This document shows positions 1-64,000 of a stretch of 64,000 bases of DNA, piece after piece (the stretch's first letter is position 1; each line of letters starts with the position of its first letter). Below the pieces are notes generated by a model that saw nothing but the letters and a program-made list of their open reading frames with translations, was not told where the DNA came from and did no database searches. The position numbers and the translations under genes are program-made. Source of the stretch: Pelagibacteraceae bacterium (GTDB lineage: Bacteria; Pseudomonadota; Alphaproteobacteria; Pelagibacterales; Pelagibacteraceae); the NCBI GenBank assembly GCA_008638205.1, contig VTPO01000005.1:1-64000 (forward strand), in the 5' to 3' direction.

Positions 1-51
1 GCTTTTATTAAAGACCTGGATACTTTAGAGGATTTTAAAAAAAAATTATAA
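1..51 (+). CDS. 3' end of an upstream CDS (…AFIKDLDTLEDFKKKL*)
   Basis: Open frame from base 1 to TAA at 49-51; only 16 residues visible, so product is unknown. Confidence 0.45.
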   Translation, partial: AFIKDLDTLEDFKKKL

Positions 52-155
52 AATAAATTACAATTAAAAGTTGTATCAGTTATCTATTTAAGGTTGTTTT
101 TTATATTACATTAATATTAAATTAATTAAACTAATAGAAGAAAGGGAAAAAAATA

Positions 156-1136
156 ATGAAAAATATTAAAAAAATAGTTTCAATATTATTCTCAGCAATC
201 TTACTATTTTCAGTAACAACAACTAGTTCATTTGCAATTGACAAATTGCACTTTGTAATTGGTGGTGGTGCTGGTGGTGGTTGGGATGGAACTGCTAGGG
301 GAACTGGAGAAGCATTAACTAAATCAGGAATGTTAAAAAGCGCATCATTTGAAAACATGTCAGGTGGTGGTGGAGGTAAAGCATTAGCTTTTATGATTAA
401 TACTAAACCTGAAAATACTATTTTAGTACAGTCAACTCCATTAGTTCTAAGATCAATCACAAGACACAAAGGTTATGTTAAAGGATCTGGAGTTCTTTCT
501 TATAAAGATGTTACGCCAATCGCTGGAGTTATCGGTGACTACGGTGCAATAGCGGTAGCAAAAAACTCACCATACAAAAACTTTAAAGATGTGGTTAATG
601 CATATAAAAAAGATGCAAACTCTATCAAAATGGCTGGTGGCTCAGTAAGAGGTAGCATGGACCATTTAATTGGTGCATTAGCTTTTCAAGCTGCTGGAGC
701 AAACCCAAATAAGGTAGCTTATATTCCTTATGATGCTGGAGGAAAAGCTTTAGCTGGACTTCTATCTGGTGAAACTCAAATTATTTCTACAGGCTTAGGT
801 GAGCTTATGGGTGCTAGAGATCAGGTAAGAATTATAGGAATTACTGCTCCTAAGAGAATAGCTGATGCTCCAAACGCACCAACTTTAAAAGAACAAGGTT
901 ACGATGTTCAGTTCGTTAATTGGAGAGGTTTTTTTGGTCCTCCAAATATGAGCAATAAAGATAAAAAAGCTATATCTAATATGTTGGGCAAAGTAATGAA
1001 AACTCCTGAATGGGAGTCTGTTAGAAAAAGAAATGCTTGGGTTAATATTTACAACTCAGACGAAGACTTTGTTAAATTTTTAGAAAAACAAACTAAAGAA
1101 ATGACAACTCTTATGAAAAAACTAGGAGTTATCTAA
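156..1136 (+). CDS. tctC: Tripartite tricarboxylate transporter substrate-binding protein (TctC family)
   Basis: Signal peptide, GGGAGGGWDGTARG motif and TctC-like architecture; followed by TctB- and TctA-like genes. Confidence 0.92.
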   Translation: MKNIKKIVSILFSAILLFSVTTTSSFAIDKLHFVIGGGAGGGWDGTARGTGEALTKSGMLKSASFENMSGGGGGKALAFMINTKPENTILVQSTPLVLRSITRHKGYVKGSGVLSYKDVTPIAGVIGDYGAIAVAKNSPYKNFKDVVNAYKKDANSIKMAGGSVRGSMDHLIGALAFQAAGANPNKVAYIPYDAGGKALAGLLSGETQIISTGLGELMGARDQVRIIGITAPKRIADAPNAPTLKEQGYDVQFVNWRGFFGPPNMSNKDKKAISNMLGKVMKTPEWESVRKRNAWVNIYNSDEDFVKFLEKQTKEMTTLMKKLGVI

Positions 1137-1158
1137 TCCTTTAAGATTAGTTAAAATT

Positions 1159-1210
1159 AGAGCAGTGAATATAAATACTACTAAAGTTATATCACTGCTC
1201 TTTTTTGTTT
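1159..1210 (+). terminator. Terminator-like hairpin downstream of tctC overlapping the tctB start codon
   Basis: AGAGCAGTGA (1159-1168) / TCACTGCTCT (1192-1201) perfect 10-bp inverted repeat followed by TTTTTGTTTTTT. Confidence 0.75.
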
Positions 1211-1635
1211 TTTCGGCATTTTATTTATACACAGCTTATAATATCCAAGTTTTTTCATTTGATGAAAATGCACCTTTTAATGCAAAAACTTTTCCTATTT
1301 ATTTGGGATACGCAGGCATGTTTTTTTCAGGTTTGAAAATTATTTTACCAGAACCAAATACTATTAAAATTAATCATAAGTATTTAGAATATAAAAAAAC
1401 AGCTATACTTGTCATTATCGCGCTTATTTATGGAGCGACTATACTTAAGGTTGGATATTTTTTAACTACGTCTTTATTTTTGGCTTTTTCTTACTATGCG
1501 TTAGGAGAGAGAAGGTGGTATTTGATTTTTGCGCTTTCTTTTCCTTTTGTAGGTGCTTTTATGTACCTACTTCACGGAGTACTTGAAATTTACTTAAGAG
1601 ATCCATTTTTAAAAACAATTGGAGTTATGGGATGA
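1165..1635 (+). CDS. tctB: Tripartite tricarboxylate transporter small membrane protein (TctB family), GTG start
   Basis: Four-TM-like small protein between TctC and TctA, overlaps tctA by 4 nt. Confidence 0.85.
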   Translation: MNINTTKVISLLFFVFSAFYLYTAYNIQVFSFDENAPFNAKTFPIYLGYAGMFFSGLKIILPEPNTIKINHKYLEYKKTAILVIIALIYGATILKVGYFLTTSLFLAFSYYALGERRWYLIFALSFPFVGAFMYLLHGVLEIYLRDPFLKTIGVMG

Positions 1636-3143
1636 CGGAAGGAATTTTAATAGGATTAAAAACTGCTCTTACATTTCAAAACATTTTAATGGTTATGGTA
1701 GGGTGTTTTTTTGGAACCATAATAGGCATGCTGCCAGGTCTGGGACCGATGACCGCAATAGCATTAATGATACCTATTACATATGGCTTTGAACCAGCGA
1801 CAGGATTAATTTTAATGGCAGGAGTTTACTATGGAGCTGTGTTTGGCGGATCTACTTCTTCAATATTATTAAATGCACCAGGTGTTCCAGGTACGGTCGC
1901 AACTTCATTTGACGGATATCCAATGGCTCAACAAGGAAAAGCAGGTAAAGCTTTAGCCATAGCTGCTTGGAGTTCATTTGCAGGAGGAACACTTGCTACC
2001 TTTTACTTATTATTTCTTGCCCCAAGCTTATCTAAAGTTAGCTTGTCTTTTAGATCTCCAGATTATTTTGCTTTGATGCTGTTAGGCCTAACTGCTATTG
2101 CAGCTTTTTCATCCAAAGGACAGTTTTTAAAAGCAATGATGATGGTCGTTCTAGGCCTAATGTTAGCATCGGTTGGACAAGATTCACTGTCTGACATTAC
2201 AAGATTTACCTTTAACAACATGAATTTAACTGACGGAATAAGTTTTGTTTTAGTTGTAATGGCCACCTTTGCAATGAGCGAAGCCTTAACTATTATTTTA
2301 AAAAGAAACGATCCATCAGCAGTAGCAAAGCAAGTTTCACTAACAGAGCTTGGTTCAATTAAAATAAATAAAGAAGAAACAGGTCAAATGTTAAAAACCA
2401 TTCCTCGTAACTCTATTATAGGTTTTATAATTGGTGTTTTGCCAGGCGCCGGTGCCACCATTGCATCATTTTTAGCATATGGAATGGAGAGAAACTTTGT
2501 TAGCGATAAAGAAAAAGAAAAATTTGGCAAAGGAAGCGTTCATGGTTTGGCAGCTCCAGAGACAGCAAATAACGCAGCATGCTCGGGCGCCTTTGTTCCT
2601 TTGTTAACCTTGGGAATACCTGGAAGTGGAACTACGGCTGTAATGCTTGGAGCTCTTTTGGGTTTTGGAATTCAGCCAGGACCAAGATTATATATTACCA
2701 ACCCAGAAATTTTTTGGTCTGTAATAATGTCTATGTATATTGGAATGGTAATATTGCTTATTTTAAATTTGCCTTTAATTCCTTATATAGCAAGAATTCT
2801 TGCCGTTCCTAAAAATTTTTTAATACCTTTAATTTTATTTTTTTCAATTACAGGTATTTATGTCATGTCCTTTAATAATTTTGATATTTATTTAATGATT
2901 GGAATAGCAGTGATTGCAACTTTTATGCGATTATATGATTTTCCGATGCCGCCATTAATTTTAGCCTTTGTGCTCGGAGGTTTAATGGAAGAAAACTTGA
3001 GAAGATCTTTATTATTAAGTAATGGATCTTGGGAGTTTTTATGGGACAGACCGCTAACAGCAAGCATATTAACTGTAACTGTACTGATTGTAATTTGGCA
3101 TATTTACAAAACTTTAAAAGCAAATCGTACAAAGTCTTATTAA
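1632..3143 (+). CDS. tctA: Tripartite tricarboxylate transporter large permease (TctA family)
   Basis: GTIIGMLPGLGPMTAIALMIPITY and GVLPGAGATIASFLAYGMER signatures. Confidence 0.95.
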   Translation: MTEGILIGLKTALTFQNILMVMVGCFFGTIIGMLPGLGPMTAIALMIPITYGFEPATGLILMAGVYYGAVFGGSTSSILLNAPGVPGTVATSFDGYPMAQQGKAGKALAIAAWSSFAGGTLATFYLLFLAPSLSKVSLSFRSPDYFALMLLGLTAIAAFSSKGQFLKAMMMVVLGLMLASVGQDSLSDITRFTFNNMNLTDGISFVLVVMATFAMSEALTIILKRNDPSAVAKQVSLTELGSIKINKEETGQMLKTIPRNSIIGFIIGVLPGAGATIASFLAYGMERNFVSDKEKEKFGKGSVHGLAAPETANNAACSGAFVPLLTLGIPGSGTTAVMLGALLGFGIQPGPRLYITNPEIFWSVIMSMYIGMVILLILNLPLIPYIARILAVPKNFLIPLILFFSITGIYVMSFNNFDIYLMIGIAVIATFMRLYDFPMPPLILAFVLGGLMEENLRRSLLLSNGSWEFLWDRPLTASILTVTVLIVIWHIYKTLKANRTKSY

Positions 3144-3182
3144 CTAAGATCGCAAACTAACTGAAAAAATTTAAAATTTTTA

Positions 3183-4331
3183 TTATAAAAATTTTGTTAT
3201 AATTTTAGGTATTTGTTCCTTAAACTTAAAAAAACCTTTCGTAGAAAATTGCCAGCAATATTTGTCATAATCTCTGGCTAGATAATAAATATCAAACTCT
3301 TTCTTAATCTCTTTTATAAAATCATTTTCATATCCAACAGCAAGATAAGGAAAAATGATATTTTTAATATTTTTTTCTTTTATTATGGTTTGCAAATCAT
3401 CTTTGTTTTGAATAATCGTTTGGGAGTTAAACTGTTCTTTTAGAGTGGTTGTTAAATACTGATTAGATCTAATCTTAAAGTCTAACACTTTTGGTGAATA
3501 GTTTTCTTTCTTTAATAGGGAGGTGAAGTCTATAAGTGCGTAATGGTTATAATTCATTTCTTTTTCCACAAGATGAAGAGAGCAGTCTAGATTGTGAAAA
3601 ACAAATAATGAATGTTCGCTATTGATCTCATCAAATAAGATGGGCTGAATGTCGTAGCTTCTATCTTCATGCTTAGCTTGTGCTTGTTCATTTAAATTTA
3701 AATGCTCATACTTTTTAGCGGAGAATTTATTAATATTCCATTCGGAAGCTAGATAATGCTTCCCCTTGGTATGAAGACCTGCCACCCATCTCCAGCCTAG
3801 AGTGTTTGATGCTGGATCTCCATCCAACAAATGTTTAAGAAAAAAATCAGCTCCAAGCTGCCAAGGTAATCCTAGTGTAAAAATCCAAATACTAGCAAAC
3901 CACATACGTGCATGGTTATGCAAATAGCCAAATTCTTTTAATTCTAAAACCCAATCGTTAAAGCATGGTATTTTAGTGTTTCCTTCAATGGCCTCTTTAT
4001 AATTAGAGCTATTCAATTCATTTTGTAAATTGTTTAAGTCCTGGTTGTAATCATCCCAGACCTGAGGTCTCATTTCCAGCCAGCCCTTCCAGTAAGTTCT
4101 CCAAAAAACTTCTTGGACAAATTTTTCAATTTTTTTAAAGGGAAATTTTTGGTAAGCAGCCCGGATAGTTTCCTGCTCATCTATAATGCGGTGACTAATA
4201 TATTGTGATAATAAGCTGGTATTGTTTCTGTTTTCTGGGCCAGGATCAAAATTTCGATCCGCTGCATATTTTCCTAAGTTGTTATTAGAAAAATCTTCTA
4301 GCCTGTTTAATGCTTCATCTCTAATGTTCAT
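3183..4331 (-). CDS. Photolyase/cryptochrome-like protein: FAD-binding domain at N-terminus, alpha/beta-like region at C-terminus
   Basis: RNFDPGPENRNNTSLLSQYISHRIIDEQET, VFWRTYWKGWLEMRPQVWDDY, HNHARMWFASIWIFTLGLPWQLGADFF, DPASNTLGWRWVAGLHTKGKHYLA match the photolyase FAD-domain pattern. Confidence 0.88.
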   Translation of the reverse strand: MNIRDEALNRLEDFSNNNLGKYAADRNFDPGPENRNNTSLLSQYISHRIIDEQETIRAAYQKFPFKKIEKFVQEVFWRTYWKGWLEMRPQVWDDYNQDLNNLQNELNSSNYKEAIEGNTKIPCFNDWVLELKEFGYLHNHARMWFASIWIFTLGLPWQLGADFFLKHLLDGDPASNTLGWRWVAGLHTKGKHYLASEWNINKFSAKKYEHLNLNEQAQAKHEDRSYDIQPILFDEINSEHSLFVFHNLDCSLHLVEKEMNYNHYALIDFTSLLKKENYSPKVLDFKIRSNQYLTTTLKEQFNSQTIIQNKDDLQTIIKEKNIKNIIFPYLAVGYENDFIKEIKKEFDIYYLARDYDKYCWQFSTKGFFKFKEQIPKIITKFL

Positions 4332-5229
4332 TGCTTAATATGTTGTGACAAGTTCGATGAAGAATAGAATGCAAATACACAAGATGATCAAAATCTATAT
4401 TATATCCTCCTCCCAAAACCCCGCACAAAGGAATTTGGTTTTTATAAAAATTGCTAATGACCATTTTTTCTCTTTTTTTAATTCCTTCTGTCGAAATATT
4501 TAATTTCCCTAGCTTATCATCTTTATGGATATCTACCCCTGCTACATAAAACACAAAATCAAAATTCATTTTATTAACCAACTCTAAACTTTTGGATACC
4601 ATATTTAAATATTCTTCATCCGTAATATCATCTTCTAATTCTATATCTTTATTGCTTTGCTGCCTTACCAGAGGATAGTTTTTTTTAGAATGAGCACTGA
4701 AAGTATACACCTGATCATTATTTTCAAAAATTTTCGCAGTGCCATCACCTTGATGCACATCTAGATCATAAATAAGAATTTTTTTAACTGAATGCTTGTT
4801 TAACAAATTGTAAGCAGCCACAGCCACATCATTAAAGACACAATAGCCATTACCTGAATCGGAAAATGCATGATGAGATCCTCCCGCAGTATTGCAAGCT
4901 AACTTATAGCTCAAAGCTAATTCCGCAGATAAAACAGTTCCTCCAGTTGCCATATAAGATCTTCTTTTGACACTCGGGACCATTGGAAAGCCAAGTTTTC
5001 TTTCTTCCTCTTTGGATAAAGAGAGGTTATCAATTTTTTGAATGTATTCTGGATGGTGTGCTTGGGTTAGGTCGAGATATTGAGCTGGTTCTGGAATATG
5101 CAAATTTTCTTTATTTAAAATATTATCTTTTTGCAAAAGATCAAATAATGCACCAAACTTTTTTATGGGAAAGCGATGATCATCACCAATTTGGGCTACA
5201 TAATCAGGATGATTAACTATTGGAAGCAT
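4321..5229 (-). CDS. Histone deacetylase / acetoin-utilization (HDAC superfamily) protein
   Basis: GGSHHAFSDSGNGYCVFNDVAVAA, DLDVHQGDGTAKIF, GVLGGGYN motifs. Confidence 0.92.
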   Translation of the reverse strand: MLPIVNHPDYVAQIGDDHRFPIKKFGALFDLLQKDNILNKENLHIPEPAQYLDLTQAHHPEYIQKIDNLSLSKEEERKLGFPMVPSVKRRSYMATGGTVLSAELALSYKLACNTAGGSHHAFSDSGNGYCVFNDVAVAAYNLLNKHSVKKILIYDLDVHQGDGTAKIFENNDQVYTFSAHSKKNYPLVRQQSNKDIELEDDITDEEYLNMVSKSLELVNKMNFDFVFYVAGVDIHKDDKLGKLNISTEGIKKREKMVISNFYKNQIPLCGVLGGGYNIDFDHLVYLHSILHRTCHNILSNEH

Positions 5230-5254
5230 TTAATGTTTTTAATAAACAAAACTA

Positions 5255-8149
5255 TTAATTAACTCTTTCAAAAATATTAAATAATAGTTCCGAAACGTGC
5301 TTGGCATCTCTTTTAGAAAAATCAAATATTTGTTGCCTACAGCTAGTTCCATTGGCAATGACCACATCCTCAGGACTGTCATTAATAGTTGGTATTAAAG
5401 AAAGATTAGCCATTTTTTTTGAAATTTCATAATTTTTAGAGCTATATCCAAATGAGCCTGCCATACCACAACAGCTACTATCAATGGGCTTATGCTTGAT
5501 CTCTAACGTTTTTAACAATTCCAACAAACCTTTAAAACGATCTTGGGATTTTTGATGACAATGACCATGAACTAAAACATTCTTATTATAAGCATGTGCA
5601 TTTACTTTATTTCCTTCTTTAATTTGTTCTAAAATAAACTCTTCAATCAAATAAAATTTATTCTTTAATTTATCTCTATTTTCAATTCCTTTAAGCGCCT
5701 TAAATTCATCATTAAAAGTAAGAAGACATGAGGGTTCAATTCCAACCACAGGCATTTCTGCATATCCATTATTATAGAGATAATTAGTAACTCTATTCAT
5801 TTCAAATTTTGCTTTATCCATTTGACCATACGAAATGTATGTTCTTCCACAGCAAAGGGGTCTCGATAAATTGTTATCATCAAAGCTTGGAATAATTGCT
5901 TGAAAGCCAAATTTGTTTAACACTTTGATAGCGTACATAATATTCTTAACTTCAAAATTAATATTAAATGTGTCCGCAAGTAAAATGACCTTCTTTTCAA
6001 ATGTTGGCTGAGTTTTGTAAATTTCTTTTAAAGGAGTAATATTTTGCACTTCTGGCATTTCTCTTTTGGTAGAAAAGCCAAATGCTTCAATAACTTTATC
6101 TAAGAGAGGAATGTTTTTTACTTTGTTAAATATAGGAGCGGTTATTTTAATTAACCAGATAAGCCTTGGCATATCAGATATAATTCTATCTTTGATACCC
6201 ATGGTAAATTTTTTATAGTAATGAGATAAAAATTCACTTTTCATCTTTGCCATATCTACACTCATCGGACATTCACGCTGACAAGCTTTGCAACTGACAC
6301 AAAGTTCCATAGTCTCAAACATTTCTTTTGATGCAAACGATCCTTTTGGTAATTGATTAGAAAGGGCTAGTCGCAAAGTGTTCGCTCTTCCTCTAACTAA
6401 ATCTTTTTCTTCCATCGTCACACGGTACGAAGGGCACATCACTCCTGAATCTAGTTTTCTACAAGCTCCATTATTATTACACATCTCCACTGCATCTGAG
6501 AGCTGACCCCAAGCAGACCAATCATAATGAGTAGAAATATTTTCAGCCTTATAACCAGGCTTGTAACGCATTAATGTTCGGTCATCTGATTTGAATGCCC
6601 GTACAATTTTTCCTGGATTTAAAAGGCCTTTTGGATCAAAGGTGTCTTTAATTTCCTCAAAAGCACCCACAATTTTCTTACCAAACATCATCTCATGAAA
6701 CTCAGATCTTACAATCCCATCTCCATGCTCACCTGAGTGAGAGCCTTTATATTCTTTCACCATGGCAAAAGCTTCCTTGGCAATAGCTTTCATATTTTTG
6801 ATATCTTGTTCAGATTTTGCATTGAGGATAGGTCTTACATGAAGGGTTCCAACTGATGCATGGGCATAAAATAATCCTTCGGTGTTATATTTTCTAAACA
6901 CATCTCTCAATCGTTCCGTATAGTCTGCTAAATTTTCCAATGTGACAGCACAATCTTCAATGAAGGCTACTCCTTTTTTGTCACCTTTCATGGACATTAA
7001 AATATTTAGACCAGCTTTTCTTATTTCAAATACTGCCTTTTGATCATTTAGATTTTCATAAGCAGTAAAATCATTGTTTTGATTATCCAATTTTATTAAT
7101 GACTCTAAATCTTTTAATTTTTTTCTCGCAACATCCAAATCATCATCAATAAATTCAACCATTAAAACGGCCTCAGGGTTTCCTTTGATATATTTTTTAA
7201 TCTCTCCTGCATAAAGAGGAATGTCTTTTGCTAAGCTGATTAAGTTATGATCTAATAGTTCAACGGTGGTGGGTTTTAATTTTACGATTTCTTGAGTTAA
7301 GTTCATCGCTTCTCTGAAATTAGCAAAGTAACAAACTCCCAACACTTTTCTGGTAGGGATCTCCCATAATTTTAATTTAATTTTATTAAATAAAGATAAG
7401 GTTCCTTCCGATCCAACTAGTATGTTGGATGTATTAAAACCATTAGGATTAATAAGATCAATATTATATCCGCCAACTCTTCTCTGAGTTACGGGAAAGT
7501 GTAAATCAATTTCTTCCTTAGTGTTATTTTTAACATCTAAAAATTTTTTAATAATTTCGTATTTTCTATTTCTTTCATTAGTGACTTCTAAATAATTTTT
7601 ATCAATGTCATCGAAGGTGTGTACAGTTCCGTCATCCAAGATTGCTTCAACAGCTAAAACATTATTTACCATGTTGCCATAATGAAGAGACCTAGACCCA
7701 CAACTATTATTGGCAGTCATTCCACCAATGGTAGCTCTACTACTAGTCGAAACATCGACAGGATACCAAAGGCCATAAGGTTTTAAATAAGCATTCAATT
7801 GATCCAGAACAATTCCTGGTTCTACCCAAACTGTTTTTTCTTCCTTGTTAAAATCTAAAATTTTGTTTTGATGTCTGGAGTAATCTAGGACAATGGATTC
7901 ACCCACCGTTTGACCTGATTGAGAGCTTCCACCACCTCTTGCAAGTAAGGATATTCCTTGTTTTTGTGAATATTCCATAATTTTGAGAACATCGTTCTTG
8001 TCTTTGGGCAATACGGCACCTAAAGGCTTGATTTGATAAAGAGAAGCATCGGTGCTGTACCGTCCTCTAGAAAACTCATCAAACAATACTTTGCCTTTAA
8101 CCTGACCTTGAATTTCTTTTGCAATTTTTTCTATTTGATTCTGATTCAT
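5255..8149 (-). CDS. FAD-linked oxidase / Fe-S oxidoreductase fusion (D-2-hydroxyacid dehydrogenase, YdiJ-like)
   Basis: FAD_binding_4 motif (LLARGGGSSQSGQTVG), 4Fe-4S CVSCKACQRECPMSVDMAKMKSE, C-terminal CCG motifs. Confidence 0.9.
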   Translation of the reverse strand: MNQNQIEKIAKEIQGQVKGKVLFDEFSRGRYSTDASLYQIKPLGAVLPKDKNDVLKIMEYSQKQGISLLARGGGSSQSGQTVGESIVLDYSRHQNKILDFNKEEKTVWVEPGIVLDQLNAYLKPYGLWYPVDVSTSSRATIGGMTANNSCGSRSLHYGNMVNNVLAVEAILDDGTVHTFDDIDKNYLEVTNERNRKYEIIKKFLDVKNNTKEEIDLHFPVTQRRVGGYNIDLINPNGFNTSNILVGSEGTLSLFNKIKLKLWEIPTRKVLGVCYFANFREAMNLTQEIVKLKPTTVELLDHNLISLAKDIPLYAGEIKKYIKGNPEAVLMVEFIDDDLDVARKKLKDLESLIKLDNQNNDFTAYENLNDQKAVFEIRKAGLNILMSMKGDKKGVAFIEDCAVTLENLADYTERLRDVFRKYNTEGLFYAHASVGTLHVRPILNAKSEQDIKNMKAIAKEAFAMVKEYKGSHSGEHGDGIVRSEFHEMMFGKKIVGAFEEIKDTFDPKGLLNPGKIVRAFKSDDRTLMRYKPGYKAENISTHYDWSAWGQLSDAVEMCNNNGACRKLDSGVMCPSYRVTMEEKDLVRGRANTLRLALSNQLPKGSFASKEMFETMELCVSCKACQRECPMSVDMAKMKSEFLSHYYKKFTMGIKDRIISDMPRLIWLIKITAPIFNKVKNIPLLDKVIEAFGFSTKREMPEVQNITPLKEIYKTQPTFEKKVILLADTFNINFEVKNIMYAIKVLNKFGFQAIIPSFDDNNLSRPLCCGRTYISYGQMDKAKFEMNRVTNYLYNNGYAEMPVVGIEPSCLLTFNDEFKALKGIENRDKLKNKFYLIEEFILEQIKEGNKVNAHAYNKNVLVHGHCHQKSQDRFKGLLELLKTLEIKHKPIDSSCCGMAGSFGYSSKNYEISKKMANLSLIPTINDSPEDVVIANGTSCRQQIFDFSKRDAKHVSELLFNIFERVN

Positions 8150-8173
8150 AGTAAATATCTTAGACTAGTAGCA

Positions 8174-9322
8174 CTATTTTTTACTTTGATAAATTAAAGT
8201 CCCGAACTTTTTCATCGCACTTGGAGATAAAGTTAGACCTAATCCAGGCTCTTTATTCAAGGTAAGCCATCCATTCTTAATTTCAGGGGGATTAGAAAAC
8301 AACTCTGCTTGAAGAGGATCTCTTTCAGGATCTGGAAAAGATTCTACAATTCTTCCAGCAGGAGAGGAGGCTACTAATTGCGCATGAATATAACAGTCAT
8401 GATGAGGAGCTACATCTACATGGTTTAATTCACAAAGCGCTGTTAATTTTTTTCCATGAGTAAAACCACCAAACATGGTCACATCAAATTGTAAGATTTG
8501 GATAGCACCCTCTTCAATAAAAGAACGGCAACCATAACTAGTGATTTCACTTTCTCCTCCTGAGATAGGTATAGATGTTTGTTTAGCTAGTAGGGTAGTT
8601 TGCCTTCTGTCATCTGCCCATCTTAGAGGCTCCTCTAACCAGGTAGGGTTTAATGACTCTAACAGTTTGCAAGCTTGAATAGCTGTTTTTAAATCCCATG
8701 CACGGTTAACATCAATCATAAGGTCTTTATCTGGACCAATTACATCTCTAATAATTTGCATTCTCTTTATATCTTCTTCCAAAGACAATCCTCCGACCTT
8801 ACCCTTAAATCCTTGATGGCCCTCAGCAACCAATTTTTGAATTTCATCTTTAAGCTGAACATTATCTTTTCCATCCTGATAGTAGGCACAAGTAACATAA
8901 CAAGGCACTTTATCTCTAAAGCCACCAAAAATTTGATACAGGGGAAGACCTGCTTTCTTTCCAATAATATCCCAGCACGCAATATCCACTGCAGAAGAAA
9001 TTCTAATTAAAGCTTCTCTACTCCATTTTTTTTCGTTGGAAATTCTCGTGTCAGTTAAATTAAAAAGTTTATTATAAATTTCTTCAGGCTGATAAGGATT
9101 CATTCCCATAATGTGATCAGTAAGACCATTAGTAAATGGTTTTAATATAGGAGTGATATCTGTATAGCTGGTTGCCATACCAAATCCTTCAACTCCATCT
9201 TTTGTTTTTATCTTAATTAAAAGCTCATTGGCATTAGGAACAATAAAGTGACTGACCCAAAAAGGTTTTTTTTGCTCAGGGCCTTGCAGGCTATAAATTT
9301 CAATATGATCAATTAAATCCAT
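8174..9322 (-). CDS. Mandelate racemase/muconate lactonizing enzyme family protein (enolase superfamily)
   Basis: DVNRAWDLKTAIQACKLLE, WLEEPLRWADDRR, PISGGESE, APHHDCYIHAQL. Confidence 0.92.
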   Translation of the reverse strand: MDLIDHIEIYSLQGPEQKKPFWVSHFIVPNANELLIKIKTKDGVEGFGMATSYTDITPILKPFTNGLTDHIMGMNPYQPEEIYNKLFNLTDTRISNEKKWSREALIRISSAVDIACWDIIGKKAGLPLYQIFGGFRDKVPCYVTCAYYQDGKDNVQLKDEIQKLVAEGHQGFKGKVGGLSLEEDIKRMQIIRDVIGPDKDLMIDVNRAWDLKTAIQACKLLESLNPTWLEEPLRWADDRRQTTLLAKQTSIPISGGESEITSYGCRSFIEEGAIQILQFDVTMFGGFTHGKKLTALCELNHVDVAPHHDCYIHAQLVASSPAGRIVESFPDPERDPLQAELFSNPPEIKNGWLTLNKEPGLGLTLSPSAMKKFGTLIYQSKK

Positions 9323-9331
9323 AGATTGTTT

Positions 9332-9360
9332 GTTATATTTCGATTTGATTAAATATTCAA
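9332..9360 (-). promoter_or_regulatory. Divergent sigma70-like promoter TTGAAT-N17-TATAAC for the MR/MLE gene
   Basis: Reverse complement of ATTCAA (9355-9360) and GTTATA (9332-9337), 17-bp spacer. Confidence 0.55.
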
Positions 9361-9373
9361 AACATCATATATA
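9345..9373 (+). promoter_or_regulatory. Sigma70-like promoter TTGATT-N17-TATATA for the aminotransferase gene
   Basis: Hexamers at 9345-9350 and 9368-9373; ATG begins 6 nt after the last -10 base. Confidence 0.6.
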
Positions 9374-9378
9374 CCCGT

Positions 9379-10554
9379 ATGGCAAAATCAAATTCCTTCA
9401 AAGCAGGAAGACATTTTTTACAAATTCCAGGACCTACTAATTTACCTGATCGTGTGTTACGAGCGATGGACAGGGCAATTATTGATCATAGAGGACCTGA
9501 ATTTTCCGAAATAGCAAAAAGAGTTTTAGATAGAGTTAAACAAATTTTCAAAACAAAAAACCCCGTCATTATGTATCCAGGGTCTGGAACGGGTGCTTGG
9601 GAAGCAGCAATTGTAAATACATTAAATCCTGGTGATAAAGTGTTAATGTTCGAAACAGGACAGTTTTCATCTTTGTGGTGGGAAATTGCAGAAAAATTTA
9701 ACATAGAAGTGGATTTTGTTTCTGGAGATTGGAGGACAGGGGTTGATCCCAAAGTAGTTGCTCAAAAACTAGGAGACGATAAAGATCATAAAATTAAAGC
9801 AGTGTTTGTAGTTCATAACGAAACATCTACTGGGGTAGCAAGTAAAATTGGTGAAATTAGAAAAGCTATGGATAGTGTTAATCATCCAGCTCTATTTATG
9901 GTGGATACTATTTCTTCTCTTGGTTCCATTGATTATAAGCATGACGAATGGAAAGTAGATGTAACAGTAGGTGGATCTCAAAAAGGTTTGTTATTACCAC
10001 CCGGACTTTCTTTTAATGCATTAAGTCCAAAAGCTCTTGAGGCGCATAAGCAAGCAACTATGCCAAAACATTATTGGGATTGGTTACCGATGATCGAAAA
10101 TAATAAGAATGGTTTTTTTCCTTTTACTCCTGCAACTAATTTAGTCTACGGATTAGATGAAGCAATTAACATGCTGCTTGAAGAGGGTTTGGAAAATGTT
10201 TTTACAAGACATACAAGACATGCCGAAGCTACCAGAATTGCTGTGAAGGCATGGGGATTGGAAATCTTATGTAAAAATGAAGACGAGTATTCAAACTCGT
10301 TAACAGCTGTACTTTTACCAGATGGGCATGACGCAGATAACTTTAGAAAAATAGTTTTAGAAGATTTTGACATGTCTCTTGGTATGGGATTGAACAAAGT
10401 TAAAGGAAAAGTTTTTAGAATTGGTCACTTAGGTGATTTTAATGATCTAATGTTAGCAGGAACTCTTTCTGGTGTAGAGATGGGTTTAAAGAAAGCTGGA
10501 ATTCCATATAAAGCAGGTGGAATCATGGCTGCATTAGATTTTTTAGCTAAATAA
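9379..10554 (+). CDS. Serine-glyoxylate/alanine-glyoxylate aminotransferase family (class V)
   Basis: FLQIPGPTNLPDRVLRAMDRAIIDHRGPEF, GGSQKGLLLPPGLSF PLP-lysine motif. Confidence 0.93.
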   Translation: MAKSNSFKAGRHFLQIPGPTNLPDRVLRAMDRAIIDHRGPEFSEIAKRVLDRVKQIFKTKNPVIMYPGSGTGAWEAAIVNTLNPGDKVLMFETGQFSSLWWEIAEKFNIEVDFVSGDWRTGVDPKVVAQKLGDDKDHKIKAVFVVHNETSTGVASKIGEIRKAMDSVNHPALFMVDTISSLGSIDYKHDEWKVDVTVGGSQKGLLLPPGLSFNALSPKALEAHKQATMPKHYWDWLPMIENNKNGFFPFTPATNLVYGLDEAINMLLEEGLENVFTRHTRHAEATRIAVKAWGLEILCKNEDEYSNSLTAVLLPDGHDADNFRKIVLEDFDMSLGMGLNKVKGKVFRIGHLGDFNDLMLAGTLSGVEMGLKKAGIPYKAGGIMAALDFLAK

Positions 10555-10661
10555 AATAGATTTACTCACATTTTCTCCTTTAAAATAAAGGTTTAAAGAC
10601 TCGCTTCTTATTAAATTTTTTATTAAGTTGTTTTCTTTAATAACTAATAGGGGAGAATATA

Positions 10662-11636
10662 ATGAAAAATTTAAGCAAACTAATCGCTTTAATTACATCA
10701 GTTATTTTTATTTCTTCAGCTGCACATTCAGTAGAGTTAAAGTTTGGTCACGTAGGAAAACCAGGTTCTTTATTTGCTGCATCAGTTGAGAATTTTGCAA
10801 AAATAGCTAACAAGAAATTAGGTAGCAAAGGCAAAGTAACTGTCTTTGGATCTTCACAACTGGGAAAAGATAAACAAGGTATGCAAAAACTTAAACTGGG
10901 AACAGTTGACATGTGGTTGCCTTCTTCTGTGATGGCTTCTATCCATGATGAGTTTGGTGTATTCGATATGCCTTTCATCATTAAAGATAGAAAGCATATG
11001 GCAAAAGTAGAGAAAAATGTTTTGCCTGGTATCTTTAAAAACCTAGAAGCAAAGACTGGTTATAAAATTATCGGTGTTTGGGAAAATGGTTTTAGACACA
11101 TTACGAACAATGTAAGAGCAATCAACGTTCCTGCAGATCTTAAAGGAATTAAATTGAGAACTCCTAAGTCTAAGTGGAGAGTAAAAATGTTCCAATCGTA
11201 CGGAGCAAACCCTACTCCAATGTCTTTTTCTGAAGTGTTTACAGCATTACAAACTGGAACTATGGATGGACAAGAAAATCCTTACGCACAAATTACTAGT
11301 GCTAAATTTCAGGAAGTTCAAAAATATCTTTCAATCACAGGTCACGTATACACACCAGCGTACGTAGCAGTTCACAAAGACAGCTACAACAAGCTACCTG
11401 GAGATGTAAGAAAGATTTTGGAATCTGCTGCCAAAGAAAACCAAGCGTTCGTTTATAAAACGGCTGCTTCATATGAAAAGTCTATGTTAGGCGATATCAA
11501 AAAAGCTGGCGTAAAAGTAAACACTGCAAACAAAGATGCATTTATCAAAGGTAGTAAAGGTATCTATGAAGAGTTTACAAAAGACGTTCCTTCTGGTGGA
11601 GCTTTAATTAAAGCAGTTTCATCTTTAGCAAAATAA
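10662..11636 (+). CDS. dctP: TRAP transporter solute-binding protein (DctP family)
   Basis: Signal peptide; LKGIKLRTPKSKWRVKMFQSYGANPTPMSFSEVFTALQTGTMDGQENP. Confidence 0.95.
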   Translation: MKNLSKLIALITSVIFISSAAHSVELKFGHVGKPGSLFAASVENFAKIANKKLGSKGKVTVFGSSQLGKDKQGMQKLKLGTVDMWLPSSVMASIHDEFGVFDMPFIIKDRKHMAKVEKNVLPGIFKNLEAKTGYKIIGVWENGFRHITNNVRAINVPADLKGIKLRTPKSKWRVKMFQSYGANPTPMSFSEVFTALQTGTMDGQENPYAQITSAKFQEVQKYLSITGHVYTPAYVAVHKDSYNKLPGDVRKILESAAKENQAFVYKTAASYEKSMLGDIKKAGVKVNTANKDAFIKGSKGIYEEFTKDVPSGGALIKAVSSLAK

Positions 11637-11650
11637 ATTAATTATAAATC

Positions 11651-11681
11651 TTGGCCCTTAAGAAATTAAGGGCCAATTTTT
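11651..11681 (+). terminator. Intrinsic terminator hairpin between dctP and dctQ
   Basis: TTGGCCCTTAA-GAAA-TTAAGGGCCAA followed by T tract. Confidence 0.9.
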
Positions 11682-11747
11682 CAATTAAAAACTATTAAAA
11701 AGAACAAAACTATTCTATAGATTTCAAAAAAATTTTTAATCAGAAAT

Positions 11748-12269
11748 ATGAACTCATCTAACTTCAAACATTCTTACGATAAATTTTTACAGTACGTCAT
11801 GTTTGTGATGATGATAGCCATGGCTGTTACGGTCGTTGTTGGGGTCATTTTTCGCTGGTCTGGCCACGCTTTAGTCTGGTATGATGAGGTGGCATCGGTA
11901 CAACTTGCATGGCTTACTTATTATGGATCTGCTTATGCGGCTTTAAAAGGTGCTCATATTGGAGTTCCTAATATAATTAAATCATTTCCTTTGGGTCTTA
12001 GAAAAATTTTATGGGTTGTTTCCAAAATTATTATTTACGGATTTTTCATTTTATTAGCTTATTACGGCTTTAAAGTATTAACGCTCATTCGAGGAGAAAC
12101 ATTAGTAACCTTAGAATGGGTTCCACAAATACTTGTGCAATCGGTAATACCAATCGGATCTTTGCTCTTTATGCTCTCCGAAACTTTAAGACTAAGAGAA
12201 GATTATGAAGATGTAATGTCTGGCAAAAAAAGAGACCCGGAAGCAATTATAGTAGAGGAGCAAAACTAA
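11748..12269 (+). CDS. dctQ: TRAP transporter small permease (DctQ family)
   Basis: Four-TM protein between dctP and dctM; WYDEVASVQLAWLTYYGSAYAAL. Confidence 0.9.
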   Translation: MNSSNFKHSYDKFLQYVMFVMMIAMAVTVVVGVIFRWSGHALVWYDEVASVQLAWLTYYGSAYAALKGAHIGVPNIIKSFPLGLRKILWVVSKIIIYGFFILLAYYGFKVLTLIRGETLVTLEWVPQILVQSVIPIGSLLFMLSETLRLREDYEDVMSGKKRDPEAIIVEEQN

Positions 12270-12270
12270 T

Positions 12271-13551
12271 ATGGTTGTTTTGCTTATGTTTGCAGTGCTC
12301 TTAATGCTATTAGCAATTAACGTTCCTATTGCGATAGCTCTTGCGGTTACCACGATCATTGCCATGGTCTCGGCCAATGGTACTAGTTTTTTAATTGATG
12401 CAGCCATTGTTATGTTTGATGGGTCTATGAATTTCCCATTAATTGCTATTCCTTTATTTATTTTGGCAGGTGCAATTATGAATACCTCAGGAATTTCTAG
12501 ACGTTTAATTAATTTTGCTTCTGCTTTAGTTGGGTTTGTCAGAGGTGGATTGAGCATGGTTAATATTGCAACTTCGATGTTTTTTGCTGAAATTTCTGGC
12601 TCTGCAGTTGCTGATGTAGCTGCACTTGGATCTATTTTAATTCCTGCTATGAAGAAAAAGGGTTACACAGGAGCATTTGCGGCTGCTGTTACTTCCTCAT
12701 CCGCTTCCTTAGCGGTTATTATACCGCCTTCGATTCCAATGATTTTATATGCTGTAATGGCACAAACATCTGTAGTTCAATTATTTGTCGCTGGTATAAT
12801 TCCAGGTATCATTGGTGGTTTTGGATTAATGTTTGTTTCTTATATTTATGCAATAAGAAAAAAACTTCCAATTGAGGAGACTTTTAATTTATCAAATTTA
12901 AGAAGAACTGGAAAAGAAGCATCTTTGGCATTTGTCCTTCCTCTAATTATATTGGGAGGTATTTTTGGAGGCTTTGTGACTGCAACAGAAGGAGCCGGAT
13001 TAGCGGTTGTTGCTGCTTGTATCATTGGAGCCGTTTATAGAGAGCTCAATTTCAAGCAATTTTTTGATGCAACAATTGAGGGAGCCTCATCAACAGCAAT
13101 TGTGATGTTATTAGTTGCGGCATCTGTTTTAATCGGAGAGTTTTTAACTATTGAACAAGTACCTCAAACAGTAGCAACTTCCATTACAGGATTTACAGAC
13201 AACAAATTTGTTATTTTGGCAATTTTAAATGTTTTCTTATTAATTATTGGACTTTTTCTTCACTCAGCAGCAGCTATTATTGTAGTTGTTCCCATTGTTA
13301 TGCCTTTAGTCGCATCAGCTGGAATTGATCCAGTTCATTTTGGAATTATTGTAACATTAAACTTAGCTATAGGTCAGCAAACCCCACCTGTAGCCAGCGT
13401 ATTGGTTACCGCCTGTTCAGTAGCAAAAGCAGACATTTGGGAAGTTTCTAAAATTAACATTATGTTTGTTGCTGTATTATTTGCTGTATTGCTTTTAGTG
13501 ACCTACGTTCCATTTGTCCCGATGGGATTAGTAGAACATTTTTATAGGTAG
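12271..13551 (+). CDS. dctM: TRAP transporter large permease (DctM family)
   Basis: PLFILAGAIMNTSGISRRLINFA, GSAVADVAALGSILIPAM, IIPPSIPMILY. Confidence 0.95.
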   Translation: MVVLLMFAVLLMLLAINVPIAIALAVTTIIAMVSANGTSFLIDAAIVMFDGSMNFPLIAIPLFILAGAIMNTSGISRRLINFASALVGFVRGGLSMVNIATSMFFAEISGSAVADVAALGSILIPAMKKKGYTGAFAAAVTSSSASLAVIIPPSIPMILYAVMAQTSVVQLFVAGIIPGIIGGFGLMFVSYIYAIRKKLPIEETFNLSNLRRTGKEASLAFVLPLIILGGIFGGFVTATEGAGLAVVAACIIGAVYRELNFKQFFDATIEGASSTAIVMLLVAASVLIGEFLTIEQVPQTVATSITGFTDNKFVILAILNVFLLIIGLFLHSAAAIIVVVPIVMPLVASAGIDPVHFGIIVTLNLAIGQQTPPVASVLVTACSVAKADIWEVSKINIMFVAVLFAVLLLVTYVPFVPMGLVEHFYR

Positions 13552-13553
13552 TC

Positions 13554-14342
13554 ATGACTGACTTAGTTCAGACGAAACAAATAAACGAATACATTCTTGA
13601 AGTTGCATTAAATAGACCTGAAAAGCTAAACGCATTAACCAAGCCTATGTGGAAAAAGCTCGGTTCTATCTTTAGAGATTTGGCAAAGAAAAAAAATAAA
13701 GATATTCGATGCGTGGTGATTAGAGGAAAGGGTGGAAAGTCTTTTTCTCCAGGAAATGATATTGGCGAGTTTGCCAAGACCAGATCAAACAGCAAACTTG
13801 CAAAAGAGTATGGAAAGCATCTACATGGCACTTTAGCTGCTATCCAGGACTGTCCTATTCCCACCGTTGCTTTGATTGAAGGAATTTGTGTGGGTGGAGG
13901 TTTTGAAATCGCAGCTTGTTGTGATTTGAGAATTTGTGGAACCTCTTCTCGTTTTGGAGTTCCTATTAAACGATTAGGACTGACGATGGCTCCAAGAGAA
14001 ATTCAAGCACTTCTTCAATTAGTAGGAAGATCCGTTACCATGGAGATATTGTTAGAAGGTAAAATCTTTAATTCCAATGAGGCGTATGAAAAAGGAATGG
14101 TCAATAGAGTAGTACCAGATCAAGATGTAGAAAAAGAAGCTTACGCAACAGCAGAAAGAATTTGTGATGGTGCACCTATGGTTGCTAGATGGCACAAGGC
14201 TTTCGCTGAGGAATTGTTATACAAAGGAAAAATATCTAATAAATTAAATGATCTTGGTTATAAATGTTATGACACCAAAGACTTTCAAATTGGTTACAAG
14301 TCCTTCTTAACCAAAACTAAACCCAAATTTAAAAATAAATAA
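13554..14342 (+). CDS. Enoyl-CoA hydratase/isomerase family protein
   Basis: LNRPEKLNAL, FSPGNDIGEFA, GICVGGGFEIAACCDLRI crotonase motifs. Confidence 0.92.
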   Translation: MTDLVQTKQINEYILEVALNRPEKLNALTKPMWKKLGSIFRDLAKKKNKDIRCVVIRGKGGKSFSPGNDIGEFAKTRSNSKLAKEYGKHLHGTLAAIQDCPIPTVALIEGICVGGGFEIAACCDLRICGTSSRFGVPIKRLGLTMAPREIQALLQLVGRSVTMEILLEGKIFNSNEAYEKGMVNRVVPDQDVEKEAYATAERICDGAPMVARWHKAFAEELLYKGKISNKLNDLGYKCYDTKDFQIGYKSFLTKTKPKFKNK

Positions 14343-14343
14343 A

Positions 14344-15537
14344 ATGCCAGGCCCAATACATGGAGTGAAAGTATTGGAACTTGCACAAATTATGGCAGGT
14401 CCAACTTGCGGATTGATGCTAGCTGATCTTGGTGCGGAGGTTATTAAAATAGAAAAAATTCCAGGAGGAGATGATACGAGAAGATTTTTACCCCCCGATG
14501 TAAATGGAGAGGCTGCCGCTTTTATGATGATGAATCGTAACAAAAGAGGCATGGCTTTAGATTTAAAAACAAAAGAAGGGGTTGAAGTTTTTAAACGAAT
14601 GGTGAAACAAGCAGATGTAGTCGTTGAAAATTTTAGAAAAGGAACGCTAGAAAAATTGGGAGTAGGGTACGAGGAATTAAAAAAAATAAATCCAAAAATT
14701 ATACTTTGTGAAATATCAGGCTATGGAAGAACAGGACCTTACGCAGATAAAGGTGGTTTTGACTTAATTGCTCAAGGTATGAGTGGTTTAATGAGTATTA
14801 CTGGGGAGAGCAAAGGAAAGCCTCCCATGAAAGTGGGCGCTCCGGTTACTGATATCACAGCAGGGATTTTAGCAGCCACAGGAGTGTTAGCAGCACTGGT
14901 ATCAAGAGCAAACACAGGAGTAGGACAGCGAGTCGATACCTCTTTATATGAAGCGGGAATTGTTCATACGTACTGGCAATCTGCAATTGCTTCAGCTACA
15001 GGAGTGGCACCAGGACCACTAGGATCTGCACATCCTTTAACTGCGCCATACCAAGCTTTTCAAACCAAAGATAAATGGATTACGGTGGGAGCGTCTAATC
15101 AAAATACATGGTTAAAGCTGATTGATGCATTAGGAGCAAAGGAACTTCAAGAAAATGAAAAATTTAATAGCAATGCCAACAGAATGAAAAATCTTACAGA
15201 GCTAACAGAATTATTAAAAAAAGAACTGGTAAAAAAAACAGCTGAAGAATGGTTAAAGTTATTTGATGAAAAAGGTTTGCCTTGTGGACCGATTAATACT
15301 GTCACAGAAATGTTTGAAGACCCTCAAACGATAGAAAGAAAGATGATTGTGGATGTTAAAAATACAAAAGCAGGATCCTTTAAGGCAATTGGAATGCCTA
15401 TTAAATTTTCAGAGACGAAAGTAGAAGATTCCAAAGAGTCCCCAACGTTTGGCCAGCACACCAAACAAATATTGCTAGACTTTGGTTTTAAAAGTGAAGA
15501 GATAGATTCTTTGATGAAACAAGGGGTTGTTAGTTAA
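14344..15537 (+). CDS. CoA-transferase family III (CaiB/Frc-like)
   Basis: VLELAQIMAGPTCGLMLADLGAEVIKIEKIPGGDDTR; CEISGYGRTGPYADKGGFDLIAQG. Confidence 0.94.
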   Translation: MPGPIHGVKVLELAQIMAGPTCGLMLADLGAEVIKIEKIPGGDDTRRFLPPDVNGEAAAFMMMNRNKRGMALDLKTKEGVEVFKRMVKQADVVVENFRKGTLEKLGVGYEELKKINPKIILCEISGYGRTGPYADKGGFDLIAQGMSGLMSITGESKGKPPMKVGAPVTDITAGILAATGVLAALVSRANTGVGQRVDTSLYEAGIVHTYWQSAIASATGVAPGPLGSAHPLTAPYQAFQTKDKWITVGASNQNTWLKLIDALGAKELQENEKFNSNANRMKNLTELTELLKKELVKKTAEEWLKLFDEKGLPCGPINTVTEMFEDPQTIERKMIVDVKNTKAGSFKAIGMPIKFSETKVEDSKESPTFGQHTKQILLDFGFKSEEIDSLMKQGVVS

Positions 15538-15863
15538 TATCTTTTATCCGATTTTCCTTTAGACAGTTTTACAGGATATTTTTTAATATTTTTGATCATT
15601 TTTTTATGAAAACTTTTTTCAATATCAATGTTCATTTTTTGAGAAATTCTAATTAAATAGAAAAAGATATCAGCAATCTCATCTGCTACTTTTTCCTTAT
15701 CTACTTTTTTCAAATCACTTTCTTTTAACCACTGAAAAATTTCGACTAACTCAGAAGCTTCAACCGATAAAGCCATAGATAAGTTTTTGGGAGAGTGAAA
15801 TTGTTCCCAATCCCTAGCTTTCACGAAGCTTTTAATCTTTTGATTAATTTTCTTTAAATCCAT
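15534..15863 (-). CDS. MazG-like nucleotide pyrophosphohydrolase
   Basis: KNLSMALSVEASELVEIFQW and DEIADIFFYLIR motifs. Confidence 0.9.
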   Translation of the reverse strand: MDLKKINQKIKSFVKARDWEQFHSPKNLSMALSVEASELVEIFQWLKESDLKKVDKEKVADEIADIFFYLIRISQKMNIDIEKSFHKKMIKNIKKYPVKLSKGKSDKRY

Positions 15864-15891
15864 AATAAAATAGTTATTTATTTTAACTTAG

Positions 15892-16287
15892 ATGTTTAAA
15901 ATACATAAAAAATTCGAGAAGACCACTCATTACATTACTGATCTAAAATTGTGCCAAGTAAGACTTCAAGACAATAGAAAGTTCCCCTGGATTATGCTGA
16001 TACCCAAAAGAAAAGGGGTAGGGCAGATTTTAGATTTAAATAGAAAAGATCAAATTCAATTGATGGATGAAATTCAATATTGTAGCAAGATTATGAAAAA
16101 GAATTTCAAATGTGCCAATCTAAATGTAGAAAAAGTTGGTAACATCGTACCTCAATTACACATTCACATTGTGCCAAGACATAAAAAAGATCCTACCTGG
16201 CCTTTGTCTATTTGGGTTATTAAAGGGAAACCTTATACCAAAGTAGCTCTAGCTAGCATGCTAGATAAGTTAAAAAAAATTATTTAA
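15892..16287 (+). CDS. HIT domain protein
   Basis: VGNIVPQLHIHIVPRHKKDPTW histidine-triad motif. Confidence 0.92.
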   Translation: MFKIHKKFEKTTHYITDLKLCQVRLQDNRKFPWIMLIPKRKGVGQILDLNRKDQIQLMDEIQYCSKIMKKNFKCANLNVEKVGNIVPQLHIHIVPRHKKDPTWPLSIWVIKGKPYTKVALASMLDKLKKII

Positions 16288-17124
16288 ATGCTTAGTTATA
16301 GGCACGGCTTTCATGCTGGAAACTTTGCAGATGTGTTTAAGCATTTTCTTCTGACCTATCTTTTAAAACAACTAAAACAGAATAAGCCTTTTTCTTTTAT
16401 TGATCCTTTTGCAGCAGCAGGAAAATATGACCTAAAAGATCCATTTATGGAAAAAAATAAAGAATATTTAAATGGAATTTCTAAAGTGCTGTCTTTTAAA
16501 ATTAACGACCCCTTCATTCAGGATTACTTAGACCTCGTGAGTCAAACGAACCCAAATAAGCATGGAAATAAGCTATCCATTTATCCAGGATCGTGTTTTT
16601 TGTCCCTCTTGGCCTTGGATAGTGAAGATAAAATTTATCTATCAGAACTACACAATAATGAATTTGAGATTTTAAAGAACAATTTTAATCAAGATCAAAG
16701 AGTAACTATTGAAAAGAAAGATGCTTATGCATCATTAGATCAAATGATTACTTCTTATCAAGGAACTAGATTAGTCCTCATAGATCCTTCCTATGAAGTT
16801 AAAAATGAATATGAAAAAGTAGCCAAATTAATTAGACATAATTCTAAACAGTTTCCGGATGTCTGTTATATGGTTTGGTATCCAGTGTTAGAATCGGAGA
16901 AGACAGATCGTTTTGTTAATCAACTTTTGGATGCAAAGATTAACAACACCACTCATATTCATATTGAATTGAATAATTCTTTTTTACGTATGCAGGGCAC
17001 AGGTTTTTTTATTATTAACGCTCCAATCAACATGAAAAGAGACGTTTCAAATGGACTTGATATTTTGTTAGAAATTCTTAAAGATCCCATTCAAGCAGCC
17101 AAAATAAATTATAATGTTTTTTAA
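16288..17124 (+). CDS. rlmJ: 23S rRNA (adenine2030-N6)-methyltransferase RlmJ
   Basis: MLSYRHGFHAGNFADVFKH N-terminus; LIDPSYE catalytic motif. Confidence 0.92.
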   Translation: MLSYRHGFHAGNFADVFKHFLLTYLLKQLKQNKPFSFIDPFAAAGKYDLKDPFMEKNKEYLNGISKVLSFKINDPFIQDYLDLVSQTNPNKHGNKLSIYPGSCFLSLLALDSEDKIYLSELHNNEFEILKNNFNQDQRVTIEKKDAYASLDQMITSYQGTRLVLIDPSYEVKNEYEKVAKLIRHNSKQFPDVCYMVWYPVLESEKTDRFVNQLLDAKINNTTHIHIELNNSFLRMQGTGFFIINAPINMKRDVSNGLDILLEILKDPIQAAKINYNVF

Positions 17125-17605
17125 ACGATTGTTTTCTAGTAGTAATTTAGAACTTCAAGTAAATGATGGTGGCAGAGCTGCGGCAGGATACAAAGGAAAA
17201 GCAGGAGACTGCGTGGTTAGATCCATTGCCATTGCAACTGGTATTGCTTACTCCGAAGTCTATGAAGATCTGTATAAAGAAAATGAAGAGTTTCGAAACA
17301 CCTCTAGAACTAAACTTGCCAAAAGTCTAAAACAAAAAAATGATAGCCCTAGATCGGGAACACATAGAGTAGTATTAAAAAAATATTTACAAAAATTGGG
17401 TTGGAACTGGACTCCCACCATGTTTATTGGCCAAGGTTGCAAAGTTCATCTTAAAAAAGAAGAGCTTCCCATGGGAACTTTGATTGTTTCATGCTCGAAG
17501 CATATTACAGTTGTTAAAGATGGAGTACTCCATGATACTTACGATTGCTCGAGGAATGGAACTCGTTGTGTTTATGGATATTGGACCCAAGGACAGATTT
17601 CATAA
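17114..17605 (+). CDS. Small papain-fold-like protein of unknown function
   Basis: NDGGRAAAGYKGKAGDCVVRSIAIATG with conserved-looking Cys, later SKHITVVKDGVLHDTYD. Confidence 0.7.
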   Translation: MFFKRLFSSSNLELQVNDGGRAAAGYKGKAGDCVVRSIAIATGIAYSEVYEDLYKENEEFRNTSRTKLAKSLKQKNDSPRSGTHRVVLKKYLQKLGWNWTPTMFIGQGCKVHLKKEELPMGTLIVSCSKHITVVKDGVLHDTYDCSRNGTRCVYGYWTQGQIS

Positions 17606-17625
17606 TTTATAAAATTTTGGATATC

Positions 17626-17653
17626 TTGACATTTTTATTTTTTTTTATATAAT
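17626..17653 (+). promoter_or_regulatory. Fully consensus sigma70 promoter TTGACA-N16-TATAAT
   Basis: TTGACA 17626-17631, TATAAT 17648-17653; ATG at 17659. Confidence 0.8.
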
Positions 17654-17658
17654 TAACT

Positions 17659-18549
17659 ATGAGTAAAATCTTAAAATTTCTAGCATTCTTTTTTCTGCTT
17701 TCTAATTATTCTTTAGCCGACGTTACGAGCAAAGCTTTATCGAAGGTTTCAGAAAAAATTTCAGAAAAAGTTTTAAGCGTTATTCCTGGGGAAGGAGTGA
17801 CTGAATTTGATATTGAGCTATCTGATCAGGACAACAATGACCCTAGATTTAATCTCTTGTTACTCAGAAATTTAAACAAACAACAAGATTCTAACTTGTT
17901 CACACAGTTCAGCCTGCATACGCAGGATGTGGGAACTGCAGATCTTAGGTACATTGCCAATCTTGGTTTGGGGTATCGTTTTTTAAGCGATGATCAATCT
18001 TTTATGTTTGGGGGGAATATATTTTATGACAGAGACCTTGGCGAAAAACATGAAAGAGGTAGCATTGGTTTAGAAGCCAAAGCTGGAATTTTAGAATTTA
18101 ATTTAAATAAATATGAAGACATCAGTCTTCAAAAAATAGTTGATGGAAATAAAGAGCAAGTTTTAGGCGGGGTTGATTATATAGTTTCTTCACAAGTGCC
18201 TTACCTACCTTGGGCTAAATTTAATTTTACCGGTTATGAGCACGAAAAAGATTTGGCTGCAGTAGATACCAAAGGAAATATTTATGCTTTAGAGATGGCT
18301 TTAACTCCCTCTCTTACTTTTGAGGCCGGCTATGATGATAGTAGAAATACTGGAGGAGACGACACCTCTTCTGCCAAACTTACCTTTAGCTACCCACCCA
18401 AAACTAATCAGGCAACTTTAGCTGATGGATTTTCAAGCAATGAAGCTTTTTATAAAAAAGATATGACTTCCACTTTAACTCAAAAAGTAAGAAGAAATAA
18501 TAACATCGTTGTGGAGACACAAGGAGCAATAATAATAACTAGTCAATAA
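17659..18549 (+). CDS. Secreted protein with inverse-autotransporter-like beta-domain (YchO/invasin-type), no passenger
   Basis: Signal peptide; NLGLGYRFLSDDQSFMFGGNIFYDRDLGEKHERGSIGLEAKAGILEFNLNKY. Confidence 0.8.
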   Translation: MSKILKFLAFFFLLSNYSLADVTSKALSKVSEKISEKVLSVIPGEGVTEFDIELSDQDNNDPRFNLLLLRNLNKQQDSNLFTQFSLHTQDVGTADLRYIANLGLGYRFLSDDQSFMFGGNIFYDRDLGEKHERGSIGLEAKAGILEFNLNKYEDISLQKIVDGNKEQVLGGVDYIVSSQVPYLPWAKFNFTGYEHEKDLAAVDTKGNIYALEMALTPSLTFEAGYDDSRNTGGDDTSSAKLTFSYPPKTNQATLADGFSSNEAFYKKDMTSTLTQKVRRNNNIVVETQGAIIITSQ

Positions 18550-18551
18550 TT

Positions 18552-19256
18552 ATGAGAAAACTTTTTTTTATTTTTTTGGCAATACTTTTGTTTACCCAAA
18601 ATTCTTTTGCTGGTACGGGAAGGGCTGATGTATATAAAATCACAATCCGACAAATAGCAATGTGCGAAACTGGTAGCACACTTTCAAATTGTCTTAATCC
18701 AGTAGTTATATTCACAGGAAATTCTACAGATATTGATATTGCAGCTACTACTGCAGGAGCAGCAGCTGCTAATCTTGGATCTGCTACAGCAGCTACTATT
18801 GGAACTGCTTATACTCATATGCAAATTGTAATGAATAGAGGAATGACAATCGCAGCTGGTACAGCTGAGACAATTTCTGATGGTAGTAATGCTTGTAAAA
18901 CTAATTCTGGTGGTACCGCAGGTACTAAAACTTCAGAGGCGGTTGGATCTACCAGTGGAGACGCGGGAGAGCAAGCCTTATTTGCAGGAGTAGACGGTGC
19001 CGTGACCGGATCAAATGCTTTTAGTCCAGTAGCAACTATTACCTCTGTAAGTGGCACAGCCAATGGAAGCATTGATGAGGAGGAATTCTTTCAATGGAGA
19101 GTAGCTTTAACATCACCTTTTATTTACGATGGAATTAGAAACCCTAACGTCCAAATTGCATTTTCAACAGAAGAAGCTGTTGGTGCGTTGTCTGCAGGAG
19201 GAACTAATTGTTTAATGTATGGAGCAGCTCCAGACGTCCTAATAACAATTAATTAA
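18552..19256 (+). CDS. Secreted Ala/Thr/Gly-rich protein of unknown function
   Basis: Signal peptide MRKLFFIFLAILLFTQNSFA, four Cys in the mature part; starts 2 nt after upstream gene. Confidence 0.75.
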   Translation: MRKLFFIFLAILLFTQNSFAGTGRADVYKITIRQIAMCETGSTLSNCLNPVVIFTGNSTDIDIAATTAGAAAANLGSATAATIGTAYTHMQIVMNRGMTIAAGTAETISDGSNACKTNSGGTAGTKTSEAVGSTSGDAGEQALFAGVDGAVTGSNAFSPVATITSVSGTANGSIDEEEFFQWRVALTSPFIYDGIRNPNVQIAFSTEEAVGALSAGGTNCLMYGAAPDVLITIN

Positions 19257-19260
19257 TCAT

Positions 19261-20712
19261 CTATATTTTTTGGTCGTATTCACCAATTTTACCGGTCTTT
19301 TGCAATAGATCATCGATAAAATCAAAGATCTTTTTCTTTCTTTCATCTGAGGTTGGGCTTTCCGTTACCACTACTAAGGAGGGCTTGTTGGATGAGGCTC
19401 TAATAAGTCCCCAAGAACCATCTTCTAGTGAAAATCTAACACCATTAACTGTTAATACATCCGTGATAGTTTGACCATCTATCTTAGTAGTTTTTTTTAA
19501 TTCCTCTACTTGTTTTACCAAGTCTTCAACCACTTTATATTTTTCTTCATCTTTGCAAAAAGGCGCCATGGTTGGAGTTTGATAGGTTTTTGGCAATTCA
19601 TTAATAAGATCGTTCATCTTTTTATCTTGATGATCCAGCAAGTGACAAACTTGAATCGCAGAATTAATTCCATCATCATAACCAAAACCTAACGGCTGAT
19701 TAAAAAAGAAGTGACCGCTTTTTTCAAAGCCCGCTAATGCTTTTTCTTTATTCACTTTTCTTTTAATATGAGAGTGCCCAGTTTTCCAATAAATGGTTTC
19801 ACAATTATGCTCTTGTAATACTTTGTCATGAGCAAATAATCCCGTTGATTTAACATCGACCACAAATTTCGATCCTTTATGTTTAGGAGCGAGGTTTCTT
19901 GCAATCAGAAGCCCAATTTTATCTGAGAATATCTCTTCACCTAAATTATCAATAACACCCACACGGTCTCCATCGCCATCAAAACCAAATCCTACGTCTG
20001 CATTATTTTCTTTCACCGCTTTTGCTATCGCATGCAGCATTTCTAAATCTTCTGGGTTAGGGTTGTATTTTGGAAAAGTAAAATCTAAGTTACAATCCAG
20101 CTCTACTACTTCACAACCAATACCTCTTAAAATATCCGGTGCAAATATTCCTGCGGTCCCATTTCCACAAGCAACTACTGCTTTAATCTTTTTTTTAATT
20201 TTATTTTTAGAAACTAAATCATTGGTATAAATTTGCTTGAACCCTTTTATTTCTTTGTAGCTTCCTTGATCTAATTTAAATTTTTGAGTTAGAACAATAT
20301 CTTTTAATTCTGCCATCTCTTCTGGTGCATGAGTTAATGCTTTTTCAATTCCCATTTTAACACCAGTCCAACCATTTTCATTATGACTTGCAGTAACCAT
20401 CGCAACTGCATCTGCATCTAATTCAAACTGTGCAAAATAAACCATAGGGGAGAGTGATAATCCTACATCTTCTACAGCGCATCCTACTTGCATCAATCCT
20501 TCAATTAGAGATTTTTTAATGTCCTCACTGTATGATCGGTAGTCATGACCAACGACCACTCTTGGATTTTTTTTGGTTCGACTTACAATTTGAGTTCCAA
20601 GACCCATTCCAAGGTGTTTGATTCCCTCTAAATTGATATCATCTGGATAAAGCCATCTAGCATCATATTCTCGAAAGCCATTTTGATTCACAATAAGATT
20701 GAAATTGTTCAT
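19261..20712 (-). CDS. Phosphomannomutase/phosphoglucomutase
   Basis: VTASHNENGWTGVKMG, FGFDGDGDRVGVID, GFEKSGHFFF. Confidence 0.94.
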   Translation of the reverse strand: MNNFNLIVNQNGFREYDARWLYPDDINLEGIKHLGMGLGTQIVSRTKKNPRVVVGHDYRSYSEDIKKSLIEGLMQVGCAVEDVGLSLSPMVYFAQFELDADAVAMVTASHNENGWTGVKMGIEKALTHAPEEMAELKDIVLTQKFKLDQGSYKEIKGFKQIYTNDLVSKNKIKKKIKAVVACGNGTAGIFAPDILRGIGCEVVELDCNLDFTFPKYNPNPEDLEMLHAIAKAVKENNADVGFGFDGDGDRVGVIDNLGEEIFSDKIGLLIARNLAPKHKGSKFVVDVKSTGLFAHDKVLQEHNCETIYWKTGHSHIKRKVNKEKALAGFEKSGHFFFNQPLGFGYDDGINSAIQVCHLLDHQDKKMNDLINELPKTYQTPTMAPFCKDEEKYKVVEDLVKQVEELKKTTKIDGQTITDVLTVNGVRFSLEDGSWGLIRASSNKPSLVVVTESPTSDERKKKIFDFIDDLLQKTGKIGEYDQKI

Positions 20713-20806
20713 AAGATAATTTTCAATGTTTATAGTAATTTATTTAAGTAGGGTAATTTTCTTGTAGATTTTTTGTTTTGTTCATTATATGTTCTCTTGA
20801 TCAGCT

Positions 20807-20852
20807 ATAACTAATGGTATATCAGTTATTTATAACCACAACATATAGTTGT
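20807..20852. promoter_or_regulatory. Two imperfect palindromes upstream of nrdA
   Basis: ATAACTAAT-N5-ATCAGTTAT (20807-20829) and ACAAC-ATATA-GTTGT (20838-20852). Confidence 0.45.
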
Positions 20853-20883
20853 TTTTTAATAAAAACGTAATAATTGGGAGATT

Positions 20884-22830
20884 ATGCAAGAAAATTTAGC
20901 TCTGGCAATACAAAATGCTGTTGAAAACGATACTTCAAACATCATTAAGAAGTCAAATGAGAACCTTCAGGATCTAAAAAGACCTGATTTATTCTCATTA
21001 TCTAATGATACAGAACTTTTTCAAAATGAAAAAGGAATCACCATTCGAATCGATAGAAGTAAAGATTCGAAATTAACTGATTTCGGCAAAGCTACCTTAG
21101 TAGATAGATATTTAAACGAGGGAGAATCCTATCAAGATTTATTTGCAAGAGTGGCAAGTACCTATGCAGACGACAATCTTCATGGACAAAGAATTTATAA
21201 TTACATGAGTAACTTATGGTTTATGCCATCTACTCCTGTTCTTTCTAATGCGGGAACAGAAAGAGGCCTTCCTATTTCTTGTTTTTTAAACGAAGCATCT
21301 GATTCATTAAATGGAATCGTAGATCTTTGGAGCGAGAATGTGTGGCTTGCTGCTAAAGGTGGTGGAATTGGAAGTTACTGGGGAAACCTACGTTCGATTG
21401 GTGAGCAAGTTGGAAGAGTGGGAAAAACTTCCGGCATTATGCCTTTCATTAAAGTGATGGACTCTTTAACTCTTGCGATCAGTCAAGGATCATTAAGAAG
21501 AGGATCTGCTGCTTGCTATTTACCTATTGATCATCCTGAGATCGAAGAATTTATTGAGATGAGAAGACCAACCGGTGGAGATCCAAATCGTAGAGCTTTA
21601 AATTTACATCATGGAGTTTTAGTGACTGATGCTTTCATGAGAGCAGTGGAGCTTGATGAGCAGTGGCCTTTAAAAAGTCCTTATGATGGAACTGTTCAGT
21701 CTTCCATATCTGCAAGAAATTTATGGATTAGACTTCTTACTGCAAGAGTAGAAACAGGAGAGCCTTACATAGTATTTATCGATACCGTGAATAGAATGAT
21801 CCCTCAGCATCATAAGCTTGCAGGGCTTACCGTAAAAACTTCAAACCTATGCAGCGAAATTACTCTTCCTACAGGAATTGATAAATCGGGTAGAGATCGA
21901 ACAGCAGTTTGTTGTTTGTCTTCTTTGAATCTGGAAACTTATGACGAGTGGAAAGATGAAAAAATCATGCTCGAAGATATCATGAAATTTTTAGACAATG
22001 TATTGACTGATTTTATTACAAGAGCTCCAGAATCATTTTCTGATGCAACGTATGCAGCAATGAGAGAACGAAGTGTCGGTCTTGGTGTGATGGGTTTTCA
22101 TTCCTTCTTGCAAAAAAATTCTATTCCAATTGAATCGGTGATGGCAAAAGTTTGGAACAACAAAATGTTCAAACAAATTGATAAGGAAGTGAACGCTGCT
22201 TCTGTGAAACTTGCAGAAGAAAGAGGACCTTGTCCTGACGCGGCGGATTATGGAATTATGGAGCGTTTTTCTAATAAAACAGCCATAGCCCCAACAGCTT
22301 CTATTTCTATTATTTGTGGTGGAGCATCGCCTGGAATTGAGCCTGTAGCTGCGAACAGCTATACGCACAAAACTCTTTCTGGATCATTCAACGTACGAAA
22401 CAAGTATTTAAAACAAATTCTTGCAAAGTATGAAAAAGATACAGATGAAGTATGGTCTTCTATTACAACGAACCAGGGTTCTATTTCACATTTAGATTTC
22501 TTATCTGATTTAGAAAAAGATGTGTTTAAAACTGCTTTTGAAATTGATCAACGTTGGTTGATCGACCATTCAGCAGACAGAACTCCTTATGTATCTCAAG
22601 CACAATCCTTAAATGTGTTTTTGCCAGCAGATGTTCATAAGAAAGATCTTCACCAAATCCATTTTCAAGCTTGGAAAAAGGGTTTGAAAAGCATGTATTA
22701 TTGTAGATCTAAATCTATTCAACGTGCAGAAGTAATCAACCAAACCGTGGCAAATGCCGCTAAAAATCAACCAGCTGAAACCACCAATGGTGAGGCAGCA
22801 AATTACGAGGAATGTTTATCATGTCAGTAG
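20884..22830 (+). CDS. nrdA: Ribonucleoside-diphosphate reductase, alpha subunit
   Basis: MPSTPVLSNAGTERGLPISCFLNEASD, RRGSAACYLPIDHPEI, NLCSEI, C-terminal CLSC. Confidence 0.95.
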   Translation: MQENLALAIQNAVENDTSNIIKKSNENLQDLKRPDLFSLSNDTELFQNEKGITIRIDRSKDSKLTDFGKATLVDRYLNEGESYQDLFARVASTYADDNLHGQRIYNYMSNLWFMPSTPVLSNAGTERGLPISCFLNEASDSLNGIVDLWSENVWLAAKGGGIGSYWGNLRSIGEQVGRVGKTSGIMPFIKVMDSLTLAISQGSLRRGSAACYLPIDHPEIEEFIEMRRPTGGDPNRRALNLHHGVLVTDAFMRAVELDEQWPLKSPYDGTVQSSISARNLWIRLLTARVETGEPYIVFIDTVNRMIPQHHKLAGLTVKTSNLCSEITLPTGIDKSGRDRTAVCCLSSLNLETYDEWKDEKIMLEDIMKFLDNVLTDFITRAPESFSDATYAAMRERSVGLGVMGFHSFLQKNSIPIESVMAKVWNNKMFKQIDKEVNAASVKLAEERGPCPDAADYGIMERFSNKTAIAPTASISIICGGASPGIEPVAANSYTHKTLSGSFNVRNKYLKQILAKYEKDTDEVWSSITTNQGSISHLDFLSDLEKDVFKTAFEIDQRWLIDHSADRTPYVSQAQSLNVFLPADVHKKDLHQIHFQAWKKGLKSMYYCRSKSIQRAEVINQTVANAAKNQPAETTNGEAANYEECLSCQ

Positions 22831-23852
22831 CCCCAAAAATACCAGAGACGCCAGCAATTATCGGAGCAAACTATTGCGAAGAAGAAGGATTGTTAAAAGA
22901 AAAGATTGTTTACAAACCATTTAGATATCCTTGGTGTTACGACGCATGGTTAACTCAACAAAGAATTCATTGGTTGCCAGAAGAAGTTCCTTTAGCAGAG
23001 GATGTTAGAGATTGGCAAAAAAAATTATTACCACATGAAAAAAATCTTCTTACTCAAATTTTTAGATTTTTCACTCAAGCTGATGTGGAAGTAAATAATT
23101 GTTACTTAAGACATTACACAACTGTATTTAAACCAACAGAAGTTCTAATGATGATGACAGCATTTGCTTCTATGGAAACAGTTCATGTTGCTGCATACTC
23201 TCACTTACTTGATACGATCGGAATGCCAGAGACAGAATATTCCGCATTCTTAAAGTACAAAGAAATGAAAGATAAGTATGACTACATGCAAAACTTTAAC
23301 ATGGGTGATAAAAGAGAAATTGCCAAAACCGTTGCTGTATTCAGTGCATTCACTGAAGGACTTCAGTTATTTGCTAGTTTTGCTATTCTGCTTAACTTCC
23401 CAAGATTTAACAAAATGAAGGGAATGGGCCAAATTGTTACTTGGTCAGTTAGAGATGAAACACTTCATTGTAATTCTATGATCAAAATTTTCAACACGTT
23501 CTGTGATGAAAATCCTGGATTGTTGGATGACAGTTTGAAAAAAGAAATCTACGATGCATGTTCTACTATTGTGGAGCATGAAGATGCTTTTATTGATTTG
23601 GCTTTTGAAATGGGAGACATTGAAGGTCTTAAAGCTGAAGAGGTTAAAAAATATATAAGATGGATAGCCAACAGAAGATTAGCGCAACTTAGGTTGAATG
23701 ATCTTTATGAAGTAAAGGAAAATCCATTAACTTGGTTAGATGACATGTTGAATGGAGTAGAACACATGAACTTCTTTGAAGGTAGAGCTACAGAATATTC
23801 TAAAGCTTCTACTAAAGGTTCTTGGGTTGAAGCTTTTGATTTTACCAAATAA
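22821..23852 (+). CDS. nrdB: Ribonucleoside-diphosphate reductase, beta subunit (start trimmed from ORF start 22812)
   Basis: ASMETVHVAAYSHLL (E-x2-H-x3-Y), SVRDETLHCNSM diiron motifs. Confidence 0.95.
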   Translation: MSVAPKIPETPAIIGANYCEEEGLLKEKIVYKPFRYPWCYDAWLTQQRIHWLPEEVPLAEDVRDWQKKLLPHEKNLLTQIFRFFTQADVEVNNCYLRHYTTVFKPTEVLMMMTAFASMETVHVAAYSHLLDTIGMPETEYSAFLKYKEMKDKYDYMQNFNMGDKREIAKTVAVFSAFTEGLQLFASFAILLNFPRFNKMKGMGQIVTWSVRDETLHCNSMIKIFNTFCDENPGLLDDSLKKEIYDACSTIVEHEDAFIDLAFEMGDIEGLKAEEVKKYIRWIANRRLAQLRLNDLYEVKENPLTWLDDMLNGVEHMNFFEGRATEYSKASTKGSWVEAFDFTK

Positions 23853-23881
23853 TCATAACTACAAGATTCACATAGCCCATT

Positions 23882-24532
23882 TTGGCCATGCACCAATATA
23901 AAAAGTACTGGCGAAAATGGGGTATGAAATACAACCATGGTCATGCTTTCTTAAAGATTGTAAGTGAGAAAAAACCAAAACATTTTTTAGAAATTGGAGT
24001 TTTTACTGGCGTAACAGCAAGAAATACATGTGAGTTATTAAACGATATTCATGGAAAAGATTTTCAATACACAGGGCTAGATTTGTTCGAAGATTATGTG
24101 CCCGAGCATGACCACGAAATCGCACCTAATATGATCAGGGGAAATCAGCAAAAATTTTCTAATCCACTAAAGCATATTGTCTATAATTTGATTTTAAAAG
24201 AACAGTTAAATTCTTTTAATAGTGTTACTAAATTTTTAAAAAAATTTAAGAACCAGGTAGAACTTGTTAAGGGAGATTCTAAAAAAACATTGCCAGAAAT
24301 AGAAATTGAAAAATACGATATGATTTTTGTAGATGGAGGCCATAGCTTTGAGACTGTTAATTTTGAATTGCAGCTTATTATTAGCAAATGTAAAAAAGAT
24401 TGTTTAGTATTAGTAGATGATTACGATCATCAAGTAGCCTCAGGTGTCAAAAAAGCGGTTGATCAAATTGTATCTGAAAAAAAATTAAAACTTAATATTT
24501 TTTCAGGCAGGTTTGCTCAGATTTCTTTTTAG
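23882..24532 (+). CDS. Class I SAM-dependent methyltransferase
   Basis: HFLEIGVFTGVTARNTCELL, YDMIFVDGGHSFETV, LVLVDDYDH. Confidence 0.85.
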   Translation: MAMHQYKKYWRKWGMKYNHGHAFLKIVSEKKPKHFLEIGVFTGVTARNTCELLNDIHGKDFQYTGLDLFEDYVPEHDHEIAPNMIRGNQQKFSNPLKHIVYNLILKEQLNSFNSVTKFLKKFKNQVELVKGDSKKTLPEIEIEKYDMIFVDGGHSFETVNFELQLIISKCKKDCLVLVDDYDHQVASGVKKAVDQIVSEKKLKLNIFSGRFAQISF

Positions 24533-24580
24533 ATATAATTATTTTTCTATTAATTTTTTTATATACTAACCGTCTTAAGC

Positions 24581-25108
24581 TTAGGAAATTTTTTTAAGCA
24601 AGTTTTCATTAAAGAATATTTTGTGAACTAGAACAGCTCCTATATGAATGCTTACTAAGGTGATAATTAAGTAGCTAGATAGCGTATGAATATCATAGAA
24701 TTGTTCAGCTAGTTTAAAATCTTCCCTCATGCTTATTTCCTTAAAAAAAATTACTAAAGTTTCTCCACTTAGTAATTTTTTGAAAATACCAGAAACGGTG
24801 ATTGATAGAATGGATATATATAATAACAGATGATTTATTTTTGCTAAATATTTTTGTCCTAAGAAAAGATTAGTGGTAATTTTTGGTGGTGGATTAATTA
24901 TATTATTTACAAGTCTAAAAATAGTTAAATAAAAAATGGATAAGCCAACTATTATATGAATATTCTCAAAACTTATACGTTCTTTACCGAAATCTAAATC
25001 AACTAAATAAAAACCAAGTGGTATTTGAACAACTAGAAGGGTAGCGCTTATCCAATGAAATAATTTGGATACCAACCCGTAGTTTGTTATAGTATTTTTT
25101 ATATGCAT
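24581..25108 (-). CDS. Cytochrome b561 family protein
   Basis: LVSKLFHWISATLLVVQIPLGFYL, IHIIVGLSIFYLTIFRL. Confidence 0.9.
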   Translation of the reverse strand: MHIKNTITNYGLVSKLFHWISATLLVVQIPLGFYLVDLDFGKERISFENIHIIVGLSIFYLTIFRLVNNIINPPPKITTNLFLGQKYLAKINHLLLYISILSITVSGIFKKLLSGETLVIFFKEISMREDFKLAEQFYDIHTLSSYLIITLVSIHIGAVLVHKIFFNENLLKKIS

Positions 25109-25570
25109 AATTTAATTAGTTATATTAGAAATAATATTAAAATAAATTTATTATTATTTTTTATTATAGGCGCTATTCCTGCAGCCTACGCAGAACAATC
25201 AGCTGAAAATATTATCAAAGAAAGACAAGCGTTGTTTAGTAAAAATTACAATACGGCAAAACGTGTTCAATCTTTATCGAGTAAAGGAAAATTAGATGAA
25301 GCTAAAAGATTAATGATGGAAATGAGTAAAAATTTTAAAAAATTACTAACTCTGTTTCCTGAAAACAGCAAAGAAGGCTTTGGAACGGAGGCTTTACCTT
25401 CTGTTTGGGAGGATAAAAAATCATTTGATGCACTCATGCAACAATCGTCTGATCGAATGGTCGAATTAACAAAAACTATTGATAAGAGCTCTGATATTGA
25501 GGTAGCCCTCAAACAAAATATGTGGGGAAGCTGCAAATCTTGCCACAGTAAATACAGAAAAGAACATTAA
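25103..25570 (+). CDS. Periplasmic cytochrome c (c'-type, class II)
   Basis: Signal peptide; C-terminal CKSCHSKYRKEH heme motif. Confidence 0.92.
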   Translation: MHNLISYIRNNIKINLLLFFIIGAIPAAYAEQSAENIIKERQALFSKNYNTAKRVQSLSSKGKLDEAKRLMMEMSKNFKKLLTLFPENSKEGFGTEALPSVWEDKKSFDALMQQSSDRMVELTKTIDKSSDIEVALKQNMWGSCKSCHSKYRKEH

Positions 25571-25581
25571 AATTATATTAT

Positions 25582-26313
25582 ATGTATAAAATAGTCTTTC
25601 TATTCATCTTTATATCCACGACAGTATTTGCGGAACCTATTTATCATGAAAAAAAATACCCTGATGGACAGGGTCCATTTCCAACTGTTTTAATATTGCA
25701 CACTAGCGGAGGTTTCAGAGCTAATGAAATTGAAAGCTGGTCATCTTTTTTTTTAAAGGAAGGTTATGCCATTTATGCTCCAAATTTTTTTGAACGCCAT
25801 GGAATAACACCCAAAACTAGAAAATTAACTTTTACAAAATTTAGAAAACCTATTGAAAAAGATCTCACAGAAATAGTCGAGATTATGAAAAAAGATCCAA
25901 AAGTAGATTCGAAAAATATATTTGCAGTAGGATTTTCCAATGGTGGTTTTTGGGCAACTTTCATGGCTGGTTCTAAACAAGTGAATGCATCCTCAAGTCA
26001 CTATGGTGTATGGCAATTTGGTCCGAGCCAAACAGCTGATTTAAAAGGATATCCTGCCAAATATATTAAAAAAGACACAAGACCTTTATTGATACTTCAT
26101 CCAAAGAAAGACCAAGTACAAAAGTATGGACGGGTTAAATCTTATATAAGCAAAGTTGCTAAAAAAAGTTTGAAAGTAGAAGTTCATTATTATGAAAAGG
26201 GTGGGCATGCATGGCATAATAAAAAATACAAAAAAGGTGTCGGGTATAATAGGGAAATTTACGAAGATGCCATGGCTAGAACCATTACTTTTTTTAATAA
26301 ATATAAAAGATAA
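25582..26313 (+). CDS. Dienelactone hydrolase family protein, secreted
   Basis: Signal peptide; TVLILHTSGGF, AVGFSNGGFWATFMAGS. Confidence 0.88.
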   Translation: MYKIVFLFIFISTTVFAEPIYHEKKYPDGQGPFPTVLILHTSGGFRANEIESWSSFFLKEGYAIYAPNFFERHGITPKTRKLTFTKFRKPIEKDLTEIVEIMKKDPKVDSKNIFAVGFSNGGFWATFMAGSKQVNASSSHYGVWQFGPSQTADLKGYPAKYIKKDTRPLLILHPKKDQVQKYGRVKSYISKVAKKSLKVEVHYYEKGGHAWHNKKYKKGVGYNREIYEDAMARTITFFNKYKR

Positions 26314-26385
26314 ATATATTTAAAAAATTTTCATAGCTTATGTTAAAAAATCCCAATCCATGAATAAACCTATCTTATAAGAAAC

Positions 26386-27279
26386 TTAGACTAAATTTTC
26401 TCTAAAAAAATTAACCGTTCTTTTCCAAGCAAGATTGGCATTTTTCTCATCATATCTCGGTGTTGAATCGTTATGAAAGCCATGATTACAACCTTTATAA
26501 ATATAAGCTTGGTATTTTTTTTTGTTGGATTTTAAAGCAGCTTCATATTCTGGCCATCCTTTATTTATTCTCTCATCAAACTCTGCATAATGAAGCATTA
26601 AAGGAGTTTTGATTTTTTTAACGTCTTCTGATCTTGCTTGACTACCATAAAAAGGCACAGAAGCTGACAACTCTGGATATGCGACTGCTAGTGCATTGCA
26701 AACTCCTCCGCCATAACAAAAGCCAACTGCACCAATTTTTTTATTAGTATCTTGATGACTATATAAAAATTCAAAAGCGTTAAAAAAATCATTTAATAGT
26801 TTTTCACGATCAATTTTTTTTTGTAATATTTTTCCTTCTGCGTCATTACCAGGATACCCGCCTAAGCTACTTAATCCATCTGGCGCTAGGGCAATAAACC
26901 CTGCTTTAGCAACTCTTCTTGCCACATCCTTAATATAAGGATTTAATCCTCTGTTTTCATGAATGACTAAAACAGCAGATGTTTTTTCTGTTATTTTTGA
27001 AGGCTTAACGTAATAAGCATTGATCTTACCATTGCCATTTTTACTATTGTAAGTGATGTAATTTGCTTTTATTTCTGGATCATTAAAATTTACCTGTTCA
27101 GCTAGTGCGTAATTAGGCATTAAATTATTAAAAACACTTAACGCAGTAACGCCAGCTGCCGTGTACTTTCCAATATTTTTTAAAAGCTCCCTTTTAGTCA
27201 TTTTTCCATGAGCGTAATGATCATATAGTTCAAGAATTTTAGGATCAAAATCTTTAGCAGTTAGTCTTTTATTTTTCAT
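26386..27279 (-). CDS. Dienelactone hydrolase family protein (YghX-like)
   Basis: VLVIHENRGLNPYIKDVARRVAKAGFIALAPDGL, GAVGFCYGGGVCNALA, CNHGFHNDSTPRYD. Confidence 0.92.
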   Translation of the reverse strand: MKNKRLTAKDFDPKILELYDHYAHGKMTKRELLKNIGKYTAAGVTALSVFNNLMPNYALAEQVNFNDPEIKANYITYNSKNGNGKINAYYVKPSKITEKTSAVLVIHENRGLNPYIKDVARRVAKAGFIALAPDGLSSLGGYPGNDAEGKILQKKIDREKLLNDFFNAFEFLYSHQDTNKKIGAVGFCYGGGVCNALAVAYPELSASVPFYGSQARSEDVKKIKTPLMLHYAEFDERINKGWPEYEAALKSNKKKYQAYIYKGCNHGFHNDSTPRYDEKNANLAWKRTVNFFRENLV

Positions 27280-27327
27280 AATTAATTTTTAAGTTAAGTT
27301 GTATTAAATCAATATAAGATATTTTTA

Positions 27328-28230
27328 ATGAATAAAAAACTATTTTCATTTATTTGTGCTTTCTCTTGCTCTTTTATATGGGGAAGTGCTTTTGTAGCCC
27401 AAGATATGGGGATGGATTATATTGGCCCTTTTACTTTTACCGGAGTAAGAATGGTGATTGCTTTTATTTCTCTTTTGCCATTTTTTTTTATTTACGAATT
27501 TAAAAAGATTAAAAAAAATAAAATTAATTTTAACATTATTTTTTTGTATATATGTTTATTAGGTTTTTTACTGTCAGTGGGAATGTCTCTTCAACAGTTT
27601 GCATTGTTGCGCACCGATGTTGCTAACACTGCCGTTTTTACTATTCTATATGTGGTACTAGTTCCCTTTGTGGCTTATTTTCTTTTTTCTAAAAACATAC
27701 ATTGGTCGATATGGCCTTCTGTTTTAATGTGTTTATTAGGTGGTTTTTTACTAACCGAATTTGATGATGTTACGATTAGAGCAGGAGACACACTGTCTGT
27801 AATCAATGCTTTCTTTTGGGCATTCCATATTGTTTTTATTTCAAAGTTTTTAAGAATATTTAATTACCCAGTTACCATTGCTACGTTCCAATGTTTGGTT
27901 GGTGCAGTAGTGGCCCTTGTTCCAGCTTATGTTTTTGAAGAAATAGTCTTTTCAAATATTTTATTAGAATATCAGGAGCTATTGTATGTGGGGGTTTTGT
28001 CTAGTGGAATAGCTTTTTTACTTCAAATTTACGCGCAACAAAATTTAAGTCCAGCCCCAGTTGCGATTATTCTTTCTTTAGAAGGCGCCATTGCAGCTAT
28101 TTTTGGTTGGATACTGCTAGATCAATTTTTAAATGAAGTAAAAATTCTTGGAATATTAGTAATTTTAATAGCAGTTATTTTTGCACAAATCGTTCCGTTA
28201 AGAAATAATCAAAGTAAATTTTTATCATAA
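27328..28230 (+). CDS. EamA/DMT family transporter
   Basis: Ten-TM pattern; CSFIWGSAFVAQDMGMDYIGPFTFTGVRM. Confidence 0.92.
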   Translation: MNKKLFSFICAFSCSFIWGSAFVAQDMGMDYIGPFTFTGVRMVIAFISLLPFFFIYEFKKIKKNKINFNIIFLYICLLGFLLSVGMSLQQFALLRTDVANTAVFTILYVVLVPFVAYFLFSKNIHWSIWPSVLMCLLGGFLLTEFDDVTIRAGDTLSVINAFFWAFHIVFISKFLRIFNYPVTIATFQCLVGAVVALVPAYVFEEIVFSNILLEYQELLYVGVLSSGIAFLLQIYAQQNLSPAPVAIILSLEGAIAAIFGWILLDQFLNEVKILGILVILIAVIFAQIVPLRNNQSKFLS

Positions 28231-28231
28231 A

Positions 28232-28885
28232 ATGTTTTTATCTATCCGGAGCATTCCTAAAGTATCTTGGAGTTCTAATAATCCATTAAATTTTAAGCCT
28301 AAAATTTCTACATTTTTATTTTTGTGTATTGGACTTTCTATTTTTGGTTTGGGGGAGGGATTGATAATGATTTCTTATATAGGAAATTCACCCTGGCAAG
28401 TATTAGCCCAGGGTATTGCTTTGCACGCTAATTTTTCCATAGGGTTTATAACCTTTCTAATAAGTATTTCCGTATTATCTCTTTGGATATTTTTAGGACA
28501 AAAACCTGGCATGGGAACTTTTTTAAATGCTATTATTATTGCAGCAATGATTGATCTTTCTATTGCTTTAATACCCACACCAGAAGTTTATATGTCTAAA
28601 TTTATTATGTTAGTTTGTGGAGTGTTACTTGTCGGATTTGGAAGCGGTTTGTATTTAATTGCTAACTTAGGGCCTGGTCCAAGAGACGGATTAATGACCG
28701 GCCTTCAAAAAAAAACTAACCTACCGATTGCTGCAGTAAGAGCCTTTATTGAAATAACAGTAGCTACTGTTGGTTGGTATTTGGGTGGAACTTTAGGTGA
28801 GGGTACTCTTTTGTTTGCCTTTGGAATTGGACCGGCGGTTGCTTTGGGATTGTTTTTAGTTTCAAGATTTTACGCTAAAAATTAG
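28232..28885 (+). CDS. YczE/YitT-like membrane protein
   Basis: Multi-TM; GSGLYLIANLGPGPRDGLMTGL. Confidence 0.8.
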   Translation: MFLSIRSIPKVSWSSNNPLNFKPKISTFLFLCIGLSIFGLGEGLIMISYIGNSPWQVLAQGIALHANFSIGFITFLISISVLSLWIFLGQKPGMGTFLNAIIIAAMIDLSIALIPTPEVYMSKFIMLVCGVLLVGFGSGLYLIANLGPGPRDGLMTGLQKKTNLPIAAVRAFIEITVATVGWYLGGTLGEGTLLFAFGIGPAVALGLFLVSRFYAKN

Positions 28886-29195
28886 CCATATGCATGCTTG
28901 AAATTAGTGTAAAGATTTTTTTTAAATCAAGTTCTTGAGATTTGAGTTTGATTAATCCATCTAATCCAATCAAAACAACATTTGCAGTTGGAATTTCCTT
29001 TGGTTTATTGAGAGAATTAAAACAAACAACTTCTATTTTATTCTTTTTAATTTCTATTCTTGATTTTTCTAAAATAGACTTTGTTTGAACCGCATTGAAG
29101 GTACTCTCCTCTATAAGAAGAATTCTTTTTTTCCATAGAAGTTGACTTAAATCCAAAATATTATCAGTTAATTTTTCTGTGCGGACTTCCAGCAT
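28875..29195 (-). CDS. DUF4174-like small protein
   Basis: WKKRILLIEEST, VVLIGLDGLIKLKSQELDLKKIFTLISSMHM. Confidence 0.6.
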   Translation of the reverse strand: MLEVRTEKLTDNILDLSQLLWKKRILLIEESTFNAVQTKSILEKSRIEIKKNKIEVVCFNSLNKPKEIPTANVVLIGLDGLIKLKSQELDLKKIFTLISSMHMANF

Positions 29196-30273
29196 ATTTA
29201 GAAAGGGGTCTTATCAGCTTGTTACTAGATAATTGCTCCATGATATGGGCACACCATCCAGTTATTCTTGAAACAACAAAAATTGGAGTGAAAAAATCTA
29301 TATCAAATCCCATTAATTGATAGGCAGGTCCTGCTGGAAAATCTAAATTAGGTTTAATATTTTTTTCTCTTAACATTGTATCTTCTAAAATTTTTGAAAT
29401 TTTTGGTAACTCTTTATTTTGATAAAACTCAGCAGTTTTGTAATAATACTCAGTCATAGTGGGAACTCTAGAGTCACCATCTCTATAAACTCTGTGACCA
29501 AACCCCATAATTAATTCTTTATTTTTGATTTTATTTAAAATGAATTCTTCAGCTTTATCTGCAGAGCCAACTTCATTCAACATATGGGCCACCGCTTCAT
29601 TGGCACCACCGTGCAGTGGACCTTTCAAACTAGCAATTCCACCCACTACTGCTCCATGCATATCGGAAAGACTGCTGGTGATAACGCGGGATGTAAATGT
29701 AGATGCATTAAAGCTATGTTCTGCATAAAGAATCATTGAAACATCAAAAGCTTTTACCACTTCTGGGCTTGGAACTTTTCCAAAGGACATATGAAAGAAG
29801 TTTTCGCTAAAACTCAAACTGAGATCTGGGTTAATTATTTCTTGACCCTTTCTAATTCTAAAATTTGCTGCTACCGCAGTTGAAATTTGAGCTAATAATC
29901 TCATAGATTTCCTCATATTAGATTCTGGAGAATTATCTTCAGTATCAGGATCTTCTAATCCCATGTGACTCACTGTAGTCCTGGTTGTATCCATGGGATG
30001 GGCATTTTTGGGGTAATTTTTTATAATATTTTTTAGAGTATCGCTAATATTTCTATTAGTTCTTTCGTACTCTTCAAAAGCTTTTAATTCATCTGGATTT
30101 GGTAATTCACCATGAAGAAGCAGATATGCCACTTGTTCAAAATTACATTTTGCACACAATTCTTGGACAGCATAACCTCTATAGGTAAGAGAGTTTATTT
30201 CAGGCATAACCTCAGAAACTTTAGTTTCATCAGAAATAACTCCTACTAAACCTTTTTTAATTTCATCACTCAT
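29164..30273 (-). CDS. prpC: 2-methylcitrate/citrate synthase
   Basis: GLVGVISDETKVSEV, LSDMHGAVVGGIASLKGPLHGGANEAV, GFGHRVYRDGDSR; downstream of prpB. Confidence 0.92.
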   Translation of the reverse strand: MSDEIKKGLVGVISDETKVSEVMPEINSLTYRGYAVQELCAKCNFEQVAYLLLHGELPNPDELKAFEEYERTNRNISDTLKNIIKNYPKNAHPMDTTRTTVSHMGLEDPDTEDNSPESNMRKSMRLLAQISTAVAANFRIRKGQEIINPDLSLSFSENFFHMSFGKVPSPEVVKAFDVSMILYAEHSFNASTFTSRVITSSLSDMHGAVVGGIASLKGPLHGGANEAVAHMLNEVGSADKAEEFILNKIKNKELIMGFGHRVYRDGDSRVPTMTEYYYKTAEFYQNKELPKISKILEDTMLREKNIKPNLDFPAGPAYQLMGFDIDFFTPIFVVSRITGWCAHIMEQLSSNKLIRPLSKYAGSPHRKIN

Positions 30274-31179
30274 TTATTCGTGTCCTTTAGTACCAAAATT
30301 AAAAACCGATTGGTCAAACTCACCATACTTTTCATAATTAACTAGTTCATATAGTCTTTTTCTAGTTTGCATTTTATCAATAACATTATTTTGATGACCT
30401 TCTTCAAAGATTTGTTTTAAACCGTCTTCAACATTCTTGAGTGCTAATCGTTGTGTGGTTACTGGATAAATAACTATATTATACCCTAAATTTTCTAGCT
30501 GCTCTTTAGTTAGTAGTTTGGACTTTCCAAATTCAGTCATGTTTGAGAGTAAATAAACTTTTATTTTTTTTCTAAATTCTTCAAATTCTTTTTCATCCTT
30601 TAAAGCTTCAGGAAAAATAATGTCAGCACCAGCATCCACGTATGCCTGAGCTCTTGCAATAGTCTTTTCCAATCCTTCAACAGCATTGGCATCTGTTCTT
30701 GCAATTACCTGAAAGTTACTATCTTTTTTTGCTTTTACCGCAGCTTTAATTTTTTTTACCATTTCTTCTGTCGGAACCAGATCTTTATTATCAAGATGAC
30801 CGCATCGTTTAGGATTCATTTGGTCTTCTATGTGACAGCCAGATACTCCTAGTCCTTCTATAGTTTCAATAGTTCTTGAAACATTCATAGCCTCACCAAA
30901 CCCTGTATCAATATCTATAATGGTTGGAAGATTAGTTACTCTAGCAATCTGATGAGATTTAGTAGAGACATCATGCAAAGTAGTAAGCCCAATATCTGGC
31001 ATTCCAAGGTCATTAGCCATAACTCCACCCGATACGTAAACTCCATCATAGCCAATTTCTTCAATCAGTTTTGCAACTAAAGCGTTATAAGCACCAGGAA
31101 ATCTTAGTAAATTTCCAGTTTTTAATTTTGCAACTAGATCTTGTTTTTTTTGCTTGGGGTCTTTTTTAATAAAATGCAT
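30274..31179 (-). CDS. prpB: Methylisocitrate lyase
   Basis: FPGAYNALVAKLIEEIGYDGVYVSGG, DIDTGFGEAMNV, HIEDQMNPKRCGHL. Confidence 0.94.
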   Translation of the reverse strand: MHFIKKDPKQKKQDLVAKLKTGNLLRFPGAYNALVAKLIEEIGYDGVYVSGGVMANDLGMPDIGLTTLHDVSTKSHQIARVTNLPTIIDIDTGFGEAMNVSRTIETIEGLGVSGCHIEDQMNPKRCGHLDNKDLVPTEEMVKKIKAAVKAKKDSNFQVIARTDANAVEGLEKTIARAQAYVDAGADIIFPEALKDEKEFEEFRKKIKVYLLSNMTEFGKSKLLTKEQLENLGYNIVIYPVTTQRLALKNVEDGLKQIFEEGHQNNVIDKMQTRKRLYELVNYEKYGEFDQSVFNFGTKGHE

Positions 31180-31224
31180 AGAACCTACTTATAGAGGTTT
31201 TTTTTACGATTCCCAAAAACTTTT

Positions 31225-31908
31225 TTAAATATTGAGTATTTTTTTAGATAAGTCTTTTATTTCTTTAAAACTATCCACTAAATGATCATGAAAAATCTGA
31301 TTATAGTTTTTTTCTGTATAGCCACCCTTTACCAAAATAAACTTAACCTTGGCAGCCTTGGAAGCTTCAGCGTCCGTTTCGCTATCTCCTATCATAATAG
31401 AGTTTTCAATTGGTATATTTAAGATTTCTAAAATTGAAGTTATATGTTGTGGGTTAGGCTTTCTATAATTAAAGGTATCGGCTCCAGCTATAAAATCAAA
31501 ATAATCATAAAGTTTAATTTCTTTTAAAAGTTTGATGGTTAGGTGTTCCATTTTATTAGTACATACTGCCAAATGAATTTTTTGATCTTTGCACCACTTT
31601 AAATAATCTATTACGCCAGGATTTATAACAGAACCTTTGCAAATATTTTTGCTATAAAAGTCTATAAACTCAGTAGTCATTTCTTTGTGAGTCTTCTCAT
31701 TAATTTTATTTTCCGTCTTTGTATTACGAGAGTTAGCCGAGCGCATAAGCATAGTTGCAGCACCTCTTCCTGCTAAATACCTAATGTCACTCAATGGTTT
31801 TTTTTCAAATCCGTATTTTTCCATAACATGATTGTGGGCTGACATTAAATCTGGAGCAGTTTCAACTAACGTTCCGTCGAGATCAAAAAGAATGGCTTTA
31901 TTTATCAT
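31225..31908 (-). CDS. gph: Phosphoglycolate phosphatase-like HAD hydrolase
   Basis: AILFDLDGTLVETAPDL, MIGDSETDAEASKAA. Confidence 0.88.
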   Translation of the reverse strand: MINKAILFDLDGTLVETAPDLMSAHNHVMEKYGFEKKPLSDIRYLAGRGAATMLMRSANSRNTKTENKINEKTHKEMTTEFIDFYSKNICKGSVINPGVIDYLKWCKDQKIHLAVCTNKMEHLTIKLLKEIKLYDYFDFIAGADTFNYRKPNPQHITSILEILNIPIENSIMIGDSETDAEASKAAKVKFILVKGGYTEKNYNQIFHDHLVDSFKEIKDLSKKILNI

Positions 31909-31965
31909 TTATTAAAGTTTTAGTAGGCAATAATTAGTGAGTTAAGATACTTTTTTCATTATTAT

Positions 31966-33285
31966 ATGAAGCAAGTAAAAATGGCAAACAATCTACATAT
32001 TCTTATATTAGCCGCAGGCAAGGGAACTAGAATGAGCTCCGATACTCCCAAAGTTATGCATACTTTGGCAGGCATTCCTATGATTGATCATGTTATTGCC
32101 AAAGCAAAACTACTAAGGCCCTTTCAGATTTCTATTATGATTAATAAGAGTTTATCAGGATTAAAAAAAAAGTATCCTGATGTACAAATGCTTCTGCAGG
32201 AGCCACAACTAGGAACGGGCCACGCAGTACAAATATTTCAAAAAAAAAATAAACTCGACAATAATAGCAAGCTAATAGTTTTGTATGGAGACAATCCTTT
32301 AATTGATTTGCATGATCTAAAAAATATGAATGAGCAGTTATTTAAAAATGACGTTGTGATAATGGGCTTTCAACCAAAAATTAATACCGGCTATGGAATT
32401 GTAGTGGAGAACAAAGGAAAAGTTTTAAAGATTGTTGAGTTCAAAGATGCATCTGCAATTCAGAAAAAAATTAAAACTTGCAACTCTGGAATCATGGCGT
32501 TCAGCTCAAAAGCCCTGAAATTAGTCAGTCAAATTAAAAATAATAACGCTAAAAAAGAGTTTTATTTGACCGATATTGTAAAACTATCAAAAAAGTATAA
32601 TCATAAAATAAAGCTTATTAATGCAAAAGATGTCAAAACTGCATTGGGAATTAATGACATGTATGAGCTTGGAGTAGCAGAAACAATTATGCAAAATCAA
32701 TTACGCAAAAAAGCTATGAAGGGTGGAGTTCAAATGATTGCTCCTGAAACTGTTTTTTTATCTAAGGATACAATTTTCGGAAAAAATGTTAAAATTGAAC
32801 CATATGTTGTAATTGCATCTAAAGTCAAAATTGGAAATGATGTTGTTATTCATTCCTTTTCTCACATTGAAGGCGCTATCATTAAAAATAAAGTTTCCAT
32901 AGGACCTTACGCCAGAATTAGACCTGGAACTGTACTAGAAAATAATTCAAAGATTGGTAATTTTGTAGAAACTAAAAACTCTATAATCAATAAAAATTCT
33001 AAAATTAATCATCTATCCTATGTTGGAGACACTACGATCGAAGAGGATGTTAATATTGGTGCCGGCACTATCACTTGCAATTATGACGGAGTTAAAAAAA
33101 ACAAAACGTTGATTAAAAAAGGATCTTTTATAGGATCCAATAGCTCTTTGGTGGCCCCTGTAACTGTAGGTAAAAATTCTATTATTGGAGCAGGGTCGGT
33201 CATTACGAAGGATGTTCCAGACAATACCTTGGCACTTACCAGGGCTAAGCAGAAAAAAGTAAAACTAAATAAGAAAAAAAAATAG
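31966..33285 (+). CDS. glmU: Bifunctional N-acetylglucosamine-1-phosphate uridyltransferase / glucosamine-1-phosphate acetyltransferase
   Basis: LAAGKGTRMSSDTPKVMH, QLGTGHAVQ, left-handed beta-helix hexapeptide C-terminus. Confidence 0.95.
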   Translation: MKQVKMANNLHILILAAGKGTRMSSDTPKVMHTLAGIPMIDHVIAKAKLLRPFQISIMINKSLSGLKKKYPDVQMLLQEPQLGTGHAVQIFQKKNKLDNNSKLIVLYGDNPLIDLHDLKNMNEQLFKNDVVIMGFQPKINTGYGIVVENKGKVLKIVEFKDASAIQKKIKTCNSGIMAFSSKALKLVSQIKNNNAKKEFYLTDIVKLSKKYNHKIKLINAKDVKTALGINDMYELGVAETIMQNQLRKKAMKGGVQMIAPETVFLSKDTIFGKNVKIEPYVVIASKVKIGNDVVIHSFSHIEGAIIKNKVSIGPYARIRPGTVLENNSKIGNFVETKNSIINKNSKINHLSYVGDTTIEEDVNIGAGTITCNYDGVKKNKTLIKKGSFIGSNSSLVAPVTVGKNSIIGAGSVITKDVPDNTLALTRAKQKKVKLNKKKK

Positions 33286-35106
33286 ATGTGTGGAATTATA
33301 GGAATTGCTAGTTCAAAGCCTGTTGTAAGCAATATTATAAGCTCGCTAAAAAAATTAGAGTATAGAGGTTACGATTCAGCAGGCATTGCCACATTTTCAA
33401 ATAATTTTATTGATGAAATTAAATGTGAAGGAAGAGTGGATAAGTTAGAAAAAATCTGTTCTAAAAAAACGTTTGCTGGAATAGTCGGCATTGGCCATGT
33501 TCGATGGGCTACTCATGGCGTTCCGAATGAGATTAATGCTCACCCACATTCTAACGAAAGCGTCTCGGTAGTTCACAATGGTATTATTGAAAATTCAACT
33601 ATTTTAAAAAAATTATTAGAAAAAAAAGGTTACAAATTTAAATCACAAACAGACACCGAAGTTATTACCGCTTTACTTTCAGAAAATTTAAAAAAAAACA
33701 CACCTCTTGTAGCTATTCAAAAAACATTAGAAAAGTTGCATGGAAGCTACGCTTTGGGGATTTTATTTAAAGATAATCCCAATTTAATTGTAGGAGCTAG
33801 AAGAGGCTCGCCTTTGGCGGTGGGTTATGGGCACAATGAAAACTATTTAGGTTCGGATTCTTACGCTTTAAAATCGATGACTAATAAAATTTCTTACTTA
33901 GAGGACGGTGAAATTTGCTTGTTAACAAAAGACAATGCTGAATTTTACAATTCCAAAGGAAAAAAAATTAATAAAAAAATATTAACTCTATCAGAAGATT
34001 CAGAAAGTTATGAAAAAGGTGACTTTAAGACGTTCATGCAAAAAGAAATTTTTGAACAACCCGACACAGCCAAATCTTGTATTAATGAATACGTAGATCA
34101 TTTGCGAGATGATATTAATATCTACAATCTTCCTTGGGATATTCAAGAAATAGATACAATTACGTTAATTGGCTGCGGTACTGCATACCATGCCTGTATG
34201 ATTGCTAAATATTGGTTAGAGGAACTAACTTCTTTAGATGTGGCAATCGATATAGCTTCTGAATTTCGTTATAAAACTAATAGATTTAAAAAAAATAACT
34301 TATATATTTTTGTTTCTCAATCAGGAGAAACAGCAGATACGTTTGCTGCTCTAGAGCTTTGTAAAAAAAATAAAATGAAAACATTGAGTATTGTCAATGT
34401 AGTGGAAAGCTCTATTGCAAGAAATTCTGATTTTGTACTGCCCATTCATTGTGGTGCAGAGATTGGGGTAGCTTCTACGAAAGCTTTTACTGGCCAAATG
34501 CTAGTTTTATATATTCTTACTTTAAAAATCTCTTTTTTAAAAAAAAATATTAATAAAAAATTATTCGAGCAAAAAATTAAAGAATTAAAAAAACTTCCTA
34601 AATTGATCAAGGCAACTTTATCTGTAGAATCGGATATTGAAAATATTAGTAATACTTTTGCAAATGCAAAGGGCTCGATGTTTCTTGGAAGAGGATTTGC
34701 TTATCCGATTGCCATGGAAGGAGCCCTCAAATTAAAAGAACTATGTTACGTACATGCTGAAGGTTACCCAGCCGGTGAAATGAAACATGGCCCCTTGGCG
34801 CTTATAGAAGAGGGAATTCCAGTGGTGGTTTTGGCACCAAGAGATAAATATTATGAAAAAACCCTATCCAATATGCAGGAAGTTATATCTAGAGGTGCAA
34901 AAGTTTTGTTAATAAGCAACAAAAGTAAAGATGAAATTTCTAGTGAAAATGTCTGGAAGACAATCGAAGTAGAAAAAACATCGGACGAGCTATTACCTTT
35001 CTTACTAACAATCCCTTTGCAAATTCTTGCCTTTCATTGTGCCAAGACCAAAGGGTACGATATTGACAAGCCTAGAAATCTAGCAAAATCAGTTACAGTT
35101 GAATAA
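33286..35106 (+). CDS. glmS: Glutamine-fructose-6-phosphate aminotransferase
   Basis: MCGIIGIASSKPVV, LEYRGYDSAGIAT, two SIS domains, PRNLAKSVTVE end. Confidence 0.97.
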   Translation: MCGIIGIASSKPVVSNIISSLKKLEYRGYDSAGIATFSNNFIDEIKCEGRVDKLEKICSKKTFAGIVGIGHVRWATHGVPNEINAHPHSNESVSVVHNGIIENSTILKKLLEKKGYKFKSQTDTEVITALLSENLKKNTPLVAIQKTLEKLHGSYALGILFKDNPNLIVGARRGSPLAVGYGHNENYLGSDSYALKSMTNKISYLEDGEICLLTKDNAEFYNSKGKKINKKILTLSEDSESYEKGDFKTFMQKEIFEQPDTAKSCINEYVDHLRDDINIYNLPWDIQEIDTITLIGCGTAYHACMIAKYWLEELTSLDVAIDIASEFRYKTNRFKKNNLYIFVSQSGETADTFAALELCKKNKMKTLSIVNVVESSIARNSDFVLPIHCGAEIGVASTKAFTGQMLVLYILTLKISFLKKNINKKLFEQKIKELKKLPKLIKATLSVESDIENISNTFANAKGSMFLGRGFAYPIAMEGALKLKELCYVHAEGYPAGEMKHGPLALIEEGIPVVVLAPRDKYYEKTLSNMQEVISRGAKVLLISNKSKDEISSENVWKTIEVEKTSDELLPFLLTIPLQILAFHCAKTKGYDIDKPRNLAKSVTVE

Positions 35107-35112
35107 GCTTAA

Positions 35113-35856
35113 ATGAACTTGTATTTTTATGCTTCTAAAATTTTAGGTCCATTAATACTTCCTAGCAACTTTCTTATTCTTGCTCTAATTATTTTTTTTT
35201 ATCTAGGTGTTTGGAAGAATAAAGACAATTTTAAAAAAATATTTTCTATATTTTTTATAATTTTTTCAATGATATCTTTATTACCAATGGGAAATAAATT
35301 AATTTATCATGTCTTAGCAAAAAATTATAAAAATAATAAACTTCCTAAAAATATCGATTATATTTTTGTTCCTAGCGGAGATGTAAAAAGAATAATTTAT
35401 GCTGTTAAGATTAAAAATTATTACTTACCAGAAAAAGTAAAGATTATTTACTCTAGTGGAAATATATATTTAGATCCAAAAAGTGGACAAGATTCAGAAA
35501 CCTCATTTACTCAAATAATTATACAAAATTCAAATATAGATAAAGAAGACATTGTCCTTTTGCCAAATGCCAGAAATACCATTGAAAATTTTAAACAACT
35601 CAAACTTTTTTTAGCAAAAGAAAGTAATAAAAAAGTTTTGTTAGTGACAAGCACCTATCACATGAAGAGGTCTTTAATAATCGCCAGAAAATTTGATCTC
35701 AAATTTGTAGGCTTTCTTCCTATCACTTCTAAAAAAAATAATTCTTTTAGTTTAGTTAATTTTTATCAACATATAAATTTTAAAGCAAACCTATCTTCTT
35801 TTGATCTTTTTTTTAGAGAACTAGTTGGTATATTGGCTGTAAAAATTATGCTTTAA
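35113..35856 (+). CDS. YdcF/ElyC family protein (DUF218)
   Basis: N-terminal TM pair; NARNTIENFK, KVLLVTSTYHMKRSLIIARK. Confidence 0.87.
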   Translation: MNLYFYASKILGPLILPSNFLILALIIFFYLGVWKNKDNFKKIFSIFFIIFSMISLLPMGNKLIYHVLAKNYKNNKLPKNIDYIFVPSGDVKRIIYAVKIKNYYLPEKVKIIYSSGNIYLDPKSGQDSETSFTQIIIQNSNIDKEDIVLLPNARNTIENFKQLKLFLAKESNKKVLLVTSTYHMKRSLIIARKFDLKFVGFLPITSKKNNSFSLVNFYQHINFKANLSSFDLFFRELVGILAVKIML

Positions 35857-35875
35857 TTAAAAAAAGGAGTACTAA

Positions 35876-36325
35876 ATGTTAAATGTATATTTGGCTGGAG
35901 AAATTCATAGTAATTGGAGAGAGGAAATTATTCAACTGTGCAAAAAAGAAAAACTGAATATTGTTTTTTCTTCACCTGTAACAAATCATGAAGCCTCAGA
36001 TAATTGTGGTATTGAGATATTGGGGGCAGAGGAAAAGAATTTCTGGAAAGATAGCAAAGGTGCCAATATCAATTCTATAAAAACTAAAAAATCTATTAAA
36101 GATTGCGATGTTGTGATTGTCAAATTTGGAGAAAAATATAAACAATGGAATGCAGCTTTTGATGCTGGTTATGCTGCAGCATTAAACAAATCAATTATTG
36201 TTATTCATAATGATGAGCATCAGCATGCCCTGAAAGAAGTAGATGCATCTGCAGCAGCTGTTGCAAAAGACCAAAATCAAGCATTCCGTATATTAAAGTA
36301 TATATTAGAAGGGTCTTTGCAGTAG
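35876..36325 (+). CDS. YtoQ family protein
   Basis: LNVYLAGEIHSNWREEI, WNAAFDAGYAAALNKSIIVIH. Confidence 0.85.
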   Translation: MLNVYLAGEIHSNWREEIIQLCKKEKLNIVFSSPVTNHEASDNCGIEILGAEEKNFWKDSKGANINSIKTKKSIKDCDVVIVKFGEKYKQWNAAFDAGYAAALNKSIIVIHNDEHQHALKEVDASAAAVAKDQNQAFRILKYILEGSLQ

Positions 36326-36391
36326 GTATGTCTAATATTTAAATAAAGGACTTGTTGAGATAGCAAACTCGGTTTATATACTTCTAGTTGT

Positions 36392-37768
36392 ATGAGCACC
36401 TGGAAGCCAAATAGCTGGAAAAACAAACCGTCTAAACACCTACCTGAATACAAGGACCAGGATAAGCTTAATAATGTCCTAAAAGAAATATCTAATTTTC
36501 CACCATTAGTGTTTGCAGGTGAATCTAGATCTTTAAAAGATCATTTAGCAAAGGTTAGTCAAGGTAAGGCCTTTTTATTACAAGGGGGAGATTGTGCCGA
36601 AAGTTTTGCAGAGTTTCATCCAAACAATATAAGAGATTTTTTTAAACTTTTTTTACAGATGTCGTTAGTTTTAACGGTATCTTCTGGTTTGCCTATTGTA
36701 AAATTAGGAAGAATTGCAGGCCAATTCTCTAAACCAAGAAGCGCTCCTACAGAAACCAAAGATGGGTTGGAGTTACCTAGCTACCTAGGAGATAATATTA
36801 ATTCTATGGCTTTTGATGCCAAGGGAAGAGAACCAGATCCAGAACGACTATTAAAAGCATATTCTCAGTCAGCTTCTACATTAAATTTATTAAGAGCTTT
36901 TTCCCAAGGAGGATTTGCAGATTTAAATAAAGTTCATTTGTGGAATATGTCTTTTGTTAAAGACAAGGCTAAAGAAAAGTACAATGAAATTGAACAAAAG
37001 GTTTCTGACGCTCTAGACTTTATGAACGCTTGCGGAATTACTTCAGAAAACAATCGAAGACTTCGTACTGTTAATCTTTTTACTAGTCACGAAGCATTAT
37101 TACTTCCCGTTGAAGAGGCTATGACAAGAGTAGATTCTACTACAGGCGAATATCATGATACGTCGGCACATTTTTTATGGATTGGTGATAGAACTAGACA
37201 ATTAGATGGTGGACATGTTGAATTTTGCAAAGGAATTAAAAATCCGCTGGGGATTAAATGTGGTCCTACTTCTGACCCAGAAGAAATTGTAAAATTAACA
37301 GAAGTTTTAAACCCTGATAATGAAGCGGGAAGAATTACTTTAATTGCAAGATTTGGTCACGATAAAGTTCAAAAATTTTTACCAAAACTAATACAGGCTA
37401 TTAAAAAAGCTGGTAGAAACGTAATTTGGTCATGTGACCCTATGCATGGAAACACAGTAAAAGCATCCACAGGATTTAAGACTAGACCTTTTGAAAATGT
37501 AATTTCTGAAACTAAAAGTTTTTTTGAAGTCCATCAATCTGAAGGAACTTTTGCGGGAGGTTTGCATATTGAAATGACAGGTCAGGATGTAACTGAATGT
37601 ATTGGAGGAGCCCAAAATATTACCGATAAAGATTTGTCCGATAGATACCATACTCATTGTGATCCTAGACTAAATGCAAGTCAGGCATTAGAGCTAGCAT
37701 TCTTAATTTCAGGAGAAATTAAAAAAAACTCTAACTTTTCCAAATCTTCCATTAAAGCAGCGTCATAA
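36392..37768 (+). CDS. 3-deoxy-7-phosphoheptulonate synthase, class II
   Basis: WKPNSWKNKPSKHLPEY, GKAFLLQGGDCAESF, GQFSKPRSAPTE, WSCDPMHGNT. Confidence 0.95.
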   Translation: MSTWKPNSWKNKPSKHLPEYKDQDKLNNVLKEISNFPPLVFAGESRSLKDHLAKVSQGKAFLLQGGDCAESFAEFHPNNIRDFFKLFLQMSLVLTVSSGLPIVKLGRIAGQFSKPRSAPTETKDGLELPSYLGDNINSMAFDAKGREPDPERLLKAYSQSASTLNLLRAFSQGGFADLNKVHLWNMSFVKDKAKEKYNEIEQKVSDALDFMNACGITSENNRRLRTVNLFTSHEALLLPVEEAMTRVDSTTGEYHDTSAHFLWIGDRTRQLDGGHVEFCKGIKNPLGIKCGPTSDPEEIVKLTEVLNPDNEAGRITLIARFGHDKVQKFLPKLIQAIKKAGRNVIWSCDPMHGNTVKASTGFKTRPFENVISETKSFFEVHQSEGTFAGGLHIEMTGQDVTECIGGAQNITDKDLSDRYHTHCDPRLNASQALELAFLISGEIKKNSNFSKSSIKAAS

Positions 37769-37808
37769 TTATCTTAGATTTTTTAAGATATTTAAGTTAA
37801 AAAATACC

Positions 37809-38546
37809 ATGGAACCTAAAGAACGAATTTTATTTATCACTGGCTGGATTTTAGATTATTGCTCTAAAATGCCAAAAAAACCAGATAGTTTGGTGGTGGG
37901 GGTGTCAGGTGGAATTGATTCAGCTGTAGTTAGTACTATCTGTGCTGCTTCTGGATTTAAAACTTTTGCGTTGTCTATGCCTATCAAGCAAATAAAAGAG
38001 CAAGATGATTTAAGCAAAGTTCATTGCGATTGGCTTTTTGATAATTTTAAAAATGTGGAAGTTTTAAATATAAATCTAGATTCAACCTTTAGAGAATTTG
38101 AAAAAACTTTAGGTAAGAATAACAATGAACATGCTTTTGCAAATACCAGAGCTAGATTAAGAATGAGTACACTGTATCAAGTGGCAGGGTCTAACAATGG
38201 AATAGTAGTTGGAACGGGAAATAAAGTAGAAGACTTTGGTGTAGGTTTTTATACTAAATATGGAGATGGAGGAGTTGATATTTCTCCTATTGCGGATTGT
38301 ACCAAAACGCAGGTATGGGACATGGGTAAAGAACTTGGTATCAATCCATCCATTATTGATGCAGCTCCCACAGACGGACTTTGGTCTGACGGAAGAAACG
38401 ATGAGCAGCAATTGGGTATGAGCTATCAAGAGTTAGAAGAAGCCATGAGTAATCCCAATTCAGCTAATCGATCTAAATATTTAAAAATTAGAGAAATGAA
38501 TTTACACAAAATGAATCCCATACCAGTTTGTAAATTTGATGAGTAG
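37809..38546 (+). CDS. nadE: NH3-dependent NAD+ synthase
   Basis: VVGVSGGIDSAVVSTIC, GTGNKVEDFGVGFYTKYGDGGVDISPIAD. Confidence 0.94.
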   Translation: MEPKERILFITGWILDYCSKMPKKPDSLVVGVSGGIDSAVVSTICAASGFKTFALSMPIKQIKEQDDLSKVHCDWLFDNFKNVEVLNINLDSTFREFEKTLGKNNNEHAFANTRARLRMSTLYQVAGSNNGIVVGTGNKVEDFGVGFYTKYGDGGVDISPIADCTKTQVWDMGKELGINPSIIDAAPTDGLWSDGRNDEQQLGMSYQELEEAMSNPNSANRSKYLKIREMNLHKMNPIPVCKFDE

Positions 38547-39891
38547 TAAATTAAAGCTATATAATACTCTTAATAGATCCAAACAGACATTTGTACCTTT
38601 AGATGTAAATAACGTTCGTGTGTATGTTTGTGGACCTACTGTGTATGACAATCCTCACGTTGGTAATGCTAGACCTTTAATTATATTTGATTTGCTATTT
38701 AGATTGTTAAACCAAATTTTTGAAAAAGAAAAAGTTCAATACGTCAGAAACATTACTGATGTGGATGATAAAATTTTAGAGTCCGCAAAAAGTCAAAATA
38801 TTTCTATTCAAGATCTTACAAAAAAAGTTATTAAAGATTTTCACGATGATTGTAGCTACTTAAATTGTCTAACTCCGACGAAAGAACCTAAGGCTACAGA
38901 TCACATACAGGAAATGATTGAGTTAACGACAAAGTTAATTGAGAAAAAATTTGCTTATATCGAAAAGGAACATGTTTATTTTGAGGTATCAAAATATAAA
39001 GATTACGGCAGTCTTTCTAATAAAAAAATTGATGAATTGATTTCTGGATCTAGGGTAGAAATTTCGAAATCTAAAAAAAGTCCAGTGGACTTTGTTTTGT
39101 GGAAACCATCTCTTGAAGATGAGCCAGGATGGGATTCTCCTTGGGGCAAAGGTAGACCTGGGTGGCACTTGGAATGTTCTGCCATGTCCGAAAAGTATTT
39201 GGGTAAGGAGTTTGATATTCACGGAGGAGGGTTGGATTTAATTTTTCCACATCACGAAAATGAAATAGCCCAATCTACTTGCGCCAATGAGACCGATCTT
39301 CTTGCAAAATTTTGGATGCATAATGGATATGTAACTGTTAATAAAGAAAAAATGTCCAAATCGGATGGAAATTTTATTACCATCCATGAGCTCAAAGATA
39401 AATTTGATGGACAGGTCATCAGACTGGCTATGTTAAGTACTCATTATACGCAGCCCTTTGATTGGAATAATCAAATTTTAGAGAACTCTTATAAGTCATT
39501 AAATAAATGGTATGATTTTTATTCAGATGAAAATGAAACAATCGATCCTAGTTTGCTAGATTCCCTAAAAGATGATTTGAATACTCCCTTATTTATTTCT
39601 CAGTTGCATAAATTACATCAAGAGGCAATGGATGGAAATATTAAATCAGGAAAGAAACTATCTACAGCTTGTAAATTTATAGGTCTATTTAATGTTAATG
39701 CAGAAGTATGGAAAAATCAAAAAAGCATAAAATCACTGTCTGAGGATGAGGTCAATATATTAGTTGAAGAGAGAAATCTTGCTAGAGATAACAAAAATTT
39801 TAAACGTTCAGATGAAATAAGAGATTTATTAAATGACAAAGGTATTTTAATAGAAGATAAAGAAAATATAACTACTTGGAAGTACAAATAA
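38539..39891 (+). CDS. cysS: Cysteine-tRNA ligase (start trimmed to ATG)
   Basis: VYVCGPTVYDNPHVGNARP, GWHLECSAMS, KMSKSDGNF. Confidence 0.96.
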   Translation: MSSKLKLYNTLNRSKQTFVPLDVNNVRVYVCGPTVYDNPHVGNARPLIIFDLLFRLLNQIFEKEKVQYVRNITDVDDKILESAKSQNISIQDLTKKVIKDFHDDCSYLNCLTPTKEPKATDHIQEMIELTTKLIEKKFAYIEKEHVYFEVSKYKDYGSLSNKKIDELISGSRVEISKSKKSPVDFVLWKPSLEDEPGWDSPWGKGRPGWHLECSAMSEKYLGKEFDIHGGGLDLIFPHHENEIAQSTCANETDLLAKFWMHNGYVTVNKEKMSKSDGNFITIHELKDKFDGQVIRLAMLSTHYTQPFDWNNQILENSYKSLNKWYDFYSDENETIDPSLLDSLKDDLNTPLFISQLHKLHQEAMDGNIKSGKKLSTACKFIGLFNVNAEVWKNQKSIKSLSEDEVNILVEERNLARDNKNFKRSDEIRDLLNDKGILIEDKENITTWKYK

Positions 39892-41501
39892 TGAGCAAAG
39901 AAAAAATTTATCTTTTTGACACAACTCTGAGAGATGGTGCACAAACCCAAGGGGTAGATTTTAGCTTACAAGATAAAATAAAAATTTCTAAAGCTTTAGC
40001 CATGTTGGGCTTGGATTATATTGAGGCTGGATGGCCAGGAGCCAACCCATTGGATACTAGTTTTTTTAACGACCAACCAGATGTTCAAGATTCTACTTTC
40101 GTAGCTTTTGGTATGACTAAAAAAAGTGGACGAAGTGCAGAAAATGATCCTGGATTATCTTCTTTGTTAAATGCCAATACTCGTTCAGTTTGTGTTGTCG
40201 GAAAGACCTGGGACTATCATGTAGATATTGCTTTAAACATTACTAATGAGGAAAATTTAGAAAATATTAAAGAGACTGCCAAGCACTTTGTTAAAAATGA
40301 TAAAGAATTTATATTTGATGCTGAACATTTCTTTGATGGATATAAAAATAACAAAGAGTACGCTTTAAGTTGTATTAAAACTGCTTACGATCAAGGAGCG
40401 AGATGGGTTGTAATGTGCGATACCAATGGTGGAACACTGCCTTATGAGGTAAGTGATATAGTTTCCGAAGTTAGCAAAATTATACCTGGTACTAACCTTG
40501 GTATTCATACTCATAATGATACAGAAAATGCTGTAGCAAATTCTTTGGCTGCTGTTATTGCTGGTGTTAGGCATGTGCAAGGAACATTAAATGGTTTAGG
40601 AGAACGATGTGGCAATGCTAATTTAGTATCAATTATTCCAACATTGCTTTTTAAAAAATATTTTAACGATCGCTTCACAACGTCTGTAAATGAAGAAAAA
40701 ATATCTTATTTAACCAACTGCTCAAGATTATTAGATGAAATTTTGAACAGAAAACCCAACAATAGAGCCGCCTATGTTGGCTCCTCAGCGTTTGCTCACA
40801 AGGGTGGACTGCATGTTTCCGCTGTTCAGAAGGACCCAAAGACCTATGAGCATATAGACCCTATCTTAGTTGGAAATAATAGAACGGTCGTTATTTCTGA
40901 TCAAGCAGGTAGATCTAATATTATTTCAAGATTAGAGAAATTAAAAATTACTGTAGATCCAAAAGATCCTAAAATTCAAAAAATTTTAGATGAGGTAAAA
41001 GATAGAGAATTTTCAGGTTATTCTTATGATGGTGCTGATGCATCATTCGAATTACTAACTAGAAGATTGTTAGGAGAGGTCCCTAATTACATTCAAATTA
41101 AAAATTATGAAGTAAGTGTTGTAAAAAAAGAAGGAACTTCTACCGATTTAAATTCTAAAGCAAAGGTGACTTTAATTGTAGATGATAAAAAGATTGTTTG
41201 TGAAGGAATAGGAAATGGTCCTGTAAATGCATTGGACCAAGCTATTCGAAATAATTTAGAAAATATTGGAAAATATTCCGAATACTTAAAAGACTTAAAA
41301 TTAATTGATTACAAAGTAAGAATTTTGAATACTGGAACAAATGCAATGACTAGAGTTTTAATTGAAAGTTCAGACAAAAGTAATGAGAATTGGTTTACGA
41401 TAGGGGTCTCCCCAAACATCATTGAAGCATCTTTTCGCGCTTTAATTGATAGTATTGATTACAAGCTTTACAAGTCACAAGCTCCTGCAAATTCAAAATG
41501 A
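39891..41501 (+). CDS. cimA: (R)-citramalate synthase (start trimmed to ATG overlapping cysS stop)
   Basis: LFDTTLRDGAQTQGVDFSLQDK, IHTHNDTENAVANSLAAV, GCVQGTLNG-type motif. Confidence 0.92.
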   Translation: MSKEKIYLFDTTLRDGAQTQGVDFSLQDKIKISKALAMLGLDYIEAGWPGANPLDTSFFNDQPDVQDSTFVAFGMTKKSGRSAENDPGLSSLLNANTRSVCVVGKTWDYHVDIALNITNEENLENIKETAKHFVKNDKEFIFDAEHFFDGYKNNKEYALSCIKTAYDQGARWVVMCDTNGGTLPYEVSDIVSEVSKIIPGTNLGIHTHNDTENAVANSLAAVIAGVRHVQGTLNGLGERCGNANLVSIIPTLLFKKYFNDRFTTSVNEEKISYLTNCSRLLDEILNRKPNNRAAYVGSSAFAHKGGLHVSAVQKDPKTYEHIDPILVGNNRTVVISDQAGRSNIISRLEKLKITVDPKDPKIQKILDEVKDREFSGYSYDGADASFELLTRRLLGEVPNYIQIKNYEVSVVKKEGTSTDLNSKAKVTLIVDDKKIVCEGIGNGPVNALDQAIRNNLENIGKYSEYLKDLKLIDYKVRILNTGTNAMTRVLIESSDKSNENWFTIGVSPNIIEASFRALIDSIDYKLYKSQAPANSK

Positions 41502-42211
41502 GTTTGAAAAATATTTCTATTGTTTTAATCAAACCACAGATAGGAGAAAATATTGGGGCTACTGCAAGAGCCATGAAAAATTTTGGCTTAAATAAATTAG
41601 TTATAGTTAATCCAAAAGAAAAATGGCCAAATACTAAAGCGGTGTATACTTCGGTTAAAGCTGTTGATATTATTCACAAAGCAAAAGTATTCAAATCTAC
41701 ATCAGAGGCATTGCAAAAAAGTGACATTGTTTTTGCTACTACTGCAAGAATTAGAAACATGAATAAGAAAATATATTCTTTAGATGAAGCTGTAAAAATT
41801 ATAAAAAAAAGTAAAAAAAAAATATCTATTTTATTCGGTCCTGAAAATGCAGGTCTAAGCAATGAAGATTTAATTAGCGCTAATTATTTATTGAAAATAC
41901 CATCTGATTCTAAATACGAATCTTTAAACTTATCGCATGCCGTGTCGGTAGTTGCTTATAACTTGTACACATCTAAGCAAAAAAAAGTTGTTTATACCAA
42001 TACAGACAAGAGTGAAATTGCTGGTAAAAAAGATCTCTTTAAATTTTATGATTTTCTTATCGGAAATCTGGAAAAAACTCGTTTTTTTAGGCCAATAGAG
42101 AAAAAAGAGTTCATGGTCAAAAGCATTAAGAACATATTCTCTCAACAGCCCTTAACTAAGCGAGAACTGAAGACTTTAATGGGTATTTTCAGTTCTCTTA
42201 AGAAGTATTGA
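41498..42211 (+). CDS. trmJ: TrmJ/SpoU-family tRNA (cytidine/uridine-2'-O-)-methyltransferase
   Basis: IVLIKPQIGENIGATARAMKNFGL, ILFGPENAGLSNEDL, LNLSHAVSVVAYNL. Confidence 0.92.
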   Translation: MSLKNISIVLIKPQIGENIGATARAMKNFGLNKLVIVNPKEKWPNTKAVYTSVKAVDIIHKAKVFKSTSEALQKSDIVFATTARIRNMNKKIYSLDEAVKIIKKSKKKISILFGPENAGLSNEDLISANYLLKIPSDSKYESLNLSHAVSVVAYNLYTSKQKKVVYTNTDKSEIAGKKDLFKFYDFLIGNLEKTRFFRPIEKKEFMVKSIKNIFSQQPLTKRELKTLMGIFSSLKKY

Positions 42212-42224
42212 TTTTAAAGCCTTA

Positions 42225-42252
42225 TTGACAAAAAACCTTTGTTGTTTATAAG
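42225..42252 (+). promoter_or_regulatory. Sigma70-like promoter TTGACA-N16-TATAAG upstream of rpsD
   Basis: Hexamers at 42225-42230 and 42247-42252. Confidence 0.7.
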
Positions 42253-42267
42253 TGCCTATCTTAAATA

Positions 42268-42888
42268 ATGACAAAACGTATACAAGCAAAACATAAAGTA
42301 GACAGACGACTAGGAGTTAATCTCTGGGGCCGTCCCAAAAGTCCATTTAACACAAGAGCATTTGGTCCTGGTCAACACGGACAAACAAGAGCCAGAGGAA
42401 AACCTTCAGATTACAAAATTCAATTACAAGCAAAACAAAAATTAAAAGGTTATTACGGTAATCTAAACGAACGTCAGTTTAGAAATGTATTTCAAGAAGC
42501 TGAAAGAGTTAGAGGTAATACTGGAGAAAATTTAGTAGGAATTTTAGAATCTAGATTGGATGCAGTGGTGTATAGAGCTAAATTTGCTTTAACTGTATTT
42601 CAAGCAAGACAGATCATTAATCATGGACACATTAAAGTAAATGGAAAAAAGGTTAATGTGGGAAGTTATTCATTAAAAGAAAATGATGAAATTGAAGTTA
42701 GAGAATCTTCTAAACAATTAGCAACCATTTTGAGCTCAGTAGCAAACAAGGAAAGAGAAGTTCCAGAATATGTTGTGGTAGATCACAAACAACTAACAGC
42801 AAAATATACAAGAGTTCCTAAAATGGAAGAAATTCCTTACCCTGCAATTATGGAACCAAATCTAGTAGTAGAATACTACTCTCGATAA
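42268..42888 (+). CDS. rpsD: 30S ribosomal protein S4
   Basis: [32 protein letters not shown]4 domain. Confidence 0.97.
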
Positions 42889-42889
42889 T

Positions 42890-42913
42890 TTACTTTTTAA
42901 AAGTAATTTTTTT
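42890..42913 (+). terminator. Weak AT-rich terminator-like hairpin after rpsD, inside the 3' end of grxD
   Basis: TTACTTTT-T-AAAAGTAA followed by seven T. Confidence 0.5.
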
Positions 42914-43216
42914 ATCTTCCAATAGTTTTTGAAGTTCTTTTTTTTCAAACATTTCTTTTATAATGTCACAACCTCCAACAAACTCACCTTTAATATAAAG
43001 TTGAGGAATAGTAGGCCAGTCACTAAATGTTTTAATTCCATTTCTTAGTTCTTCATCTTCTAAAACATTAATTCCATCAAATGGTACTTCTAAATGTTTT
43101 AAGACATTGCAAACAGCCATTGAAAAACCGCACTGAGGCACATCTGGAGTCCCTTTTAAAAATAGTACTACGTCATTCTTGGAAATTGTTTCTTGTATTT
43201 TTTCGTTTATATTCAT
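42890..43216 (-). CDS. grxD: Monothiol glutaredoxin Grx4 family
   Basis: VVLFLKGTPDVPQCGFSMAVCNVL, WPTIPQLYIKGEFVGGCDII. Confidence 0.96.
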   Translation of the reverse strand: MNINEKIQETISKNDVVLFLKGTPDVPQCGFSMAVCNVLKHLEVPFDGINVLEDEELRNGIKTFSDWPTIPQLYIKGEFVGGCDIIKEMFEKKELQKLLEDKKITFKK

Positions 43217-43446
43217 TATTTTTCCTCTGTTGTTAGTGCTAAAGCATGCAAGTCGGTGCCCATCTTTCCTTTGAGAGAGCTGTATACCATTTGGTGTTGC
43301 TGAACTCTACTTTTTCCTTTGAAGGCAGAAGAAACTATTTTTGCAGAAAAATGATTATCATCTCCAGCAAGATCTTGAATTTGAATATCTGCATCAGGAA
43401 AACCTTCTTTTAATAATTGTTCTATTTCTTCTTGTTTAATTGCCAT
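43216..43446 (-). CDS. BolA family protein
   Basis: GDDNHFSAKIVSSAFKGKSRVQQHQMVYSSL. Confidence 0.94.
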   Translation of the reverse strand: MAIKQEEIEQLLKEGFPDADIQIQDLAGDDNHFSAKIVSSAFKGKSRVQQHQMVYSSLKGKMGTDLHALALTTEEK

Positions 43447-45636
43447 TTAATTTGAATTGTAATTGTAAAACCAATTATTATTTAATTTAATCATTTCATC
43501 AACCGATATCTTGATTTCATCTATAGCAAATTGCTCTAGATTAGTAGAACCTAGTTGAGTCATGCTTATCTCCTGTTCTTTTGCCATTTGAACTAAATTA
43601 TTCAAATCTTCTTTCTTGATCTCGATTATATATCTAGCTTGATCTTCACCGAATAAATATTTTATTCTTTCAGGTCCTGTTAAATTAGTGCTGATTTTAG
43701 CACCTATTGTTCCAGCCATACACATTTCTGCAATTGCTAAAGCAATTCCTCCATCAGAAACATCATGCACAGATTGAGTTAATTTTTTTTCAATAAGATC
43801 TCTTATAAAGAAGCTATTCTTTTTTTCTTCTTGTAGATTCATAGTAGGAGGAGGTCCTTTTTTTAAATAGAGAATGTCATGACATAGAGCGCTCTGGTGT
43901 ATATGACCTTTAGTTTCGCCCACAACGATTAGAAGACTATCAGATGATTTTAATCCATAAGTCATAGTATTATTCACATCCTGAATTAGTCCAACACCTC
44001 CAATAGTAGGGGTGGGTTTAATTCCAACTCCATTAGTCTCATTGTACAAAGATACATTTCCTGAAATCACTGGATAATCTAATTCAGTGCAGGCTTCTTT
44101 AATGCCTTTGATAACATCTACAAATTGTCCCATAATTTCTTTTTTTTCAGGGTTTCCAAAATTTAAACAATTGGTAATGGCTCTAGGCTCAGCACCTACA
44201 GCAGATAAATTTCTATAGGTTTCACATACAGCTTGCATACCTCCCGTAAATGGATGAGCCAAGCAATATCTTGGTGTACAATCTACACTAGCTGCTAATG
44301 CCTTGTTGGTTCCATGAACCCTGACTACAGCTGCATCTCCGCCTGGTTTTTGAATAGTGTCACCCATAACCATATGGTCGTATTGTTCCCAGACCCACGT
44401 TTTGTTAGCTTGGTTTTCGTGGCTTAATAGTTGCTTTAAACAAGTTTTAATATCTAAATCTTTTAATTTTTGGTCCATGTCAATTTCTTGGGGAAGGGGA
44501 GTCGATTCCCATTTTCGATTATATTTTGGAGCCTCATCAGCAAGAGAAGTAATGGGAATATCACAAACTATCTCATCTTTGAAATGAAGAACTAAATTTT
44601 TGCTATCGGTCATTTTTCCAATTACAGAAAAATCTAAATCCCATTTTTTAAATATCTTTTCTGCCTCTTTCTCTTTTCCTTCCTTTAAAACAATGAGCAT
44701 TCGCTCTTGGCTTTCAGAAAGCATAAGCTCAAAGGGTTGCATGTTTTCTTCTCGGCAAGGAACTTTATTTAAATCAATTTCTATTCCTAACTTTCCTTTA
44801 GATGCCATTTCTACAGAGGATGAGGTTAATCCGGCAGCTCCCATGTCTTGAATAGAAACAATAGTGTCTGTCTTCATTAGTTCTAAACATGCCTCTAATA
44901 GAAGTTTCTCTGCAAAAGGATCTCCTACTTGAACAGTTGGTTTTTTAGCTTCAGAATTATCGTCAAATTCTTGAGACGCCATGGAGGCACCATGAATGCC
45001 ATCCCTACCTGTTTTAGAGCCTACATAAATAACAGGATTTCCTATACCACTTGCAATCGATAGAAATACCTTATCTTTTTTAGCTATACCTATATTCATG
45101 GCATTAACTAGAATATTTCCATCGTAACATTCATCAAACTCTACCTCGCCACCAACCGTTGGTATTCCCATACAGTTTCCATAGCCAGCTATTCCAGAAA
45201 CAACCCCATTTAATAAGTATTTCGTTTTTGCATGTTCTGGTCTTCCAAATCGAATGGAATTTAAATTAGCCACAGGTCTAGCCCCCATGGTAAATACGTC
45301 TCGCAAGATTCCACCAACTCCCGTAGCAGCTCCTTGATAAGGCTCTATGTACGAAGGATGGTTATGACTTTCTATCTTAAAGATAGCCACATCCTCACCA
45401 CCAATATCAATTACCCCTGCGTTTTCACCCGGTCCTTGAATTACATATTTATTTTTAGTGGGAAGTTGAGACAACCAAACTCTAGAAGATTTGTAAGAAC
45501 AGTGCTCATTCCACATGGCAGAAAAAATACCAAGCTCTGTAAAATTAGGTTCTCTTCCTATCAATTCTTTAATTTTTTCAAATTCTGAAGAAGTTAATCC
45601 CAGTTTAATAGCTTGATCGACTGACACAGTTTCCAT
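43447..45636 (-). CDS. purL: Phosphoribosylformylglycinamidine synthase, subunit II
   Basis: [48 protein letters not shown]. Confidence 0.97.
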
Positions 45637-46311
45637 TTATAATAAAGATTGAAAAATACCTTGACCGTCTACACCACCTAACAGCTGATCAATAGATCGT
45701 TCAGGGTGGGGCATCATACCTAAGACATTTTTGGTTTGATTGGAAATTCCTGCAATATTTAAAAAAGAACCATTAGGATTAGATTCTCCTGAAATGTTTC
45801 CTTCCTCATCACAATACTGGAATACAATTTGGTTATACTCTTTTAAAGATTGTATTTCTTCTTTGCTGGCAAAATAATTTCCTTCATTATGAGCAATGGG
45901 TATAGATAAAATTTTATTTTCAGGTATTTTTTTCGTGAAGGCAGTCTGGTTATTAGTAGTTTTAATAAAAACATTTTTACATATAAATTTTAGTTTACTG
46001 TTTCTTAAAAGGGCTCCTGGGAGCAAGCCCGTTTCTGTTAAAATTTGAAATCCATTACATATTCCAAATACATAACCACCATCTTTGGCATGTTTAATAA
46101 CTTCATTCATAACTTTTGATTTAGATGCCATGCTTCCACATCTCAAATAATCACCATAAGAAAATCCTCCAGGCAGAACAACAAGATCAGACTTAGGTAG
46201 GCTTGTTTCCTGATGCCAGACCATCGTGGTATCAATTTGAAATTTTTGTAAAGCTACTTGAACGTCTCTATCGCAATTCGACCCTGGAAATACGATGACC
46301 GATGCTTTCAT
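45637..46311 (-). CDS. purQ: Phosphoribosylformylglycinamidine synthase, subunit I (glutamine amidotransferase)
   Basis: VVLPGGFSYGDYLRCGSMA, VFGICNGFQIL, MMPHPERS. Confidence 0.96.
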   Translation of the reverse strand: MKASVIVFPGSNCDRDVQVALQKFQIDTTMVWHQETSLPKSDLVVLPGGFSYGDYLRCGSMASKSKVMNEVIKHAKDGGYVFGICNGFQILTETGLLPGALLRNSKLKFICKNVFIKTTNNQTAFTKKIPENKILSIPIAHNEGNYFASKEEIQSLKEYNQIVFQYCDEEGNISGESNPNGSFLNIAGISNQTKNVLGMMPHPERSIDQLLGGVDGQGIFQSLL

Positions 46312-46553
46312 TAACCTATCTTTTTAATTGAATATTCTTCAATGGTGAGGTTCGCCAGAAGTTTTTTGCAAGCCTCTTCTGCTTGTTGGGTTGCCTTTTC
46401 TTCATTGGAATCGTTTACCTCTAAAGTGAAATATTTACCTTGTCGTATATTGGAAATATTGGATAAACCTAAATTTTGAATAGCTCCTTCAACGGCTTTT
46501 CCTTGAGGATCTAAAACCTCTTTTTTAAGAGTAACAAAAATTTCAAATTTCAA
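46311..46553 (-). CDS. purS: Phosphoribosylformylglycinamidine synthase subunit PurS
   Basis: KEVLDPQGKAVEGAIQNLG, RQGKYFTLEV. Confidence 0.94.
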   Translation of the reverse strand: MKFEIFVTLKKEVLDPQGKAVEGAIQNLGLSNISNIRQGKYFTLEVNDSNEEKATQQAEEACKKLLANLTIEEYSIKKIG

Positions 46554-46554
46554 T

Positions 46555-47337
46555 TTATTTTTTAATTTTAAAGTTTTTAGAAATCTTGGTGTTAATTTCT
46601 TTGATATTAGTACCTTCTGGCATGATTCCTAGCCTTTTGGCAACTTCCTGATATGCCTCCATTAGTCCACCCAAGTCTTTTCTAAACCTATCTTTATCTA
46701 ATTTTCTTTCATCTTTTACATCCCACAATCTACATGTGTCTGGACTAATTTCATCTGCTAAAATAACTCTTTTCTCATCGTCTTTCCAAATACGTCCAAA
46801 TTCTAATTTGAAGTCGACTAGTTTAATTCCGACTGCACGAAACAATCCAATTAAAAAATCATTAATTCTAAGGGAGGTGTCTGTTGCAATAGATATTTCT
46901 TCCATAGAAGCCCAGTCATTTATGTCGATATGTTCTTCTGTAACCAAAGGGTCTCCTAATGCGTCGTCTTTGTAATAATACTCAACAATCGGCCTTTTTA
47001 ATTGAGTTCCTTCAGAAATTCCTAGTCTCTTAGAAAGAGAGCCGGCAGCTATATTTCGAACCACAAATTCAATTGGAATAATCTCTACAGCTTTGATCAG
47101 CTGCTCTCTCATATTAACTCTTTTAATAAGATGGGTTTCAATACCCATTTCATTTAATTGATTTAATAAAAACTCTGAAATTCTATTATTTAAAACACCT
47201 TTACCATCAATAACTGCTTTTTTAATATTATTGAATGCTGTTGCATCATCCTTGAAGTACTGAATATAAGTTCCCCTTTCAGGACCTGCATATAAAATCT
47301 TTGCTTTACCTTCGTAAATTTTTTTTCCTCTACTCAT
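46555..47337 (-). CDS. purC: SAICAR synthase
   Basis: [39 protein letters not shown]. Confidence 0.96.
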
Positions 47338-48629
47338 TTTTTAAATACCCTTGAAAAAATATGATTAACATTTTTAGTATGATAGTTGAGGTCAAACAGT
47401 TGCTCAAGTTCTTTAGTTGAAAGATATTTTTTAATTAACTTATCTTTGCTTAAATTAGTATAAAAATCTTCTTTTTTATCCCATGTTTTCATAGCATTGC
47501 TTTGCACCACTTTATAAGCATCTTCTCTTTTAACACCTTTTTGAGTTAGTTTAAGCATTACGCCTTGAGAAAATACTAGGCCTTTAAATTTATTCATATT
47601 AGAAAGCATGTTTCCTTTGTGGACTACTAAATTTTTAACAACCCCAGTTAATCTATTTAGTAAAAAATCTAAAGTAACGGTTGCATCAGGGCCAATATTT
47701 CTTTCTACGCTAGAATGACTAATATCTCTTTCATGCCAAAGAACAATATTTTCCATAGCGGGAAACACATAACTTCTAACCATTCTTGCCAAGCCAGTAA
47801 TATTTTCGGTCAGTACTGGATTTCTTTTGTGAGGCATGGCGGAAGATCCCTTTTGCCCAGATGAAAAATATTCTTCTGCTTCCAAAACTTCAGTTCGTTG
47901 TAAATGACGTATTTCTGTCGCAAGGCGCTCTGCTGAACTTGCAATAATTCCTAGCACACTAAAAAATTGAGCATGTCTATCTCTTGGAATGATTTGTGTA
48001 GAAATAGGTTCTGGAGTTAAATTTAATTTTTTAGAAACATACTGCTCTACTTTAGGAGTGATATGAGCGAATGTTCCCACTGCTCCTGAAATGGCACAGG
48101 TAGATATCTCTTTAACAGCACTTTCTAATCTTTTTTTATTTCTTTTAAATTCTTCATAATAGGTTGCTAACTTTAAACCAAAAGTAACTGGTTCTGCATG
48201 AATTCCGTGACTACGACCCATGCAAATCGTTTTTTTATGTTGTATCGCTCTTTTTTTTAGCGCCTTTAGAAGGTGATCTAGATCATCTAGTAATATTTTT
48301 CCTGATCTTTGAAGTTGAATATTAAAGCAAGTATCTAATACGTCAGAAGAGGTCATGCCCTGATGAAGAAATTTTGCTTCCGGGCCAACTTTTTCTGCAA
48401 TGGAGGTTAAGAAGGCAATTACATCGTGCTTGGTAATTTTTTCAATGTCATCAATTCTTTTCACATTAATTTTTGATTTTTTTCTTACCTTGGCAGCAAC
48501 TCCTTTTGGAATAATTTTGTATTTTTCCATGGCTTCAGCCGCATAAATTTCAATATCTAACCATATTTTATATTTACTTTCTTGGGACCAAATATTGGTA
48601 ACGATGTCTCTGCTGTATCTTGATATCAT
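47334..48629 (-). CDS. purB: Adenylosuccinate lyase
   Basis: [43 protein letters not shown]. Confidence 0.96.
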
Positions 48630-49402
48630 TAATTTAATTCTTTATCGTGTTTGTTGGACAATGTAAAAACTTCACAACCATTACTAGTTATACCAACAGT
48701 ATGTTCAAATTGAGCTGATAATGACTTATCTTTGGTAACTGCTGTCCAACCATCATTTAATACTTTTGTTTGAAAATTTCCAGCATTAATCATAGGCTCA
48801 ATGGTAAAAACCATTCCTTCTTTAATTTTCATGCCCTGATTTTTTTTACCGTAATGAACAACGCTCGGCTCTTCATGAAACAATCTACCTATTCCATGAC
48901 CGCAAAAATCTCTGACAACTGAAAATCCTTCCTTTTCTACGAAACTTTGAATTTCATAACCAATATCTCCTAAGGTAACTCCTGGTTTTAATATTTTAAT
49001 TGCACGAACCAAAGATTCGTAAGTGACATCGACTAATTTTTTAGCTTTAACCGAAGGGGTGCCCACACAGTACATTCTAGAAGCATCACCATGAAACTCA
49101 TCAATGTAACTAGTGATGTCAATGTTAACTATGTCTCCATCTTCCAATATTTTTTCAGAAGGTATGCCATGACAAACAACATGGTTTACCGAAGTGCATA
49201 TAGACTTGGTAAAGCCTTTATAAAATAGTGGAGCAGAAGTGGCATTGTTTGATTTAAGAAATTCTGAGACAATTTTATCTATGTAATTAGTTGTGATACC
49301 TGGTTTTATTTTATCGTCTAAAAAATCTAAAGCCTGAGCGGTTATGTTGCCTGCTTTTTTTAATTTTTTAAAATCTTCTTGGGAGTATTGTTGAATAGAC
49401 AC
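48629..49402 (-). CDS. map: Methionine aminopeptidase type I
   Basis: NHVVCHGIPSEKILEDGDIVNIDI, CGHGIGRLFHEEPSV, FTIEPMI. Confidence 0.96.
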   Translation of the reverse strand: MSIQQYSQEDFKKLKKAGNITAQALDFLDDKIKPGITTNYIDKIVSEFLKSNNATSAPLFYKGFTKSICTSVNHVVCHGIPSEKILEDGDIVNIDITSYIDEFHGDASRMYCVGTPSVKAKKLVDVTYESLVRAIKILKPGVTLGDIGYEIQSFVEKEGFSVVRDFCGHGIGRLFHEEPSVVHYGKKNQGMKIKEGMVFTIEPMINAGNFQTKVLNDGWTAVTKDKSLSAQFEHTVGITSNGCEVFTLSNKHDKELN

Positions 49403-50101
49403 TTATTTAAATATAATTTTTATTGGTTGATTTACGTAAATTTCTTTCTCATTTACTTTACACGAATAGCTTATAAATTTAACTCCATTTTTTTTAGCTT
49501 TTAAAAAACCCTCATAATACTTGGGGTCTATATCTTTAGCTATTCGAAATTCTTTACAGTCTTCACGCTGCACTAGGTAAATTAAAAAAGATTCGTATCC
49601 TTTTTTTATAGCCTTCTCCAATTCTTCTAAATGCTTCAGTCCTCTAGAGGTTACCGCATCAGGAAATTCTGCAATTCCACTTTGCCTAGACAAGGTTACA
49701 TTTTTAACTTCTAAAAAAGCTTTTTTTGTTTTATTTTTTAATTCAAAATCAAATCTAGAGTGAAGACCAAACTTTACTTCACATTGGTATTCAGAGTAGC
49801 TTTTAATTTCTTTAATAGTTCTTTGCACAATTGCCTCTTCCACTATTCGGTTGGCTAAGTGAGTATTAACTCCAACGTTAGATTTTTTGTCATTAATGAT
49901 TTCTAAGGTGTATTTTAATTTTCTATCAGGGTTGTCCGCAGGTGAAATCCAAGCTTTGTTGTCTTTATCTAAAAGCCCTAGCATGGACCCCGAATTTGCG
50001 CAGTGAGAAATTAGAGTTTTTCCCTTGCTTTCAACATCCGTAAAAAATCTTTTATATCTTTTTTGAAATTTTGACGGTATTAGTTTATTTTTAAATTTCA
50101 T
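49403..50101 (-). CDS. sfsA: Sugar fermentation stimulation protein SfsA (start trimmed from ORF start 50269)
   Basis: KFQKRYKRFFTDVESKG, AHCANSGSMLG-like HCANSGSMLGLLD, FLEVKNVTL; CAT at 50099-50101. Confidence 0.92.
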   Translation of the reverse strand: MKFKNKLIPSKFQKRYKRFFTDVESKGKTLISHCANSGSMLGLLDKDNKAWISPADNPDRKLKYTLEIINDKKSNVGVNTHLANRIVEEAIVQRTIKEIKSYSEYQCEVKFGLHSRFDFELKNKTKKAFLEVKNVTLSRQSGIAEFPDAVTSRGLKHLEELEKAIKKGYESFLIYLVQREDCKEFRIAKDIDPKYYEGFLKAKKNGVKFISYSCKVNEKEIYVNQPIKIIFK

Positions 50102-50102
50102 A

Positions 50103-50840
50103 ATGATTTTCAGCAAAGAATTTACATCAGCCATACTAATTATAGGTAACGAAATATTATCAGGCAGAACTGTTGATAAAAATACAAGCTTTATAGCAAA
50201 ATGGTTAGGTGATCTAGGTATTAGCGTAGAAGAAGTAAAAATTATTCCAGACAAAGAGGATGTAATCATTGCTTCTTTAAACGAATTGAGAAAAAAATAT
50301 CAGTATGTCTTCACTACAGGAGGTATAGGACCTACACATGATGATATTACTTCAGAGTCGGTAGCAAAAACTTTTGGAAAAAAATACGAATACAATAAAG
50401 AGGCTTATGCGATTCTTGAAAAATACTATGCTAATTCTGAATTCAATGAAGGAAGAAAAAAAATGGCGAAAATGCCAGAAGGTGCAACTTTAATATACAA
50501 TGTGCAAGGATCTGCGCCAGCCTTTTTTTTAGAAAATGTTTTTGTGTTGCCAGGAATTCCAAGCTATGTAGAGTTAATGCTACCTCAATTAAAGGAGGTA
50601 TTGATTGGCGGTAAAAAAATTATCTCTGTTTCTTGCGATGCCAAAGTAAGAGAAAGTAGTATTGCTGTGGAGCTTTCAATCATACAGGACAAATACCCAG
50701 ACATAGACATAGGTAGCTATCCGTATTCAAAAGAAGGTGGTTTTGGTACAATACTTGTTATGAGGTCTGTAGATGAAGACAGAGCAAACAAATGTAAAAA
50801 AGAAATTGAAACAATGCTTAGCAAGTTTGTTCAAAAATAA
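50103..50840 (+). CDS. MoaB/CinA-like competence-damage/molybdopterin-binding domain protein
   Basis: AILIIGNEILSGRTVDKNTSF, VFTTGGIGPTHDDITSESVAKTF. Confidence 0.93.
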   Translation: MIFSKEFTSAILIIGNEILSGRTVDKNTSFIAKWLGDLGISVEEVKIIPDKEDVIIASLNELRKKYQYVFTTGGIGPTHDDITSESVAKTFGKKYEYNKEAYAILEKYYANSEFNEGRKKMAKMPEGATLIYNVQGSAPAFFLENVFVLPGIPSYVELMLPQLKEVLIGGKKIISVSCDAKVRESSIAVELSIIQDKYPDIDIGSYPYSKEGGFGTILVMRSVDEDRANKCKKEIETMLSKFVQK

Positions 50841-51682
50841 TGTTTTCTATTTGCATTCCTACTTTAAATAATTTTAATTATCTAAAAATTTGCTTAGAAA
50901 GCTTAAAAAAAAACTCTATCCTTAACAATGAAATAATTGTTCATGTGAATGAAGGTGGCGACGAAACTCTCCAATATGTAAAAAATAACAATTACTCACA
51001 TACCTTTTCAAAAGAAAAACTTGGAGTATGCTCTTCAGTAAATTTGGCAGCAAAAAAAGCAACTAAAGATTTTATCGTTTATGCGCATGACGATATGTAT
51101 TTTTTGCCAAAATGGGATCTTGTTTTAAAAAACGAAATATCAAAATTAAAAAACAATTTATTTTATTTATCAGGCACTATGATGGGTCCTAAAGAGCATA
51201 TAGATTTTGACTGTGGAGATACCTACCAAAATTTTAATGAAGAAAAATTGTTAAAGAATTATACTAATTATAATCTTTATGATCATCAGGGTACTCACTG
51301 GGCACCACATGTACTTCATAAAGATCTTTGGAATAAAATTTCTGGCTTTGATGAAGCTTTTGATCCTGGCATTGGATCTGACCCTGATTTGAATATGAGA
51401 CTATGGAATGAAAACGTTAGGTATTTTAAGGGTATTAATGATTTTAAAGTGTACCATTTTGGCTCTATTAGCATACGAAAGAAAAAAGACTTGATTAGCA
51501 ATAATGGAACAAGACAATTTTTAAAAAAATGGGGAATGAGTGTGTCTTTTTTTAAAAAACATTATTTAAGATCTATGCAGGTATTTAAAGAGCCATTGCA
51601 AGAACCTGAAAAAAACCTATCTTACTATTTTGAACTTTTGATATGCAAAACAAAGTTAATTTTGCTTTTCTTTCAAAAATAA
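50840..51682 (+). CDS. Glycosyltransferase family 2 protein
   Basis: FSICIPTLNNFNYLKICLESL, DDMYFLPKWD, GIGSDPDLNMRLW. Confidence 0.88.
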   Translation: MFSICIPTLNNFNYLKICLESLKKNSILNNEIIVHVNEGGDETLQYVKNNNYSHTFSKEKLGVCSSVNLAAKKATKDFIVYAHDDMYFLPKWDLVLKNEISKLKNNLFYLSGTMMGPKEHIDFDCGDTYQNFNEEKLLKNYTNYNLYDHQGTHWAPHVLHKDLWNKISGFDEAFDPGIGSDPDLNMRLWNENVRYFKGINDFKVYHFGSISIRKKKDLISNNGTRQFLKKWGMSVSFFKKHYLRSMQVFKEPLQEPEKNLSYYFELLICKTKLILLFFQK

Positions 51683-51757
51683 ACCATTGCTCATTTAATA
51701 GCTAAATTATAAAAGAAGTGATGTTTTTTTGGAAAGCATACATAGCCAGTATAATTT

Positions 51758-52861
51758 ATGACAAGTTTTTATAAAAGAATATTTCCAATAAAATTTTTAA
51801 ATTACTGGAAAAAAAATAGAATAAAATTTTCTTTTAATAAAGAATTACAAAATATAACTGATGATTTTTTAAAATCAAAATCAGAAAAATTTATTTCAAA
51901 CTATTGGAATATCTTAGCAATTAATCATTATAATTATATTTTGAAAGATAAGGGTGTATCAGGTTATGGAAGTTCAATTGCTAGATGGTATAGTACAATT
52001 TTATTAATCGATAATTCTTTAGAAAAATTATTAAATGTATTTTCTAAATTTAAAATAGATTTAAAAAAAGTTGAATTTTGCAAAATACATAAAAACTTTA
52101 CTGTAGTTGAAAGTGCAAATTATAATTATATATGTTGTCTACTTTTTAATTTTATAAAAAAAAATAAAAAGTTAAAATTTTTATCTAAACTTCAAAAAAA
52201 ATCTTACTTAAATTTTGATACTCCTTTTTTAAAAATAGAAAACTTTAAAGTGTCAAGCGACATGATGATTTCACTTTTAGATTATTTTAAAATTGAGAGA
52301 CTTGTTAATTTTAAAAAAGACAAGATAATTTTAGAAATTGGTGCAGGATCTGGTAGACTATCTGATTGTATATTGACTTTAAATAAAAATACAAAGTATC
52401 TTATTTGCGATATAGTACCTTCATATTATTTGTCTTATAAAAGACTTAAAGCTTCATTTCCATATAAAAAAATTTGTTGTTTAAATAGTGAGGATAAGCA
52501 ACCGGAAGTTATAAAAGAAAAAATAAATAAAAATGACATTATTTTTATTTATCCAAACCATCTAAGTATGTTGAGCAAAAAAAGTATTGACTGTACAATT
52601 TGTGTGAATTTTTTACAGGAAGTAAACAAAAAAACTGTTTTAGAATATTTTAATATAATAAATTTTATCTCAAAAAAATTGTATTTAAGTGTTTTTAAAA
52701 ATATGAAAAATTGGTACTCAGGAACTCTTTTTAAAAAAACAGAAAAATATGATTTTTTTAAAGGAGATTATGACATTCCGAATAAATGGAAAAAAGTTTT
52801 TGTTGAGGAATTATATTACCCATCATCACAAATATGCGCAGGGTATCTTTTGAAGGATTAA
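51758..52861 (+). CDS. Putative sugar O-methyltransferase
   Basis: GVSGYGSSIARWYSTILLID; SAM motif IILEIGAGSGRLSDCIL; VNFLQEVNK. Confidence 0.75.
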   Translation: MTSFYKRIFPIKFLNYWKKNRIKFSFNKELQNITDDFLKSKSEKFISNYWNILAINHYNYILKDKGVSGYGSSIARWYSTILLIDNSLEKLLNVFSKFKIDLKKVEFCKIHKNFTVVESANYNYICCLLFNFIKKNKKLKFLSKLQKKSYLNFDTPFLKIENFKVSSDMMISLLDYFKIERLVNFKKDKIILEIGAGSGRLSDCILTLNKNTKYLICDIVPSYYLSYKRLKASFPYKKICCLNSEDKQPEVIKEKINKNDIIFIYPNHLSMLSKKSIDCTICVNFLQEVNKKTVLEYFNIINFISKKLYLSVFKNMKNWYSGTLFKKTEKYDFFKGDYDIPNKWKKVFVEELYYPSSQICAGYLLKD

Positions 52862-52919
52862 ATAATAATTTATTAATAAAGTTGTATTTGGTTTTTAAAT
52901 CAAATAATAAATATAACAT

Positions 52920-53004
52920 GCCCTCGTGGTGGAATGGTAGACACAAAGGACTTAAAATCCTTGCACTTCGGTGAGTGCCGGTTCAAGTCCGGCCGAGGGC
53001 ACCA
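52920..53004 (+). tRNA. tRNA-Leu(UAA), encoded CCA
   Basis: Acceptor GCCCTCG/CGAGGGC, anticodon loop CTTAAAA, long variable arm TTGCACTTCGGTGAGT, T arm GCCGG-TTCAAGT-CCGGC, then ACCA. Confidence 0.96.
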
Positions 53005-53010
53005 CTTAAA

Positions 53011-53229
53011 GTGAATAAAATTATTTTAATATTTTTTATTATAATATTTGCTTCTTCCTGTTCAGAAATTTCTAAAGAAGAAAAATACATTAAAAATTGT
53101 GTAAAAGATGGAATGAAATTGAAGGGTATGGAGGAATACCTAACAGTAAAAGCCTGTGAGCTCGCAAAAAAACAAAACCCAGATGTATTTAATTATTATG
53201 AGGGTAAAATTTTTTCTATAAAAAGATGA
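53011..53229 (+). CDS. Small putative lipoprotein, GTG start 6 nt after tRNA CCA end
   Basis: VNKIILIFFIIIFASSCSEISKEE: signal plus lipobox-like ASSC. Confidence 0.6.
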   Translation: MNKIILIFFIIIFASSCSEISKEEKYIKNCVKDGMKLKGMEEYLTVKACELAKKQNPDVFNYYEGKIFSIKR

Positions 53230-53307
53230 TTATGAGACTGGAAGATGTTAGGGACTTATGGTCTACTTACAAATATGTTAAAAATTCATTTATTTTTTTA
53301 AAAAGAA

Positions 53308-53335
53308 TGTGCATAAATTGTGCACTAGTGTGCAT
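53308..53335. repeat. Three TGTGCAY heptamers spaced 11 and 10 bp
   Basis: TGTGCAT 53308, TGTGCAC 53319, TGTGCAT 53329. Confidence 0.7.
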
Positions 53336-53384
53336 TGAAAAAAAACAAAAAATTAAAGTGCTTGAAATGACTGGTGTAATTACT

Positions 53385-53449
53385 GTGGAAGTAGACTTAA
53401 AATCCTTGCACTTCGGTGAGTGCCAGTTCGAGTCTGGCCGAGGGCACCA
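53385..53449 (+). pseudogene. tRNA-Leu(UAA) remnant (3' half, internally deleted 5' half)
   Basis: GACTTAAAATCCTTGCACTTCGGTGAGTGCCAGTTCGAGTCTGGCCGAGGGCACCA nearly identical to 3' part of the tRNA at 52920-53004. Confidence 0.93.
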
Positions 53450-53452
53450 TTC

Positions 53453-54283
53453 ATGAAATGTAGTTTAAAAAATTTATTTAAAAAAATATTTGAATTTTTT
53501 GGATACACAATAAAAAGAAATTATCCTGATAGGGTTTTTCAGTTCCCTAATAAATTTTTTCCAATTGAAATGAACGAAGTGCAAAAAAAAATTATAGTGG
53601 ATAGTGAAATATATTCTATGACCGGAAGAATAAGAATGTCTCTTTTGACAAAGATTATTGAATACTTAAATAAACAAAATGCTGAGGGTGATATCGTTGA
53701 ATGTGGGGTCTGGAGGGGCGGTAATTTAATATGTGCTCAATTATATTTAAATCATTTAAACTTTAAAAAGAATATAATTGGTTATGATACATTTGATGGC
53801 ATGACCGAACCATCAGATTATGATGTTCAAATAGTTCAAACTAAACCTGATAGTAAAAATAATTTTAGTCCGAAACTAAGAAAAATACTTGCATCAGAGT
53901 GGATGAAAGCAACCGATAAGTATATTAATAAAGGAAAAAATATTTGGGCATATAGTAGTATGGAGGAAGTTAAGCAAAACATAAAAGAAAAAGTACCAAA
54001 TAATAACATTAAACTTATAAAAGGACCCGTCGAAGAAACATTGTTAATCAAGGATAATTTACCTGAAAAAATATCTTTATTAAGACTAGATACAGATTTT
54101 TATGAGAGTACAAAAATTGAGTTGGAAGTCTTATTTCCAAAACTGATCAAAGGTGGATTTTTAATTATTGATGATTATGGTCATTGGAAAGGTGCGAGAA
54201 AAGCTGTAGATGACTACTTTAGTAAAAAAATGCCCTTTGTTCATTTTATAGATGAAACTTGTCGTCTAATAATTAAAAATTAA
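53453..54283 (+). CDS. TylF/MycF-type macrocin O-methyltransferase family protein (start trimmed)
   Basis: EGDIVECGVWRGGNLICAQLYL, GYDTFDGMTEPSDYDV, LLRLDTDFYESTKIELEVLFPKLIKGGFLIIDDYGHWKGARKAVDDYF. Confidence 0.9.
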   Translation: MKCSLKNLFKKIFEFFGYTIKRNYPDRVFQFPNKFFPIEMNEVQKKIIVDSEIYSMTGRIRMSLLTKIIEYLNKQNAEGDIVECGVWRGGNLICAQLYLNHLNFKKNIIGYDTFDGMTEPSDYDVQIVQTKPDSKNNFSPKLRKILASEWMKATDKYINKGKNIWAYSSMEEVKQNIKEKVPNNNIKLIKGPVEETLLIKDNLPEKISLLRLDTDFYESTKIELEVLFPKLIKGGFLIIDDYGHWKGARKAVDDYFSKKMPFVHFIDETCRLIIKN

Positions 54284-54365
54284 AAACACTTTGATCAAAA
54301 CATTTGATTTGAGGAATAATAATGAGTTATAAACAAAATTATAATTAAGAATTAAACAAATTCTA

Positions 54366-54452
54366 GCCCTCACAGTGAAATTGGTAGACACAAAGGACTT
54401 AAAATCCTTGCACTTCGGTGAGTGCCAGTTCGAATTCCGGCCGAGGGCACCA
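54366..54452 (+). tRNA. tRNA-Leu(UAA)-like copy, probably degenerate
   Basis: Full length, but acceptor position 7 mismatched (A-C), C at position 8, 8-nt T loop (TTCGAATT) and A-C mismatch in T stem. Confidence 0.65.
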
Positions 54453-54502
54453 TAATCTTATCTATTTATTTCAGTCTTTATTGGAGATAGTATTCTTTAA
54501 TT

Positions 54503-54841
54503 ATGAAACTTATAGTAGCTTATTTTTTTCTATTTTCGGGAATTGTTCTAGGTAGCACTGCTAACAGTCTGCTTAAATTAACGGAAGGTTTCACAAAGCC
54601 TTTGCTATCTATCTTCTGCTCTGTGTTTATTATTCTAGCAATTTACTGCCTCTCTAAAGCGATGACTGTTATTCCAGCTGGATTTACCTACGCTACTTAT
54701 GGAGGTCTTACAATTACAGCTGTAACTTTGTTTGGAATGTTTAAATATAATCAAGTTCCAAATGTTTATGGAATTATAGGTTTATTATTTATTATCGTAG
54801 GTGTAATTCTGGTAAATTATTTTGGAAGAATAAGTTCTTAA
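54503..54841 (+). CDS. Small multidrug resistance (SMR/EmrE) family transporter
   Basis: Four TM; GIVLGSTANSLLKLTEGFTKPLLS, YCLSKAMTVIPAGFTYATYGGLTI. Confidence 0.9.
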   Translation: MKLIVAYFFLFSGIVLGSTANSLLKLTEGFTKPLLSIFCSVFIILAIYCLSKAMTVIPAGFTYATYGGLTITAVTLFGMFKYNQVPNVYGIIGLLFIIVGVILVNYFGRISS

Positions 54842-56787
54842 ATATCTAAATTTAAAATTTTACCAGCATTTTCAGATATAAATTTAAGTCTTAAATCCGC
54901 GTCTTTTCCCATGAGATCATTTATTAATTTACTAGTTACTTTATATTTAGTCTTATCTGTTGGCACAGATACTTTAATTAAATTTCTAGTCTCTTTATTC
55001 ATCGTAGTTTCTTTTAACTGAGCAGGCATCATTTCTCCTAAACCTTTAAATCTACCTATTTCAACTTTAGCATTTTTTTTAAAACTTTTAACAATCTTAT
55101 CTTTTGCCTTGTCATCTCTTACATAAAAAGTTTGAGCTCCAGAGCTAATTTTGTACAAAGGCGGAACAGCCATAAATAATCTGCCGTCTTTAATTAATTC
55201 AGGCATTTCAATAAAAAAGAAAGTTAATAACAATGTAGAGATATGATCTCCATCTACATCGGCATCCGTCATGATGATAATTTTTTCATAACGCAAATCT
55301 TTTCTTGTATATTTATTTCCTCTTTGACAGCCTAATGCTTGAAGTAGATTTCCAATTTCATTATTTGCAAGAATTTTTGCAGTATTAGAATTTTTTACAT
55401 TTAAAATTTTTCCTCTTAGAGGCAGTATAGCTTGAGTATAGCGGTCCCTTGCTTGTTTTGCAGACCCACCTGCAGAATCACCCTCAACAATGAAAAGCTC
55501 TGTTCCCTCAGTCTTATCGCTAGCACAATCTGCCAATTTTCCTGGTAGTCGAATTTTTCTGAAAGAAGTTTGTCTTTCAACATTGTCATTTAATTCATAA
55601 AGATTTCTCTCTCTAATTTTCTCTTCAATAAAAGTTAAAATTGATTTTGCAGCTTTTGAATTTCTGTTAAGCCAGTCTTCAAATAGAATGGACACTGACT
55701 GATCGCAGTATTTAAGCACAAAGAAAGAGGATAACTTGTTTTTAGTTTGTCCTTCAAATTCTGGATTACCTATAAAAACAGAAACTATATAACTAGCATG
55801 GCTAAAAATATCTTCTTGAGATGCTTTAATTACTGTTTTGTTGTTTTTTAATTTAGCATATTTTCGGATTGCTTTTGCAACACCGCCTCTAAAGCCACTT
55901 TCATGAGTTCCACCATTCGAAGTCGGAACTGTATTTGCAAAAGACTTGGTAAAATTATTTTTATTATCATGCCATTGAATAACCAGTTCTACTTTCCCTT
56001 TTTTGTCTTGAAAATCTCCTTTAAGGGAGCAAATTTTATCGTGGACCTTCTTAGCATTGGATAATTCAGATTTTAAATATTGCTCCAATCCTTCCGGATA
56101 AAATAAGGTATCTTTGTTTGGAATATTTTCTTTTCTACTTAATAGGCTTTTGTCACATTCCCAGTGAATTTTTACGCCCTTAAATAAAAAAGCTTTATTC
56201 CTACAAGTTTCATAAATTTTTATGGGAAGAAATTTTAAATCTTTTCCAAATATTTGATCATCAGGTAAAAAAGTAACTCTAGTACCGTGTGGAGAAGGGT
56301 AGGTTCCTTTTTGGACAAGTTTATTTAAAGGTTTGCCTCTAGAGTATTCCTGAAAGTGTATTTTTTTCTTTTTAAAAACTTCCACTTTCATTTTAGAAGA
56401 TAGCGCGTTGACTACCGACAAGCCAACCCCATGCAGTCCAGCCGACGTTGTGTATACTCCATCTTCTTTAAATTTTCCCCCAGAGTGAAGGGTGGTCATT
56501 ACCACCTCTAAAGCGCTTTTGTTTTTTTTAGGATGTTTGTCAATTGGAATTCCGCGTCCATTATCCATGACAGTTAAGGAGCCATTTTTATTTAATATTA
56601 TTGTTATTTCGGAAGCCTCCCCCGCAACGACTTCATCCATACAGTTGTCTATAATTTCATTTGCTAAGTGGTGATAGGCAGTTTCATCGGTACCACCAAT
56701 ATACATGCCTGGCCTTTTTCTTACCGGACTGAGGCCCTCTAAAACTTCAATATCTTTTGCTGAATAGTTATTTTTTTTTGTTACCAC
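54838..56787 (-). CDS. parE: DNA topoisomerase IV subunit B
   Basis: VLEGLSPVRKRPGMYIGGTDE, DNGRGIPIDKHPKKNKSALEVVMTTLHSGGKF, EGDSAGGSAKQARDR. Confidence 0.95.
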   Translation of the reverse strand: MVTKKNNYSAKDIEVLEGLSPVRKRPGMYIGGTDETAYHHLANEIIDNCMDEVVAGEASEITIILNKNGSLTVMDNGRGIPIDKHPKKNKSALEVVMTTLHSGGKFKEDGVYTTSAGLHGVGLSVVNALSSKMKVEVFKKKKIHFQEYSRGKPLNKLVQKGTYPSPHGTRVTFLPDDQIFGKDLKFLPIKIYETCRNKAFLFKGVKIHWECDKSLLSRKENIPNKDTLFYPEGLEQYLKSELSNAKKVHDKICSLKGDFQDKKGKVELVIQWHDNKNNFTKSFANTVPTSNGGTHESGFRGGVAKAIRKYAKLKNNKTVIKASQEDIFSHASYIVSVFIGNPEFEGQTKNKLSSFFVLKYCDQSVSILFEDWLNRNSKAAKSILTFIEEKIRERNLYELNDNVERQTSFRKIRLPGKLADCASDKTEGTELFIVEGDSAGGSAKQARDRYTQAILPLRGKILNVKNSNTAKILANNEIGNLLQALGCQRGNKYTRKDLRYEKIIIMTDADVDGDHISTLLLTFFFIEMPELIKDGRLFMAVPPLYKISSGAQTFYVRDDKAKDKIVKSFKKNAKVEIGRFKGLGEMMPAQLKETTMNKETRNLIKVSVPTDKTKYKVTSKLINDLMGKDADLRLKFISENAGKILNLDI

Positions 56788-56852
56788 GTTAAGATCATTA
56801 GATTAATTTAAAAAAATATACAGATTAATTTTTATTTGATTTTGAATAAAAA

Positions 56853-56890
56853 AAAACCCCACATTTTCATGCGGGGTTTTAATTTTTTAA
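56853..56890. terminator. Bidirectional intrinsic terminator, oriented after glnA (-)
   Basis: AAAACCCC-aCATTTTCATGc-GGGGTTTT flanked by A and T tracts. Confidence 0.9.
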
Positions 56891-56901
56891 AAAAACGCAG
56901 C

Positions 56902-58308
56902 TTAACAGCTGTAGTACATTTGATATTCTGCTGGATGAGGAGAATGTTCTAAATTGTAAACTTCTTCCATCTTAAGATCAATATATGCTGATATTTGATC
57001 ATCAGTAAATACGTTACCTGCTGTTAAAAAAGATCTGTCTTTATCAAGGCTTTCTAGCGCTTCTCGTAGAGAACCACAAACTTGTGGTACACCCTCAAGC
57101 TCTTCGGAACTTAAAGAGTATAAATCTTTATCAAAAGGTTGGCCTGGATCAATTTTATTTTTAATTCCATCAAGTCCTGCCATTAACATTGATGCAAAAG
57201 TTAAATAAGGGTTGCCAGCGGCATCTGGAAATCTTACTTCAACTCTTTTACCTTTAGGGCTAGTGCTAAACGGTATTCTACAACTCGCAGATCTATTTCT
57301 TGAGGAATAGGCAAGAATAACTGGAGCTTCAAATCCAGGAATTAATCTTTTGTAACTGTTTGTCGTAGCATTAGTAAATGCATTAAGAGCTTTAGCATGC
57401 TTGATGATTCCACCAATGTAGTAAAGACACTCTTGTGATAGACCTGCATACTTATCTCCAGCAAATGTTGGCTTGCCATCTTTCCAAATCGATTGGTGAC
57501 AGTGCATTCCCGAACCATTATCCCCTTTAACTGGCTTTGGCATAAACGTTGCGGTTTTGCCAAATGAGTGGGCAACCATGTGAGCTGCATATTTATAAAT
57601 TTGCATGTTATCTGCATTAGTAACCATTGTATCAAACATGGTTCCTAGTTCATGCTGAGAAGGAGCAACCTCATGGTGATGTTTTTCTACTTTCACACCC
57701 ATGTCTTTCATTGCTTTTAACGTTTCTGCTCTTAGATCTTGGCAGCTATCAACTGGTGGCACTGGAAAATATCCACCTTTTACTCCAGGTCTGTGACCCA
57801 TGTTACCATTTTCATATTTTTTATCTGAATTATAAGGACCTTCTGAACTGTCAATTTCAAAAGAAACTTTATTCATGGAGTTAGAAATTTTTACATCATC
57901 AAAAACAAAATATTCAGGCTCAGGTCCAAAATAAATAGTGTCACCAATGCCTGTTGTTTTTAAATACGCCTCTGCTTTTTTTGCAATCGATCTTGGATCT
58001 CTTTCGTAGTAATCTTTTTTAATCGGATCCATAATGTCACAAAAAATGACCAGTGTGTTATGAGAGGTAAAAGGATCGACAAAAGATCTCGTTAAGTCTG
58101 GTTTTAAAATCATATCTGATTCATTAATAGCCTTCCACCCAGCAATCGATGAACCATCAAAAAACGTTCCATCATTTAAAAAATCAGCATCAATCGTACT
58201 AATATCTTGAGTTAAGTGCTGAAGTTTCCCCCTAGGGTCCGTAAACCTCAAGTCTACAAATTCAATCTCTTTATCCTTAATTGTTTTTAAAATGTTTTCT
58301 GCAGTCAT
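56902..58308 (-). CDS. glnA: Glutamine synthetase type I
   Basis: [46 protein letters not shown], adenylylation-site region [17 protein letters not shown]. Confidence 0.96.
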
Positions 58309-58500
58309 TTTTGTTAGCTCCTGTTATTTCTTAAGTTACAAATGGATAATTAATACTATTTAAGAATATTTATGAATGCTTTTATACCATGCCTGATATG
58401 CATATTGTTGATAATAAAATTTCATACTAACAAACAACTTTTGATTGAATATGCTTAAGTAATGCAAATATCTGCATAAAAGCATATAAAACAAATCTTA

Positions 58501-59268
58501 ATGAAAAAAACTATATTAGTTACTGGTGGTACTGGAGTTATAGGACTTTCTATAATAGAGCTTTTTTACAAAAAGGGATTCAATGTTATTGCCGCTGGAA
58601 TTAGTAAAGCTAATAATACAAAAATATTTAAAAAAAAATTTAGTTCCAAGAGATCTTTAACTATCAATACAGAGCTCACAAGCTCTAAGAATGTTAGAAA
58701 AGTAATAACGAGTTCTCTTAAAAAATTTAAAAAAATTGATGTGCTGATTAATTGTGCTGGAATTCAATTTGTGATGCCTCTTGAAAAATATCCAGAAAAG
58801 GTTTGGAGAAAGATGATGGATATTAACCTCACAACTCCTTTTTTGTTCACAAAGGAACTCTTACCCATTATGAGAAAAAATAAATGGGGCAGAATTGTTA
58901 ATATAGCTTCTACCCACGGCCTAATTGGTTCAGTAAATAAATCTGCCTACACAGCTTCTAAGCATGGGTTGGTTGGATTGACAAAAGTAACAGCTCTAGA
59001 AACTGCAGAAGATCCAATTACATGCAACTCTTTATGTCCAGGCTTTGTGCTTACCGAACTAATCCAAGATCAAATAGAGGTGGTTGCAAAGAAAAAAAAT
59101 ATTCCAATTAACAGAGCCGGTGTTGAGATGTTGAGAGAAAAACAGCCATCTTTAAAATTTGTTAAAAAAGAAGATATCGCCACCATGATATTTTTTTTAT
59201 GCAGCAAAGAGGCAGATCAAATTACGGGATCTAACTTATCCCTAGATGGAGCTTGGACAGCACAATAA
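58501..59268 (+). CDS. SDR family oxidoreductase (3-hydroxybutyrate dehydrogenase-like)
   Basis: LVTGGTGVIGLSI, NCAGIQFV, YTASKHGLVGLTK. Confidence 0.9.
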   Translation: MKKTILVTGGTGVIGLSIIELFYKKGFNVIAAGISKANNTKIFKKKFSSKRSLTINTELTSSKNVRKVITSSLKKFKKIDVLINCAGIQFVMPLEKYPEKVWRKMMDINLTTPFLFTKELLPIMRKNKWGRIVNIASTHGLIGSVNKSAYTASKHGLVGLTKVTALETAEDPITCNSLCPGFVLTELIQDQIEVVAKKKNIPINRAGVEMLREKQPSLKFVKKEDIATMIFFLCSKEADQITGSNLSLDGAWTAQ

Positions 59269-59300
59269 ATAGCGCTTACAAATATCATTATTATCTTCAA

Positions 59301-59328
59301 TTGATTAATATTTAAAAAGCACTATAAA
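59301..59328 (+). promoter_or_regulatory. Sigma70-like promoter TTGATT-N16-TATAAA upstream of tRNA-Leu(UAG)/tig
   Basis: Hexamers at 59301-59306 and 59323-59328. Confidence 0.6.
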
Positions 59329-59344
59329 TAGCCAGAAATTAATC

Positions 59345-59428
59345 GCGGAAGTGGCGGAATGGTAGACGCGCTGGTCTTAGAAACCAGTGAGGCAACTCGT
59401 GAAGGTTCAAGTCCTTTCTTCCGCACCA
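59345..59428 (+). tRNA. tRNA-Leu(UAG), encoded CCA
   Basis: Acceptor GCGGAAG/CTTCCGC, anticodon loop CTTAGAA, variable arm GAGGCAACTC, T loop TTCAAGT. Confidence 0.96.
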
Positions 59429-59439
59429 AATGAGGAATT

Positions 59440-60891
59440 ATGAAAGTTACTGTAACATCGTCTAAAAACCTTCAATCAACTTTAAAAATCGTGGTTGAAA
59501 AAAAAGAAATAGACACAAAAATAGAAGTAAGACTATCTGAATTAAAAAATACAATTAATTTAAAAGGATTTCGACCGGGCAAAGCTCCCATGGCGTTGTT
59601 AAAAAAACAATTTGGCTCTTCAGTTTATGGGGAAGTGGCAGAAAAATTGCTTCAAGAATCTACCTTCCAAGCACTTAAAGAAAAAAATATCACACCAGCA
59701 AGCCAGCCAAAAATTGATGTTCAAACTTCAGGTGAAGATAAAAATTTAGAATTCACTGTTGCCGTAGAACAGGTACCAGAAATAAAGAAAATAGATTTTG
59801 AAAAAATTACGTTAAATAAATATGAGGTAAAATCAGATAAGAAAGAAATTGAGCAGAGATTAAAAGGCATTGCAGAAAGTAATAAAAAATACGTTGATAA
59901 AAAGGACAAAGCTGCAAATGACGATATGGTGGTCTTTAATTTTGAAGCTACAGTCGAGGGAAAGCCATTTGAGGGAAATAAAGGTGAAAAGCTTCAAATT
60001 GTTTTAGGTAAAGATCTTTTTATTCCAGGTTTTGATGAACAAATGATCGGTTCCAAGCAGGGAGATGAAAAAGTTGCAAAAGTTATGTTGCCAGAAAACT
60101 ATCCGAATAAAGAATTGGCAGGCAAACCAGCAGAGTTTAAATGTAAAATTGTAGAAGTAAAAAAACCAGAAGACCAGAAAATTGATGATGCTTTTGCTAA
60201 AAATTTTGGCGCCAAAGATCTTAAGGATTTAGAGAGTATGATTGGCAATCAAATTTCCAAAGAATACGAGAGCGTAACAGACCAGCTTTTGAAAAAAGAA
60301 ATTTTAGATGATTTAGATAAGAAATTTACTTTTGATTTACCCAAAGGATTGTTGGAGGATGAAGTGCAAAATGTAGAGCATTCTTTAGTTCATGAAAAAA
60401 TGAATGAACTAAAAGCTAAAGGAGAAAAATTTAAGCATGAGCACGATCATGATAAAATTAAATTATCCGATAGTGATAAACAAACTGCTCTAAAGATTGC
60501 AAAAAGAAGAGTCAAGCTTGCTTTATTGTTAAATAAAACTGGTGAAGAAAATAATATCAAAGTTACTCCAGAAGAACTAAAGATGGAATTAGAAAAACAG
60601 TTAAGAAATTATCCGGGACAAGAAAAAAACATTAGAGACTTTTACCAAAAAAATCCTGCTGAATTAACTAAGCTAAAAGGACCTGTTTTTGAAGACAAGG
60701 TTGTTGAGCTTATTAAAAGCAAGGGTAAAATAGTGACCAAGGTTATGTCCAAAGAAGAGTTGTTGAAGCTGTTTAATAGTATTGGTGAAGAAGATAAGAA
60801 AAAAAAGACTTCCCCTAGTAAAACAAAGGAAAAAGCAACACCTGACAAAACTGTAAAAAAAGCCACTCCTAAAAAAACTAGTAAAAAATAG
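59440..60891 (+). CDS. tig: Trigger factor with Lys/Thr-rich C-terminal tail
   Basis: KGFRPGKAPMALLKKQFGSSVYGEV, FKBP domain region, tail KKKKTSPSKTKEKATPDKTVKKATPKKTSKK. Confidence 0.95.
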   Translation: MKVTVTSSKNLQSTLKIVVEKKEIDTKIEVRLSELKNTINLKGFRPGKAPMALLKKQFGSSVYGEVAEKLLQESTFQALKEKNITPASQPKIDVQTSGEDKNLEFTVAVEQVPEIKKIDFEKITLNKYEVKSDKKEIEQRLKGIAESNKKYVDKKDKAANDDMVVFNFEATVEGKPFEGNKGEKLQIVLGKDLFIPGFDEQMIGSKQGDEKVAKVMLPENYPNKELAGKPAEFKCKIVEVKKPEDQKIDDAFAKNFGAKDLKDLESMIGNQISKEYESVTDQLLKKEILDDLDKKFTFDLPKGLLEDEVQNVEHSLVHEKMNELKAKGEKFKHEHDHDKIKLSDSDKQTALKIAKRRVKLALLLNKTGEENNIKVTPEELKMELEKQLRNYPGQEKNIRDFYQKNPAELTKLKGPVFEDKVVELIKSKGKIVTKVMSKEELLKLFNSIGEEDKKKKTSPSKTKEKATPDKTVKKATPKKTSKK

Positions 60892-60916
60892 TTAAACAGA
60901 GTAAATTCTGATTCGT

Positions 60917-61531
60917 ATGAAAGATCCATTTGATGTTTACATGAATACCTTAGTGCCCATGGTTGTTGAGCAAACTCCAAGGGGTGAAAGGGCTTATGAT
61001 ATTTATTCTAGACTTTTAAAGGAAAGAATTATTTTTTTAGTTGGTCCCATCAACTCTCAGGTTTCTAGTTTAATTTCTGCACAACTTCTTTTTTTAGAAT
61101 CGGAAAATAATTCCAAAGAAATTTTTATGTACATTAATAGTCCTGGTGGCATTGTTACAGATGGTCTGGCTATCTATGATACCATGCAATACATCAAGCC
61201 TGCTGTTGCAACACTTTGTATTGGACAGGCTTGCTCTATGGGTTCTTTTCTTTTAGCTGCTGGTGAAAAAGGTCAGCGTATGTCACTACCCAACTCCAGA
61301 GTTATGGTACACCAACCTTCTGCAGGCTTTCAAGGTCAAGCAACAGATATTGAAATTCATGCCAATGAAATTATGCAAACTAAAAAAAAGTTAAATGAAA
61401 TTTATTCCAAACACACTGGTCAGAGTGTAGAAAAAATTAAAGAAGCTTTAGAGCGAGATAAGTTCATGAGCGCTGAAGAGGCAAAGGCATTTGGTTTAAT
61501 AGATAAAGTTGTTGAAAAAAGATCTTCTTAA
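60917..61531 (+). CDS. clpP: ATP-dependent Clp protease proteolytic subunit
   Basis: [45 protein letters not shown]. Confidence 0.97.
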
Positions 61532-61632
61532 CCACTCAAAACCTCAATATTCTTCCTAATTGTATCTACAGATACAACTAATGCTTGATATTAGTGTGGC
61601 CAGCATATTATTGTCTGTTCATTGATTCGATT

Positions 61633-62895
61633 ATGACAAAAGAAACTAAAAATACATTGTACTGCTCTTTTTGTGGAAAGAGTCAACACGAGGTCAGAAA
61701 ACTAATTGCCGGTCCTACGGTTTTTATTTGTGATGAGTGTGTTGAGCTTTGTATGGACATCATTAAAGAGGAGAGCAAAAGTAATTTTTCTAAAAATGAA
61801 GAAGGAGTTCCTTCTCCAAAAGAAATTTTTTCCACACTAGATGAATACGTCATCGGTCAAAAGACAGCCAAGCAAATTTTATCGGTAGCAGTTCACAATC
61901 ATTACAAAAGACTAAACTATGAAGGAAAAAATAATAAAGGCGATGTAGAGCTTGCAAAATCAAATATTTTATTAATGGGCCCAACTGGTTGTGGAAAAAC
62001 TTTGTTAGCTCAGACTTTAGCAAGAATACTAGATGTTCCATTTACTATGGCGGATGCTACTACCCTAACCGAAGCAGGGTATGTTGGTGAAGATGTGGAA
62101 AATATTATTTTAAAACTTCTTCAAGCTGCAGACTACAATGTTGAAAAAGCTCAACGTGGTATTGTTTATATTGATGAAGTGGATAAGATTAGTAGAAAAA
62201 CAGAAAATCCATCTATTACTAGAGATGTATCTGGTGAAGGAGTTCAGCAAGCTTTATTAAAAATTATGGAAGGTACGGTTGCTAGTGTTCCTCCCCAAGG
62301 AGGTAGAAAGCATCCTCAACAAGAATTTTTACAAGTAGATACTACAAATATACTTTTTATTTGTGGCGGTGCTTTTGCAGGCATTGATAAAATTATCTCA
62401 TCAAGAGACAAGGGATCTTCCATTGGATTTGGTTCCAAATTAAACACCAAGGCAGAAAAAAAAGTTGGTGAATTATTAAAAAGTATTGAACCTGAAGATT
62501 TGTTAAAATTTGGTTTGATTCCAGAATTTATTGGCAGACTTCCTATTATTTCTACTTTGGAAGATTTAGATGAAGATTCTTTGGTTAAAATTTTAGAAGA
62601 GCCTAAAAATTCATTAACTAAGCAATATGCTAAACTCTTTGAAATTGAAGGGGTTAAATTAAATTTTTCAAAAGATGCACTCAAGGCTATTGCTGGAAAA
62701 GCTATTCTGAGAAAAACGGGAGCTAGAGGATTAAGATCTATTATTGAAGAAGTATTATTGGAAACTATGTTTGACCTTCCTTCTATAGAGAACGTAGAAG
62801 AAGTAGTAGTGAACAAGGAAGTAATCCTTGGAAAATCTAAGCCACTACTGATTTATTCCAAGAAATCCTCCAAAGAAGAAAAAATAGCTAATTAG
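61633..62895 (+). CDS. clpX: ATP-dependent Clp protease ATP-binding subunit ClpX (start trimmed from ORF start 61585)
   Basis: Zinc finger CSFCGKSQ...[35 protein letters not shown]. Confidence 0.97.
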
Positions 62896-62922
62896 CTTAT
62901 TAACAGCACCTCACAAATCATA

Positions 62923-62950
62923 CTTGTATTCGTTAAATTAATACTTATTT
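62923..62950 (+). promoter_or_regulatory. Candidate RpoH-type promoter CTTG-N17-CTTATTT upstream of lon
   Basis: CTTG 62923-62926, CTTATTT 62944-62950. Confidence 0.5.
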
Positions 62951-62962
62951 AATAGAGTGGTT

Positions 62963-64000
62963 ATGACAGATGTTACAAAAGTCAATTTAAATGAATACCC
63001 AATCCTACCACTTAGGGATATTGTAGTATTTCCGAATGCAGCCATCCCCTTATTTGTCGGTAGAGAAAAATCTATTAAGGCCTTAGAGGCTGTAGCCTCA
63101 AAGTATAAAAAAATTATTTTAGTAGCTCAAAAAGATTCGGAAACAGACGATCCTAAGGACAAAGATGTTTATGCTTACGGAACTTTAGGAGAAATACTCC
63201 AATTGCTTAAATTACCGGACGGCACTGTAAAAATTTTAGTTGAAGGAAAATCTATAGTTAAAATTAAAGAATTTAAAAAAAATGAAGATTTCTTATTAGC
63301 AGATTGTGAGGAAGTTAAACTCGATTCTAAAAAGCCTGAAGCAATTTCTTTATCCAAGGCTATTATTGGAAAATACGAAAAGCTTTCGAAAATTTCAAAA
63401 AAATTTAATGATGAAAATAACATCAATTTTAAAAACGAAACAGATCCGGTAGTTATATCCAATAAGATTGCTTCAAATTTAAGTATCGATCTTTTTGAAA
63501 AGCAAAAGATTTTAGAAAGTGTCGATATTCAAAAAAAATTAGAATTAATTTTAGGTTATTTAGATAATGAAATTGATGTCTTGTCTGTGGAAAAAAGAAT
63601 TAGAGGTAGGGTTAAAAATCAAATGGAAAAAACTCAGAGGGAGTATTATCTCAATGAGCAATTAAAGGCGATCCAAAAAGAGCTTGGTGAAATTGAGGAA
63701 GGAAAAGATGAAACCAAAGTTCTAGAAGATTCTATTAAAAAAGCAAAAATGTCCAAAGAGGCAGAAGAAAAATGTTTTGCAGAATTAAAAAAATTACGAA
63801 TGATGAGTCCCATGTCTGCAGAATCTACGGTAGTAAGAAATTACTTAGAGTGGATGGTTGCTTTGCCGTGGCATAAGTCTTCTAAAGTGAACACGGATAT
63901 TAATGTAGCTCAAAAAGTTTTAGACAAAGACCATTATGGTCTTGAAAAAGTAAAAGATAGAATTTTAGAGTTTCTTGCAGTCCAGTCTAGAATACAAAAA
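62963..64000 (+). CDS. lon: ATP-dependent protease La (Lon), 5' part, runs off window
   Basis: Uninterrupted frame from ATG 62963 to window end; PILPLRDIVVFPNAAIPLFVGREKSIKALE. Confidence 0.95.
   Translation, partial: MTDVTKVNLNEYPILPLRDIVVFPNAAIPLFVGREKSIKALEAVASKYKKIILVAQKDSETDDPKDKDVYAYGTLGEILQLLKLPDGTVKILVEGKSIVKIKEFKKNEDFLLADCEEVKLDSKKPEAISLSKAIIGKYEKLSKISKKFNDENNINFKNETDPVVISNKIASNLSIDLFEKQKILESVDIQKKLELILGYLDNEIDVLSVEKRIRGRVKNQMEKTQREYYLNEQLKAIQKELGEIEEGKDETKVLEDSIKKAKMSKEAEEKCFAELKKLRMMSPMSAESTVVRNYLEWMVALPWHKSSKVNTDINVAQKVLDKDHYGLEKVKDRILEFLAVQSRIQK

Follow-up and report, generated by a model that had tools for sequence, protein, structure and literature searches.

A likely cassette integration site in the anticodon loop of tRNA-Leu(UAA) in a Pelagibacteraceae genome

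An islet in the genome of a SAR11 bacterium of the Pelagibacteraceae is most likely an integration site centered on the anticodon loop of tRNA-Leu(UAA), occupied by an integrase-less cassette mobilized in trans and by the product of an older event involving a TylF-type methyltransferase gene. The window, the whole stretch of 64,000 nucleotides analyzed here, is part of a 73-kb contig of a 1.12-Mb genome in 24 contigs, rated 99.97% complete. Within 1.5 kb, it contains three versions of tRNA-Leu(UAA): one normal, one reduced to an orphan 3' half, and one whole but degenerate (Table 1). From sequence comparison, site-specific insertion of the first insert, between copies 1 and 2, is strongly supported, and we infer from the same comparison a circular intermediate, the enzyme class, the helper, expression, and the order of events. 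SAR11 bacteria are among the most abundant cells on Earth, with streamlined genomes and few recognized mobile elements.

Three tRNA-Leu(UAA) copies and the genes between them

Table 1. Features of the islet and its upstream flank, in window positions
Feature	Position	Strand	Basis
Variable genes (GT2, weak methyltransferase), cinA to copy 1	50840..52861	+	Locus comparison with relatives
tRNA-Leu(UAA) copy 1, intact	52920..53004	+	ARAGORN; 61.1 bits against Rfam tRNA
7-nt anticodon loop CTTAAAA of copy 1	52951..52957	+	Orphan-half boundaries here and in relatives
Cargo gene 1, small predicted lipoprotein, about 72 aa	53011..53229	+	ORF list; GTG start
Putative element right end (attR arm)	53236..53395	+	Local alignment with G434 and G216
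Three direct repeats TGTGCA at 53308, 53319, and 53329 (spacing 11 and 10 bp)	53308..53334	+	Motif search
Putative attR junction word GTAGACTTAAAATCCTTGC (arm + loop + stem)	53391..53409	+	3/397 family genomes
tRNA-Leu(UAA) copy 2, orphan 3' half, loop to CCA	53396..53449	+	BLAST/alignment
Cargo gene 2, TylF-type methyltransferase, about 276 aa	53453..54283	+	PF05711, E 1.2e-34
tRNA-Leu(UAA) copy 3, whole but degenerate	54366..54452	+	38.5 bits against Rfam tRNA

A sequence-only reading of this DNA had described a full, a 3'-truncated, and a degenerate tRNA-Leu(UAA) within about 1.5 kb, and ARAGORN and BLAST bear this out. ARAGORN called copies 1 and 3 as whole genes. BLAST with copy 1 against the whole genome returned both of these, a fragment at 53394-53449 (nt 30-85 of copy 1, 95% identity), and one 76% relative on another contig; the proposed search for further copies or 3' fragments of this tRNA thus found none outside the window. 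Copy 1 is canonical and presumably the functional tRNA-Leu(UAA) gene, whereas copy 3 scores lower against the Rfam tRNA model; its acceptor and T stems contain broken pairs, and its T loop has one extra base. Copy 2 matches exactly from the anticodon loop (53396) through CCA, apart from changes in the T arm. The 3' block that was said to recur three times is identical only as far as GAGTGCC; the T arms diverge (copy 1, CCGGTTCAAGTCCGG; copy 2, CCAGTTCGAGTCTGG; copy 3, CCAGTTCGAATTCCGG), and CCAG in this arm is common to copies 2 and 3. The 5' half of copy 3, GTGAAATTGG, is closer to the 5' halves of genus g4 and of viral contigs than to the resident type, GTGGAATGG. Sequence 5' of copy 2 gave a gapped alignment to a tRNA 5' half (copy 1 or consensus) with p about 0.002-0.03. 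We rejected copy 2 as a decayed whole tRNA, considering that this alignment is borderline and that an arm shared with genomes G434 and G216 explains the sequence better.

Copy 1 reads as attL, composed of a resident 5' half, a crossover in the anticodon loop, and an element-borne 3' half. It differs by 1 nt from the single tRNA-Leu(UAA) of the nearest relative, G005, and a 1-nt D-loop deletion common to both identifies its 5' half as resident. The CTTAAAA loop would constitute the crossover (overlap) region. Classical tyrosine recombinase core sites consist of stem arms around a 7-bp overlap (PMC8371274), and the anticodon stem-loop of tRNA-Leu(UAA) fits this arrangement.

Pfam confirmed two of the genes named in the sequence-only reading, TylF (PF05711) and the upstream GT2 glycosyltransferase (E 3.3e-14), whereas the upstream methyltransferase is weak (PF08242, below the cut-off) and the lipoprotein matched no Pfam family. 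The ORF list places the starts of both cargo genes inside tRNA sequence; their likely real starts are a GTG at 53011, 6 nt after the CCA of copy 1, for the lipoprotein, and an ATG at 53453, 3 nt after the CCA of copy 2, for TylF. These distances suggest transcription together with the tRNA. A search of the other 5 genomes in the genus gave no relative of TylF at E<=1e-10. A TylF homologue in locus L054 was rejected as shared array cargo; it adjoins tRNA-Thr and lies outside the tRNA-Leu array.

The genes just upstream of copy 1 (GT2 and methyltransferase) vary between strains, and no tRNA fragment bounds them or ties them to the same event. Between cinA and copy 1, G005 has other genes, G001 and G004 have none, and G064 has a GT2 homologue (57%) in the same place. 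A second exchange mechanism probably acts on the cinA side of the tRNA.

No integrase, RNA polymerase, or structural phage genes were found in 50840-54460. The whole genome had no match to the tyrosine recombinase family PF00589, although gaps in the 24-contig assembly could hide a gene; all 14 control genomes matched. This outcome of the search suggested earlier fits mobilization in trans, itself an inferred feature. Among 100 relatives, 87 have one or more PF00589 proteins and 13 have no match. With no PF00589 protein at all in the window's genome, not even a Xer recombinase was found there.

The locus in relatives and the putative attR junction

Comparison of 18 ParE loci revealed one tRNA-Leu(UAA) adjoining parE in 16, most with cinA on the opposite side; the two others (G059 and G033) lack a tRNA-Leu(UAA) there. 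G001 and G004 have an empty site, cinA-tRNA-parE, with nothing else between these genes. The ParE gene of G004 (L033 15429-17377) is split into several frames, perhaps by sequencing error or as a pseudogene. In G005, a closed genome with 98% ParE identity, two other genes lie upstream, and the SMR gene downstream is the same as in the window. Relatives thus have a single tRNA here and lack the lipoprotein and TylF genes, so that the islet is new in the window's genome; the three copies and their cargo are not an arrangement common to all relatives, as an old duplication devoid of mobility would predict. The predicted presence/absence of cargo with a breakpoint inside the tRNA was observed, the breakpoint being the anticodon loop. 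The 3' flank of copy 3 aligns with that of the single G005 tRNA, placing copy 3 at that position, and the segment from the 5' half of copy 1 to the 3' end of copy 3 is therefore an insertion relative to G005.

The junction word GTAGACTTAAAATCCTTGC occurred in the window, G434, and G216 among 397 family genomes and was absent from reversed-pattern controls. It was also found in G514, a genome from another draw than the 397, and 3'-half elements are accordingly rare (3/397 genomes plus G514). In the window, G434, and G216, the 100-150 nt before the junction are homologous (local alignment scores against the window of 94 for G434 and 71 for G216; shuffle maxima, 34); G434 and G216 belong to another SAR11 genus. 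A 29-mer core of the window's arm was found exactly in the window and G434 only, among 392 genomes. The cargo beside the common arm differs: the lipoprotein in the window, a 235-aa protein with no Pfam match in G434, and a DUF3427/NOV_C protein in G216. In G216, a whole tRNA-Leu is followed by the cargo gene, the arm, the 3' half, and a gene read as NAD kinase.

The arm includes three TGTGCA repeats; nowhere else on the + strand of the window do three such repeats fall within 30 bp. They are candidate arm-type sites of an integrase, judging from their spacing and from similar TGTGCA-like repeats in G434, G216, and G514. In G514, the 3' half lies in a phage-like region with phage-like tail genes and adjoins a tyrosine integrase of 349 aa (PF00589, E 1.1e-13; PHROG integrase, E 6.7e-38). 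The G514 arm is only weakly similar to that of the window, which the G434 and G216 arms match far better. No element was found that combines the window's own attR arm with an integrase, and searches of viral contigs with the exact 31-nt 3' block, a gapped junction pattern, and a 30-nt attR core gave no match.

In G434, the anticodon loop of tRNA-Leu(UAA) holds a group I intron (L227 16040-16221, - strand; RF00028, 53.2 bits, E 1.9e-12). A similar layout was seen on contig C57 of G514 (L173), where Rfam gave no match at the gathering threshold. An intron in the very loop used by cassettes might block further insertion.

Orphan 5' halves and integrase-bearing elements

A mirror-image arrangement was found in the SAR11 genus g4. 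Its 81 genomes with a tRNA-Leu(UAA) include 28 that carry orphan 5' halves of this gene, often in tandem arrays and 39 in all as counted from listed rows; nine have two or three. Where both share a contig, the 5' halves lie upstream of the whole gene on the same strand. Most extend to nt 39, the final nucleotide of the loop that also contains the window's breakpoint. Beyond the loop, a few left-end types occur, with AGTC[TC] at +23, +33, and +43 against a background of 0.08 words per 75 nt. The right end of a unit consists of a conserved promoter-like stretch and a 5' half, and each insertion therefore gives the resident 3' half a new promoter and 5' half.

The 30 arm-positive g4 units have a median length of 2.57 kb (range, 0.27-15.2 kb; most, 1.3-6 kb). 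In 26 of them all called ORFs run in the direction of the tRNA, and the first usually begins 160-240 nt into the unit. No integrase is present among the 25 of 55 Pfam families listed for 56 g4 cargo proteins; the listed matches include EcoRI methylase, HSDR_N, GmrSD, Mrr, and Eco57I. PADLOC matches in g4 cargo include type I and II restriction-modification, mads, and PDC-S37. Anti-phage genes thus make up much of the cargo, and the units usually lack an integrase. The N-terminal methylation motif of type IV pilins was detected in 10 of the 56 cargo proteins scanned, and the 5.7-kb cassette at L153 4042-9348, which contains a series of small ORFs, may on this basis be a pilin cassette.

Among contigs of a viral collection, 23 match the 28-nt end of the 5' half, L194 and L205 within a nearly whole tRNA. 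L192, an element of 7.7 kb (contig, 7,799 bp; terminal repeat at offset 7,700), carries the tRNA-Leu 5' half, a left end with AGTCTC repeats, a primase-like protein, and a recombinase of 545 aa. The recombinase matches a PHROG integrase at E 4.3e-20 and PF00589 at E 4.9e-5, the latter below Pfam's cut-off. Together with L207, L211, and L213, L192 represents a family of elements with a 545-549-aa recombinase-like ORF, a large primase-like ORF, and the tRNA-Leu 5' half as attachment site. The recombinase of this family had no match in phage records, and L192-type recombinases were present in 4/387 genomes. In G308, where an orphan 5' half and the whole tRNA lie 7.8 kb apart, the interval encodes a relative (49% identity), and AGTCTC repeats stand at the distances seen in L192. 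Left ends resembled L192 above all shuffles in only 22/43 orphans, and the +23/+33/+43 spacing is the stronger argument. A more distant relative of the L192 recombinase is located within an array in G242. This integrase (507-aa frame, no Pfam match, 33% identical to that of L192) was rejected as helper of the AGTCT cassettes, its left-end repeats being worded differently.

Pelagiphages integrate at tRNA genes (PMC3861242, PMC6811365, PMC7029224), and in HTVC105P an exact 39-nt tRNA-Leu(UAA) 5' half separates the integrase gene from the RNA polymerase gene. The best phage match (44%) to the G514 integrase was that of KT997847. We dismissed KT997847 as a phage with a 3'-half attP upon inspection, which revealed a whole tRNA-Leu gene. 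In this deep-sea Autographiviridae contig, the tRNA-Leu(UAA) (L240 about 1471-1556) is of different sequence and adjoins the DNA polymerase gene.

Proposed mechanism, alternatives, and known systems

We propose that a tyrosine recombinase inserted a small circular cassette into the 7-bp CTTAAAA loop of the resident tRNA-Leu(UAA). The cassette, about 445 bp from loop to loop and devoid of an integrase, would have contained a tRNA 3' half, the lipoprotein gene, and the arm region with its TGTGCA repeats, the attP junction of the circle reading arm - GTAGACTTAAAA - 3' half. Its insertion would have regenerated the tRNA as copy 1, from the resident 5' half and the cassette 3' half, leaving the displaced resident 3' half at the far end as copy 2. 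The lipoprotein gene would probably be read from the tRNA promoter. Integrase and transfer would be supplied in trans, most likely by a temperate pelagiphage or a phage-satellite-like element. Before that, another event at this tRNA would have left TylF flanked by two whole tRNA copies, and copy 3 would since have decayed.

The proposal of a tRNA-anchored cargo-insertion site, made in the sequence-only reading, is supported in part: only the segment from copy 1 to copy 2 is built as such an insertion would be. Copy 3 is a whole tRNA rather than a 3' fragment, and a simple chain of 3'-half insertions does not account for it. The TylF segment, located between a 3' half and a whole copy, thus required another or extra step, and needs either an element with both halves or homologous recombination. 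We tentatively entertain, for this segment only, a circular element ending with both tRNA-Leu(UAA) halves, with a whole tRNA as attP, followed by decay of copy 3. The start of TylF 3 nt after the CCA of copy 2, the wholeness of copy 3, and the resemblance of its 5' half to the g4 and viral type rather than the resident type are consistent with such an element. However, no arm repeats were seen between TylF and copy 3, no intermediate was found, and gene conversion among the copies would give a similar pattern.

It is improbable that the first insert is the scar of a temperate pelagiphage prophage that lost its integrase and structural genes but retained the attR arm and the lipoprotein gene. 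The occurrence of GTAGACTTAAAATCCTTGC beside a phage-like integrase and phage-like tail genes in G514 would suit such a scar, as would the use of tRNA genes by pelagiphages. Yet G216 is equally compact, with a whole tRNA, one unrelated DUF3427/NOV_C gene, the same arm, and a 3' half; G434 has the same arm with another cargo gene; and the window's arm matches theirs far better than that of G514. Independent deletions would have to converge on one form in G216 and the window, which renders a cassette family likelier. Tandem duplication or homologous recombination at the tRNA, with decay of redundant copies and no site-specific recombinase, seems highly improbable as an explanation of the whole islet. 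SAR11 recombines often, and the CCAG of copies 2 and 3, the whole but degenerate copy 3, and the alignable gapped 5'-half remnant at copy 2 would agree with this scenario. It is contradicted for copies 1 and 2 by the breakpoint in the anticodon loop, by the same junction and 100-150-nt arm with other cargo in another genus, and by dozens of orphan halves in relatives that break at the same loop, but it remains a candidate for the TylF/copy 3 segment.

Extending the trans-mobilized cassette to SAR11 as a whole, we see about an even chance that the tRNA-Leu(UAA) loop is a shared socket of a tRNA-based cassette system, in which integrase-less cassettes rich in anti-phage genes are stacked in trans and a 3'-half design and a 5'-half-plus-promoter design compete for the same 7 bp. 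As part of this reading, the integrases would come from phage-satellite-like elements and temperate pelagiphages. A defined socket with recognizable ends would make gene flow, above all that of anti-phage genes, readable from genomes and metagenomes, and would render testable how streamlined genomes acquire strain-specific genes.

Several related phenomena are already known: tRNA islands, tycheposons, additive islands marked by tRNA-end repeats, and pelagiphage attachment at tRNA genes (PMC4383910, PMC10872708, PMC3861242, PMC6811365). Like the tRNA/tmRNA islands of tyrosine integrases in the Islander set, the window has a regenerated tRNA, a displaced 3' fragment downstream in the same orientation and on the correct side, a crossover in the anticodon loop, which is a known tRNA subsite, and an empty site in G001, G004, G005, and others; it lacks an integrase inside the island. 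Islander accepts only islands with an integrase and a length of at least 2 kb (PMC4383910), whereas the window's insert measures 0.4 kb and has no integrase; screens of this kind would miss most such cassettes. Only 159 of 3919 Islander islands have 5' fragments, and tandems of three or more number only 4 (PMC4383910), unlike in genus g4, where 5' halves in tandem are common.

Tycheposons, known in Prochlorococcus, reported also in Methylophilaceae (PMC10872708), and listed among proposed phage satellites (PMC11389934), are likewise tRNA-anchored cargo carriers of streamlined marine bacteria, but with a tyrosine recombinase. By their description as elements of 4-200 kb with xerD (PMC10872708), the window's single-gene cassette shares the tRNA anchoring, but neither the recombinase nor a length of 4 kb or more. 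The additive tRNA-Lys island fGI-2, whose inserts start at 330 bp and follow a varying number of tRNA-end repeats (PMC10872708), resembles the window in its serial cargo units marked by such repeats. However, its repeat is the last 20 nt, whereas the SAR11 breakpoint is the anticodon loop, with both polarities at one gene. Temperate pelagiphages (HTVC019P-type; HTVC105P) are linked to the system by the tRNA-Leu(UAA) 5' half next to the HTVC105P integrase, but are about 40 kb in size, and no phage genes were recognized in the SAR11 cassettes; nor does 50840-54460 have the integrase, RNA polymerase, and structural genes of a prophage. Integron cassettes are somewhat alike, being small, stacked at one site, and served by a recombinase supplied elsewhere; the SAR11 site differs as a tRNA anticodon loop with arm repeats. 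SAR11 integrase-poor cassette arrays appeared undescribed in the open literature, a scope outside which the original tycheposon and pelagiphage-integration papers fell, so that a prior description is possible. Set beside these systems, the integrase-poor, single-loop cassette system looks new as a variant of tRNA-anchored islands.
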